DNA of 39,652 nt from Rhodovibrionaceae bacterium (GTDB taxonomy: Bacteria; Pseudomonadota; Alphaproteobacteria; Kiloniellales; DSM-21159), in contig JANQPZ010000212.1 in assembly GCA_028285215.1 (NCBI GenBank), forward strand, positions 1-39,652, given 5' to 3'. Positions 1-39,652 of the stretch are shown piece after piece. The notes under the pieces are model-generated. The model was not told the origin of the DNA. It ran no database searches and saw only the letters and a program-made list of their open reading frames with translations. Position 1 is the stretch's first letter. Each line of letters starts with the position of its first letter. A program made the position numbers and the translations under genes.

Positions 1-315
1 AGTCGCCGGCCGCGCCGCAAGACCGCTGCTGCGGCCGAGTCTGCTGCGCCCGAGTCTGCTTCGTCCGAGTCTGCTGCGTCCGACAGTCTTGCGCCGGCAC
101 CGGACAGCGAATCCCTGCCCGTCGAACGTCAGCCTGAGCCTGTGCCTGAGCCGGACCGGACGGTCGCTGCGATCCCATCGTCAGCCTCATCGGTGATCGA
201 GAGCGATCGCACGCCCGAGCCGGTGGCAGCGGGAGAACCGGAGGTGGCCGACGAAGAGCCCCCGAAGGAGAGCGGTCCGAAGCGTCGCGGCTGGTGGAAC
301 CGCATCGTCGGCTAG
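1..315 (+). CDS. rne: Ribonuclease E, C-terminal end (partial)
   Basis: Frame 1 is open from the window edge to TAG at 313-315, giving about 104 residues of low-complexity Pro/Glu/Ala/Ser sequence. This is typical of the disordered C-terminal scaffold of RNase E, the endonuclease that organises the RNA degradosome. It ends in a basic stretch followed by GWWNRIVG. From family knowledge, a C-terminal GWW motif in Caulobacter RNase E is the docking peptide for polynucleotide phosphorylase, and the motif sits at the same place here. The catalytic S1 and RNase E/G domains lie outside the window, so the identity rests on the tail and on context. An ESAAP-type pentapeptide repeat lies at 37-96. No clear terminator is visible before the convergent gene that ends at 382. 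Confidence 0.8.
   Translation, partial: SRRPRRKTAAAAESAAPESASSESAASDSLAPAPDSESLPVERQPEPVPEPDRTVAAIPSSASSVIESDRTPEPVAAGEPEVADEEPPKESGPKRRGWWNRIVG
37..96 (+). repeat. 15-bp in-frame tandem repeat in rne tail
   Basis: Three 15-nt units (gagtctgct plus six variable bases) run from 37 to 81, and a degenerate fourth unit runs to 96. They encode ESAAP, ESASS, ESAAS and DSLAP. The repeat stays in frame and lies in the disordered RNase E tail, so copy number could vary without damaging the enzyme. Confidence 0.8.
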
Positions 316-381
316 ATTTGCATCTTAAGGTGGAGGTGCGCGAGGACGGTGTGCTGCGAGCGTTCCGTGACACTGCCGCGT

Positions 382-996
382 TCAGCAGTCCGTGCGCAGC
401 ATGGCGGACGCGGCCCGGCGGAGGATCACGACGGCCTCGGCAGCGCAAAGAGCGACCCTGGTGCCATGACCTGCGCTGATCTCAACTTGCTTCGGTCGAA
501 GGTCTCGGCCGCCGCTTAGGGCATTGACGGCGCCGCCGCTCTCGACCGTCAGCTCGAGCCGGCGCGTTTCGCCCGAGAGTTCGATGCGTGCGTCGCTCTC
601 GACCTGCAGGGTCAGTCGCTCCCCATCGAGCGCACAGGGCGGCAGAGTCACGCGTGCGCCCGTGGTGGCCGTCACGTGTCGCAGAGGCCGGTCGACCGTC
701 AACAGCAGACGCATGCGGTCGGGATGCACGTGTCGGTCGAAGTCTCGCCGGAAGTGTAGCTCGGCCAGTCGCCCGCCGTCCGGTTGGGCGACGACCTGCA
801 GATCGAGATAGTTCTCGGCCAGGATGGGGGGTTCCGCCTCGACTGACGCAGATGGACGATCTCCGCAGGCCAGCACGACCGTCATCGCCGTATCGACCCG
901 CAGCGCGTCGAAAGACTCGAGAGAGCGGTTCTGAGCAGTCGCGGCTGTCGCCGCCGCGCAAAGGACGGTGACGACTGCCGCGAGCTGCGATCTCAC
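382..996 (-). CDS. Secreted DUF2807 (GIN-domain) protein
   Basis: A 204-residue protein with a GTG start at 996, chosen because it overlaps the TGA of the upstream aminotransferase (GTGA) and is followed directly by a signal peptide: a basic N-terminus, a hydrophobic Ala/Val stretch and an ATAQ cleavage site. The mature part is a beta-rich repeat resembling DUF2807 (the putative auto-transporter adhesin head, or GIN, domain), with strand motifs such as FDALRV, LTLQVES and LELTVESGGAV. Members are envelope or periplasmic and have no defined biochemical role. A short basic, Cys-ending tail follows. It is the last gene of a three-gene minus-strand run with the aminotransferase and the GGT-like lipoprotein. 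The domain call is moderate; secretion is well supported. Confidence 0.65.
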   Translation of the reverse strand: MRSQLAAVVTVLCAAATAATAQNRSLESFDALRVDTAMTVVLACGDRPSASVEAEPPILAENYLDLQVVAQPDGGRLAELHFRRDFDRHVHPDRMRLLLTVDRPLRHVTATTGARVTLPPCALDGERLTLQVESDARIELSGETRRLELTVESGGAVNALSGGRDLRPKQVEISAGHGTRVALCAAEAVVILRRAASAMLRTDC

Positions 997-2147
997 CCGC
1001 CGGCTCCGGCGAAAGCGATCAGCCGGTCGCAGGCGGCGCGCATATCGCCTTCGGAGCCGGCGAAGGAGAAGCGCACGAAGCGATGGCCGCGCGCGGGGTC
1101 GAAATCGACACCAGGCGTGAGCGCGACGCCTGTTTCCTTCAGGATGCGCGTACAGAGAGCAGGGCTGTCGTTGGTCAGGCGGCTGGCGTCGGCATAGAGG
1201 TAGAAGGCGCCGTCGGCCGGTGCCAGCCGTTCGAAGCCGGCGTGGGGAAGCCGCTCCAGCAACAGGCCGCGGTTCCGTGCATAGGCGGCAACGCGAGCGT
1301 CGAGTTCGGGCCGGCAGTCGAAGGCGGCCACCGCTGCATGCTGGGACAGTGTGGGCGCGGCGACGAAGAAGTTCTGGGCCAGGCACTCCACAGGTCGCAC
1401 GAGGTCTTCCGGCAGCACCATCCAGCCCAGTCGCCAGCCGGTCATGCAGAAGTACTTCGAAAAGGAATTGATGACGATCGCCGTGTCGGTCAGTTCCAAA
1501 GCTGAGGTCGCGCGCTCCTCGTAGGTGATGCCGTGATAGATCTCGTCGGAGACCAGCCGGATGCCTTCGGCTGCACAGTAGTCGACCAAAGCGCGCAGCG
1601 CCGCCCGGTCCAGCACGGTGCCGGTCGGATTGGAAGGGCTGGCGACAATCAAGCCGTCGAGCCGCCCGGCGCCTTGCAGCAGGTCGGGCGTCGGCTGATA
1701 ACGATGCTCCAGGTCGGTTTCCAGCAGCACCGGCTCGACGTCGAGCGCCTGCAGGATGTTGCGGTAGGCGGGATAACCCGGCGCCGCCAGAGCCACCCGA
1801 TCTCCCGGTTCGAAGGCCGCCAGAAAGGCCAGAAGAAAGCCGCCGGACGAGCCCGGCGTGGCGGCAATGCGGGCGGGATCCAGCTCGACGCCGTAAAGTG
1901 CGGCGTAGTGGCCGGCAAGCGCCTGTCGCAGCTCCGGCAATCCAAAGGCATCCGAATAGCCGATCAGCGAATCGTCGAGCGCTCGCTTGGCGGCATCGAG
2001 CACGGGCTGTGGCGCCTTGGTTGCGGGCTGACCGACCTCCAGATGCAAAACTTCGGAGCCGTCGGCGGCCTGGGCGTTGGCGGCACGCACCACATCCATG
2101 ACGATGAAGGGCGAGATGCGGCCGCGTTGCGCGACCTTCAGGGCCAT
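993..2147 (-). CDS. PLP-dependent class I/II aminotransferase
   Basis: A 384-residue fold-type I aminotransferase, which would be cytoplasmic. Visible hallmarks are ASPSNPTGT with the PLP-contacting Asn at about 173, DEIYHGI with Asp about 201 and Tyr about 204, SFSKYF with the Schiff-base Lys at about 231, and the GWRLGWM phosphate-binding region with its Arg. A C-terminal RFSFAG segment carries the expected carboxylate-binding Arg. The length is normal. The amino-donor specificity cannot be read from the sequence; the subgroup looks like aspartate/alanine-type enzymes. The gene starts 12 nt after the GGT-like gene stops, with a purine-rich GGCGGGAC upstream of the ATG, and overlaps the DUF2807 gene by 4 nt. 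The three genes are therefore probably cotranscribed. Confidence 0.85.
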   Translation of the reverse strand: MALKVAQRGRISPFIVMDVVRAANAQAADGSEVLHLEVGQPATKAPQPVLDAAKRALDDSLIGYSDAFGLPELRQALAGHYAALYGVELDPARIAATPGSSGGFLLAFLAAFEPGDRVALAAPGYPAYRNILQALDVEPVLLETDLEHRYQPTPDLLQGAGRLDGLIVASPSNPTGTVLDRAALRALVDYCAAEGIRLVSDEIYHGITYEERATSALELTDTAIVINSFSKYFCMTGWRLGWMVLPEDLVRPVECLAQNFFVAAPTLSQHAAVAAFDCRPELDARVAAYARNRGLLLERLPHAGFERLAPADGAFYLYADASRLTNDSPALCTRILKETGVALTPGVDFDPARGHRFVRFSFAGSEGDMRAACDRLIAFAGAGG

Positions 2148-2159
2148 TGTCCCGCCCGC

Positions 2160-3827
2160 CTACTGTGCCCGTTCGCCCAGGCCGAAGCCGCGCGGGTCGG
2201 CGGCGACGGTGCAGGTGGCCTGGTCGTCCTGCCGCAGACCAAGCGGGCAGACAAAGGCGTTGACCAGCCCCACGTCCGCGCCGCGCCGCAGAGGAACGCC
2301 GCCGAAGGTCTGAGACACTTCGGAAAGGTCCAGGCTATCCTCGGCGACAATGCCGCCGCCTTGCCAGACCAGGCGCGGTGCCTGCAGGCTTGGACGCGCC
2401 TCGGCGTTCTCCTCGTTCAAGCGCTGAAGCGCTTGCGCCAAGTGCTGAAAGGCCGCCTCGCCGCCCCCGGCCGAGACGGCTGTGTCCAGCCGCCCGGTGT
2501 CCGGATCGGCCACCAGCGCCACCGCCAGCGGGATGCTGTTGTTGCTGGCTGCCGTCGGCGGCGCAGGCAAGACGGTGCCCAGCCCGTCGGCCACCCGGCC
2601 CGAGCCGAACAGGTTGTTGAGCGTAAAGCTGCAGGCCACGGCGTTGCCCCGACGGTCGCCTGTCACGAAGCCTGCAGCGAAGGGCGCGGCGTTGCTGCTG
2701 GTTGCCGGAGGCAAAGGCGCAGAAGCGATCTCCTGAATCGATTCCTGTGACAGAAGGATCTGCGGCTCCGCGATCGGCAGACCGTCGGGTCCGACCCAGA
2801 CGCGGCGCGCGGCCAGCGCTTTCAGCCCGGCCTCGGCCGTTATCCGCGCCTGACGGGCCGGGACCGCGTCGATCCAGTTCGCCCGCTCCAGCAATTGCCA
2901 CATCTGTCCCGTCGCGACCCCGGCACTGCTGCGCGGGGGCGGCAGCAGCAGCAGGCTGGCCCCCAGCGGAATTTCGATGGGGGCCAGATACTCGGCTCTG
3001 GCGTCGCGAATCTCGGCCGGATCCATGGCGATGCCGGCCGCCGCTGCGGCTTCCGCATAGCGGCTGGCGAAACTGGGCGTGTGCAGATGACCTCCGCCTT
3101 GTGCACGAAGGCCGCCCAGGACGGAGGAGAGCTCGAGGTTGCGAAGCCGTTGGCCCGACTCGATCCATCGACCGCTGTCGGTCTGGAACAGGGCGGCCAG
3201 GTTCGGATCGCGGGCGACGACACCGCGCGCAGCCTCCAGATCGCGGGCGAAAGCGCGGCTGGAGATGAAGCCGAAGCGTGCAAGGTTCTCGGCAGGCGCG
3301 ACCAGCTCTTCCCAGCGCAGCGTTCCGTAGCGCGCGTGCAGCAACGCCATGGCTCTGGCCAGCCGGGGCGGCACGGCGCCATCGGCCGCGGGGACGGGGG
3401 GGAACATCAGCGCATCGGCCAAGCCGTCGGCGTCGCTCCAAACCAGACAGGCGCCGCCGCCGCCCAGGCTGACCCGCGACGGCAAGGTGACGGTCATGGC
3501 CAGAGCCATCGCTACGGCCGCGTCGGCGGCCGAGCCGTTGTTGCCAAGAACGTCGCGTCCGATCACGGTGGCATTGGGTTCGTCGGCGGCGACCACGCCG
3601 GCAAACCCTTCAACCGCGACCAGCAGGCCGCTATTCTGTTCGTCGGCGCAGCCGGCCAGCAGCAGGCCGCAGAGGCCCGCCGCAAAAGCGCCACGAAACC
3701 GCGATTTTCTGCCCCGTGGGCCACGGGTGCTTCGCTTCGCCGCCGCAGGGCCCGGAGAGCGCGATTTCGCGCGAAGCGATCCTGCAGTAGGGTCGTTCCG
3801 CCAGGACACAACTGCATGGAACAGCAT
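2160..3827 (-). CDS. GGT-fold lipoprotein, probably catalytically dead
   Basis: A 555-residue protein of the gamma-glutamyltransferase (Ntn-hydrolase) fold. GNNGSAADAAVAMALA and SLGGGGACLVW match the conserved large-subunit motifs, and GNAV followed by TLNNLFGSG matches the start of the small subunit. A lipobox (LLAGC) predicts membrane anchoring. In active GGTs the segment before GNAV begins TTH, and the first Thr is the autoprocessing nucleophile. Here the aligned residues are Ala-Ala (codons at 2673-2678). The NNxMDDF and SSMSPT substrate motifs are also absent, so processing and catalysis are unlikely. The ATG at 3827 puts about 50 residues before the lipobox. No ATG, GTG or TTG lies closer; GTG at 3809 is the only alternative. 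That leader crosses a GC-rich repeat-like stretch, so the true start is uncertain. Confidence 0.75.
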   Translation of the reverse strand: MLFHAVVSWRNDPTAGSLRAKSRSPGPAAAKRSTRGPRGRKSRFRGAFAAGLCGLLLAGCADEQNSGLLVAVEGFAGVVAADEPNATVIGRDVLGNNGSAADAAVAMALAMTVTLPSRVSLGGGGACLVWSDADGLADALMFPPVPAADGAVPPRLARAMALLHARYGTLRWEELVAPAENLARFGFISSRAFARDLEAARGVVARDPNLAALFQTDSGRWIESGQRLRNLELSSVLGGLRAQGGGHLHTPSFASRYAEAAAAAGIAMDPAEIRDARAEYLAPIEIPLGASLLLLPPPRSSAGVATGQMWQLLERANWIDAVPARQARITAEAGLKALAARRVWVGPDGLPIAEPQILLSQESIQEIASAPLPPATSSNAAPFAAGFVTGDRRGNAVACSFTLNNLFGSGRVADGLGTVLPAPPTAASNNSIPLAVALVADPDTGRLDTAVSAGGGEAAFQHLAQALQRLNEENAEARPSLQAPRLVWQGGGIVAEDSLDLSEVSQTFGGVPLRRGADVGLVNAFVCPLGLRQDDQATCTVAADPRGFGLGERAQ

Positions 3828-3852
3828 GCGCCAAGCGCTTCGGACCCCTGAA

Positions 3853-5274
3853 ATGCCAGCACGCGATGCAGCCGTACCGGCATCGGCCGCCGGTCCGTCG
3901 CCGAAGAGGTCTTTCGGGCTGCGGGTCGCTGCGCTGTTCGTCGCAGCGGTGGTTCTGCTCTCCAGTGGACCGCTCGCGGCACAGCGGGGCGGACTCCAGC
4001 TCATCCGCGACGCGGAAATCGAAAACACCATACGGATCTACGCCACCCCCTTGTTTCAGGCCGCCGGGCTGAGCCCGAGCGCTATCGACGTGTACTTGAT
4101 CGCAGACGACTCCCTCAACGCCTTCGTGACCCAAGGGGCGCGCATGTTCCTGCATACCGGCTTTCTGATGGCGTCGGAAACGCCCCTGCAAACCCTGGGC
4201 GTGATCGCACACGAAACCGGCCATCTTGCGGCGGGCCACTATATCGGGCGGCGCGACGAGATCGAGACCGCCGGCATGACGGCGGCGGCCAGCAGCTTGC
4301 TGGCCATTCTCGCGGGTATCGCGACCGGAGACGGCCGGGTTGCTGCGGCGGTCAACCGTGGCGGCCAGGACATCGCCCTGCGCAGCCTGCTTGCCTTCAC
4401 GCGCGGGCAAGAGCAGGCCGCCGATCAGGCGGCGGTCTCCTATCTGCGCGCCACCAGCGTCAGTCCCGAAGGATTGCTGGAGTTCTTTCGCATCTTGGAG
4501 GACCAGGAGGTTCTGCTGTCCGCTCAACAGGACCCCTATCTGCGCACCCACCCCCTGACTGCCGATCGTATCTCCTTCCTGGAGGGGGCCGTTTCCGAGT
4601 CTCCCTATACGGGCCAGCCGATCCCGGCCGATCTGCAGGAACGCCATCAGCGCATGCGCGCCAAGCTGGCTGGGTTCCTGCGCACGCCGCAACAGGTCTA
4701 TCAGCTGTTCCCGCAAGACGACGACAGCCTGCCGGCGCGTTACGCACACGCGATCAGCGCCTTTAAACAAGGGTTTCTCGAGCAAGCGCTGGAACTGCTC
4801 GACGGCCTGATCGCCGAGCGGCCGAACGATCCCTATTTCCATGAGCTGCGCGGCCAGATGCTGCTGGAGAACCAACTGGTGGCGGAAGCTTTGCCGGAGT
4901 ACGAAAAGGCGGTGGCGCTGCTGCCGCGCGACCCGCAGCTGCGTCTGCGCCTTGCCCAGGTGCAAGTGGAACTGGCGACCGAAGAAACCTTTCGCGCGGC
5001 TCTGGAGAACCTCACGACCGTCGTGGCGCACGAGCCCAACAATGCCAGTGCCTGGCGCTTGTCCGCCATTGCGCATGGGCGACTTGGCAACCAGGGGATG
5101 ACCGCCCTGTCCATGGCCGAGTACAATTACGCCCGCCGCAACTGGCGTGATGCCACGGGCCAGGCGGAGAGGGCCAAGACATTGCTGGAAGAGGGGACCT
5201 CCGGATGGCTGCGGGCTTCCGATCTTGCCGAGGTCGCCGGGCGCGAGGCCGAGCGGGAACGTGATCGTGAATAG
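3853..5274 (+). CDS. M48-family periplasmic metalloprotease with TPR-like C-terminus (BepA-like)
   Basis: About 473 residues. An N-terminal basic region and hydrophobic segment (LRVAALFVAAVVLL, then PLAAQ) form a signal peptide. The protease domain carries the zinc motif HETGH (His at about 120) and a downstream EQAADQAA helix supplying the third ligand. The C-terminal third holds TPR-like helical repeats (a YAHAISAFKQGFLEQAL-type unit, then FHELRGQMLLENQLVAEAL), the architecture of BepA/YfgC, which degrades or assembles outer-membrane proteins such as LptD. An in-frame ATG at 3826 is an alternative start. The gene diverges from the GGT-like gene with almost no spacer and is followed at about 75 nt by a DsbA-like gene, consistent with envelope protein quality control. 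Confidence 0.85.
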   Translation: MPARDAAVPASAAGPSPKRSFGLRVAALFVAAVVLLSSGPLAAQRGGLQLIRDAEIENTIRIYATPLFQAAGLSPSAIDVYLIADDSLNAFVTQGARMFLHTGFLMASETPLQTLGVIAHETGHLAAGHYIGRRDEIETAGMTAAASSLLAILAGIATGDGRVAAAVNRGGQDIALRSLLAFTRGQEQAADQAAVSYLRATSVSPEGLLEFFRILEDQEVLLSAQQDPYLRTHPLTADRISFLEGAVSESPYTGQPIPADLQERHQRMRAKLAGFLRTPQQVYQLFPQDDDSLPARYAHAISAFKQGFLEQALELLDGLIAERPNDPYFHELRGQMLLENQLVAEALPEYEKAVALLPRDPQLRLRLAQVQVELATEETFRAALENLTTVVAHEPNNASAWRLSAIAHGRLGNQGMTALSMAEYNYARRNWRDATGQAERAKTLLEEGTSGWLRASDLAEVAGREAERERDRE

Positions 5275-5350
5275 CGCCGACAATGGCGCAAAGCGCGCGG
5301 GCCGGCTAAAAGGATCGGCGATGCACCTGTCCCTAAGAGGAAACCGACCG

Positions 5351-6118
5351 ATGGCGAAAGCCGGATCCCTCCTGGCCGCCCTGTTGTTGGCGGCCGGTGT
5401 TCTGCTTCCCTCCGCGACGGCGCAAGCTCAGGACGCGACGGCAGATGCCGCGCTCAGCGACGCGGAGCAGGCGGCGGTGCGTGCGCTCGTGCGCGAGACG
5501 CTGCTGGAGAACCCGGAAATCCTGATCGAGGCCTTGCAGCTCTATGAGCAGCGCCAGCTTCAGGCGGAAGCGGAGCGCCAGAGCGAGGCGCTGGTTGCCC
5601 ACAGGGCGGCGCTGGAGAACAGTCCCGGCGTTCCGATCATCGGCAATCCCGACGGGGATGTCGTGATCGTGGAGTTCTTCGATTACAACTGCCCCTATTG
5701 CCGTCAGGTGGCGGAACCGCTGCGCCGTGCCGTCGAGGCCGACGGAAACCTGAAGGTGGTCATGAAAGAATGGCCGATTCTCGGTCCTGAAAGCTACTTT
5801 GCGGCCCGCGCGGCCTTGGCAGCGCATCAGCAGGACCGCTACGAAGATCTCCACTTCGCCTTGATGGAACGTGCCGGCAAACTGACCCAGGAGCAAGTCA
5901 TGGCCGTCGCCGAAGGTCTTGGGCTCGACATGGCCCGTCTGCAGGCGGACATGCGCAGTCCGGAGATCGATGCAGCCCTGCAGCGGACCTACGATCTGGC
6001 CGAGGCCCTGGGGATCAACGGCACACCGGCCTTCGTGGTCGCCGACGAAATCCTGCCGGGCGCCGTCACCATGTCGCGCTTGCAGCAGGCCGTGACTCAG
6101 GCGCGCGAAGGCAGCTGA
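5351..6118 (+). CDS. DsbA-family thiol:disulfide oxidoreductase
   Basis: A 255-residue protein. The chosen ATG has an AGAGGA ribosome site about 10 nt upstream and begins directly with a signal peptide (MAKAGSLLAALLLAAG, then TAQAQ). ATG 5321, with AGGA upstream, is an alternative. The mature protein has a helical N-terminal segment, then a thioredoxin fold with VEFFDYNCPYC (Cys 114 and Cys 117, a CPYC site) and the cis-Pro loop GTPAF. This matches the ScsC/Com1-like DsbA group common in alphaproteobacteria, which act as periplasmic thiol oxidases or disulfide isomerases. Gene order with the preceding M48 protease suggests a joint role in folding and quality control of exported proteins. Confidence 0.9.
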   Translation: MAKAGSLLAALLLAAGVLLPSATAQAQDATADAALSDAEQAAVRALVRETLLENPEILIEALQLYEQRQLQAEAERQSEALVAHRAALENSPGVPIIGNPDGDVVIVEFFDYNCPYCRQVAEPLRRAVEADGNLKVVMKEWPILGPESYFAARAALAAHQQDRYEDLHFALMERAGKLTQEQVMAVAEGLGLDMARLQADMRSPEIDAALQRTYDLAEALGINGTPAFVVADEILPGAVTMSRLQQAVTQAREGS

Positions 6119-6284
6119 GAAGGCCGTCGCCGGTCGATCTGCGCTCCAGACCTAGGATGAGAGCTGGATCGCCGGACCATTTTCCGAAGCGGAGAGCGGC
6201 AGCCGCGCGCTCTGTTGCCGCACCGTTGGGCGCGTGCTAGGCCTTGCCGCAAAGCAAACAAGGCGAATCGCTTGGGGGTAGAGG

Positions 6285-6743
6285 GTGGCCACTGCGCCGC
6301 GGGTCCTGCTTCTGAATGGACCGAATCTCAATATGTTGGGCAGGCGCGAGCCTGAGATCTACGGTCGGGGCAGTCTGGCCGACCTGGAGGCTGCGTGCCG
6401 TCGCCGCGCGGGCGAACTCGGCCTTGGCCTCGAATGTCGCCAGTCGAACCATGAAGGCGCCCTGGTCGACTGGATCCAAGAGGCACCGGGCCAGTTCGAC
6501 GGCCTGGTGATCAATCCCGGCGCGCTGACCCATACTTCGGTCGCGTTGCTGGATGCCCTTCAGGCCGTGCAACTGCCGACGATCGAGGTGCATCTCTCCA
6601 ATATTCATCGCCGCGAGGCGTTTCGGCATCACAGCTACGTATCCTTGGCTGCCGACGGCGTGATTGTCGGTCTGGGTCGGCGGGGTTACCTGCTGGCGCT
6701 CGAAGCGCTGGCCGATAAGCTCGGCAGCCAGGTGGAGGTCTAA
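6285..6743 (+). CDS. aroQ: 3-dehydroquinate dehydratase, type II
   Basis: A 152-residue enzyme, the normal length of the family. It catalyses the third step of the shikimate pathway, dehydrating 3-dehydroquinate. The N-terminus has [20 protein letters not shown] with the catalytic Arg and Tyr region. [21 protein letters not shown] and the [16 protein letters not shown] block with the catalytic His region follow in order. GTG at 6285 is the start, preceded by GGGGTAGAGG. The stop codon TAA is immediately followed by the GTG of accB, so the two are translationally coupled; this aroQ-accB-accC arrangement is common in alphaproteobacteria and other proteobacteria. Confidence 0.95.
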
Positions 6744-7184
6744 GTGAGCAAGTTTCCCATCGATGAAGAGGCTATCCGCAAACTGGCCGAGCTTCTGAAC
6801 GAAACCGGCCTGAGCGAGATCGAGATCGAGGATGACGACCGTCGCCTGCGCGTCGCGCGTCAGGCCGCGGCAGTTCAGGCCACCGTGCCGCCGGCCGCCG
6901 CGCTCCCTGCCTCCGCTCCGGTGTCGGAGGAACCGGCCGCCGGCCCGCATCCCGGCACCGTCGCTTCGCCGATGGTCGGAACCGTCTATCTGTCGCCCGA
7001 GCCGGGCGCTCGGACGTTCGTTCAGGTCGGCGATCATGTCAGCGAAGGGCAGACCCTGCTGATCATCGAGGCCATGAAGGTCATGAACAACCTGCCGTCG
7101 CCGCGCGCCGGCAGGATCACGGCCATCCTGGTCGACGACGGCACGCCGGTGGAGTTCGGCGAGCCTCTGGTCGTGGTCGAGTAG
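6744..7184 (+). CDS. accB: Acetyl-CoA carboxylase biotin carboxyl carrier protein
   Basis: A 146-residue biotin carboxyl carrier protein. The N-terminal helical region ([30 protein letters not shown]) is followed by an Ala/Pro-rich linker at residues 50-75 and a C-terminal biotinyl domain. The biotinylation site is EAMKVMNN with Lys 112, and the thumb region [14 protein letters not shown] precedes it. The GTG start directly abuts the aroQ stop, with GGAGG inside the last aroQ codons. The product carries CO2 from biotin carboxylase (AccC, next gene) to the carboxyltransferase in fatty-acid synthesis; accA and accD are not in the window. Confidence 0.97.
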
Positions 7185-7203
7185 GGCGGGGGCCGGCCGG
7201 GCC

Positions 7204-8544
<1,341 letters not shown>

Positions 8545-8606
8545 AACTCATCTGGGCGAGGCTTTGCCCCACTGGACGCGCGGCTCGGATTCCGTAACCT
8601 AAGGCC

Positions 8607-9263
8607 ATGCAGCTGACACCGGAGTTGCTCCTTCGGGCTTACGCTGTCGGCATCTTCCCGATGGCTGAAAGCCGCGATGACCCGGAGATCCACTGGATCG
8701 ATCCGGAGATGCGCGGACTCCTGCCCCTCGATCAGGTTCACGTACCGCGCAAACTGAAGCGCAAGATTCTGCGTGGCGTTTTCGATGTCCGGGTGAACAC
8801 CGCCTTTTCTGAGGTCATCCGCTGCTGTGCGGAACGCGCCGGCAACCGTCCAGAAACCTGGATCAACCCCACCATCGAAGCGCTCTACAGCGAACTGCAC
8901 CGCATGGGGTTCGGCCATTCGGTCGAGACCTGGGAAATCGATGCCGAAAGCGGCGAGGCGCGTCTCGTCGGCGGTCTCTATGGAGTCGCATTGGGCGCTG
9001 CATTCTTCGGCGAATCCATGTTCAGCCGCGTGAACGACGCCAGCAAGGTGGCGTTGGTTCACCTGATCATGCGGCTGCGCAAGGGTGGCTTCGGCCTGCT
9101 CGACACCCAGTTCACCACGCCGCATCTGCGCCAGTTCGGCACCGTCGACGTGCCGCGAAGCCACTATCGCGCCCTGCTCTCCAAGGCGCTGATGCGGCAA
9201 GCGGTCTTTCCGCGACAGATCGGACAGGACGAGATCGAGGCGCAGCTCCAGGAACTGGACTGA
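8607..9263 (+). CDS. aat: Leucyl/phenylalanyl-tRNA-protein transferase
   Basis: A 218-residue protein that adds Leu or Phe from aminoacyl-tRNA to proteins with N-terminal Arg or Lys, feeding the N-end-rule ClpS/ClpAP pathway. Visible conserved segments are [31 protein letters not shown] near the N-terminus, [25 protein letters not shown] in the middle, and [18 protein letters not shown] then DASKVAL and [15 protein letters not shown] in the C-terminal half. The ATG has an AAGG ribosome site (cctaaggcc). The gene lies 62 nt after accC on the same strand; aat beside accC is frequent in this class. Confidence 0.95.
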
Positions 9264-9266
9264 CGC

Positions 9267-9719
9267 CTACTGCGCGGCCGCCGGTTCGCCGGCCGGCGCC
9301 TGCTGAGAGAGCTGTTCGGCGCAGTCCTTGACCCAGACGTCGTAGACCGGATGTTCCAGTGCCGCTACGGCCGGAGAGGAGGCGTACATCCAACCGGAAT
9401 AGAGCTGCTGGCGCGGCCGGTTCGGTTCGATTTCGGCCACTTCCAGAAAGGCGATCGCCTCCGGCGCTTCCGTCGGCGGAGTCTTGTGACAGGCGCGCAC
9501 GACGATCTCGAGGCCGCCGAACGCCACAGGGGTGTCGAGCGGTGCGTCGAAGGTGGAGATGCGCGCCGTCACCTTGTCCAGGCCCTGCAGGATCGCGACG
9601 GGATAGGCGGGCGGCGGCCAGTTGTCCGGTTGCGTCTGCTGGGCCCAGGCAGGCAGGCCCGCCAGCAGGGCGAGCGAGATGGGCCAGCAAACGGCGAGCG
9701 GCCGTCTGCGGCGGCTCAT
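9267..9719 (-). CDS. Secreted DUF2155 domain protein
   Basis: A 150-residue exported protein. The signal peptide is a basic MSRRRRPLAVC then a hydrophobic stretch, cleaved near PAWAQQ. The mature part matches DUF2155 of alphaproteobacteria: AILQGLDKVTARISTFDAPLDTPVAFGGLEIVVRAC, then EAPEAIAFLEV, LYSGWMYASSPAVAALEHPVYDVWVKDC. Two conserved Cys (in RAC and KDC) may form a disulfide. No activity is established for the family. It overlaps the start of the upstream 80-residue protein by 4 nt (ATGA) and converges on aat with a 3-nt gap. The association with aat and the 80-residue protein recurs in related bacteria as far as I know. Confidence 0.85.
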   Translation of the reverse strand: MSRRRRPLAVCWPISLALLAGLPAWAQQTQPDNWPPPAYPVAILQGLDKVTARISTFDAPLDTPVAFGGLEIVVRACHKTPPTEAPEAIAFLEVAEIEPNRPRQQLYSGWMYASSPAVAALEHPVYDVWVKDCAEQLSQQAPAGEPAAAQ

Positions 9720-9958
9720 CTTCCTCCTCCATAGGGGTTCTCAAGCGACTCCAGAAGCCTTTGCAGGGTATCGCGGATCTGGGTTTCCGCGGCTCCCATA
9801 AGAATGCCGTCCTCCAGGGCGTCCTGCGCCAACTCGCGGATTTCTGCGAGGTTTTCGTTAAGGACCTTGATCTTCTCCTTGCACGACAAGGGCTGGCCCT
9901 CGGCGTCCTGCCAGACAGGCGGCTCGAACTGTAAACGATCGCTCTTTGCATGGGTCAT
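9716..9958 (-). CDS. Conserved small protein, helical, unknown function
   Basis: An 80-residue soluble protein without a signal peptide. The sequence MTHAKSDRLQFEPPVWQD then a helical acidic stretch (KIKVLNENLAEIRELAQDALEDGILMG) and a second helix (RDTLQRLLESLENPYGGGR) suggest a small helical bundle. I do not recognise a named domain. The stop overlaps the ATG of the DUF2155 gene (ATGA), so the two are translationally coupled. Base composition and the clean overlap support a real gene. Confidence 0.75.
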   Translation of the reverse strand: MTHAKSDRLQFEPPVWQDAEGQPLSCKEKIKVLNENLAEIRELAQDALEDGILMGAAETQIRDTLQRLLESLENPYGGGR

Positions 9959-10110
9959 AGAGACGACTTAGCGGTCCGCCGTGACAATCGCAAGGCAGCT
10001 CGCCTCCGGTCCTCACTGTGTGGCGATCCGATGCTATTGTTGGGAGAACTGCGGAGTAGTTCGAGCGCGTTTCAAGCATTCGGCGGGATCTGGCCTTTGG
10101 GGGGGCTATC

Positions 10111-10956
10111 ATGGAGAACCTGGACGAACTTGTAGATACACTTATCTTCTACGTAACGACTTACGGCCTGAACGTGGTCGGCGCGATCGCTATTCTGATC
10201 GTCGGTCTGATCATTGCGGGTTGGGCCGCGCGCGCGGTCGACAGGGGATTGGCGCGAAGCTCGCGGGTTGACGATACCCTGCGCGGGTTCTTCAGCAGTT
10301 TCGCAAAGTATTTCATCATCGTTTTCACGGTGTTGGCCGTGCTCGCCCAGTTCGGCGTGCAGACGGCCAGCCTGATCGCCGTTTTCGGCGCGGCAGGTCT
10401 GGCGATCGGTCTGGCGTTGCAGGGCACGCTCAGCAATCTTGCGGCCGGCGTCATGCTGCTGCTGTTTCGTCCCTTCAAGATCGGCGACTACATCGAGGCG
10501 GCCGGGCTGTCCGGTACCGTCAAGAGCATCACCCTCTTCGTGACGGAAATGGCAACCCCGGACAACGTTCAGGTCGTTGTACCGAACGGGGAACTCTGGG
10601 GCGCTTCCATTCACAACTACTCGTTCCACGACACGCGGCGGGTCGATCTGACACTCGGCATCGGCTATGAGGCAAACATCGCCGACGCCAAGGCTGCGAT
10701 TCTGGATGAAGTCGGCAAGGACGCGCGTGCCCACGCCGATCCGGCGCCGATGGTCGCGGTCTTGGGTTTGGGCGAGTCGTCGGTCGATCTGGTGGTCCGG
10801 GTCTGGTGCGCCGCCGGCGACTACTGGTCGCTCAAGTTCGACCTGACCGAAGCACTGAAGAATCGCCTGGACCGCGAAGGAATCTCGATTCCCTTCCCGC
10901 AGCGCACGGTGCACATGATTGGAAACGTGCCGGGCGTTGCATCGACTCCGACGTAG
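10111..10956 (+). CDS. MscS-family small-conductance mechanosensitive channel
   Basis: A 281-residue inner-membrane channel, the length of E. coli MscS. Three transmembrane helices are visible: VVGAIAILIVGLIIAGWAA, FIIVFTVLAVLAQFGV and the pore-lining TM3. TM3 carries the glycine/alanine pattern GAAGLAIGLALQGTLSN followed by LAAGVMLLLFRPFKIGDYI. The beta domain (VVVPNGELW) and C-terminal alpha/beta domain follow. It protects the cell on hypo-osmotic shock by releasing solutes. Start ATG 10111 is preceded by a G-run (tttgggggggctatc) that would serve as ribosome site. It is monocistronic: the upstream gene is divergent and the downstream mlaD is convergent. Confidence 0.93.
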   Translation: MENLDELVDTLIFYVTTYGLNVVGAIAILIVGLIIAGWAARAVDRGLARSSRVDDTLRGFFSSFAKYFIIVFTVLAVLAQFGVQTASLIAVFGAAGLAIGLALQGTLSNLAAGVMLLLFRPFKIGDYIEAAGLSGTVKSITLFVTEMATPDNVQVVVPNGELWGASIHNYSFHDTRRVDLTLGIGYEANIADAKAAILDEVGKDARAHADPAPMVAVLGLGESSVDLVVRVWCAAGDYWSLKFDLTEALKNRLDREGISIPFPQRTVHMIGNVPGVASTPT

Positions 10957-10960
10957 CTGT

Positions 10961-10987
10961 CCGCGACGGCCGCGAACGTCGTCGCGG
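10961..10987. terminator. Hairpin between convergent mscS-type and mlaD genes
   Basis: Perfect 8-bp stem CCGCGACG / CGTCGCGG (10961-10968 and 10980-10987) with an 11-nt loop, between the TAG of the channel gene and the stop of mlaD. There is no T-run, so Rho-independent termination is not certain. Its position between two convergent stops suggests a bidirectional transcript end. Confidence 0.45.
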
Positions 10988-10999
10988 TTCGGGTGTCAG

Positions 11000-11491
11000 C
11001 TAGCTGGGCCCGAGGCCGCCAGCGCCAGGTCCGCTCGGCTGTCCGCCGCTGTCCGCACCGCCAAAGATGAAGCGGCCCAAGAGGTCGACCACGTTGATCG
11101 CGCCCTGCGTATACTGAATGGTGCCGCCGGGCTCCAAGTTCTCCAAGGCGCCGCCGGGCTGCAGTTCGACATAGTTCCCGCCAAGCAGGCCCTCGGGCAC
11201 GATTCGCGCGGAGGTATCGTCCGGAAGCTGAATCCGGTCTTCGATCGAGAGCGTCACCTCGGCGAAGAAGGTGTTCGGGTCGAGCTCTTGAGCCGTCACC
11301 GTACCGACCTTCACGCCGCTCATGCGGACGTCTGCCCCCGGGGCAATTCCGGTCGCGTCGTCGAAGACGGCAAGCACGGAGTAACCGCTGACGGTTCGCA
11401 TCCCGCTGGCGCTGAAGGCGAAGACGACGAAGGCGGCTGCGACCACCAGCACCACGCCGCCCATTACGGTTTCGATGATGTTTCGGTTCAT
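11000..11491 (-). CDS. mlaD: MlaD-type MCE-domain lipid-transport protein
   Basis: A 163-residue single-pass inner-membrane protein with one MCE domain. The N-terminal helix GGVVLVVAAAFVVFAFSASG anchors it. The MCE domain follows (GYSVLAVFDDATGIAPGADVRMSGVKVGTV, then IQLPDDTSARIVPEGLLGGNYVEL), ending in a hydrophobic LLGRFIFGG segment that would form the hexamer's central pore. MlaD feeds phospholipids between MlaC and the MlaFEDB ABC complex to keep outer-membrane asymmetry. The ribosome site is AGGGAG before ATG 11491. The mlaE/F/B genes are not in the window; here the gene follows the NDUFA12 gene at 83 nt, an arrangement seen in other Rhodospirillales as far as I know. Confidence 0.92.
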   Translation of the reverse strand: MNRNIIETVMGGVVLVVAAAFVVFAFSASGMRTVSGYSVLAVFDDATGIAPGADVRMSGVKVGTVTAQELDPNTFFAEVTLSIEDRIQLPDDTSARIVPEGLLGGNYVELQPGGALENLEPGGTIQYTQGAINVVDLLGRFIFGGADSGGQPSGPGAGGLGPS

Positions 11492-11574
11492 GACTCCCTA
11501 AACCTGCTCCCCCTCAATAGAGATTGGCTGCCCGTTTCTCCGCCCTGTACCGGCGATCTATCGGAGGATCGGGT

Positions 11575-11949
11575 TCACTCGGGCGACCAGGCCTCGTAAT
11601 CGCCCGTCGCGCGGTCGCGGCGTCCGCCTTCCAGGGTGTGGCCGGGCGGCCGATAGGCCAGCTCCGTCCCCGTCCGGTTTGGCTGATGCTCTTTCATCCA
11701 GGACCGGCGCGGCGCGCCGCCGGCCGGCGGAGGTTCGTCGGTCGTGTGATGCAGCCAGGCATGCCAGTCCGGCGGCACGCGCGAGGCCTCGACGTCGCCG
11801 GCATAAACCACCCAGCGCCGTTCGCGCCGCAGCGAATCCGCTCGCTTAAGCGGGCCGCGTTTGTCGCGAAAATACCGGTTACCCTGGTCGTCGGAGCCGA
11901 CTAAGTCTCCGCGCATCCAAGTGAAAAGCTTGGTTCCGAGTGACGTCAT
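11575..11949 (-). CDS. NDUFA12 family protein (complex I accessory or assembly protein)
   Basis: A 124-residue protein of the family containing the respiratory complex I subunit NDUFA12 (B17.2) and the assembly factor NDUFAF2. Diagnostic features are GNRYF near the N-terminus, RRWVVYAGDVEASRVPPDW and AWLHHTTDEPP in the middle, then the proline-rich W-K-H-PN segment (WMKEHQPNRTGT). In alphaproteobacteria this is one of the supernumerary complex I subunits shared with mitochondria. The core nuo operon is elsewhere. It is the first gene of the minus-strand pair with mlaD and is divergent from the SnoaL-like gene. Confidence 0.95.
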   Translation of the reverse strand: MTSLGTKLFTWMRGDLVGSDDQGNRYFRDKRGPLKRADSLRRERRWVVYAGDVEASRVPPDWHAWLHHTTDEPPPAGGAPRRSWMKEHQPNRTGTELAYRPPGHTLEGGRRDRATGDYEAWSPE

Positions 11950-12026
11950 GTCTCTGTTCGAAGAGGCCTCTGGGCGGCAGGACTATTGCACCTCTGCCGC
12001 AAAGCGTCCAGCGGCCCGAGTGGCTG

Positions 12027-12054
12027 TTGAGTCAAATCGAATAGCTCATAAGAT
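12027..12054 (+). promoter_or_regulatory. Candidate sigma-70-type promoter for the SnoaL-like gene
   Basis: TTGAGT (12027-12032) and TAAGAT (12049-12054), separated by 16 nt, in an AT-richer patch of the 230-nt divergent spacer. A start near 12061 would give a 5' leader of about 120 nt. This is a consensus match by eye only. Confidence 0.4.
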
Positions 12055-12179
12055 CTACCTCGGCTTATCGAACGGTTGGCTGAGCCCCATGTGCCCGTTC
12101 CGAGTAGGTTGCTCCTACCTTACAGAACAAATCCTTTCCGACCGTTCACGTTTCCCCACTGAGCGATGGAGAACTCCCC

Positions 12180-12701
12180 ATGCAGATGCCTAGGGTTCTT
12201 GCAGCTGCGATCCTGTGCCTCGGATTCCTTATAACCCCCGCGATAGCCGCCAATCCCCTTGCAGACGAGCTCGCGATTCAGCGCGTGCCCACGGAGATCG
12301 AGGTCGCTGTGGACGCAAAAGATTGGGCGAGGGCTCGGTCGTTCTTTGCCGACGAGATTCGTGTGGACTTCTCGTCCCTCGGCGGCGGGCCGGCTGCGAC
12401 GATTGCTGCGGACGATCTCATTGCCGCCTGGGCGGCCAACCTGGGTCCGCGGAAGCAGAGTCACCATCAGCGCGGCCACGGTCTTGTAACGCTTCAGGGC
12501 GATCAGGCCACGATCTATTCCCAGGGCTACGCCTGGAATCGGATGGAAGGCAACGGCGATCCTCTCTGGGAGGTCTGGGGCAACTACACGCACGAACTTG
12601 CTCGGATGCCTGAGGGTTGGAAGGTTACGGCCATGACCTTCGAGATGACCCACCAGCGCGGCAACCCCTGGGTCCGGGATACGCCATCGCCGACCGAGTG
12701 A
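12180..12701 (+). CDS. Exported SnoaL-like (NTF2-fold) protein
   Basis: A 173-residue protein with a signal peptide (MPRVLAAAILCLGFLIT, cleavage near AIAAN). The mature domain reads as a SnoaL/NTF2-like alpha+beta barrel: an N-terminal helix pair ending in DAKDWARARSFFADEIRVDF, then DDLIAAWAANLGPRKQSHHQRGH, a strand set with GDQATIYSQGYAWN, and VWGNYTHELARMPEGWKVTAMTFEM. Such proteins bind small ligands or act as isomerase/hydratase-like enzymes; no substrate can be inferred. It is isolated: the left neighbour is divergent, and a 10-bp hairpin follows it. ATG 12186 is a near alternative to ATG 12180. Confidence 0.75.
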   Translation: MQMPRVLAAAILCLGFLITPAIAANPLADELAIQRVPTEIEVAVDAKDWARARSFFADEIRVDFSSLGGGPAATIAADDLIAAWAANLGPRKQSHHQRGHGLVTLQGDQATIYSQGYAWNRMEGNGDPLWEVWGNYTHELARMPEGWKVTAMTFEMTHQRGNPWVRDTPSPTE

Positions 12702-12728
12702 CTGTCGGAAGGCTTTCTCGGGCGAGAT

Positions 12729-12760
12729 CGGCCAGCACTGGACAGTTGGGGTGCTGGCCG
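12729..12760 (+). terminator. Terminator-like hairpin after the SnoaL-like gene
   Basis: Perfect 10-bp stem CGGCCAGCAC / GTGCTGGCCG with a 12-nt loop, starting 27 nt after the stop codon. It is followed by gcaataagg rather than a T-run, so it is a strong structure but an atypical intrinsic terminator. Confidence 0.5.
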
Positions 12761-12817
12761 GCAATAAGGCCCTCAGAGGTCAGATAAACAGCGCCCTCGG
12801 GGGACCTAGATCGTTCA

Positions 12818-13852
12818 ATGAGTCAGGATTTTTGGCGCGACAGCGGCTACCATCTGCTGGAGCCGGACAGTTCCGGGCAGCTCCCGGTGACCGACGATTT
12901 CCTGCGGGCCTACTTCAACCGCCCGGAGGTGCGCCCGGTCGAAGAGTCGAACGATGCCGAGCGGCAGTTGCATGCGCGCTTGCTGGCCAATCCGCGCGAA
13001 GCGGTCTCGGTCGAGCGGCTGGCGGCCGTTCAGGACGCCGACGCCATCGAAACCTACCGTATCGTGCTGGCTTTCCGGGACCGGCTCGTGGCGGCCGGCA
13101 CCGTCGAGGCGGCCTATCTCGGGCTCTTCGCCGATCCGCCCGACCCTGGCCAGGGCGAACCGCCGGTTCCTCCCCTGTTCTACGACCAGCTTGTGCAGGT
13201 GTTGGTTCGCCAAGTTTTGAACGGCACCGACTACCCGCTCAGGGCCCGTGCCGGCGAACTGCTGTTCCGCGAGCAGAAGGTCACGATCAACGAAGGCCAT
13301 GTCATGGCTGCCGATGCGGAAACGGTCGAGATGTATGCCTCGACCGGTGGGTTCGGATCGCTCGGCAAGCTGGTGGCCGAGGCGCAGACTCCGCTGCGCA
13401 CCATCGAGCTCGAGGTTCTCGGCGAAGAGAACGCCGAGCTCTACTGGACCCGCGATACCCGCTTCGACACGGTGCTGAACCTGAACTTCGCCGGGGACGG
13501 GCTGGATGCGCTCTGTCGTGTGCTCGAGGCCTGGGTGCGGCATTTCCTTGCCGTGGAGGTTTCCCTGCAGCCGGTGCAGGAGATCAGCGACGAGCGCTGG
13601 GTCTGGCACATCGGTCTGGACACCGAAGGCACGCGTCTGCTCAACGACCTCTATGACGGCAAGGAGGTCGGCGAGGTTCGGCTCGCCCGTCTGCTGTCGC
13701 TCTTTCGACTGGAGTTCCGCGACAGCGGCGACATGCGGCCGGACATTGCCGGCCGGCCGGTCTATCTCGCGCTCTGTATGGACGAGGCCAGCAATCTGAA
13801 GCTCAAACCGCAGAACCTGCTGGTCAACCTGCCGTTGGCGCGCCGCTCCTGA
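12818..13852 (+). CDS. DUF6352 family protein
   Basis: A 344-residue soluble protein with no signal peptide or membrane segment. It resembles the proteobacterial DUF6352 family: N-terminal DFWRDSGYHLLE and VTDDFLRAYFNRPEVRP, then ANPREAVSVERLAAVQDADA, YDQLVQVLVRQVLNGTDYPLRARAGELLFREQ and a C-terminal IGLDTEGTRLLNDLYDG. The family has no assigned function. The start ATG lies about 57 nt after the hairpin that ends the upstream gene, and the gene converges on the Mpo1-like gene with an 18-nt gap. I recognise the family only from overall pattern, so the label is moderate while the gene itself is secure. Confidence 0.7.
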   Translation: MSQDFWRDSGYHLLEPDSSGQLPVTDDFLRAYFNRPEVRPVEESNDAERQLHARLLANPREAVSVERLAAVQDADAIETYRIVLAFRDRLVAAGTVEAAYLGLFADPPDPGQGEPPVPPLFYDQLVQVLVRQVLNGTDYPLRARAGELLFREQKVTINEGHVMAADAETVEMYASTGGFGSLGKLVAEAQTPLRTIELEVLGEENAELYWTRDTRFDTVLNLNFAGDGLDALCRVLEAWVRHFLAVEVSLQPVQEISDERWVWHIGLDTEGTRLLNDLYDGKEVGEVRLARLLSLFRLEFRDSGDMRPDIAGRPVYLALCMDEASNLKLKPQNLLVNLPLARRS

Positions 13853-13870
13853 TCCCGGTCGGCCGGCGGC

Positions 13871-14206
13871 CTACTGAATGCCGTAGCGCCGCAACTCCGG
13901 CTCGAGGCGGCCGGCAAGCCAGAGGAAGAACATGCGGAAGTCGCTGATCAGCGACCAAGCCGGATAGGTGAAGGTGGCCGGTCGGTTGTGCTCCACGGCC
14001 GCGTGGCCGATCCAGGCAAAGGCATAGCCGGCGACCAGGGCGGCCAGCAACAGCCACCAGGTCTGCGTGATCGCGGCGCCCGCCAGGATGGTCAGACCGA
14101 GTGCCGTGCCCAGGTAATGCAGGGCTCGGGTTGCCGGCTTGCGGTGTTCGCCGAGATAGATCGGCCAGAACTCGGCGTAGGTCTTCGCCTTCGGCAGATC
14201 GGCCAT
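13871..14206 (-). CDS. Mpo1-like (DUF962) membrane protein
   Basis: A 111-residue integral membrane protein of the DUF962/Mpo1 family. Yeast Mpo1 is an Fe(II)-dependent dioxygenase that alpha-oxidises 2-hydroxy fatty acids. Seen here are [25 protein letters not shown] at the N-terminus, hydrophobic helices ([10 protein letters not shown] and [30 protein letters not shown]), and a third helical segment [10 protein letters not shown]. The His in LHYLGT, WIGHA and VEHN are the expected metal ligands. The short length fits bacterial members. It is divergent from asd with a 100-nt spacer. The enzymatic role in this organism is inferred from the family. Confidence 0.88.
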
Positions 14207-14306
14207 GTTCCGCTTTCCTTCGGCCGCTTGCGTTCCTAGCTTGCAAATCCGAGGCGCGGGACTAGGCTGCGCCTCCCTTTACCATGTGGATATGCGGATT
14301 TTGGCC

Positions 14307-15326
14307 ATGGGCTACAAGGTTGCGGTCGTCGGGGCGACGGGGGCTGTCGGACACGAGATCCTCAAGACCCTCTCCGAGCGCGAGTTCCCCGCCGACGAGG
14401 TCGTCGCTCTCGCCAGCGAGCGCTCCGCGGGCCAGCAGGTGTCCTACGGCGAGGACGACGTCCTCGATGTTCAGGACCTGGCGCGCTACGACTTCACCGG
14501 CGTCGACATTGCCCTGTTCTCACCGGGCGCCAAGGTCTCTGCCGAGTATGCGCCCAGGGCGGCGCGCGCCGGAGCCGTGGTCATCGACAACACCAGCCAT
14601 TTCCGCATGGACCCGGACGTGCCGCTGGTGGTGCCGGAGGTCAATCCGCAGGCCATCGCCGACTACGGCAAGAAGCACATCATCGCCAACCCCAACTGCT
14701 CCACCATTCAGATGGTGGTGGCGCTCAAGCCGCTGCATGAGCTGGCGCGCATCAAGCGGGTGGTGGTCGCGACCTACCAGGCGGCCGCCGGCGCCGGTAA
14801 GGAAGGCATGGACGAGCTTTTCAACCAGACCCGCGCCGTCTACGTGAACGACCCGATGAAGAAGGAAGTCTTCACCAAGCAGATCGCCTTTAACGTCATT
14901 CCCCACATCGATGTCTTCATGGACGACGGCTCCACCAAGGAAGAGTGGAAGATGGTGGTGGAGACCAAGAAAATTCTGGATCCCTCCATCAAGCTGCAGG
15001 CCACCTGCGTTCGCGTGCCGGTCTTCATCGGGCACAGCGAGGCCGTGAACGTGGAGTTCGAAACGCCGCTCGACGAGGTGGAGGCCCGCGCCGCGCTGAA
15101 GGAGGCGGAGGGCGTCGTCCTGATCGATCACCGTGCCGACGAGGGGTACGTCACCCCCGTGGAATCGGCCGGCGAGGACTCGGTCTACGTCAGCCGCTTG
15201 CGCAGCGACCCCACCGTGGACAATGGACTGTCCTTCTGGGTCGTCTCAGACAATCTGCGCAAGGGCGCGGCGCTCAACGCCGTCCAGATCGCCGAGAAGC
15301 TGGCCAGCGACTACTTGGCAGCTTAG
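14307..15326 (+). CDS. asd: Aspartate-semialdehyde dehydrogenase
   Basis: A 339-residue enzyme making aspartate semialdehyde for lysine, threonine, methionine and diaminopimelate synthesis. The N-terminus YKVAVVGATGAVGHEIL is the NADP-binding loop. SPNCSTIQM-type catalytic motif appears as NPNCSTIQ with Cys 131. QAAAGAGKEGMDEL, the substrate-binding RVPVFIGHSEAVN and the C-terminal DNLRKGAALNAVQIAE are all in place. ATG 14307 matches the family N-terminus; in-frame ATG 14292 is an alternative. lysA, acting later in the same pathway, lies 23 kb away in the window. Confidence 0.95.
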   Translation: MGYKVAVVGATGAVGHEILKTLSEREFPADEVVALASERSAGQQVSYGEDDVLDVQDLARYDFTGVDIALFSPGAKVSAEYAPRAARAGAVVIDNTSHFRMDPDVPLVVPEVNPQAIADYGKKHIIANPNCSTIQMVVALKPLHELARIKRVVVATYQAAAGAGKEGMDELFNQTRAVYVNDPMKKEVFTKQIAFNVIPHIDVFMDDGSTKEEWKMVVETKKILDPSIKLQATCVRVPVFIGHSEAVNVEFETPLDEVEARAALKEAEGVVLIDHRADEGYVTPVESAGEDSVYVSRLRSDPTVDNGLSFWVVSDNLRKGAALNAVQIAEKLASDYLAA

Positions 15327-15698
15327 CGCGAGCCTGCACCTAGAGCGCGAGTCCACCGAAGGCGATCCCGCGCTCGGTCACGGCCGGTTTTGGCGACAGC
15401 GCGCGCCAGGCGAGGCGCTGGTGCGTCCGCTTGCCGAGCGCGGGTCCCATGGCAGCCTCTTCGGTACAGCGTCGCAGCGGCTCCATCTGATCGAGAAAGA
15501 CCTCCACGGCATGGCCTCGAAGCGGGATGTCCTTCCCGTCGCCTTCGTGCCCCTGATCGAAACCTTCGAGAGAGCGATTCACCCCTGAGGCGGATTCGCT
15601 ATGGTGAGGCCCCCAGGGCGATCTTGATCTCGGCGTCGGCAGACTCGGTCCTGGCGCCACTTGCAAGCCCCTCTCGAAAAGGCAATTTGATCAGCATT
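15327..15698. other. 372-bp spacer between asd and the helicase gene
   Basis: This spacer holds a CTAGAGCGCGA element 13 nt after the asd stop (15340-15350), a truncated pcm copy (15403-15564), a palindrome-like stretch at 15571-15600 (AGCGATTC facing GATTCGCT) and a leader before the helicase ATG. No intact gene is seen. Confidence 0.7.
15403..15564 (+). pseudogene. Truncated copy of the 3' end of pcm
   Basis: Aligned by hand without gaps to positions 32859-32698 of the intact pcm gene: I count 18 mismatches in 162 bp (about 89% identity). In one frame it encodes GSLFGTASQRLHLIEKDLHG and KRDVLPVAFVPLIET, against GSLFGTPSQRLHLIERDLHG and KRDVLPVAFVPLIET in Pcm. Homology begins abruptly near 15403 and ends near the pcm stop. 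The frame runs on to TGA at 15586-15588. The catalytic AdoMet-binding part is absent, so it cannot be a working methyltransferase. It may be the relic of a second pcm paralogue or of a recombination event. Confidence 0.88.
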
Positions 15699-18242
15699 AT
15701 GCGCGAACGTCGCATCACGGCCGTGCTGGGCCCGACGAACACGGGAAAAACCCACCTCGCAATCGAGCGGATGCTGGGTTACGGCAGCGGGATCATGGGC
15801 TTTCCCCTGCGTCTGCTGGCGCGGGAGAACTACGACCGGGTCGTCCGTCTGAAGGGCGCCGGCCAGGTGGCCTTGATCACCGGCGAGGAGAAGATCCTGC
15901 CGCCGGGTGCGCGTTATTTTCTCTGCACCGTCGAATCGATGCCGCTGGATCGCGATGTCGCCTTTCTGGCCGTCGACGAGATCCAGCTCGCCGCCGACCC
16001 GGAGCGCGGCCACGTCTTCACCGAGCGTCTCCTGCGCGCCCGCGGCCAGGACGAAACCATGTTCCTGGGGGCCGACACCGCAGGCCCGCTGATCCGCCGT
16101 TTGGTTCCCGACGCCGAAATCGTCTCCCGACCGCGGATGTCCACCTTGAGCTACGTCGGCCCGAAAAAGATCGGCCGCCTGCCGCCGCGTTCGGCGGTGG
16201 TTGCCTTCTCGGCCGCGGAGGTCTACGCCACCGCCGAACTGATGCGGCGACAGCGCGGCGGTACGGCTGTGGTGCTGGGGGCGCTCAGTCCGCGCACGCG
16301 CAACGCCCAGGTTGGCTTGTTCGAGGCCGGCGAGGTCGACTACCTGGTTGCGACGGATGCCATCGGCATGGGCCTTAATCTCGGCCTCGATCACGTCTGC
16401 TTCGCCCGGCTTCGGAAGTTCGACGGTCGCCAGTCCCGACGACTGGCCGCTCAGGAAGTGGCCCAGATCGCCGGACGCGCCGGACGCCATATGACCGACG
16501 GAAGTTTCGGTACCACGACAGAGTTGGGCGGCATGGACCAGGAGCTGGTCGAGGCTGTCGAGGCCCACAGCTTCGACCCGCTGACGGCCCTGACCTGGCG
16601 CAACAGCGATCTCGACTTCTCCAGTCCCAAGGCACTGCAACAGGCACTGGATCGCCACCCGCCGCGTCCCGAGTTGATCCGCGTGCGCAACGCCGAAGAT
16701 CAACAGGCCCTTGCTACGCTGAGTCGCGAGGGCGGCCCGGCGGCATTGGCCGATCGACCGGACCGCGTGCGGTTGCTTTGGGAGGTCTGCCAGATCCCCG
16801 ACTTCAGAAAGACGCTGACCGACTCCCATGTGCGCCTGCTGGACCAGATCTATCGCCATCTGGTGGAGCGCGACGGCCGGTTGCCCGACGATTTCGTGGC
16901 GAACCAAGTTGCCAAGCTGGATCGCGACGAAGGCGATATCGACGCTCTGGTGGCGCGAATCGCCCATATCCGGACCTGGACCTTCGTCACCCATCGGGCC
17001 GACTGGCTGGAGGACGCTACCCATTGGCAGGAGCGCGCCCGGCGCATCGAGGACAAGCTGTCCGACGCACTGCACGAGCGCCTGACCCAGCGCTTCGTGG
17101 ACAAGCGCACGGCCGCGCTCGTCAAGCGACTGGGCCGCGGCGACAAGCTGCTGGCTGCGGTGAAACCGAACGGCGAAGTGGTCGTGGAGGGCGAGCACGT
17201 CGGCCAGATCGAGGGTTTCCGCTTCCGGCCGGACACCAGCGCCGAGAAACAGGATCGGCGGGCCCTGCTGTCCGCTGCACGGCGCGCCTTGGCCGAGGAG
17301 ATCCCGCTGCGTGTCCGCCGTATCGAGACGGACGACGACGGCAGTTTCCGCCTGACGCCCGACGGCCGGCTGCTCTGGCGCGAGGCGCCCTTGGCGCGGC
17401 TAGCAGCCGGAGAGTCGGTTCTAGCGCCTCAGGTCGAGATCGAACGCAGCGAGTTTCTGGACGGGCCGGCACGCGAAAGGCTGCGGCTGCGGCTGACAGC
17501 CTGGTTGGGCCGGCATCTGCGCAACCGGCTGACGCCGCTCTTCGCGCTGGAGGAAGCTCCGCTTTCGGGCGCAGCCCGCGGTCTCGCCTTTCAGTTGGCG
17601 GAAGATCTCGGCTGCCTGGCGCGCCCTGCGGTCGCCGATCAGCTTGCCGCACTGACCAAGGCGAACCGCAAGACCTTGACCGAACTGGGCGTGCGCTTCG
17701 GTGCCCAGTCGGTCTTCGTACCGGCCTTGCTCAATCCACGCAGGCGAGAGCTCTGCGCTCTCCTGCGGGGCCTGCGTGCAGGCGGCACCCGGCTGCCCTG
17801 CCCGGAGGGCAACCCCGTCGCCTTCGCACCGGCAGGCAACCTGAATCACGCCGATCTGCACGCGCTCGGCTACCGGCGCTTCGAGAATGCGGCTGGATGC
17901 CTGGCCCTGCGCGTCGACGCGCTGGAGCGGCTTGCCTATGCCGCCTTGAAGCGCGGGCGCACGGGCCCCTTTTCACCCGATGCCGAGCTGATCCGTCTGG
18001 TCGGGGGTGAAGGCGACCGCCTTGCCGTGGTCCTGCCGGCGCTCGGCTACTGGACCGTCGACTCGGAAGCAGGCCGGAGCTTCCACAACCGCCCCCCGAA
18101 AGGCGGGAAAAGATCGACCAGACCCCCAAAGAAAAACCGGAGGCAACCGTCCAAGCGCGGCCCGATCTCGGCGCAGTCTCGTCCCGAGGAGTCCCCCTTC
18201 GCCGCTCTGGCCGTTCTGAAGGCCGGGAAGTCAGCAGGCTGA
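15699..18242 (+). CDS. Suv3-like superfamily 2 RNA helicase
   Basis: An 847-residue protein related to mitochondrial SUPV3L1/Suv3. The helicase core is at the N-terminus: Walker A GPTNTGKT at residues about 11-18, Walker B-type AVDEIQLA, GADTAG, the second RecA-like domain with VLGALSPRTR, DAIGMGLN and motif VI QIAGRAGRH. A long C-terminal region of unassigned helical domains follows, and a Lys/Arg/Pro-rich tail (PPKGGKRSTRPPKKNRR) suggests RNA binding. Suv3 works in RNA turnover with PNPase in mitochondria. The bacterial role is less clear. TTG 15687 is an alternative start. The TGA stop overlaps the ATG of the S4 gene by one base, a coupling typical of alphaproteobacteria. Confidence 0.9.
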   Translation: MRERRITAVLGPTNTGKTHLAIERMLGYGSGIMGFPLRLLARENYDRVVRLKGAGQVALITGEEKILPPGARYFLCTVESMPLDRDVAFLAVDEIQLAADPERGHVFTERLLRARGQDETMFLGADTAGPLIRRLVPDAEIVSRPRMSTLSYVGPKKIGRLPPRSAVVAFSAAEVYATAELMRRQRGGTAVVLGALSPRTRNAQVGLFEAGEVDYLVATDAIGMGLNLGLDHVCFARLRKFDGRQSRRLAAQEVAQIAGRAGRHMTDGSFGTTTELGGMDQELVEAVEAHSFDPLTALTWRNSDLDFSSPKALQQALDRHPPRPELIRVRNAEDQQALATLSREGGPAALADRPDRVRLLWEVCQIPDFRKTLTDSHVRLLDQIYRHLVERDGRLPDDFVANQVAKLDRDEGDIDALVARIAHIRTWTFVTHRADWLEDATHWQERARRIEDKLSDALHERLTQRFVDKRTAALVKRLGRGDKLLAAVKPNGEVVVEGEHVGQIEGFRFRPDTSAEKQDRRALLSAARRALAEEIPLRVRRIETDDDGSFRLTPDGRLLWREAPLARLAAGESVLAPQVEIERSEFLDGPARERLRLRLTAWLGRHLRNRLTPLFALEEAPLSGAARGLAFQLAEDLGCLARPAVADQLAALTKANRKTLTELGVRFGAQSVFVPALLNPRRRELCALLRGLRAGGTRLPCPEGNPVAFAPAGNLNHADLHALGYRRFENAAGCLALRVDALERLAYAALKRGRTGPFSPDAELIRLVGGEGDRLAVVLPALGYWTVDSEAGRSFHNRPPKGGKRSTRPPKKNRRQPSKRGPISAQSRPEESPFAALAVLKAGKSAG

Positions 18243-18676
18243 TGGCGAAGGCACTTGACCAGAAGGGGCCGATCAAGGCCGACGGCGGCGGGGTAGAAAC
18301 CCTGCGACTGGACAAATGGCTGTTCTTCGCACGCTTCTTCAAATCGCGCGCGCTGGCGGCTCAACTTTGCGAGTCGGGAAAGCTGCGCCTGTCCGGAACA
18401 GCGGTCGACAAGGCACATGCCAAGCTGCGCGTCGGCGACGTGCTGACCTTTCCCCGCGGCGACCATGTGCGGGTTATCAAGGTTCTGGCACTCGCCAGCC
18501 GCCGCGGGCCCGCGCCCGAAGCGCAGGCTCTCTACGAGGATCTCGATCCGCCGGCTGAACAGCCGGCTCTGCCCCGAACCACACGGCAGACCGCGCTACA
18601 TCCCTCGGCCGCGGGCCGGCCCAGCAAACGGGACCGCCGGCAGCTCTTGCACTTCAAGGCCGGGACAGGGTCGTAG
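18242..18676 (+). CDS. S4-domain RNA-binding protein (Hsp15-like)
   Basis: A 144-residue protein with an S4 fold at residues about 20-80: LRLDKWLFFARFFKSRALAAQLCESGKLRLSG then KLRVGDVLTF. This resembles Hsp15 (HslR), which binds dissociated 50S subunits carrying stalled nascent chains. The C-terminal third is basic and Pro-rich (RPSKRDRRQL). The start overlaps the helicase stop (TGATG), so translation is coupled and a shared role in RNA or ribosome metabolism is likely. In many relatives this pair is followed by fdxA and carD; here the convergent def gene follows after 10 nt, so that part of the synteny is absent. Confidence 0.9.
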   Translation: MAKALDQKGPIKADGGGVETLRLDKWLFFARFFKSRALAAQLCESGKLRLSGTAVDKAHAKLRVGDVLTFPRGDHVRVIKVLALASRRGPAPEAQALYEDLDPPAEQPALPRTTRQTALHPSAAGRPSKRDRRQLLHFKAGTGS

Positions 18677-18686
18677 AGACTAGGAG

Positions 18687-19223
18687 TCAGCTCGCTGCCG
18701 AGTAAGCGGGCAGAGCCTGCTGTTTCTTTGCCTTCAGCAGCTTGCGCAGGATCATGTTGCGCTTCAGCGCCGACATGTGGTCGACGAAGAGAATGCCGTC
18801 CAGGTGGTCGATTTCGTGCTGGATGCAGGTGGCCAGGATACCGTCTGCCTCAAGCTCGCGGATTTCGTTCTGCCGATCCAGGTAACGCACGCGAATGTTG
18901 GCCGGCCGCATCACCTCTCCGTAGTGATCCGGCAGCGAGAGACAGCCTTCCTCGTAGCCCGCGTCTTCGTCGGAGACCCACAGGATCTCCGGGTTGGCCA
19001 ACTGGTAGGGCGCAGGCGGTTCGCCGTCCCGGGCAACGTCCACGACGATCAGCCGCTTGAGCACGCCGACCTGCGGGGCGGCCAGACCGATGCCCGGCGC
19101 GGCATACATCGTCTCCAGCATATCGTCCATCAGCCGCCGGACCTCGTCGTCGACACGCTCGACAGGGGTCGCCTTCTGCTTCAAACGCGGATCGGGGGCG
19201 GTCAATATCGGCAGCTTAGCCAT
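18687..19223 (-). CDS. def: Peptide deformylase
   Basis: A 178-residue metalloenzyme that removes formyl from the N-terminal Met of nascent proteins. The three family motifs are GIGLAAPQVG (residues 44-53), EGCLSLP with the metal ligand Cys 94, and QHEIDHLDG with His 136, Glu 137 and His 140. ATG 19223 is chosen because it gives the standard MAKLPILTAPDPRLK N-terminus; longer in-frame starts add 29 non-conserved residues. def often precedes fmt, but here its downstream neighbour is the convergent S4 gene, so it is a single-gene unit. Confidence 0.96.
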   Translation of the reverse strand: MAKLPILTAPDPRLKQKATPVERVDDEVRRLMDDMLETMYAAPGIGLAAPQVGVLKRLIVVDVARDGEPPAPYQLANPEILWVSDEDAGYEEGCLSLPDHYGEVMRPANIRVRYLDRQNEIRELEADGILATCIQHEIDHLDGILFVDHMSALKRNMILRKLLKAKKQQALPAYSAAS

Positions 19224-19281
19224 TGGTCCTAGCGTCCAGTAAGGTCGTGGGTCGATGCGTAGATTGAAATCATTCCAACAA

Positions 19282-19310
19282 GAGCTATGCGGAGTACGGC
19301 ATTGCGTCAA
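19282..19310 (-). promoter_or_regulatory. Candidate sigma-70-type promoter for def
   Basis: On the minus strand TTGACG (19310-19305) and TAGCTC (19287-19282) are 17 nt apart, giving a 5' leader of about 50 nt to the def ATG. The -35 is good and the -10 weak. Found by eye in the divergent def/rmuC spacer. Confidence 0.4.
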
Positions 19311-19373
19311 GACGGGCGACTCGAAGCAGCCGTGCTAGCTTTGCCCCCTGTGCTGCGACGCTAGGAGCGAGCC

Positions 19374-20519
19374 GTGCCCGTCAGTCCCGAACTCCTGCTT
19401 TCAGGTCTCGCCCTGCTGTTGGTCCTGGCGTTGGCCGTCGCGCTGCTGCGGCGCCCAAGGGATGACAGTGGAACAGAGACTAGGCAGCAGACCGAACTGA
19501 CCTTGCTGCAAGAGCGCCTGAAGATAATGACTGAAAGTCAGGCCGCCAGTCAGACGCAGATCGCGGACGCCCTGCGCAACCAGGAGCGCCAGCTTGCCGA
19601 AGCCATGGACAAGCGGCTCGGCAACTTCACGCAGCGGGTGAGCGACCGACTGAACGAGCAAGCACAGAGCCAGTCGACGACCATGACCGATCTGCGTGAG
19701 CGGCTGGCCGTGATCGACCGGGCGCAAAAGAATATCACCGAGCTCTCGACCCAAGTGGTGGGGTTGCAGGATATCCTCTCCAACAAGCAAGCGCGGGGTG
19801 CCTTCGGTGAGGTGCAACTGAAGGATCTGGTGGAATCCGCTCTGCCGCCCTCGGCCTACGGGTTCCAAGCCACTCTTTCCAACGGCCGGCGTGCCGATTG
19901 CCTGATCGAGCTCCCGAATCCGCCGGGACCGATCGCAGTCGATGCGAAGTTCCCGCTGGAGAGCTATCAGGCGCTGCGTCAAGCGGAGGATGACGCGACC
20001 AGGCTGACGGCCCAGCGCGCCTTTGCAGCCGACCTGCGCAAACACGTGCGGGACATCGCCGAGCGCTACATTCTCCCCGGCGAAACGGCGGAATCCGCCC
20101 TGCTGTTCCTGCCCAGCGAGGCGGTTTACGCCGAACTGCACGCCAACTTCCCCAACGTGGTGGAAGAGAGCTATCGGGCGCGAGTCTGGATCGTCTCCCC
20201 AACCACGATGATGGCGACACTCAACACCGTGCGCGCCGTCCTGCGCGACGTGCGCATGCGCGAACAGGCCGGCGTGATCCAGACGGAAGTGCAGACCATG
20301 CTGGAGGATGTGGCCCGCCTGGATCAACGGGTCGGCAAGCTGGAGAACCACTTCGACCAAGCCAGCCGGGACATCCGCGATATCCGCATCTCCACCGACA
20401 AGGTCACCAAGCGCGGCGAGCGCATCAAGGACCTGGAACTGGAGGAGGATGCCGATGGCGGTGCAGGTCAGATCGCCGGCCCTGCTGCGGCGCCCGCCCG
20501 CCCGCGTTTGGTCGAGTAG
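19374..20519 (+). CDS. rmuC: DNA recombination protein RmuC
   Basis: A 381-residue protein. The N-terminal hydrophobic helix (LLLSGLALLLVLALAVALL) is followed by an extended coiled coil (residues about 40-120, Gln/Arg/Leu-rich) and the RmuC nuclease-like core: GAFGEVQLKDLVESALPP, NGRRADCLIELP, IAVDAKFPLESYQAL, LLFLPSEAVYAELHANFP and VSPTTMMATLNTV. The D-K pattern in VDAKFP matches the restriction-endonuclease-like fold. RmuC limits inversions at short repeats and has been linked to phage restriction. GTG 19374 is the start, preceded by TAGGAGCGAGCC, a good ribosome site. It is divergent from def. Confidence 0.93.
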   Translation: MPVSPELLLSGLALLLVLALAVALLRRPRDDSGTETRQQTELTLLQERLKIMTESQAASQTQIADALRNQERQLAEAMDKRLGNFTQRVSDRLNEQAQSQSTTMTDLRERLAVIDRAQKNITELSTQVVGLQDILSNKQARGAFGEVQLKDLVESALPPSAYGFQATLSNGRRADCLIELPNPPGPIAVDAKFPLESYQALRQAEDDATRLTAQRAFAADLRKHVRDIAERYILPGETAESALLFLPSEAVYAELHANFPNVVEESYRARVWIVSPTTMMATLNTVRAVLRDVRMREQAGVIQTEVQTMLEDVARLDQRVGKLENHFDQASRDIRDIRISTDKVTKRGERIKDLELEEDADGGAGQIAGPAAAPARPRLVE

Positions 20520-20551
20520 CCTTCGCGGGTCGATGGCGGATCCGGACCGCC

Positions 20552-20740
20552 TTAGCTTCGCGGCCAGGTCGTGTGGTGTGTGGATCGCTGACGACGGGGT
20601 GTTGGTGCGTGAGCCTGCCGCTGATGCTCGTCATGAACATGCAGATGCTCGTGCTTCAGGGTCTCGTGGCTGCGCTCCGGAATCACGGGGGCGTGGGAGA
20701 GCCATAGCGAAAGCGCCGCAAGGGCCGACAAGGCCGTCAC
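20552..20740 (-). CDS. Small His-rich membrane protein or decayed gene (uncertain)
   Basis: A GTG-started 62-residue frame. A hydrophobic segment (ALSALAALSLWL) is followed by a histidine-rich cluster (HETLKHEHLHVHDEH) and a basic tail. The frame is continuous with creD: beyond the creD TGA, the same phase runs through GGFALLAAV into this peptide, so readthrough would fuse it to CreD. His-rich tails of this HEHxHVHDEH kind resemble metal-binding C-termini I associate with some alphaproteobacterial transporters. It begins beside a CTAGAGCAGGATCG element. It may be a small metal-binding membrane peptide, a gene remnant or noncoding. Confidence 0.3.
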   Translation of the reverse strand: MTALSALAALSLWLSHAPVIPERSHETLKHEHLHVHDEHQRQAHAPTPRRQRSTHHTTWPRS

Positions 20741-20780
20741 CGCAGCAAGCAGCGCGAAACCGCCTCTATGCAGAAACAGG

Positions 20781-20794
20781 CGATCCTGCTCTAG
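20781..20794 (-). repeat. CTAGAGCAGG-type element after creD
   Basis: CTAGAGCAGGATCG read on the minus strand, 9 nt beyond the creD stop. It matches the elements at 29401, 32648 and 35557. Confidence 0.7.
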
Positions 20795-20803
20795 CGGCTG
20801 CCC

Positions 20804-22222
20804 TCACCCCCCAGCAGGTACATCGCTGCTGCGCCTCTCCTCGGCGTTCGGGTCCGTCTTCATTCCCTGCGCGATCGCATACCAGTCGATCCGGCGCGTG
20901 ACGGCCATGACCGCCGTGAGCGCGACGAAAAGCGCGAGACCGCCAACCAGCAAAGCCAGGTCTTCCAGACCGATCAGCAGATAGAGGCCGGCATAGAGCG
21001 CCGCGACCAAGAGCCCGAGACCGGCCGCACGCTTGAGGCTGTCAAGTGCACCGGCCGTGTAGAAGACGAGTTGCGCCACGACGGCACCGGCGGCGATCGC
21101 GTACGCCAGGGCAAAGGCCATCTGCTCGGCCAACGCCAGGAGCAGCAGATAAAACAGCGCCAGGGCGCAGCCGACCAGACCGTACTGGAAGATGTGGAGA
21201 CGCCGGCGGCTGATCAGCTCGTAGAGAAACAGCAGCGTGAAGGTGAAAAGAATGAACAACAAGCCGTACTTGGTCGTCCGTTCGCTCTGCTGATACGCGC
21301 CGGCGGGCTGGTAGAGTTCAACCCCGAAGGCCGAAGCTCTAAGGTCCTCCATCCGCACACCGCCCGCTTCGCCGAGACGCCAGATCTGCGGGTAACTGCG
21401 CCCGAAGTGCGATGTCGACCAGCGCGCAGTGAAACCTTCGTCCGAGACCTCCCGTTCGAGCGGCAGAAAGGCCCCATAGAAGCTTGGGTGCGGCCAGGTC
21501 GAGGCGATCGTCGCCGAAGTCGTTCGGCCGAGCGGCAAGACGTCGAGATGGCTGCTGCCGTTGAGTGTCAAAGAGGTTGCGAAGGTCAGCGGGCGGCCGA
21601 AGTCGTCTGGACCCAGGTTCAGCTCCGCCTGGAGGCCGCCTGCTGTGAGGGCCGCCAGAGCCGATGGCAAGCCGGGTTCCGCGGCAAGACCCCGCTCGTC
21701 CCAGACGATCTCGGGCGCTTCGGTCAGGCGGCGCTGATCCTCCAGACCCAGCAGCAGTCGCGCGCGTGTCCAGTCCGGCTGCACGCCCTTCAGGGCGAGG
21801 TCGGGACGACCCGGGAGAGAGAAATGACCGGTCAGCTTCAGGTTCAGGCGATAGACGACAGCCTCGAAGGGTCCGCGGCTGCGCCGCTCGGGTTCCAGCG
21901 CCGCTTCCACATGATAGACATCGGGAAGCAGGACGAGCTGCTCCTCAAGGCGTGTTCGGCGGCCCTGTTCGTCCACCTGAACCCGCGATGCGGGCACGAG
22001 CAGCAGCGGCCCGGCGAGGGTTTGGGGCCGCCCCCAGAGGTCGCCGATCTCTCGCACGACCTGCCGCAGACGGTCTTCGCGTTCCCCGACCAGATCCTGC
22101 ACCAGAGCCAAGGGGATCAGCAGAGCGAGCGCCAAACCCGCAATCAGCAGGATCTTGACGATCGGATTGAACGCCAGCTCCGCTGCAGGGGATCCGTTCT
22201 GCGACAGCCGTTTCCAGGGCAT
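20804..22222 (-). CDS. creD: CreD-family inner-membrane protein
   Basis: A 472-residue protein of the CreD family. An N-terminal helix (IVKILLIAGLALALLIPLALVQ) leads into the family motif region LVGEREDRLRQVVREIGDLWG and GPLLLVPAS. A large periplasmic beta-rich domain follows, then about five C-terminal helices (YGLLFILFTFTLLFLYELIS, QYGLVGCALALFYLLLLALAE and others). In E. coli, CreD is the main target of the CreBC two-component system and is linked to envelope integrity and colicin/beta-lactam responses. No creBC genes are in the window. The Shine-Dalgarno AAAGGAG, 7 nt before ATG, lies inside a hairpin (see that entry). Confidence 0.92.
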   Translation of the reverse strand: MPWKRLSQNGSPAAELAFNPIVKILLIAGLALALLIPLALVQDLVGEREDRLRQVVREIGDLWGRPQTLAGPLLLVPASRVQVDEQGRRTRLEEQLVLLPDVYHVEAALEPERRSRGPFEAVVYRLNLKLTGHFSLPGRPDLALKGVQPDWTRARLLLGLEDQRRLTEAPEIVWDERGLAAEPGLPSALAALTAGGLQAELNLGPDDFGRPLTFATSLTLNGSSHLDVLPLGRTTSATIASTWPHPSFYGAFLPLEREVSDEGFTARWSTSHFGRSYPQIWRLGEAGGVRMEDLRASAFGVELYQPAGAYQQSERTTKYGLLFILFTFTLLFLYELISRRRLHIFQYGLVGCALALFYLLLLALAEQMAFALAYAIAAGAVVAQLVFYTAGALDSLKRAAGLGLLVAALYAGLYLLIGLEDLALLVGGLALFVALTAVMAVTRRIDWYAIAQGMKTDPNAEERRSSDVPAGG

Positions 22223-22228
22223 ACCCCT

Positions 22229-22251
22229 GCTCCTTTCAGCCTGAAAAGAGC
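22229..22251 (-). promoter_or_regulatory. Hairpin enclosing the creD Shine-Dalgarno
   Basis: In the creD leader GCUCUUUUCA (22251-22242) pairs with UGAAAGGAGC (22238-22229) across a GGC loop: 10 bp with one G-U wobble. The Shine-Dalgarno AAAGGAG lies wholly in the 3' arm, 7 nt from the AUG. This would mask ribosome binding unless melted or opened by a ligand, protein or antisense RNA. Confidence 0.6.
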
Positions 22252-22358
22252 GGCAGTCTCCCTTGCGCGTCGGGCAGGTGCGGGGAACAGAAACGGCGAT
22301 TGCGAGATCAATGAAGGCGCCGGAGAGGCCGCCAGCGCGTAAACGGCAAGGTTGGCAA

Positions 22359-23792
22359 TCAGTTCTGGACGCGCGCGCGGTAGGTCAGCGTCGCCGTGCC
22401 GTTGGCCGGAACGGTCACCGTCCAGGTCAGACGCTCGGCCGTGGTTTGTTCGTGCGGCAGGCTTTCCTCCAGGATCTCGGTGCCGCGGGGGAAGCGTCCG
22501 ATCACCTCGACCTCCAGCGGTTCGGACTTGGCGTTGGTAACCTGGATCTCCTGACCGGCCTCGAAGGCCCGATCGCCCAGACGCTCGAAGTCGGTTCGCC
22601 GGGCCTCGGCCGTCACGTCGAAGGCGCGGCCGAGCGAGAGCTCGACTTCGCCGCCCACAGGCGTGTGGCCGATGTCGGCCTCGCCGGAAAAGACCGGCTG
22701 GCCTTCGCCTTCGTCCAGGGCCTCGTAGACGCGGATGCTGCCGGCCGGCAGGGGCTTGCCCTGATCGCGTTCGGGATTGTCGAAAACCAGCTCGAGAGTC
22801 GCCTGCACCGGACCAACCTGATCGGGGCCGCCCAGGCCGGCCAGACCGTCGAAGCTGTAGCGCCGCTCGGCGGCGATGCCGGAGATCTGGAACAGCGCCA
22901 CCTGCTTGCGCTCCCCCGGCTCCAGCGTGATCTCCAGGCCGGTATCGTAGAGGTAGCGGTCGCCGACCTCGATCGGTGCCGGCGCCATGGCGACGTCCAT
23001 CGCCATCATGGATTCGGCCTGGCCGCGCGCCATCATCGGCGGGGCGGCGCTCTTGCGAGACACTTCGCCCGCGACCAGCCGGAGGTCGGAGAAGGCGAAG
23101 CGGGTCTGCAGGTCGTTGTCGAGCGTGACATGCGCGGTCAGATCGACCGTGCCGTCCGGCGCCAAGTCGGCGACGTAGTCGGCGTGCCAGCTCAAACCTT
23201 CCGTAAGATAGCCGAGGGTGAGCTCGGTCGGTCGCGCTTCGGTGCTATCCAGCGTGATCTCCAGGGCCGCTTCCGCGCGCAGTGCCTGGCCGTCCGGTTC
23301 GGGCAACGCGTCCAGGGCGATGCGCCCCGGTGGATTGATCTCCACGCGTCCGTCGATCTCCAGAACCGCTCCCCCGTTCAGGGACAGCAAGCGTGCCGGA
23401 CGCACGGTCTCCTCACCGGTCTGAGGATGAGCGGTGACATAGAGCACGCGCCGGCCGACCATGGCTTCGAGCAGACGGTCGGGACTGAGATCGGCGGGGC
23501 GAAAACTGCGTGCCACCAGGCCAACGCCCGCCTCGCTGCTGTAGACCCGCAAGCTTCCCAGGATCAGCCGTTCGCTCAGACCTTCGATCTGCAGATCGTT
23601 GCGACCGGCAACCAGCGGCGCCCAGCGACGGTCGTGCACGAGCGCCAGGCCGTTCTGGTAGACCGTCAGGGTCAGACCGCGTTGCGCCTCGGTCGAGAGC
23701 GTGCGCTCAACGGCGCCGGCAGGCGCCGCGAGCAGCAGAGAGACGGCCATCGCGGCAGTCCAGGGGCGGAGAGGCATAGCGGTGAGTCTCAT
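22359..23792 (-). CDS. Exported DUF4139 domain protein
   Basis: A 477-residue protein with a clear signal peptide (MPLRPWTAAMAVSLLLAAPAGA, cleavage before VERTL). The rest is beta-rich and matches the DUF4139 architecture: LTLTVYQNGLALVHDRR near the N-terminus, YLTEGLSWHADYVADL and ADLVLDN-type strands in the middle (VTLDNDLQTRFAFSDLRLVAGEV), and the C-terminal TNAKSEPLEVEVIGRFP with WTVTVPANGTATLTYRARV. A Met/Ala-rich insert (MMARGQAESMMAMDVAMAP) sits near residue 265. The family is periplasmic or surface-associated and of unknown function. It is upstream of creD on the same strand with a 136-nt gap, so cotranscription is possible. Confidence 0.85.
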   Translation of the reverse strand: MRLTAMPLRPWTAAMAVSLLLAAPAGAVERTLSTEAQRGLTLTVYQNGLALVHDRRWAPLVAGRNDLQIEGLSERLILGSLRVYSSEAGVGLVARSFRPADLSPDRLLEAMVGRRVLYVTAHPQTGEETVRPARLLSLNGGAVLEIDGRVEINPPGRIALDALPEPDGQALRAEAALEITLDSTEARPTELTLGYLTEGLSWHADYVADLAPDGTVDLTAHVTLDNDLQTRFAFSDLRLVAGEVSRKSAAPPMMARGQAESMMAMDVAMAPAPIEVGDRYLYDTGLEITLEPGERKQVALFQISGIAAERRYSFDGLAGLGGPDQVGPVQATLELVFDNPERDQGKPLPAGSIRVYEALDEGEGQPVFSGEADIGHTPVGGEVELSLGRAFDVTAEARRTDFERLGDRAFEAGQEIQVTNAKSEPLEVEVIGRFPRGTEILEESLPHEQTTAERLTWTVTVPANGTATLTYRARVQN

Positions 23793-23884
23793 GCTAGTCG
23801 TTTGATTTTTCGTTACCTTCGCGGTCCATTGCGGCGGGAGTTTGGCAAGGATGGACCGGAACTGCGGAGGTGCCGAAGCAAGCT

Positions 23885-24478
23885 TCAAGCGGGACGGCGC
23901 TGGCGGAATGCGGCGGACAACGTCCCGTCGTCGAGGTAGTCCAGCTCGCCGCCGACCGGCAATCCTTGAGCAAGGCGGGTGATCGAAACATTCAAGGGCT
24001 CCAACCTTTCCGCAATGTAGTGAGCGGTGGTCTGCCCATCGACCGTGGCGCCCAGGGCCAGGATCACCTCGCTCACCTCCGGCACCGCCGCCCGCTCTAG
24101 AAGGCGCGCAATGTTGAGCTGCTCCGGTCCGCGCCCATCGAGCGCCGAGAGCGTACCGCCGAGCACATGGTAGCGCCCGCGATAAACCCCGGCCCGCTCG
24201 ATGGCCCAGAGATCGCCGACCTCCTCGACCACGCAGAGAACGGCCGTTTCGCGCTCCGGATCGGCACAGACGCCGCAGGGATCCCGATCGTCCAGATTGC
24301 CGCAGATTGTACAGGGCCGGATCGCGTCGGCAGCGCGCAGCAAGGCCTCGCCCAGGGGACGCAGCAGGGACTCCCGCTTGACGATCAAGGCGAGCGCAGC
24401 GCGCCGCGCCGACCGCGGTCCCAAGCCTGGAAGTCGCGCCAGCAGTTGGATCATGCGCTCGATTTCGGAGGCTGGCAT
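23885..24478 (-). CDS. recR: Recombination mediator RecR
   Basis: A 197-residue protein that works with RecF and RecO to load RecA on SSB-coated gaps. The N-terminal helix-hairpin-helix includes [15 protein letters not shown]. The zinc finger has Cys 56, 59, 68 and 71 (CTICG and CGVC). The Toprim domain shows [18 protein letters not shown] then [20 protein letters not shown], ending in [17 protein letters not shown]. recR usually follows dnaX and ybaB (ebfC). Here the upstream neighbour is a divergent protease gene, so recR appears separated from those partners. Confidence 0.96.
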
Positions 24479-24715
24479 TGGCCCTCTCTTCGGACCTCAA
24501 GGTGGAGGCTCGACGCCCAAGTGGGCCGAGTCGCTTCGACTTACCCCGCCACGACCCGGCCGTCTATGCCCGGCGTTCCGGCGCGGGCGCCCCGGTCGAA
24601 TGACGGAAATTTAACCGGCCGCTGGGTTTCCTTCCGAGGCGACACAGACAATATGGCCAGTCGGAGAAGCCGAGCAGCGACCACCGGCCGCGCCGCACCT
24701 TCGAGAGGGACTTGC

Positions 24716-25996
24716 ATGCCTGATACCCCCCGACGTACCGGCCTCGCAGCCTTGGCAGCCCTCGTGCTGCTGGGCGGTCTGCATGTACCGGCCGCCGCCC
24801 AGGTCTTCGAGCCCGAGACCTTCACCCTGGACAACGGCCTGAAGGTGGTGGTGGTGGAAAACGCCCGGGCCCCGATCGTCACGCACATGCTTTGGTACAA
24901 GGTCGGCTCGGCCGACGAACCGCGCGGTCAGTCGGGCATCGCTCACTTTCTGGAACACCTGATGTTCAAGGGGACCGAGACCCTCGGGCCGGGCGAGTTC
25001 TCCGACATCGTGGCGCGGAACGGCGGTCGCGAGAACGCCTTCACCTCTCTGGACTATACGGCCTACTTCCAGACGGTCGCCAGGGACCGGCTGGAGCTGA
25101 TGATGCGCCACGAGGCCGATCGCATGCACAATCTGGTGCTCAGCGACGAGGTGGTCATGCCGGAGCGCGACGTGGTTCTGGAGGAGCGCCGCAGCCGCAC
25201 GGACAACGAACCCTCAAGCCAGCTCTGGGAAATGGTGCGCGCCAGCCTGTACCTGCATCATCCCTACGGCACGCCGGTCATCGGCTGGCAGCAAGAGATC
25301 GAAAGCCTCGGCACAGAAGACGCGCTTGCCTTCTACGAGCGCTGGTATGCGCCCAACAATGCCGTGCTGGTGGTCTCGGGAGACGTCACGGTGGAGGAGG
25401 TCCGGCCCTTGGCCGAGCGCTATTACGGCGCGGTGCCACGCAAAGCGGTACCCGAGCGGGTCCGGGTTCAGGAGCCGCAGCAATGGGCGGGCCGGCGCGT
25501 CGAGTTGGCGAGCCCGCGCGTCGGGCAGCCCTCGATCTCCATTGCCTACCTGGCGCCCAGCTTCCGGACGGCACGGCTGGACGACATGCCCGAACGGCCC
25601 TATGCGCTGCAGGTCCTGGGAGAAATCCTGGGCGGCAACACCGGCCGGCTCTATCGCTCCCTCGTGATCGAACAGGGCTTGGCCGCCGGCGCCGGCAACA
25701 GCTACGACGGCTCACGCTTCGACGGCACGCACTACACCTTCTGGGCTTCGCCACGCCCCGGCGTCGAGGTCGAAGCCGTTGAAGCCGCATTGCGGGCCGA
25801 GATCGAGGCGGTTCTGCAAGAGGGCGTGACGGCCGACGAGGTCGAACAAGCCAAGACGCGCCTGACCGCCCAGGCGATCTACGCACGCGACAGCGTCGGC
25901 GCCGCGCCGACGCTGTCGCGTTGGCCACAGGCTCGACCCTCGAAGATCTCGAAGACTGGCCCAACCGCATCGCCGCCGTCACGCCGGAGCAGGTGA
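24716..25996 (+). CDS. M16 zinc protease, catalytic member (C-terminus frameshifted)
   Basis: The continuous frame gives 426 residues. A signal peptide (LAALAALVLLGGLHVPAAAQ) precedes an M16 (pitrilysin) domain. The inverted zinc motif is HFLEH (His 77, Glu 80, His 81), with the third ligand Glu in VLEERRSRTDNEP at about 157. The GEILGGNTGRLYRSLVIEQGLA segment of the second half is normal. After ARDSVGAAPTL the reading frame shifts: this frame ends in a nonsense tail, while the +2-shifted frame continues ALATGSTLEDLEDWPNRI to TGA at 26068-26070, overlapping the next ATG. The ribosome site GAGAGGGA precedes ATG 24716. One lost base near 25911-25925 explains it. Confidence 0.88.
   Translation: MPDTPRRTGLAALAALVLLGGLHVPAAAQVFEPETFTLDNGLKVVVVENARAPIVTHMLWYKVGSADEPRGQSGIAHFLEHLMFKGTETLGPGEFSDIVARNGGRENAFTSLDYTAYFQTVARDRLELMMRHEADRMHNLVLSDEVVMPERDVVLEERRSRTDNEPSSQLWEMVRASLYLHHPYGTPVIGWQQEIESLGTEDALAFYERWYAPNNAVLVVSGDVTVEEVRPLAERYYGAVPRKAVPERVRVQEPQQWAGRRVELASPRVGQPSISIAYLAPSFRTARLDDMPERPYALQVLGEILGGNTGRLYRSLVIEQGLAAGAGNSYDGSRFDGTHYTFWASPRPGVEVEAVEAALRAEIEAVLQEGVTADEVEQAKTRLTAQAIYARDSVGAAPTLSRWPQARPSKISKTGPTASPPSRRSR
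25891..25915 (+). repeat. Perfect hairpin at the M16 frameshift
   Basis: CAGCGTCGGCG (25891-25901), loop CCG, CGCCGACGCTG (25905-25915): 11 perfect base pairs at the end of the conserved part of the first M16 gene. The frame is lost within about 10 nt downstream. Confidence 0.85.
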
Positions 25997-26070
25997 TGCA
26001 GGCTCTCGGGGCGCTGATCGACCCCGCCAGCTCGGTGACCGGCATTCTGCGCAGCGAGCCGACCACATGA
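25916..26070 (+). other. Out-of-frame C-terminal end of the first M16 protease
   Basis: From about 25918, the shifted frame encodes ALATGSTLEDLEDWPNRIAA then VTPEQVMQALGALID and ends ILRSEPTT, an ordinary M16 C-terminus. The stop TGA (26068-26070) overlaps ATG 26067 of the partner gene as ATGA, the coupling expected of the intact gene. A single inserted base would restore a protein of about 451 residues. Confidence 0.85.
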
Positions 26071-27449
26071 ACGAGGCTATCCCTATGACCCGCCCTCACC
26101 CTCAGTTCGCTCGCGCCTTCTTCATCCTGGCTCTGGCGGCGCTGACCGTCGCGCTCCTGTCGCGCCCTGCGGCCGCCGTGGACGTCCAGCGCGTCGTCTC
26201 GCCCGGCGGTGTCGAGGCCTGGCTGATCGAAGACCGCTCCAACCCGATCATCGCGCTGCAAGTCACTTTTGGCGGCGGCTCGGCCAGCGATCCGGCGAAC
26301 AGGGCCGGACGGGCCCGCATGACCGCGGCGACCCTCGACGAGGGCGCCGGCACGCTGGACTCCAGAGCCTTTCAGGGGGAACTCGCGGATCTGTCGATCC
26401 GCCTCAACTTCAACGCGGGCCGGGACAGCTTCGCCGGTTCGCTGATGACCCTGACGCGCAATCGCGACCGTGCCTTCGAACTGCTTCATCTTGCCCTGAC
26501 GGAACCGCGCTTCGACCCCGAGCCGGTCGAACGTATCCGCCAGCAGCTGATCGTTCGCGCTCAGCGCAGTGCCCTCGATCCTGACGCCGTGGCCTGGTCG
26601 ACCTTGATGGCAACGCTTTACCCCGAGCATCCCTATGGCCAGCGGTCCGGCGGTACGGTCGCGAGCTTGGCCGCCGTCGAGACGGCCGACCTGGAGGCCT
26701 TCGTTGCCCAACGCCTTGCCCGCGACAACCTCCATATCGGCGTCGCTGGCGACATCTCGGCGGAAGAGCTGGGGCCGCTGCTCGACAGCACCTTCGGAGA
26801 ACTGCCGGCGGAGGCCGCACCCCTGGAGGTCCCCGCCATCGCACCGGCAGTCGATGGCGGCACGGTGGTGATCGATATGGAAGTGCCTCAGTCGGTCGTC
26901 GCTCTCGGCCAGGGCGGTCTGAAACGAGACGATCCGGACTACTACGTCGCCTATGCGGTGAACTACATCTTGGGCGGCGGCGGGTTTTCCTCGCGCCTCT
27001 TCTCGGAAGTGCGTGAGAAGCGCGGACTGGCCTACAGCGTCTACAGCTACCTGCATCCTCTGGACAGTTCGGCGCTGATTCTGGGCGGCGTCGCGACGGA
27101 GAATGCGCGCGTGGCGGAGAGCCTGGAGATCATTCGCTCGGAGTGGGCGCGCCTGGCGACCGAAGGTCCGACCGCCCAGGAGCTGGACAACGCCAAGACC
27201 TTCCTGACCGGCTCCTTTCCCCTACGCTTCGAGTCCACCGGTGCGCTGGCCGACATCCTCGCTGCCATGCAGTTCCAAAACCTCGGCATCGACTATCTCG
27301 AGCGACGCAACGACTACATCGAGGCGATCACACTGGAAGACACCCGGCGCATCGCCGCGGCGCTGCTCCGTCCGGACGACCTGACCGCCGTTGTCGTGGG
27401 CCAACCGGAAAACGTCGAAGCCACCCGCGCCGCTCCGGACGGGAGCTGA
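26067..27449 (+). CDS. M16 family protein, non-catalytic partner
   Basis: A 460-residue exported M16-fold protein: signal peptide (FARAFFILALAALTVALLS, cleavage near AAAVD), then VVSPGGVEAWLIEDRSNPIIALQVTFGGGSA. The place of HxxEH reads RAGRARMTAATLDEGAG, so the zinc site is missing. The C-terminal half keeps the Arg/Tyr substrate-binding pair (SRLFSEVREKRGLAYSVYSY), and LTGSFPLRFES is standard. This is the usual division of labour in bacterial two-subunit M16 proteases: one chain supplies zinc, the other Arg/Tyr. Its ATG overlaps the ancestral stop of the upstream catalytic gene. ATG 26085 is a possible alternative start. Confidence 0.93.
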   Translation: MNEAIPMTRPHPQFARAFFILALAALTVALLSRPAAAVDVQRVVSPGGVEAWLIEDRSNPIIALQVTFGGGSASDPANRAGRARMTAATLDEGAGTLDSRAFQGELADLSIRLNFNAGRDSFAGSLMTLTRNRDRAFELLHLALTEPRFDPEPVERIRQQLIVRAQRSALDPDAVAWSTLMATLYPEHPYGQRSGGTVASLAAVETADLEAFVAQRLARDNLHIGVAGDISAEELGPLLDSTFGELPAEAAPLEVPAIAPAVDGGTVVIDMEVPQSVVALGQGGLKRDDPDYYVAYAVNYILGGGGFSSRLFSEVREKRGLAYSVYSYLHPLDSSALILGGVATENARVAESLEIIRSEWARLATEGPTAQELDNAKTFLTGSFPLRFESTGALADILAAMQFQNLGIDYLERRNDYIEAITLEDTRRIAAALLRPDDLTAVVVGQPENVEATRAAPDGS

Positions 27450-27572
27450 AGGCGGCACTCGAACAGAGGGCACCACGGGCCGTTCGCTCGCCGCCTTCCG
27501 ATTCCGCGACCGCATCTGCAAGAAGCGGAGAGTAGAGGCGCATACCGTCGTGCTATTGGCTAGTCGTCGTGT

Positions 27573-27621
27573 CTAGAGCGCGATCGTCTCAGGCGGAAGC
27601 GTTTCGCTTCCGCCTGAGACG
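27573..27621. repeat. Palindromic intergenic element
   Basis: CTAGAGCGCGATCG (27573-27586) runs into a perfect inverted repeat: CGTCTCAGGCGGAAGCG (27585-27601), loop TTT, then its exact complement at 27605-27621. The 17-bp stem with a 3-nt loop is followed by no T-run. It lies 135 nt after the M16 partner stop and 39 nt before the EamA start, and resembles REP-like elements more than a terminator. Confidence 0.8.
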
Positions 27622-27659
27622 TGACTCGCCCTCTAAACCTATGATGAGAGCAGCCAAGC

Positions 27660-28619
27660 GTGTCGCGCGCCGTTAAGCAGATCCAGGCAATGACTCTCGG
27701 CGTTTGGGCTTTGCTCCTGACGCTCTCGGTTCTGTGGGGTGCTTCCTTTTTCTTCGTCGGTGTCGCAGTGGCGGAGCTTCCGCCGCTGTCGATTGTGCTG
27801 CTGCGGGTCGGACTGGCGGCGCTGACGCTCCATGTCGTGTTGCGGCTTGCCGGGCAGCGACTGCCCCGGACAGCGGTCGTTTGGCTCGCCTTCTTCGCCA
27901 TGGGTCTGCTCAACAATGCCTTGCCCTTCGGGCTGCTGGTCTGGGGCCAGACTCACATCGCCTCCGGCCTCGCCGCCATCCTTAATGCAACCACGCCGCT
28001 TTTCGCGGTGATCGTGGCCGGCGCGCTGCTGGCCGACGAGCGCACAACGCCGGTGAAGATTGTCGGCGTAACGATCGGTTTCGCAGGGGCCGTGGTGATG
28101 ATCGGCATCGGCGCGCTGGAAGGACTAAGCACCGATGTGCTCGCTCAGCTGGCTTGCCTCGGAGCCGCCTTGTCCTACGCCCTTGCCGGCGCCTTCGGCC
28201 GCCGCTTCAAACGATTGGGCGTGACGCCGCTACAGACCGCGACGGGTCAGGTCACCGCCTCGAGCCTGCTGCTCCTGCCGGTGGCGCTCAGCATCGACCA
28301 GCCCTGGAGCCTGCCGGCACCGGGCCTGGAGACATGGCTTGCGATTGTCGCTTTGGCGACACTGGGAACGGCGCTGGCCTACATCCTGTACTTCCGCATT
28401 CTCGCTGCGGCTGGGGCAACCAACGTTCTGCTGGTTACCTTCCTGGTTCCGGTCTCGGCAATTCTGCTGGGCTGGCTGCTGCTTGGCGAGCGGCTGTCTC
28501 CGGAGCATTTTGGGGGCATGGCATTGATTGCGATCGGTCTCGCCGCCATCGACGGGCGGCTTTTCCGCTGGGGCGCCCTGCGACGGCGACAAGGCTCGGC
28601 GGAGGGGCTCGATCCGTAG
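27660..28619 (+). CDS. EamA/DMT-family transporter
   Basis: A 319-residue inner-membrane protein with ten hydrophobic helices in two EamA repeats. The first repeat starts ALLLTLSVLWGASFFFVGVA and includes GLLVWGQTHIASGLAAILNATTPLFAVI; the second starts LACLGAALSYALAGAFGRRF and ends FLVPVSAILLGWLLLGERLSPEHFGGMALIAIG. The final GERLSP loop is characteristic of drug/metabolite transporters. Substrate unknown. Start GTG 27660; ATG 27690 (MTLGVW) is a plausible alternative. It converges on the PAS gene with a 9-nt gap. Confidence 0.92.
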   Translation: MSRAVKQIQAMTLGVWALLLTLSVLWGASFFFVGVAVAELPPLSIVLLRVGLAALTLHVVLRLAGQRLPRTAVVWLAFFAMGLLNNALPFGLLVWGQTHIASGLAAILNATTPLFAVIVAGALLADERTTPVKIVGVTIGFAGAVVMIGIGALEGLSTDVLAQLACLGAALSYALAGAFGRRFKRLGVTPLQTATGQVTASSLLLLPVALSIDQPWSLPAPGLETWLAIVALATLGTALAYILYFRILAAAGATNVLLVTFLVPVSAILLGWLLLGERLSPEHFGGMALIAIGLAAIDGRLFRWGALRRRQGSAEGLDP

Positions 28620-28628
28620 AAATGCGTG

Positions 28629-29153
28629 CTAAATGCCGGCGGAGCGAGGCGACCCGGCCTCTTCCAGCGCGTCCAAGGCGCTATCGGTCTCTGTCTTGCA
28701 GAAATCGCCGCTGGTCAGCAGAAGATCGATCAGTTCGCTCCCCGGCAAAGCGGTCAGCGGAAGTACCAGCGCCTCGATCTTCATGAATTCCTGAGCGGGG
28801 CGTCCGTAACCATAGCGATCCCAATAGGGCGCGCCTGCGCTCACACACCGGCGCAAACGCTCGCAGATGCGAAGGCTGCCGCGTTCATTTTCCAGATCCT
28901 CGACTGTCTGCCCGCGACGAACGCCAAGGGCGCGCACCCACTCGCCAACCAGTCGGTACGTAAAGCCCCCGTCGGGCCGCACGTCGATCAGGCAGAGGTG
29001 TGACAGCGTTTGACCAAGAGCCAGGGGATCCAGTGCGGCCTTATCCGGCCATGCGGGTCGACATTCGCCGGCCAACTCAAACCAGTATTGCGCCACCCGC
29101 CGATTGAGTGGCGATTCCAAGACGTCGAGACGCTGGTGTTGCAGCACCCTCAT
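28629..29153 (-). CDS. PAS_5 domain protein
   Basis: A 174-residue soluble protein. The pattern WFELAGECRPAWPDKAALDPLALGQTLSHLCLIDVRPDGGFTYRLVGEWV and the later YGRPAQEFMKIEALVLPLT fit the alphaproteobacterial PAS_5 domain, a stand-alone PAS sensor fold with no output domain. The C-terminal part ends in an acidic Glu/Ala tail. Ligand and partners are unknown. It converges on the EamA gene. The 5' spacer is unusually AT-rich and contains a promoter-like site at 29200-29228. Confidence 0.8.
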   Translation of the reverse strand: MRVLQHQRLDVLESPLNRRVAQYWFELAGECRPAWPDKAALDPLALGQTLSHLCLIDVRPDGGFTYRLVGEWVRALGVRRGQTVEDLENERGSLRICERLRRCVSAGAPYWDRYGYGRPAQEFMKIEALVLPLTALPGSELIDLLLTSGDFCKTETDSALDALEEAGSPRSAGI

Positions 29154-29199
29154 GGCGTTTTACCCCGCAGTGCGGATCACGAACCACCATTGAAAATAG

Positions 29200-29228
29200 C
29201 TCTTAAAGGTCGAAAAACCACTAATCAA
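29200..29228 (-). promoter_or_regulatory. Candidate promoter of the PAS_5 gene, with nearby inverted repeat
   Basis: On the minus strand TTGATT (29228-29223) and TAAGAG (29205-29200) are 17 nt apart, giving a leader of about 40 nt. Just upstream, GTGTC / GACAC with a 5-nt T-rich spacer (29241-29255) forms a small operator-like inverted repeat. By eye only. Confidence 0.35.
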
Positions 29229-29344
29229 CTATATCTCCAAGTGTCTTTTTGACACGAAACCACACCACAAATTCCTAACGCGCCAAAGGCGAGCAAAAGA
29301 ACGAGAGCCCGCGAAATCCTGAGCAACTCGCGAGGCAAAGACAT
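29225..29344 (-). CDS. Possible 39-residue membrane or lipoprotein peptide
   Basis: MSLPRELLRISRALVLLLAF then GALGICGVVSC: a basic start, a hydrophobic core and a Cys context loosely like a lipobox, ending QKDTWRYS. A weak AAGG lies about 10 nt upstream. No homologue comes to mind, and such short hydrophobic frames occur by chance, so this is only a candidate. Confidence 0.25.
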   Translation of the reverse strand: MSLPRELLRISRALVLLLAFGALGICGVVSCQKDTWRYS

Positions 29345-29400
29345 CCGTCGGGGCCTTGGGGTGAACGGAGCTGAGAGGCTACAGGCATGCCGGCGTTTCT

Positions 29401-29428
29401 TAGAGCAGGATCGCCGTCGACGGGATCG
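29401..29428 (+). repeat. CTAGAGCAGG-type element in the spacer
   Basis: TAGAGCAGGATCGCC, then GTCGAC, then GGGATCGCT. The element at 32648 has the same order and spacing, GAGCAGGATCGCC-N6-GGGATCGCT, with a different N6. Confidence 0.7.
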
Positions 29429-29628
29429 CTGCGGAACCGCTTCGGTCATAAGCGCAGGACCAGCCGGCGTCGGCGCCAGACGCCGACCCCGCGACCGACT
29501 CCGAGACACCCGCCCCGGCATTCGCCGCCACATCAACCTCTTCGTTCAGGGCGAGCGTGCGACCTTGCAAATGCCCCTTGGCAGAGGGCGATGACGGCCG
29601 CTGACAGCTTCGGGCTCGGCCCGAACGA

Positions 29629-30720
29629 TCAAGCCTGTCGCGGCATCAGCACCGAGTAATCGAACTCGAGCACGACGTCGGGATGGGGCTTGCCGTTCTC
29701 GCCCAGGGCCGGGAAATCGCCGGCCGGCCGGTTCTTGGTCACCCGGGTCAGCAGCCGCAGCACGCCCAGGTCGGGGCGGCCGGGCAGCTCCGCCTTTGCC
29801 AGAACCTCGCTCCAGGCGAACAGCGTGTCGCCGGCAAAAGTTGGGTTGGTGTGGCGCCCCCCATGGATCGCAACGATGCGGAAGGCATTGGCCAAGCCGT
29901 TGAAGCTCAGCGCCCGTGCCGTGGAGATCACATGGCCGCCATAGACAATGCGCTTCCCGAAGCGTCCGGCGTCGGCGACCAGTTGGTCGAAATGCACCTT
30001 GGCGGTGTTCTGGTAGAGCCGGGTGGCGATCTGATGCTCCGCCTCCTCCAGCGTCATGCCGTCGGCATGGTCGATCTTTTCGCCGACCGCGTAGTCGTCC
30101 CAGAGATGCGGGCTGCCGGCCAGCTGCCGGTCGTAGAGCTGCAGCCGCAGGCCGCGTGGGATCAGCAGACGCTCGACCGGGACCATGTCGCTCAGCTCCG
30201 GCACTGTTGGCTCGGGGACTGCGACCTGTCCCGGCGCCCGTTTGCGAACCATCACCCAGCGCACGTATTCGAGCACCAGCTCGTGGTGCACGTTCAGACC
30301 GCGCGTGCGCACCCAGACGACCCCGGACTTGCCGTCGGAGGTCTCACGGAGCCCGATCACTTCGCTGGTCGCGGTCACGGTATCGCCGGGATAGATCGGC
30401 GCGCCGAAGCGCCCCTCGGCATAGCCCAGGTTGGCGACGGCGTTCAGCGAGACATCGGGCACGGTCTTGCCGAAGACCGTATGAAAAACCAGCAGGTCGT
30501 CCAGCGGCGCTTTGGGATAGCCCAGCGAGCGGGCAAAGTCGTCTGAGGAATGCAGCGCGAAGCGGCTGCCGGTCAGCGCCATGTAAAGCGAAGCATCCCC
30601 CACGGTCAGCGTTCGCGGCGTGGCGTGAACCAGCGCGTCGCCAAGCCGAAAATCCTCAAAGAAACGGCCGGGGTTGGTCTTGACGGCGGCCTCGGTGGCC
30701 AAAGGACTCTCCGGGCTCAT
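29629..30720 (-). CDS. mch: MaoC-type dehydratase, probable mesaconyl-CoA hydratase
   Basis: A 363-residue double-hotdog protein. The N-terminal FFEDFRLGDALVHATPRTLTVGDASLYMALTGSRFALHSSD and the later HLWDDYAVGEKIDHADGMTLEEAEHQIATRLYQNTAKVHFD are the two MaoC-like halves, with IYPGDTVTATSEV and FAGDTLFAWSEVL as the hotdog strands. The layout resembles mesaconyl-C1-CoA hydratase of the ethylmalonyl-CoA pathway, which interconverts mesaconyl-CoA and beta-methylmalyl-CoA. The adjacent CitE-type lyase acts on the same metabolites, which supports this. Start ATG 30720. Other MaoC dehydratase functions cannot be excluded without alignment. Confidence 0.75.
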   Translation of the reverse strand: MSPESPLATEAAVKTNPGRFFEDFRLGDALVHATPRTLTVGDASLYMALTGSRFALHSSDDFARSLGYPKAPLDDLLVFHTVFGKTVPDVSLNAVANLGYAEGRFGAPIYPGDTVTATSEVIGLRETSDGKSGVVWVRTRGLNVHHELVLEYVRWVMVRKRAPGQVAVPEPTVPELSDMVPVERLLIPRGLRLQLYDRQLAGSPHLWDDYAVGEKIDHADGMTLEEAEHQIATRLYQNTAKVHFDQLVADAGRFGKRIVYGGHVISTARALSFNGLANAFRIVAIHGGRHTNPTFAGDTLFAWSEVLAKAELPGRPDLGVLRLLTRVTKNRPAGDFPALGENGKPHPDVVLEFDYSVLMPRQA

Positions 30721-30788
30721 CGAGGGCTCTCACTCCCGCTTCGGCAGTATGCAAAATGTAACCGACCTGCGTCGCAAGCGGGTCCTGC

Positions 30789-31676
30789 CTAGGCCGCCTG
30801 GGCTTCCAGGTCGGCGATGGAGGCAGCCAGGGCAACGGTGCGCTGGGCGTCCTCGACGTGCAGGTTCTCGATCAGCTTGCCGTCGAGCACCACCACGCCC
30901 TTGCCGGCGCGGGTCGCCTCGGCATGGGCCTCGATGATGCGCTTCGCTTGCGCCACGTCGCTCTCGGAGGGCCCGAAGGCCGCATTGGCAGCCGCTACGG
31001 TCTTCGGATGGATCAGGGTCTTGCCGTCCATCCCGAGCTCACGCCCCTGGCGACACTGCGCTTCGAAGCCCTCGGCATCGTTGAGATCCAAGTGAACGCC
31101 GTCGACCACAGCCAGCCCATGTGCGCGGGCCGCCAAGACGCAGAGGCTGAGCGAGGTGAGGACGGGCGAGCGCTCGGGCGTGTGCTTGGCATTGAGATCC
31201 TTGACGAGATCGCTGGTGCCCATGACCAGACAGCTCAAGCGCGGGCTGGCACCGGCGATCTCCTCTGCCCGCAAGATACCCAGTGGCGTTTCCATCATGC
31301 ACATGATGCCCATGGTCTCGGACGCACCGGCCCCGACCATCAGGCGCTCGACCTCCCGCACCATCTCCGCACTCTCGACCTTGGGGATCAGGATCGCGTG
31401 CGCAGCGGTCGGTGCAATGGCCGCGATGTCGTCCTGACCCCAGGGGCTGTCGAGCCCATTGACGCGCACGACCAACTCGCGCTGGCCGTAACCGCCCTCG
31501 GCGAGCGCGGAGACGATGTTCTGGCGTGCCTCGGTCTTGGCATCTGGCGCAACCGCATCCTCCAGATCCAGGATCAAGGCATCGGCCGGCAAACCCCGCG
31601 CCTTCTCCAACGCGCGGGTGTTCGAACCGGGCATGTAGAGCATGCTGCGGCGCGGCCGTGCGGTCGCCTGGGTCAT
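30789..31676 (-). CDS. CitE-type CoA ester lyase or malyl-CoA thioesterase
   Basis: A 295-residue HpcH/HpaI-family TIM-barrel protein. RRSMLYMPGSNTRALEKARGLPADALILDLEDAVAP at the N-terminus has the Arg and acidic metal-site region; ELVVRVNGLDSPWG, ILIPKVESAEMV, MMETPLGIL and LVMGTSDLVKDL follow, with DGKTLIHP near the C-terminus. The sequence looks like the malyl-CoA lyase / (3S)-malyl-CoA thioesterase (Mcl2) group. ATG 31676 with GGGAG upstream is chosen over an in-frame TTG 31694. It precedes the MaoC hydratase by 68 nt on the same strand, a likely operon for C4/C5 dicarboxylyl-CoA interconversion. Confidence 0.8.
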   Translation of the reverse strand: MTQATARPRRSMLYMPGSNTRALEKARGLPADALILDLEDAVAPDAKTEARQNIVSALAEGGYGQRELVVRVNGLDSPWGQDDIAAIAPTAAHAILIPKVESAEMVREVERLMVGAGASETMGIMCMMETPLGILRAEEIAGASPRLSCLVMGTSDLVKDLNAKHTPERSPVLTSLSLCVLAARAHGLAVVDGVHLDLNDAEGFEAQCRQGRELGMDGKTLIHPKTVAAANAAFGPSESDVAQAKRIIEAHAEATRAGKGVVVLDGKLIENLHVEDAQRTVALAASIADLEAQAA

Positions 31677-31793
31677 GTGGAGAGTCTCCCTCAATCTGTC
31701 CGACTGCCGATTTTCGCGCGGACTATAACCGCCGCAGAGCCTATGGCAAGCTGCCCAGAAGTCCCGCCGTCAACCCATCTCTCAAGATCCGCA

Positions 31794-32651
31794 ATGCCCG
31801 TCCTCTCGGTACAGTCGCACGTCTGTCTCGGCTCCGTCGGCAACCGGGCGGCCGGTTTTCTGCTGCAGCGGCTGGGCTTCGAGGTCTGGGCCGTGAACAG
31901 CGTGCAGTTCTCGAACCACACCGGCTATGGCGCCTGGACAGGCGAAGCGACAGATCCCGGAACCGTGGCGCATCTGATCGAGGGGGTGCTGGCGCGCGCG
32001 ACGCCGGGGTCCTGTCAGGCCGTGCTCTCCGGCTATCTGGGCACGGCGGCGTTGGGCGAGGCGATCCTGGCGGCGGTCCCCCGCCTCCGCCGCGAAAACC
32101 CGGCGCTGGTCTACTGCTGCGACCCGGTGATGGGAGATCGCGGTCGCGGGCTCTTCGTGCAGGCGGACATCCCGACGTTTCTGACCGAACGGGCCTTGCC
32201 GCTGGCCGATCTGCTGACGCCCAACCTCTTCGAACTGGAGCTTTTGAGCGACCGGCCGGTCCGGACCCTCGGGGATGCCGTCGAGGCCGCACGCAACCTG
32301 GCAGCCCGGGGACCCAAGGTCGTACTGGTCACCTCTTTGCGTCACGAGGCCGGCGCTGCGGACGAAATCGAGATGCTCGCCGTCACGGGAAGCGCCGCCT
32401 GGCGCGTCGCCACCCCCTTGCTGACGCTCGACCCCCCACCAGGGGGCCTTGGCGACGCCACAGCCGCGCTTTTCCTGGCGCACTATCTGAAAACGTCCGA
32501 TCCCCGCCGTGCCTTGGAGTCTTGTGCGGCGGCGGTTTTCGAGATCGCTCTGGAGACCCAGGCCAAGTCGGGCCGAGACTTGGCCCTCGTCGAAGCGCAG
32601 GACCGGGCTGTCAAACCGCGCAGACGCTTTGCCGCGACAGCCGTGACCTAG
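31794..32651 (+). CDS. pdxY: Pyridoxal kinase
   Basis: A 285-residue ribokinase-fold enzyme phosphorylating pyridoxal in the B6 salvage pathway. VLSVQSHVCLGSVGNRAAGFLLQRLGFEVWAVNSVQFSNHTGYG is the substrate-binding N-terminus. CDPVMGDRGRGLFV, LLTPNLFELELLS and the anion-hole/catalytic Asp region GGLGDATAALF follow in order. ATG 31794 is the start; the upstream in-frame extension is antisense to the lyase gene. Its TAG stop is the first part of a CTAGAGCAGGATCGCC element. It supplies PLP, used by aminotransferases and lysA in this window, but no operon link is seen. Confidence 0.93.
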   Translation: MPVLSVQSHVCLGSVGNRAAGFLLQRLGFEVWAVNSVQFSNHTGYGAWTGEATDPGTVAHLIEGVLARATPGSCQAVLSGYLGTAALGEAILAAVPRLRRENPALVYCCDPVMGDRGRGLFVQADIPTFLTERALPLADLLTPNLFELELLSDRPVRTLGDAVEAARNLAARGPKVVLVTSLRHEAGAADEIEMLAVTGSAAWRVATPLLTLDPPPGGLGDATAALFLAHYLKTSDPRRALESCAAAVFEIALETQAKSGRDLALVEAQDRAVKPRRRFAATAVT

Positions 32652-32693
32652 AGCAGGATCGCCTGAGCTGGGATCGCTTTGGCGATCCCAGCT
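32648..32693. terminator. CTAGAGCAGG element with bidirectional hairpin
   Basis: CTAGAGCAGGATCGCC (32648-32663) contains the pdxY stop. It is followed by the perfect 12-bp hairpin AGCTGGGATCGC (32666-32677), loop TTTG, GCGATCCCAGCT (32682-32693), which runs into the stop codon of the convergent pcm gene (32692-32694). It probably ends both transcripts. Confidence 0.65.
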
Positions 32694-33405
32694 AGACGGT
32701 TTCGATCAGGGGAACGAAGGCGACAGGGAGGACATCCCGCTTCGAGACCACGCCGTGGAGGTCTCTCTCGATCAGATGGAGCCGCTGCGACGGCGTGCCG
32801 AAGAGGCTGCCGAGGGATCCGCCCTCGGCAACCGGACACACCAGCGCACCGCCTGGTGCGAGTTGCTCGATCAGCGCCGGCGGCACCCGACGCGCAGCGG
32901 CGGCCGTGACGAGTATGCCGTCGAAGGGGGCAGCCTCGGGCCAGCCGCGCGCGCCGTCGCCGAGGCGCAGGTGGATCCCTGGATAGCCGATGCCCTGCAG
33001 CCTTCGCCGGGCGCTGGCATAGAGATCCGGCACCGATTCGATGGACCAGACCTCCGCACCCAGTTCCGCCAGAACCGCGGCCTGATAACCGCAGCCGGTA
33101 CCGACCTCCAGCACCCGCTTGCCGGCCCCGGCGCCGCTGAGATCGCTCATCAGCGCGACGATGAAGGGCTGGCTGATGGTTTGGGCGCAACCGATCGGCA
33201 GCGGCCGGTTCGCATAGGCCTCGGCCGCGTCCTCCGGGGCGACGAAACTCTCGCGTGGAACCCGGTCGAGAGCCTTCAGGACCTCCGGACGCAGCTTCGA
33301 CCGCCCGGTCCAGCCCGCGGCTTCCGCCGCTTCCTGCACGATTTCTTCCAGCATCTTCGCACGTGCTGCCGCGAAGCTGTCGTCCGACTCGGCCTCGTGC
33401 TGCAT
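32692..33405 (-). CDS. pcm: Protein-L-isoaspartate O-methyltransferase
   Basis: A 237-residue AdoMet-dependent methyltransferase that repairs isoaspartyl residues in aged proteins. RPEVLKALDRVPRESFVAPE and YANRPLPIGCAQTISQPFIVALM are the N-terminal family motifs; motif I is VLEVGTGCGYQAAVLAEL; later FDGILVTAAAARRVPPALIEQLAPGGALV matches the post-motif region. ATG 33405 with GGGAG about 9 nt upstream is favoured over an in-frame start at 33477. A 162-bp truncated copy of its 3' end lies at 15403-15564. The stop overlaps the hairpin shared with pdxY. It is divergent from htpG. Confidence 0.95.
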   Translation of the reverse strand: MQHEAESDDSFAAARAKMLEEIVQEAAEAAGWTGRSKLRPEVLKALDRVPRESFVAPEDAAEAYANRPLPIGCAQTISQPFIVALMSDLSGAGAGKRVLEVGTGCGYQAAVLAELGAEVWSIESVPDLYASARRRLQGIGYPGIHLRLGDGARGWPEAAPFDGILVTAAAARRVPPALIEQLAPGGALVCPVAEGGSLGSLFGTPSQRLHLIERDLHGVVSKRDVLPVAFVPLIETV

Positions 33406-33452
33406 TGGCGAAGCTCCCCACACCGTCCTGGCGATGCCCGTGCGACGCCGGT

Positions 33453-33479
33453 CTTGCAGGCGACGGGCCATCCCCACAT
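33453..33479 (+). promoter_or_regulatory. Candidate heat-shock (RpoH-type) promoter of htpG
   Basis: CTTGCA (33453-33458), 13-nt spacer, CCCCACAT (33472-33479). The E. coli sigma-32 consensus is CTTGAAA, 13-14 nt, CCCCATNT; the alphaproteobacterial one starts with CTTG too. It lies in the pcm/htpG spacer and would give a leader of about 130 nt. The chaperone target makes it plausible; unverified. Confidence 0.5.
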
Positions 33480-33556
33480 ATCAAGCGGCGGTTCAGGCTT
33501 CGGATACTTCCGACCTTGTCCGCCCGCTGCCAGGGTCGCCGGGACCGGACCCCCGA

Positions 33557-33587
33557 CACAAGCAAGAAACCCGGCACAAGCAAGAAA
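33557..33587 (+). repeat. Direct repeat in the htpG leader
   Basis: CACAAGCAAGAAA occurs at 33557-33569 and again at 33575-33587, period 18 nt, 30 nt before the htpG ATG. The A-rich repeat lies just upstream of the ribosome site. Function unknown. Confidence 0.7.
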
Positions 33588-33616
33588 AGCGACGCCGCTA
33601 AAGGATCGAAGGTCTT

Positions 33617-35560
33617 ATGTCAGACGCCGTACCCGGAACCGACAAGTCCGCCGGCAAATCCGATGCCGAGCCTGCGACTCGCGCCTTCCAGGCCGAAGTC
33701 AGCCGTCTGTTGGACATTGTCGCCAACGCGCTCTACTCGAACCGCGACATCTTTCTGCGTGAGTTGATCTCCAATGGCGCCGACGCGTGCGACCGCCTGC
33801 GCTACCTGGCGCTGACGGAGCCCGAGCTGCTGAGCGGAGACTCGGACTTCGGCGTCGAGCTGCGGCCGGATGCGGCGAACCGGCGGTTGGAGATCCGCGA
33901 CAGCGGCGTCGGGATGAACCGCGACGAACTGATCGAGAACCTGGGCACCATCGCCCATTCGGGCTCCGCCAAGTTTCTCAGCCAGCTCGGCGACAAGAAA
34001 ACGGAGGTGGACCTGATCGGCCAGTTCGGCGTCGGCTTCTATTCGGCCTTCATGGTGGCGGACAGGGTCGAAGTCTTCACGCGGCGGGCTGGCGAGCAGC
34101 ACGGCTGGCGCTGGGAAAGCGACGGTCGCAGCGGCTTCACTGTCGAGGAGAGCGAAGACGCACCGCTCCGAGGGACGCGCATCCTGCTTCATCTCAAAGA
34201 GGATGCCGGCGACTACGCCGAGCCGCAGCGCCTGCGGCACATCGTCAAGACCTACAGCGACCATATCTCGGTGGCCGTCAAGCTGGTCGCTGGGGACGAG
34301 GAGCCCGAGACGCTGAATGCGGCCGGCGCACTCTGGGCCCGTCCGAAGAGCGAGATCACGGAAGAGCAGTACAAGCAGTTCTATCACGACACCGCCCATG
34401 CCTTCGACGCACCCTGGCATACGCTGCACTTCAAGGCGGAGGGCATGATCGAGTACAGCGGCCTGCTCTTCATCCCGAGCACCCGGCCGCTCGACCTCTT
34501 CGATCCCGGCCGCCGCGGCGGCGTCAAGCTCTATGTCAAGCGTGTCTTCATCACCGACGACTGCACCGAGGTGGTACCGACCTGGCTGCGGTTCCTGCGC
34601 GGCGTGGTCGACTCCGAGGATCTGCCGCTCAACGTCAGTCGTGAACTGCTACAGAACAATCCGGTCTTGGCCAAAATCCGCCAGGGCCTGACGAAGCGGG
34701 TGCTGTCGGAGCTGGAGAAGAAGGCGGAGAAGGCGCCCGAAGCCTACATCGCCTTTTGGGAGAGTTTCGGCCCGGTGCTGAAGGAAGGGCTTTATGAGGA
34801 CAGCGGCCAGGATGAGACCCTGCTGAAGCTGGCGCGCTTCAAGTCCACGACGTCGGATCTTGGCGAAGGCTCCGGCGATGGCGGATGGACGACCCTGGCC
34901 GACTACGCGACCCGCATGCCCGAGGGGCAGGAAGCCATCTACATTCTGGCCGGCGACGATCTGGAGCAGCTGGCCCGCAGTCCGCAACTCGAAGGCTTCC
35001 GGGCCAAAGGCATCGAGGTGCTGCTGCTGACCGACCCGATCGACGAATTCTGGACCGTGCGCGTCGGCGCCTATCAGGACAAGCCCTTCCGCTCGGTCAC
35101 GCGGGCCGGCGCGGAACTCGACGAGATCGGCAAGGACGAGGAGTCAGAGGACAAATCCGCGGAAGACGCGGGCGGTGGGAACGAAGCCTTGCTGGCGATG
35201 CTGCGGCTCTCGCTTCAGGGCAAGGTCAAGGACGTGCGTGCCTCCAAACGGCTGACCGACAGCCCGGTCTGTCTGGTGGCCGACGAGGGCGACATAGACC
35301 TGCATCTGGCGCGCCTGCTGAAGCAACATCAACGCCTGGACGATACGCCGACGCGCATTCTGGAGCTCAACCCCAAGCACCCTTTGGTCGCGGCCCTGTC
35401 GGAGACCGCAACCGCGGGACAGGCGGGTGCAGGCGGAACCATCGAGGACGTGGGGCTGCTGCTGCTCGACCAAGCCCGCATTCTGGAGGGTGAGCCGCCG
35501 CTGGACCCGGCGGCCTTCTCCCGGCGCTTGGCTGATCTCGTGGCGAAGGGCCTCGGCTAG
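33617..35560 (+). CDS. htpG: Molecular chaperone HtpG (Hsp90)
   Basis: A 647-residue Hsp90. The N-terminal GHKL ATPase domain shows FQAEVSRLLDIVANALYSN, REVISNGADACDRLRY-type RELISNGADACDRL, DSGVGMNRDELIENLGTIAHSG and QFGVGFYSAFMVADRV. The middle domain has PTWLRFLRGVVDSEDLPLNVSRE, followed by the C-terminal dimerisation part. It folds client proteins in the cytoplasm under stress. The frame is closed upstream by a TAA, so ATG 33617 is the first possible ATG. A heat-shock-type promoter is seen about 140 nt upstream. The stop TAG is part of a CTAGAGCAGGATCA element. Confidence 0.98.
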   Translation: MSDAVPGTDKSAGKSDAEPATRAFQAEVSRLLDIVANALYSNRDIFLRELISNGADACDRLRYLALTEPELLSGDSDFGVELRPDAANRRLEIRDSGVGMNRDELIENLGTIAHSGSAKFLSQLGDKKTEVDLIGQFGVGFYSAFMVADRVEVFTRRAGEQHGWRWESDGRSGFTVEESEDAPLRGTRILLHLKEDAGDYAEPQRLRHIVKTYSDHISVAVKLVAGDEEPETLNAAGALWARPKSEITEEQYKQFYHDTAHAFDAPWHTLHFKAEGMIEYSGLLFIPSTRPLDLFDPGRRGGVKLYVKRVFITDDCTEVVPTWLRFLRGVVDSEDLPLNVSRELLQNNPVLAKIRQGLTKRVLSELEKKAEKAPEAYIAFWESFGPVLKEGLYEDSGQDETLLKLARFKSTTSDLGEGSGDGGWTTLADYATRMPEGQEAIYILAGDDLEQLARSPQLEGFRAKGIEVLLLTDPIDEFWTVRVGAYQDKPFRSVTRAGAELDEIGKDEESEDKSAEDAGGGNEALLAMLRLSLQGKVKDVRASKRLTDSPVCLVADEGDIDLHLARLLKQHQRLDDTPTRILELNPKHPLVAALSETATAGQAGAGGTIEDVGLLLLDQARILEGEPPLDPAAFSRRLADLVAKGLG

Positions 35561-35570
35561 AGCAGGATCA
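35557..35570 (+). repeat. CTAGAGCAGG-type element at the htpG end
   Basis: CTAGAGCAGGATCA overlapping the htpG stop (35558-35560), in the 24-nt spacer before the convergent TlpA gene. Confidence 0.65.
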
Positions 35571-35584
35571 CCTTCTGGAGTGTC

Positions 35585-36214
35585 TTACTGCGCCGCCTGC
35601 TGCTGTCGCTGCGGTTGCGCGATGTAGTGGCGGATCAGCGCCTTGGCATCCTCGCCAGCCCAGTCGTAGGCGCCTTGCATGGCCCCGACCACCTGACCGT
35701 TGCGGTCGATCAGATAGCTGCTGGGCAGGCCGCGCACGTCCAGGTCGCGGGCGATGGCACCTTTGGGGTCCAGGTAGACGGCAAGGTGATCCAGCTGCAG
35801 GTCGATGAAGAAGGGCTCGACCTGGTTCAGCCCGCCGCGGTCGACGGAGATCGCCACCACCTGCAGGCCTTCCTCGGCCAGATCCGCCTGCAGTTGATCG
35901 AGCGAGGGCATCTCGTGAACGCAGGGTGCGCACCAGGTCGCCCAGAAATTGACCAATACCACCTCGCCGACGAAGTCATCGAGGCTGACGCCGTGTTCCC
36001 TGTCGTCGCGAACCACCTGGAAATCCCGCTCCGGCGCGGCAACGGGGGGCTGCAGTTGGACCCACAGGTCCTGCAAGCCCGGGCTCAAGGGCGGCGCCTC
36101 GGCGCGCAGCGAACCGGCGGGCGACAGAGCGAGAACGCCGGCAAAGACGGCAGGTGCAATCAGCGACAGCCTGGCCGCCGGCTCCAGGAAAGCCTTTCCA
36201 AGTCGCAGGGTCAT
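35585..36214 (-). CDS. TlpA-family thiol:disulfide reductase
   Basis: A 209-residue exported thioredoxin-fold protein. After a signal sequence ([22 protein letters not shown]) the fold contains [20 protein letters not shown] with the WCAPC active site, [12 protein letters not shown] and the cis-Pro loop [15 protein letters not shown]. This matches TlpA/ResA reductases that keep periplasmic thiols reduced, for instance for cytochrome c or copper-centre maturation. Partners are not visible here. ATG 36214 is favoured over TTG 36232; the start lies 17 nt from the divergent argH start, so promoters must overlap. The TlpA-argH-lysA order is familiar from other alphaproteobacteria. Confidence 0.92.
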
Positions 36215-36231
36215 TCGGTACAGGTCTCCCA

Positions 36232-37650
36232 ATGAGCGACAAACGCAACCAGAGCAGCTCCGCCGCCCCCGCCGCCAACTCCATGTGGGGCGGACGCTTC
36301 GCCGTGGGACCGGACGAGGCGATGGAGCGGATCAACGCGTCGATCGACTTCGATCGGCGCTTCTACCGCGAAGACATCGCCGCCTCGCAGGCCCATGCCG
36401 CGATGCTGGTCGCGCAAGGGATCGTCTCGGCGGAAGATGGCGATGCCATCCATCGGGGTCTAGAGCAGGTTCTTCAAGAGATCGAGAGCGGGACCTTCGC
36501 CTTCTCCGCCGCCCTCGAAGACATCCACATGAACGTCGAGGCCCGGCTGGCCGAGTTGATCGGCACGCCGGCAGGCCGTCTGCACACGGCGCGCAGCCGC
36601 AACGACCAGGTGGCAACCGACTTCCGGCTCTGGCTGCGCGGCGCCGTCGATGCCCTGGACGCGCAGGTGCGGGACCTTCAGGCAGCGCTGATCGGTCAGG
36701 CCGAGGCCGAGGCAGCCACGATCATGCCGGGCTATACGCACCTGCAAGCGGCCCAGCCGGTGACTTTCGGTCATCATCTGCTGGCCTATGTCGAGATGCT
36801 GGGGCGCGACCGCGGGCGCCTGACCGACTGCCGTAAGCGAATCAACGAGTCTCCGCTGGGTGCTGCGGCCTTGGCCGGCACCTCCTTCCCCATCGACCGT
36901 CACGCGACAGCCGCCGCCTTGCGCTTCGAGCGGCCTCTGGCCAACTCGCTGGACGCCGTTTCGGCCCGCGACTTTGCCATCGAGTTCCTAGCCGCCGGGT
37001 CGATCCTGGCGGTCCATCTCTCGCGGCTGGCAGAAGAGTTGGTGCTCTGGTGTTCCCAGGGCTTTGCCTTCGTGACGCTGTCCGACGCCTTCACCACCGG
37101 CAGCTCGATCATGCCGCAAAAGAAGAATCCCGATGCCGCCGAGTTGGTACGCGGCAAGGCGGGACGGGTGATCGGTGCGCTGACAACGCTTCTGGTGGTG
37201 ATCAAGGGCCTGCCGATGACCTACGGCAAGGACATGCAGGAAGATAAGGAGCCGGTGTTCGAGGCGGCGGATACGCTCGGTCTCTGCCTGCTGGCCATGA
37301 CCGGCATGATCCGCGACCTGAAGGCGGACCGGGCGGCCATGTCCGCGGCCTGCAGTTCGGGCTTCCTGACGGCGACAGATCTGGCCGACTGGCTGGTCAG
37401 GGCGGCTGGCTTGCCGTTCCGGGAAGCGCACCATGTGACGGGCCGCCTGGTCAAGCTGGCCGAGGATGGAGGCTGCGATCTGGCCGATCTGTCCCTGGAG
37501 CAGATGCAGGCTGTGGACGGACGCATTACGGACGACGTCTTTTCCGTCCTGACGGTGGAGCGCGCGACGGCCAGCCGCAGCTCTTTCGGCGGCACGGCGC
37601 CGGAACAAGTGCGCGCCGCAGCGACACAGGCAAGGGAGCGTTTCCTATGA
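36232..37650 (+). CDS. argH: Argininosuccinate lyase
   Basis: A 472-residue fumarase/aspartase-superfamily enzyme that splits argininosuccinate into arginine and fumarate. [24 protein letters not shown] near the N-terminus, [12 protein letters not shown], the catalytic TAPGYTHLQ-type [18 protein letters not shown], and the family signature [20 protein letters not shown] are all visible. ATG 36232 gives a short Ser/Ala-rich lead-in before MWGGRF, common in relatives. The stop overlaps the lipoprotein start (ATGA). It is the first gene of the run argH-lipoprotein-lysA-TIGR02302. Confidence 0.97.
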
Positions 37651-37919
37651 TCCGACGGTTGCCTTTTCCCCTGTCGGTCCCCTTGGCATTGGGGGCTGTC
37701 CTGCTGCTGGTCGGCTGCGGCGTGAAGAATCCGCCGGAGGTTCCGCAGAACGCCGGCCCGGAGTGGGTTCTGCCCTATTCCGGCCTCTATGGCGGCGGCT
37801 ATCGGGACGAGAGCGGCAGGGTGGTGGTCGACAGCCCGCCGACGGCCTACTTTCCCGGGACCGAAGATCCGAGCCGGCCAAGTGGCGGCACGCTGACCTT
37901 CCCCATGCCGAACCAGTAG
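37647..37919 (+). CDS. Small LptM-like lipoprotein
   Basis: A 90-residue lipoprotein: [22 protein letters not shown] with a lipobox LVGC (Cys 24), then [10 protein letters not shown] and a Tyr/Gly-rich short body ([13 protein letters not shown]). The CGxK start of the mature part resembles the LptM/YifL group, which assists LptD maturation. The gene is coupled to argH by a 4-nt overlap and is 14 nt before the lysA start; a small lipoprotein between argH and lysA is a recurring arrangement in alphaproteobacteria, and YifL-type genes sit beside dapF in E. coli. The function in this organism is inferred. Confidence 0.8.
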
Positions 37920-37933
37920 GACCCTGTCAGCCT

Positions 37934-39256
37934 TTGCGTGGTGTTTTTCATTACCGTGATGGTCGCCTGTCGGCCGGTCCGGTGGCGCTCGCCGAGATCG
38001 CGGCGGCCGTCGGCACGCCGGCATTCGTCTACTCGGCCGATGCGATCGTCGCACGCTACCGCGCCATGACCGGCGCGCTGGTCGCCGAGGGGTTGGATGC
38101 GACGGTCTGCTACGCGGTCAAGGCGAACCCCCATTTGGCCGTCGTCAGCACTCTGGCGCGCGAAGGGGCCGGTGCGGACGTGGTCAGCGAGGGCGAGTTG
38201 CTGCGCGCGCAGGCAGCGGGCATCCCCGGGCAGCGCACGGTGTTCGCCGGGGTCGGCAAGACCGAAGCGGAGATGGCGGCCGGGCTCGAAGCCGGCATTC
38301 TGCAGTTCAATGTGGAGTCCGAGGTCGAGCTGCGGACCCTGGACCGCGTGGCGCGCGACAAGGGGCTGCGTGCCCCGGTTTCCCTGCGGATTAACCCGGA
38401 CGTGGACGCGCGCACCCACGCCAAGATCACCACCGGGACCTCCGAGAACAAGTTCGGCATCGACCATGCGCAGGCCGGGGCGATCGCCCGCCAGGCGGCG
38501 GATCTGCCGGGAATCGATCTGACCGGCCTGGCGGTGCACATCGGGTCGCAGCTGGTCGACCTGGCGCCCTACGCCCTGGCCTTCGAGAAGCTGGCCCAGC
38601 TCTTTGCCGAGCTGCGGACGGCCGGTCTGCCGCTGCAGCGGCTCGATCTGGGCGGCGGTATCGGTATCTCCTACCGCGACGAGCAGCCGCCGGAGGTTGC
38701 CGACTATGCGCGGGTCGCGGCGCGGGCCGTTAGGGATCTCGGCGTCCCGGTGATCTTCGAGCCGGGCCGCTGGATGGTCGGCGATGCCGGCGTGCTGCTG
38801 ACGCGTGTGGTCTTCGTGAAGCAAGGCGTGAAGAAGCGCTTCGTGATCGTCGACGCAGCGATGAACGACCTGATCCGCCCGACGCTCTACGATGCCTGGC
38901 ACGACATCCTGCCGCTGGCGCGACCGGCGCCAGAGGCTCCCAGCCAGCCGGTCGATATCGTCGGGCCGATCTGCGAAAGCGGCGACCTCTTCGCCACCGA
39001 CCGGGCCCTGCCGCCGGTTCGACCGGGCGACCTGCTCGCGATTTGTTCAGCAGGAGCCTATGGCGCAACCATGGCTTCGACCTATAATTCACGGCTGCCG
39101 GCGCCCGAGATCCTGGTCGCGGGGGCCGACTGGGCCGTGATCAAGGCGCGCCCGGATCACGCCACATTGCTGGCGCAGGAATCTCTGCCGGCATGGTTGG
39201 CGCCGGAGGCCGACCAGGAGGAGCCGCTGCACGCGGGGTCGCGAGCGGCTTCCTGA
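37934..39256 (+). CDS. lysA: Diaminopimelate decarboxylase
   Basis: A 440-residue PLP enzyme (alanine racemase fold type III) making lysine from meso-diaminopimelate. TTG 37934 gives the expected N-terminus (VFHYRDGRLSAGPVALAEIA) and has AGGA 12 nt upstream; no in-frame ATG or GTG lies near it. Conserved motifs are VCYAVKANPHL with the PLP Lys, FNVESEVELRTL, HIGSQLVDLAPY, RLDLGGGIGISY, FEPGRWMVGDAG and GPICESGDLFA with the catalytic Cys. It ends in a variable basic tail. Together with asd it belongs to the lysine/DAP pathway. Confidence 0.96.
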   Translation: MRGVFHYRDGRLSAGPVALAEIAAAVGTPAFVYSADAIVARYRAMTGALVAEGLDATVCYAVKANPHLAVVSTLAREGAGADVVSEGELLRAQAAGIPGQRTVFAGVGKTEAEMAAGLEAGILQFNVESEVELRTLDRVARDKGLRAPVSLRINPDVDARTHAKITTGTSENKFGIDHAQAGAIARQAADLPGIDLTGLAVHIGSQLVDLAPYALAFEKLAQLFAELRTAGLPLQRLDLGGGIGISYRDEQPPEVADYARVAARAVRDLGVPVIFEPGRWMVGDAGVLLTRVVFVKQGVKKRFVIVDAAMNDLIRPTLYDAWHDILPLARPAPEAPSQPVDIVGPICESGDLFATDRALPPVRPGDLLAICSAGAYGATMASTYNSRLPAPEILVAGADWAVIKARPDHATLLAQESLPAWLAPEADQEEPLHAGSRAAS

Positions 39257-39312
39257 CGAGGCGCTGCCGAGGGCGCCGAGCGACTCCGCGCGTCGGATAA
39301 GGAGCGGCGGTG

Positions 39313-39652
39313 GTGCGTGACGATCTGCCAAACGGCTCTCCCCAGACTCCGCGACAGCGGCCGCCGGGCCTGACCTGGCGCCTGTGGCTGTCCGAATTGG
39401 CGCTGCTGGTCGAGAGCGTTTGGCCGCCGCTGTGGCCCGCCTTCGGCATTGTCGGACTGTTCCTGGTGGCCGCGCTGTTCGGTCTGCTGCCGGCGCTGCC
39501 GGCCTGGCTCCATGCACTCGCTCTGCTGGGTTTCCTCGCCGCGCTGTTCTGGACGCTGCGCCGGGCCGTCGGGCAAACGGAGATGCCAGGCGAAGGCTCG
39601 GCGCTCCGCCGACTGGAGCGCGACAGCGGTCTCGAGCATCGCCCCCTTTCGG
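39313..39652 (+). CDS. TIGR02302 (DUF4175) family protein, N-terminal part
   Basis: The window ends 113 codons into this frame. GTG 39313 follows AAGGAG with 8-nt spacing; GTG 39310 is an equal candidate. The visible part has a Pro/Arg-rich start, then two membrane helices (PAFGIVGLFLVAALFGLLPALP and LHALALLGFLAALFWTL) and a charged segment. The long TIGR02302/DUF4175 proteins of alphaproteobacteria begin with such a helical pair and follow lysA, which is the basis of the call. Function unknown. Confidence 0.75.
   Translation, partial: MRDDLPNGSPQTPRQRPPGLTWRLWLSELALLVESVWPPLWPAFGIVGLFLVAALFGLLPALPAWLHALALLGFLAALFWTLRRAVGQTEMPGEGSALRRLERDSGLEHRPLS

Follow-up and report, generated by a model that had tools for sequence, protein, structure and literature searches.

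A gamma-glutamyltransferase-fold lipoprotein family of Alphaproteobacteria that has lost its catalytic residues and probably has a non-catalytic envelope role

The window analyzed in this study, a stretch of 39,652 nt from a Rhodovibrionaceae bacterium (contig JANQPZ010000212.1, assembly GCA_028285215.1), carries near its start a gene for a predicted lipoprotein that resembles gamma-glutamyltransferase (GGT) and has alanines at the site of the catalytic threonine. The locus thus raises the question of whether such a protein is still an enzyme and, if it is not, what it does in the cell envelope and which of its gene neighbors share in that function.

The GGT-like gene (2160..3827, minus strand) is followed on the same strand by a class I/II PLP aminotransferase gene (993..2147), the second in the operon, and by a gene for a secreted DUF2807 protein with a GTG start (382..996). 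The first two genes are separated by 12 nt (2148-2159), and the stop codon of the aminotransferase overlaps the GTG start of the third gene by 4 nt (993-996, GTGA), so the spacings proposed earlier agree with the coordinates. The aminotransferase was assigned to PF00155 (Aminotran_1_2) in Pfam with 187.5 bits, contains the Schiff-base lysine motif (NSFSKYFCMTGWRLGW) and matches PDB 3h14 over its full length with 450 bits; that entry was deposited merely as 'Aminotransferase, classes I and II', with no substrate given. The DUF2807 protein is a weak match to its Pfam family, the DUF2807 / head GIN domain (PF10988, 29.2 bits against a cut-off of 24.2). Upstream, in divergent orientation, lies a gene for an M48 metalloprotease with TPRs (3853..5274, plus strand), followed by a gene for a DsbA-like thiol oxidoreductase with a ScsC_N domain (5351..6118, plus strand; Pfam DSBA, 95 bits). 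Pfam M48 and TPR domains are present in the protease, but its score against the BepA model NF052400 was 125.8 bits, under the equivalog cut-off of 570; we therefore call it BepA-like only.

By its Pfam match (G_glu_transpept, PF01019, 136.3 bits, cut-off 27), the product of the first gene belongs to the GGT superfamily with its Ntn-type fold. Against the GGT equivalog TIGR00066 it scored 120.5 bits, far below the cut-off of 357.85, which places it outside the GGT enzymes as delimited by TIGR00066 / MEROPS T03. The LLAG-C lipobox suggested by the sequence-only reading was found at Cys60 (codon 3648..3650, minus strand), behind a signal peptide as in other bacterial lipoproteins. Lipidation is accordingly predicted, and the lipidated Cys would anchor the protein in an envelope membrane. 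This residue was invariant in our first alignment of relatives (60/60) and was kept in 79/84 sequences of the extended one; the five remaining rows are probably cut short at this point, fragments having been used. The candidate start codons closest in frame in the window, ATG 3827 and GTG 3809, lie 59 and 53 codons upstream of the lipid Cys; most relatives start at an ordinary signal-peptide distance from it. In a sister genome (L064), a TTG is located 22 codons upstream of the lipid Cys; the corresponding codon in the window appears to be CGG.

Catalytic residues were compared in an alignment of 84 family members and 38 canonical GGTs, in which one genome is counted twice (L098 and L125). The nucleophile site, Thr391-Thr392 in E. 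coli GGT, is occupied in the window by Ala384-Ala385 (2673..2678, minus strand, codons GCT GCA). To obtain this placement, we counted residues backward from the D-x-x-G-N-A-V-A motif in the alignment with PDB 2e0w; the 122-sequence alignment gave the same result, which upholds the proposed replacement of Thr-Thr by Ala-Ala; the NNxMDDF and SSMSPT motifs, also noted as missing, are indeed both absent from the protein. Across the family, the Thr391 column contains Thr in 7/84 sequences (otherwise S27, G25 and A18), versus 38/38 in canonical GGTs. Other functional positions have changed as well: R114 is present in 4/84 family members versus 37/38 canonical sequences, D433 in 10/84 versus 37/38, and T407 in 6/84 versus 38/38; S462 is changed in most family members versus kept in 38/38, and E/Q430, found in 35/38 canonical GGTs, does not figure in the residue listing of the family. 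The window protein has P, P, A, I and P at R114, E/Q430, D433, S462 and S463, respectively, and thus lacks the gamma-glutamyl pocket. In E. coli GGT, neither autoprocessing nor activity survives the T391A substitution; T391S is impaired in both, and mutants at T407 show poor maturation (review PMC8062742). Since extremophile GGTs without the Arg and the Ser-Ser pair are still active (PMC8062742), the losses at these positions alone prove nothing.

The same alignment bears on the idea that the protein remains an enzyme, namely an unprocessed amidase or acylase with another nucleophile, for which a conserved residue at a different place or, in some lineages, a Ser or Thr in the former nucleophile position could serve. 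Ser or Thr does occupy the nucleophile column in 34/84 members, and Thr409 (60/84), Asn411 (58/84) and Gly483-Gly484 (68/84 and 66/84) are mostly kept, so that some branches could retain activity. However, Ala occupies this column in the window and its genus, Gly or Ala is found in 43/84 members, and most of the segment preceding the old scissile bond is missing from 12/84 members and from none of the 38 canonical GGTs. No Ser or Thr is conserved across the 84-member family at the old nucleophile site or within five positions of it, and an alternative Thr/Ser nucleophile at the processing position was rejected on this basis. An enzyme of this kind is, in our judgment, unlikely. The original view of a dead GGT-fold lipoprotein was borne out, with the catalytic residues lost and the lipobox kept in the relatives too. 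The protein is best viewed as a GGT descendant that would neither cleave itself nor transfer glutamyl groups.

Structure prediction supported the GGT fold with high confidence. For the mature protein, an AlphaFold model built from a 52-row alignment reached a pLDDT of 91.6 and a pTM of 0.93, and its best PDB match was the T391A precursor of E. coli GGT (2e0w; Z 46.6, 459 residues, 2.7 A, 26% identity). Another uncleaved precursor among the best matches was the T399A mutant from B. licheniformis (4y23, Z 43.9). As the solved structures that it resembles most are such mutants, the window protein has the appearance of a naturally occurring GGT precursor that escapes cleavage altogether, and it would remain a single chain in the precursor fold. 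It shares with 2e0w the Ala at position 391 and the kept Thr409, Asn411 and Gly483-Gly484. In contrast to that laboratory mutant, it is a natural protein and a predicted lipoprotein, is also changed at R114, E/Q430, D433, S462-S463 and T407, and has gained four cysteines.

These cysteines are Cys127 (3447..3449), Cys399 (2631..2633), Cys527 (2247..2249) and Cys539 (2211..2213), all encoded on the minus strand and all invariant in the family (84/84 each). Cys127 occurs in 0/38 canonical GGTs, and Cys at the other three positions is not among the commonest canonical residues. Two disulfides probably lock the fold, most simply paired as C127-C399 and C527-C539. Further family-specific positions are E83 (78/84), P84 (82/84), R158 (79/84), E180 (80/84), S190 (79/84), R191 (76/84) and R241 (80/84).

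Among more distant structural relatives, the GGT-superfamily transpeptidase CapD (PDB 3g9k) shares the superfamily fold with the model (Z 26.6 for its large chain, over 278 residues). Unlike the window protein, which has no nucleophile, CapD processes itself and is active. Full-length fold matches (Z 41-42) were obtained with a GGT-related protein from Thermoplasma (2i3o) and a protein from B. halodurans named as a cephalosporin acylase (2nlz), which, unlike the window protein, are not known as lipoproteins. A GGT relative with an altered active site is also known from the venom of the parasitoid wasp Aphidius ervi, whose third gamma-GT carries active-site mutations and was judged possibly non-functional (PMC4035087); it differs from the window protein as a eukaryotic venom protein with neither lipid anchor nor operon. 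Pseudoenzymes as a kind are thus familiar, and so is a mutated GGT relative; our search of the open-access literature returned no report of a bacterial GGT pseudoenzyme lipoprotein family or of such a gene cluster.

In phylogenetic analysis, the window protein and its 83 homologues formed a single clade (SH-aLRT 100), apart from canonical GGTs and from the GGT paralogs of the window genome and a sister genome. Almost all of the 39 relatives examined at the order level carry a homologue; in a sample of 289 genomes from across the class, 57 had one at E < 1e-40. All named members are Alphaproteobacteria, including Rhodospirillales MAGs, Reyranella, Roseomonas, Neoroseomonas, Falsiroseomonas and Elioraea. 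This establishes the family as one kept across much of Alphaproteobacteria rather than a local mutant. The window genome encodes five further GGT paralogs, at least one of which has the canonical Thr, and GGT activity can therefore be covered elsewhere in the genome.

Selection was estimated by comparing the window with two congeneric genomes; as dS was high (0.86-0.89), the estimates are rough. The dN/dS values of the GGT-like gene were 0.17 and 0.31, indicating purifying selection, and the gene evolves faster than most of its neighbors (aminotransferase, 0.09-0.10; M48 protease, 0.08-0.13; DUF2807, 0.31-0.34). Such values above those of the aminotransferase and M48 genes, together with the absence of the gene from many lineages, might suggest a decaying relic without function. 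However, the reading frame is open in nearly every member, five cysteines including the lipid Cys are conserved, and the family-specific R158, E180, S190, R191 and R241 are maintained across a deep, class-wide clade. A functionless relic is hardly credible on these grounds and was rejected on dN/dS and conservation.

Taken with the fold, the lost catalytic residues, the invariant cysteines and the lipobox, these data make it probable that the protein is a non-catalytic periplasmic lipoprotein, a pseudoenzyme derived from GGT that stays uncleaved and disulfide-locked. Its most likely role would be that of an envelope binding or scaffold protein, with the adjacent BepA-like M48 protease as no more than the first candidate partner.

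The neighborhood was examined in relatives for the linkage on which the sequence-only reading had built a fixed three-gene operon. One part of this proposal held: in 66 of the 74 loci that could be tested, an aminotransferase gene on the same strand lies no more than 190 nt downstream of the GGT-like gene, with gaps mostly of 1-40 nt. The other part did not. Beyond the genus the same three genes do not recur together, as DUF2807 is found at the locus in the genus only, and its other matches in the order lie elsewhere in the genome; a three-gene operon in relatives was rejected accordingly. One of the 66 loci (L077) has an aminotransferase with no more than 39% identity.

At the remaining 8 of the 74 loci, the GGT-like gene has no neighboring aminotransferase. 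Several relatives from the window's own family (L088, L090 and L091) have the GGT-like gene beside the M48 gene with no adjoining aminotransferase, and in one of these relatives (G007) the aminotransferase sits on a separate contig. Conversely, we anchored the search on the aminotransferase in 40 further genomes, all without a strong GGT match. A diverged GGT-like lipoprotein was present in the same place in 16 of them, whereas about 21 have the M48 gene immediately next to the aminotransferase gene and cleanly lack the GGT-like gene. The aminotransferase link is real yet not obligate. As the M48-DsbA/aminotransferase neighborhood also occurs without the GGT-like gene, the neighbors do not need it, and in the lineages that lack the gene it is dispensable.

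This pattern weighs on the function first suggested for the locus, in which the protein would serve with the aminotransferase as a receptor that binds amino-acid or glutathione-like ligands. The operon-like spacing at most loci is what such a pairing would predict, but each of the two genes is also found without the other, and inspection of the aminotransferase by eye revealed no export signal, so that it would sit in another compartment. Moreover, nearly all members have lost the GGT substrate contacts R114, E/Q430, D433 and S462; with the gamma-glutamyl pocket gone, binding of such ligands through the old pocket is unsupported. We consider this receptor very unlikely.

The most constant neighbor is the M48 gene, which is divergent and adjacent to the GGT-like gene in 57 of 58 loci, also where no aminotransferase adjoins; a DsbA-like gene is near in 45 of the 58. 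As a special case of the non-catalytic reading, the class-wide pseudoenzyme could be an accessory lipoprotein that specifically serves the BepA-like protease branch, acting in outer-membrane assembly or quality control, with DsbA forming its disulfides. The lipobox and the four cysteines would fit a periplasmic disulfide client, and LptD assembly is a target of BepA in E. coli (PMC8423444). However, at loci without the GGT-like gene, M48 and DsbA genes are found together about equally often, and on this ground DsbA was rejected as a specific partner. An ancestral gene order would account for the constant M48 link equally well. The protease-branch role is thus doubtful; if true, it would mean that an Ntn-hydrolase fold has been reused as a binding scaffold.

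For the broader reading of a non-catalytic binding or scaffold lipoprotein, the family offers a natural and ancient counterpart of the laboratory T391A precursor. It suggests that a GGT fold left uncleaved can be retained for a different use, for which the conserved neighborhood provides a direct genetic test. Because it matches the GGT profile, the family is likely annotated as gamma-glutamyltransferase despite the missing catalytic center. The signature of four cysteines plus lipobox sets it cleanly apart and would mend this annotation.

With the single GGT-like protein as query, a search of genome contigs gave no match; an alignment-based search, which relied on the generic GGT motif only, returned mostly canonical GGTs together with 15 named members of the family. 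In the phylum search, E-value alone did not part the family from canonical GGT, and among the best three candidates scored per genome, the matches beginning at the lipid Cys all came from the same class.

Seven residues of the GGT-like protein (E83, P84, R158, E180, S190, R191 and R241) are conserved across the aligned family and foreign to canonical GGTs. These positions may mark a new interface. Short family members, at loci L088, L090, L091, L108, L115, L129, L131, L134, L229, L238, L243 and L247, lack the greater part of the stretch immediately preceding the former cleavage site, where an active GGT would self-cleave. In the tree, these short members are scattered over several branches.

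Where translation of the GGT-like gene starts is uncertain (window 3715-3827). Its presequence is unusually long, because the TTG start used in the sister genome (L064) apparently reads CGG in the window.

The aminotransferase (window 993-2147, minus strand) demonstrated far higher conservation, at about 50-87%, than the GGT-like gene, at about 30-78%. A structure is available for a relative of the aminotransferase, 3h14, but no substrate is named in that entry. At a number of the compared loci the GGT-like gene is cleanly absent, and the M48 gene directly abuts the aminotransferase gene (L214-L220, L222, L223, L226-L228, L231, L236, L237, L242, L244, L246, L248, L251 and L253). This arrangement may reflect either loss of the GGT-like gene or the ancestral state. 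In G007, a relative from the same taxonomic family, the GGT-like gene adjoins the M48 gene (contig C4, L088) and the aminotransferase gene lies on a separate contig, the contigs concerned being C4 and C12.

At the left edge of the window, an open frame on the plus strand (1-315), rich in Ala, Pro and Glu and ending in KRRGWWNRIVG, is convergent to the DUF2807 gene (382-996, minus strand). By eye, its product looks like the C-terminal end of a protein of the ribonuclease E/G type.
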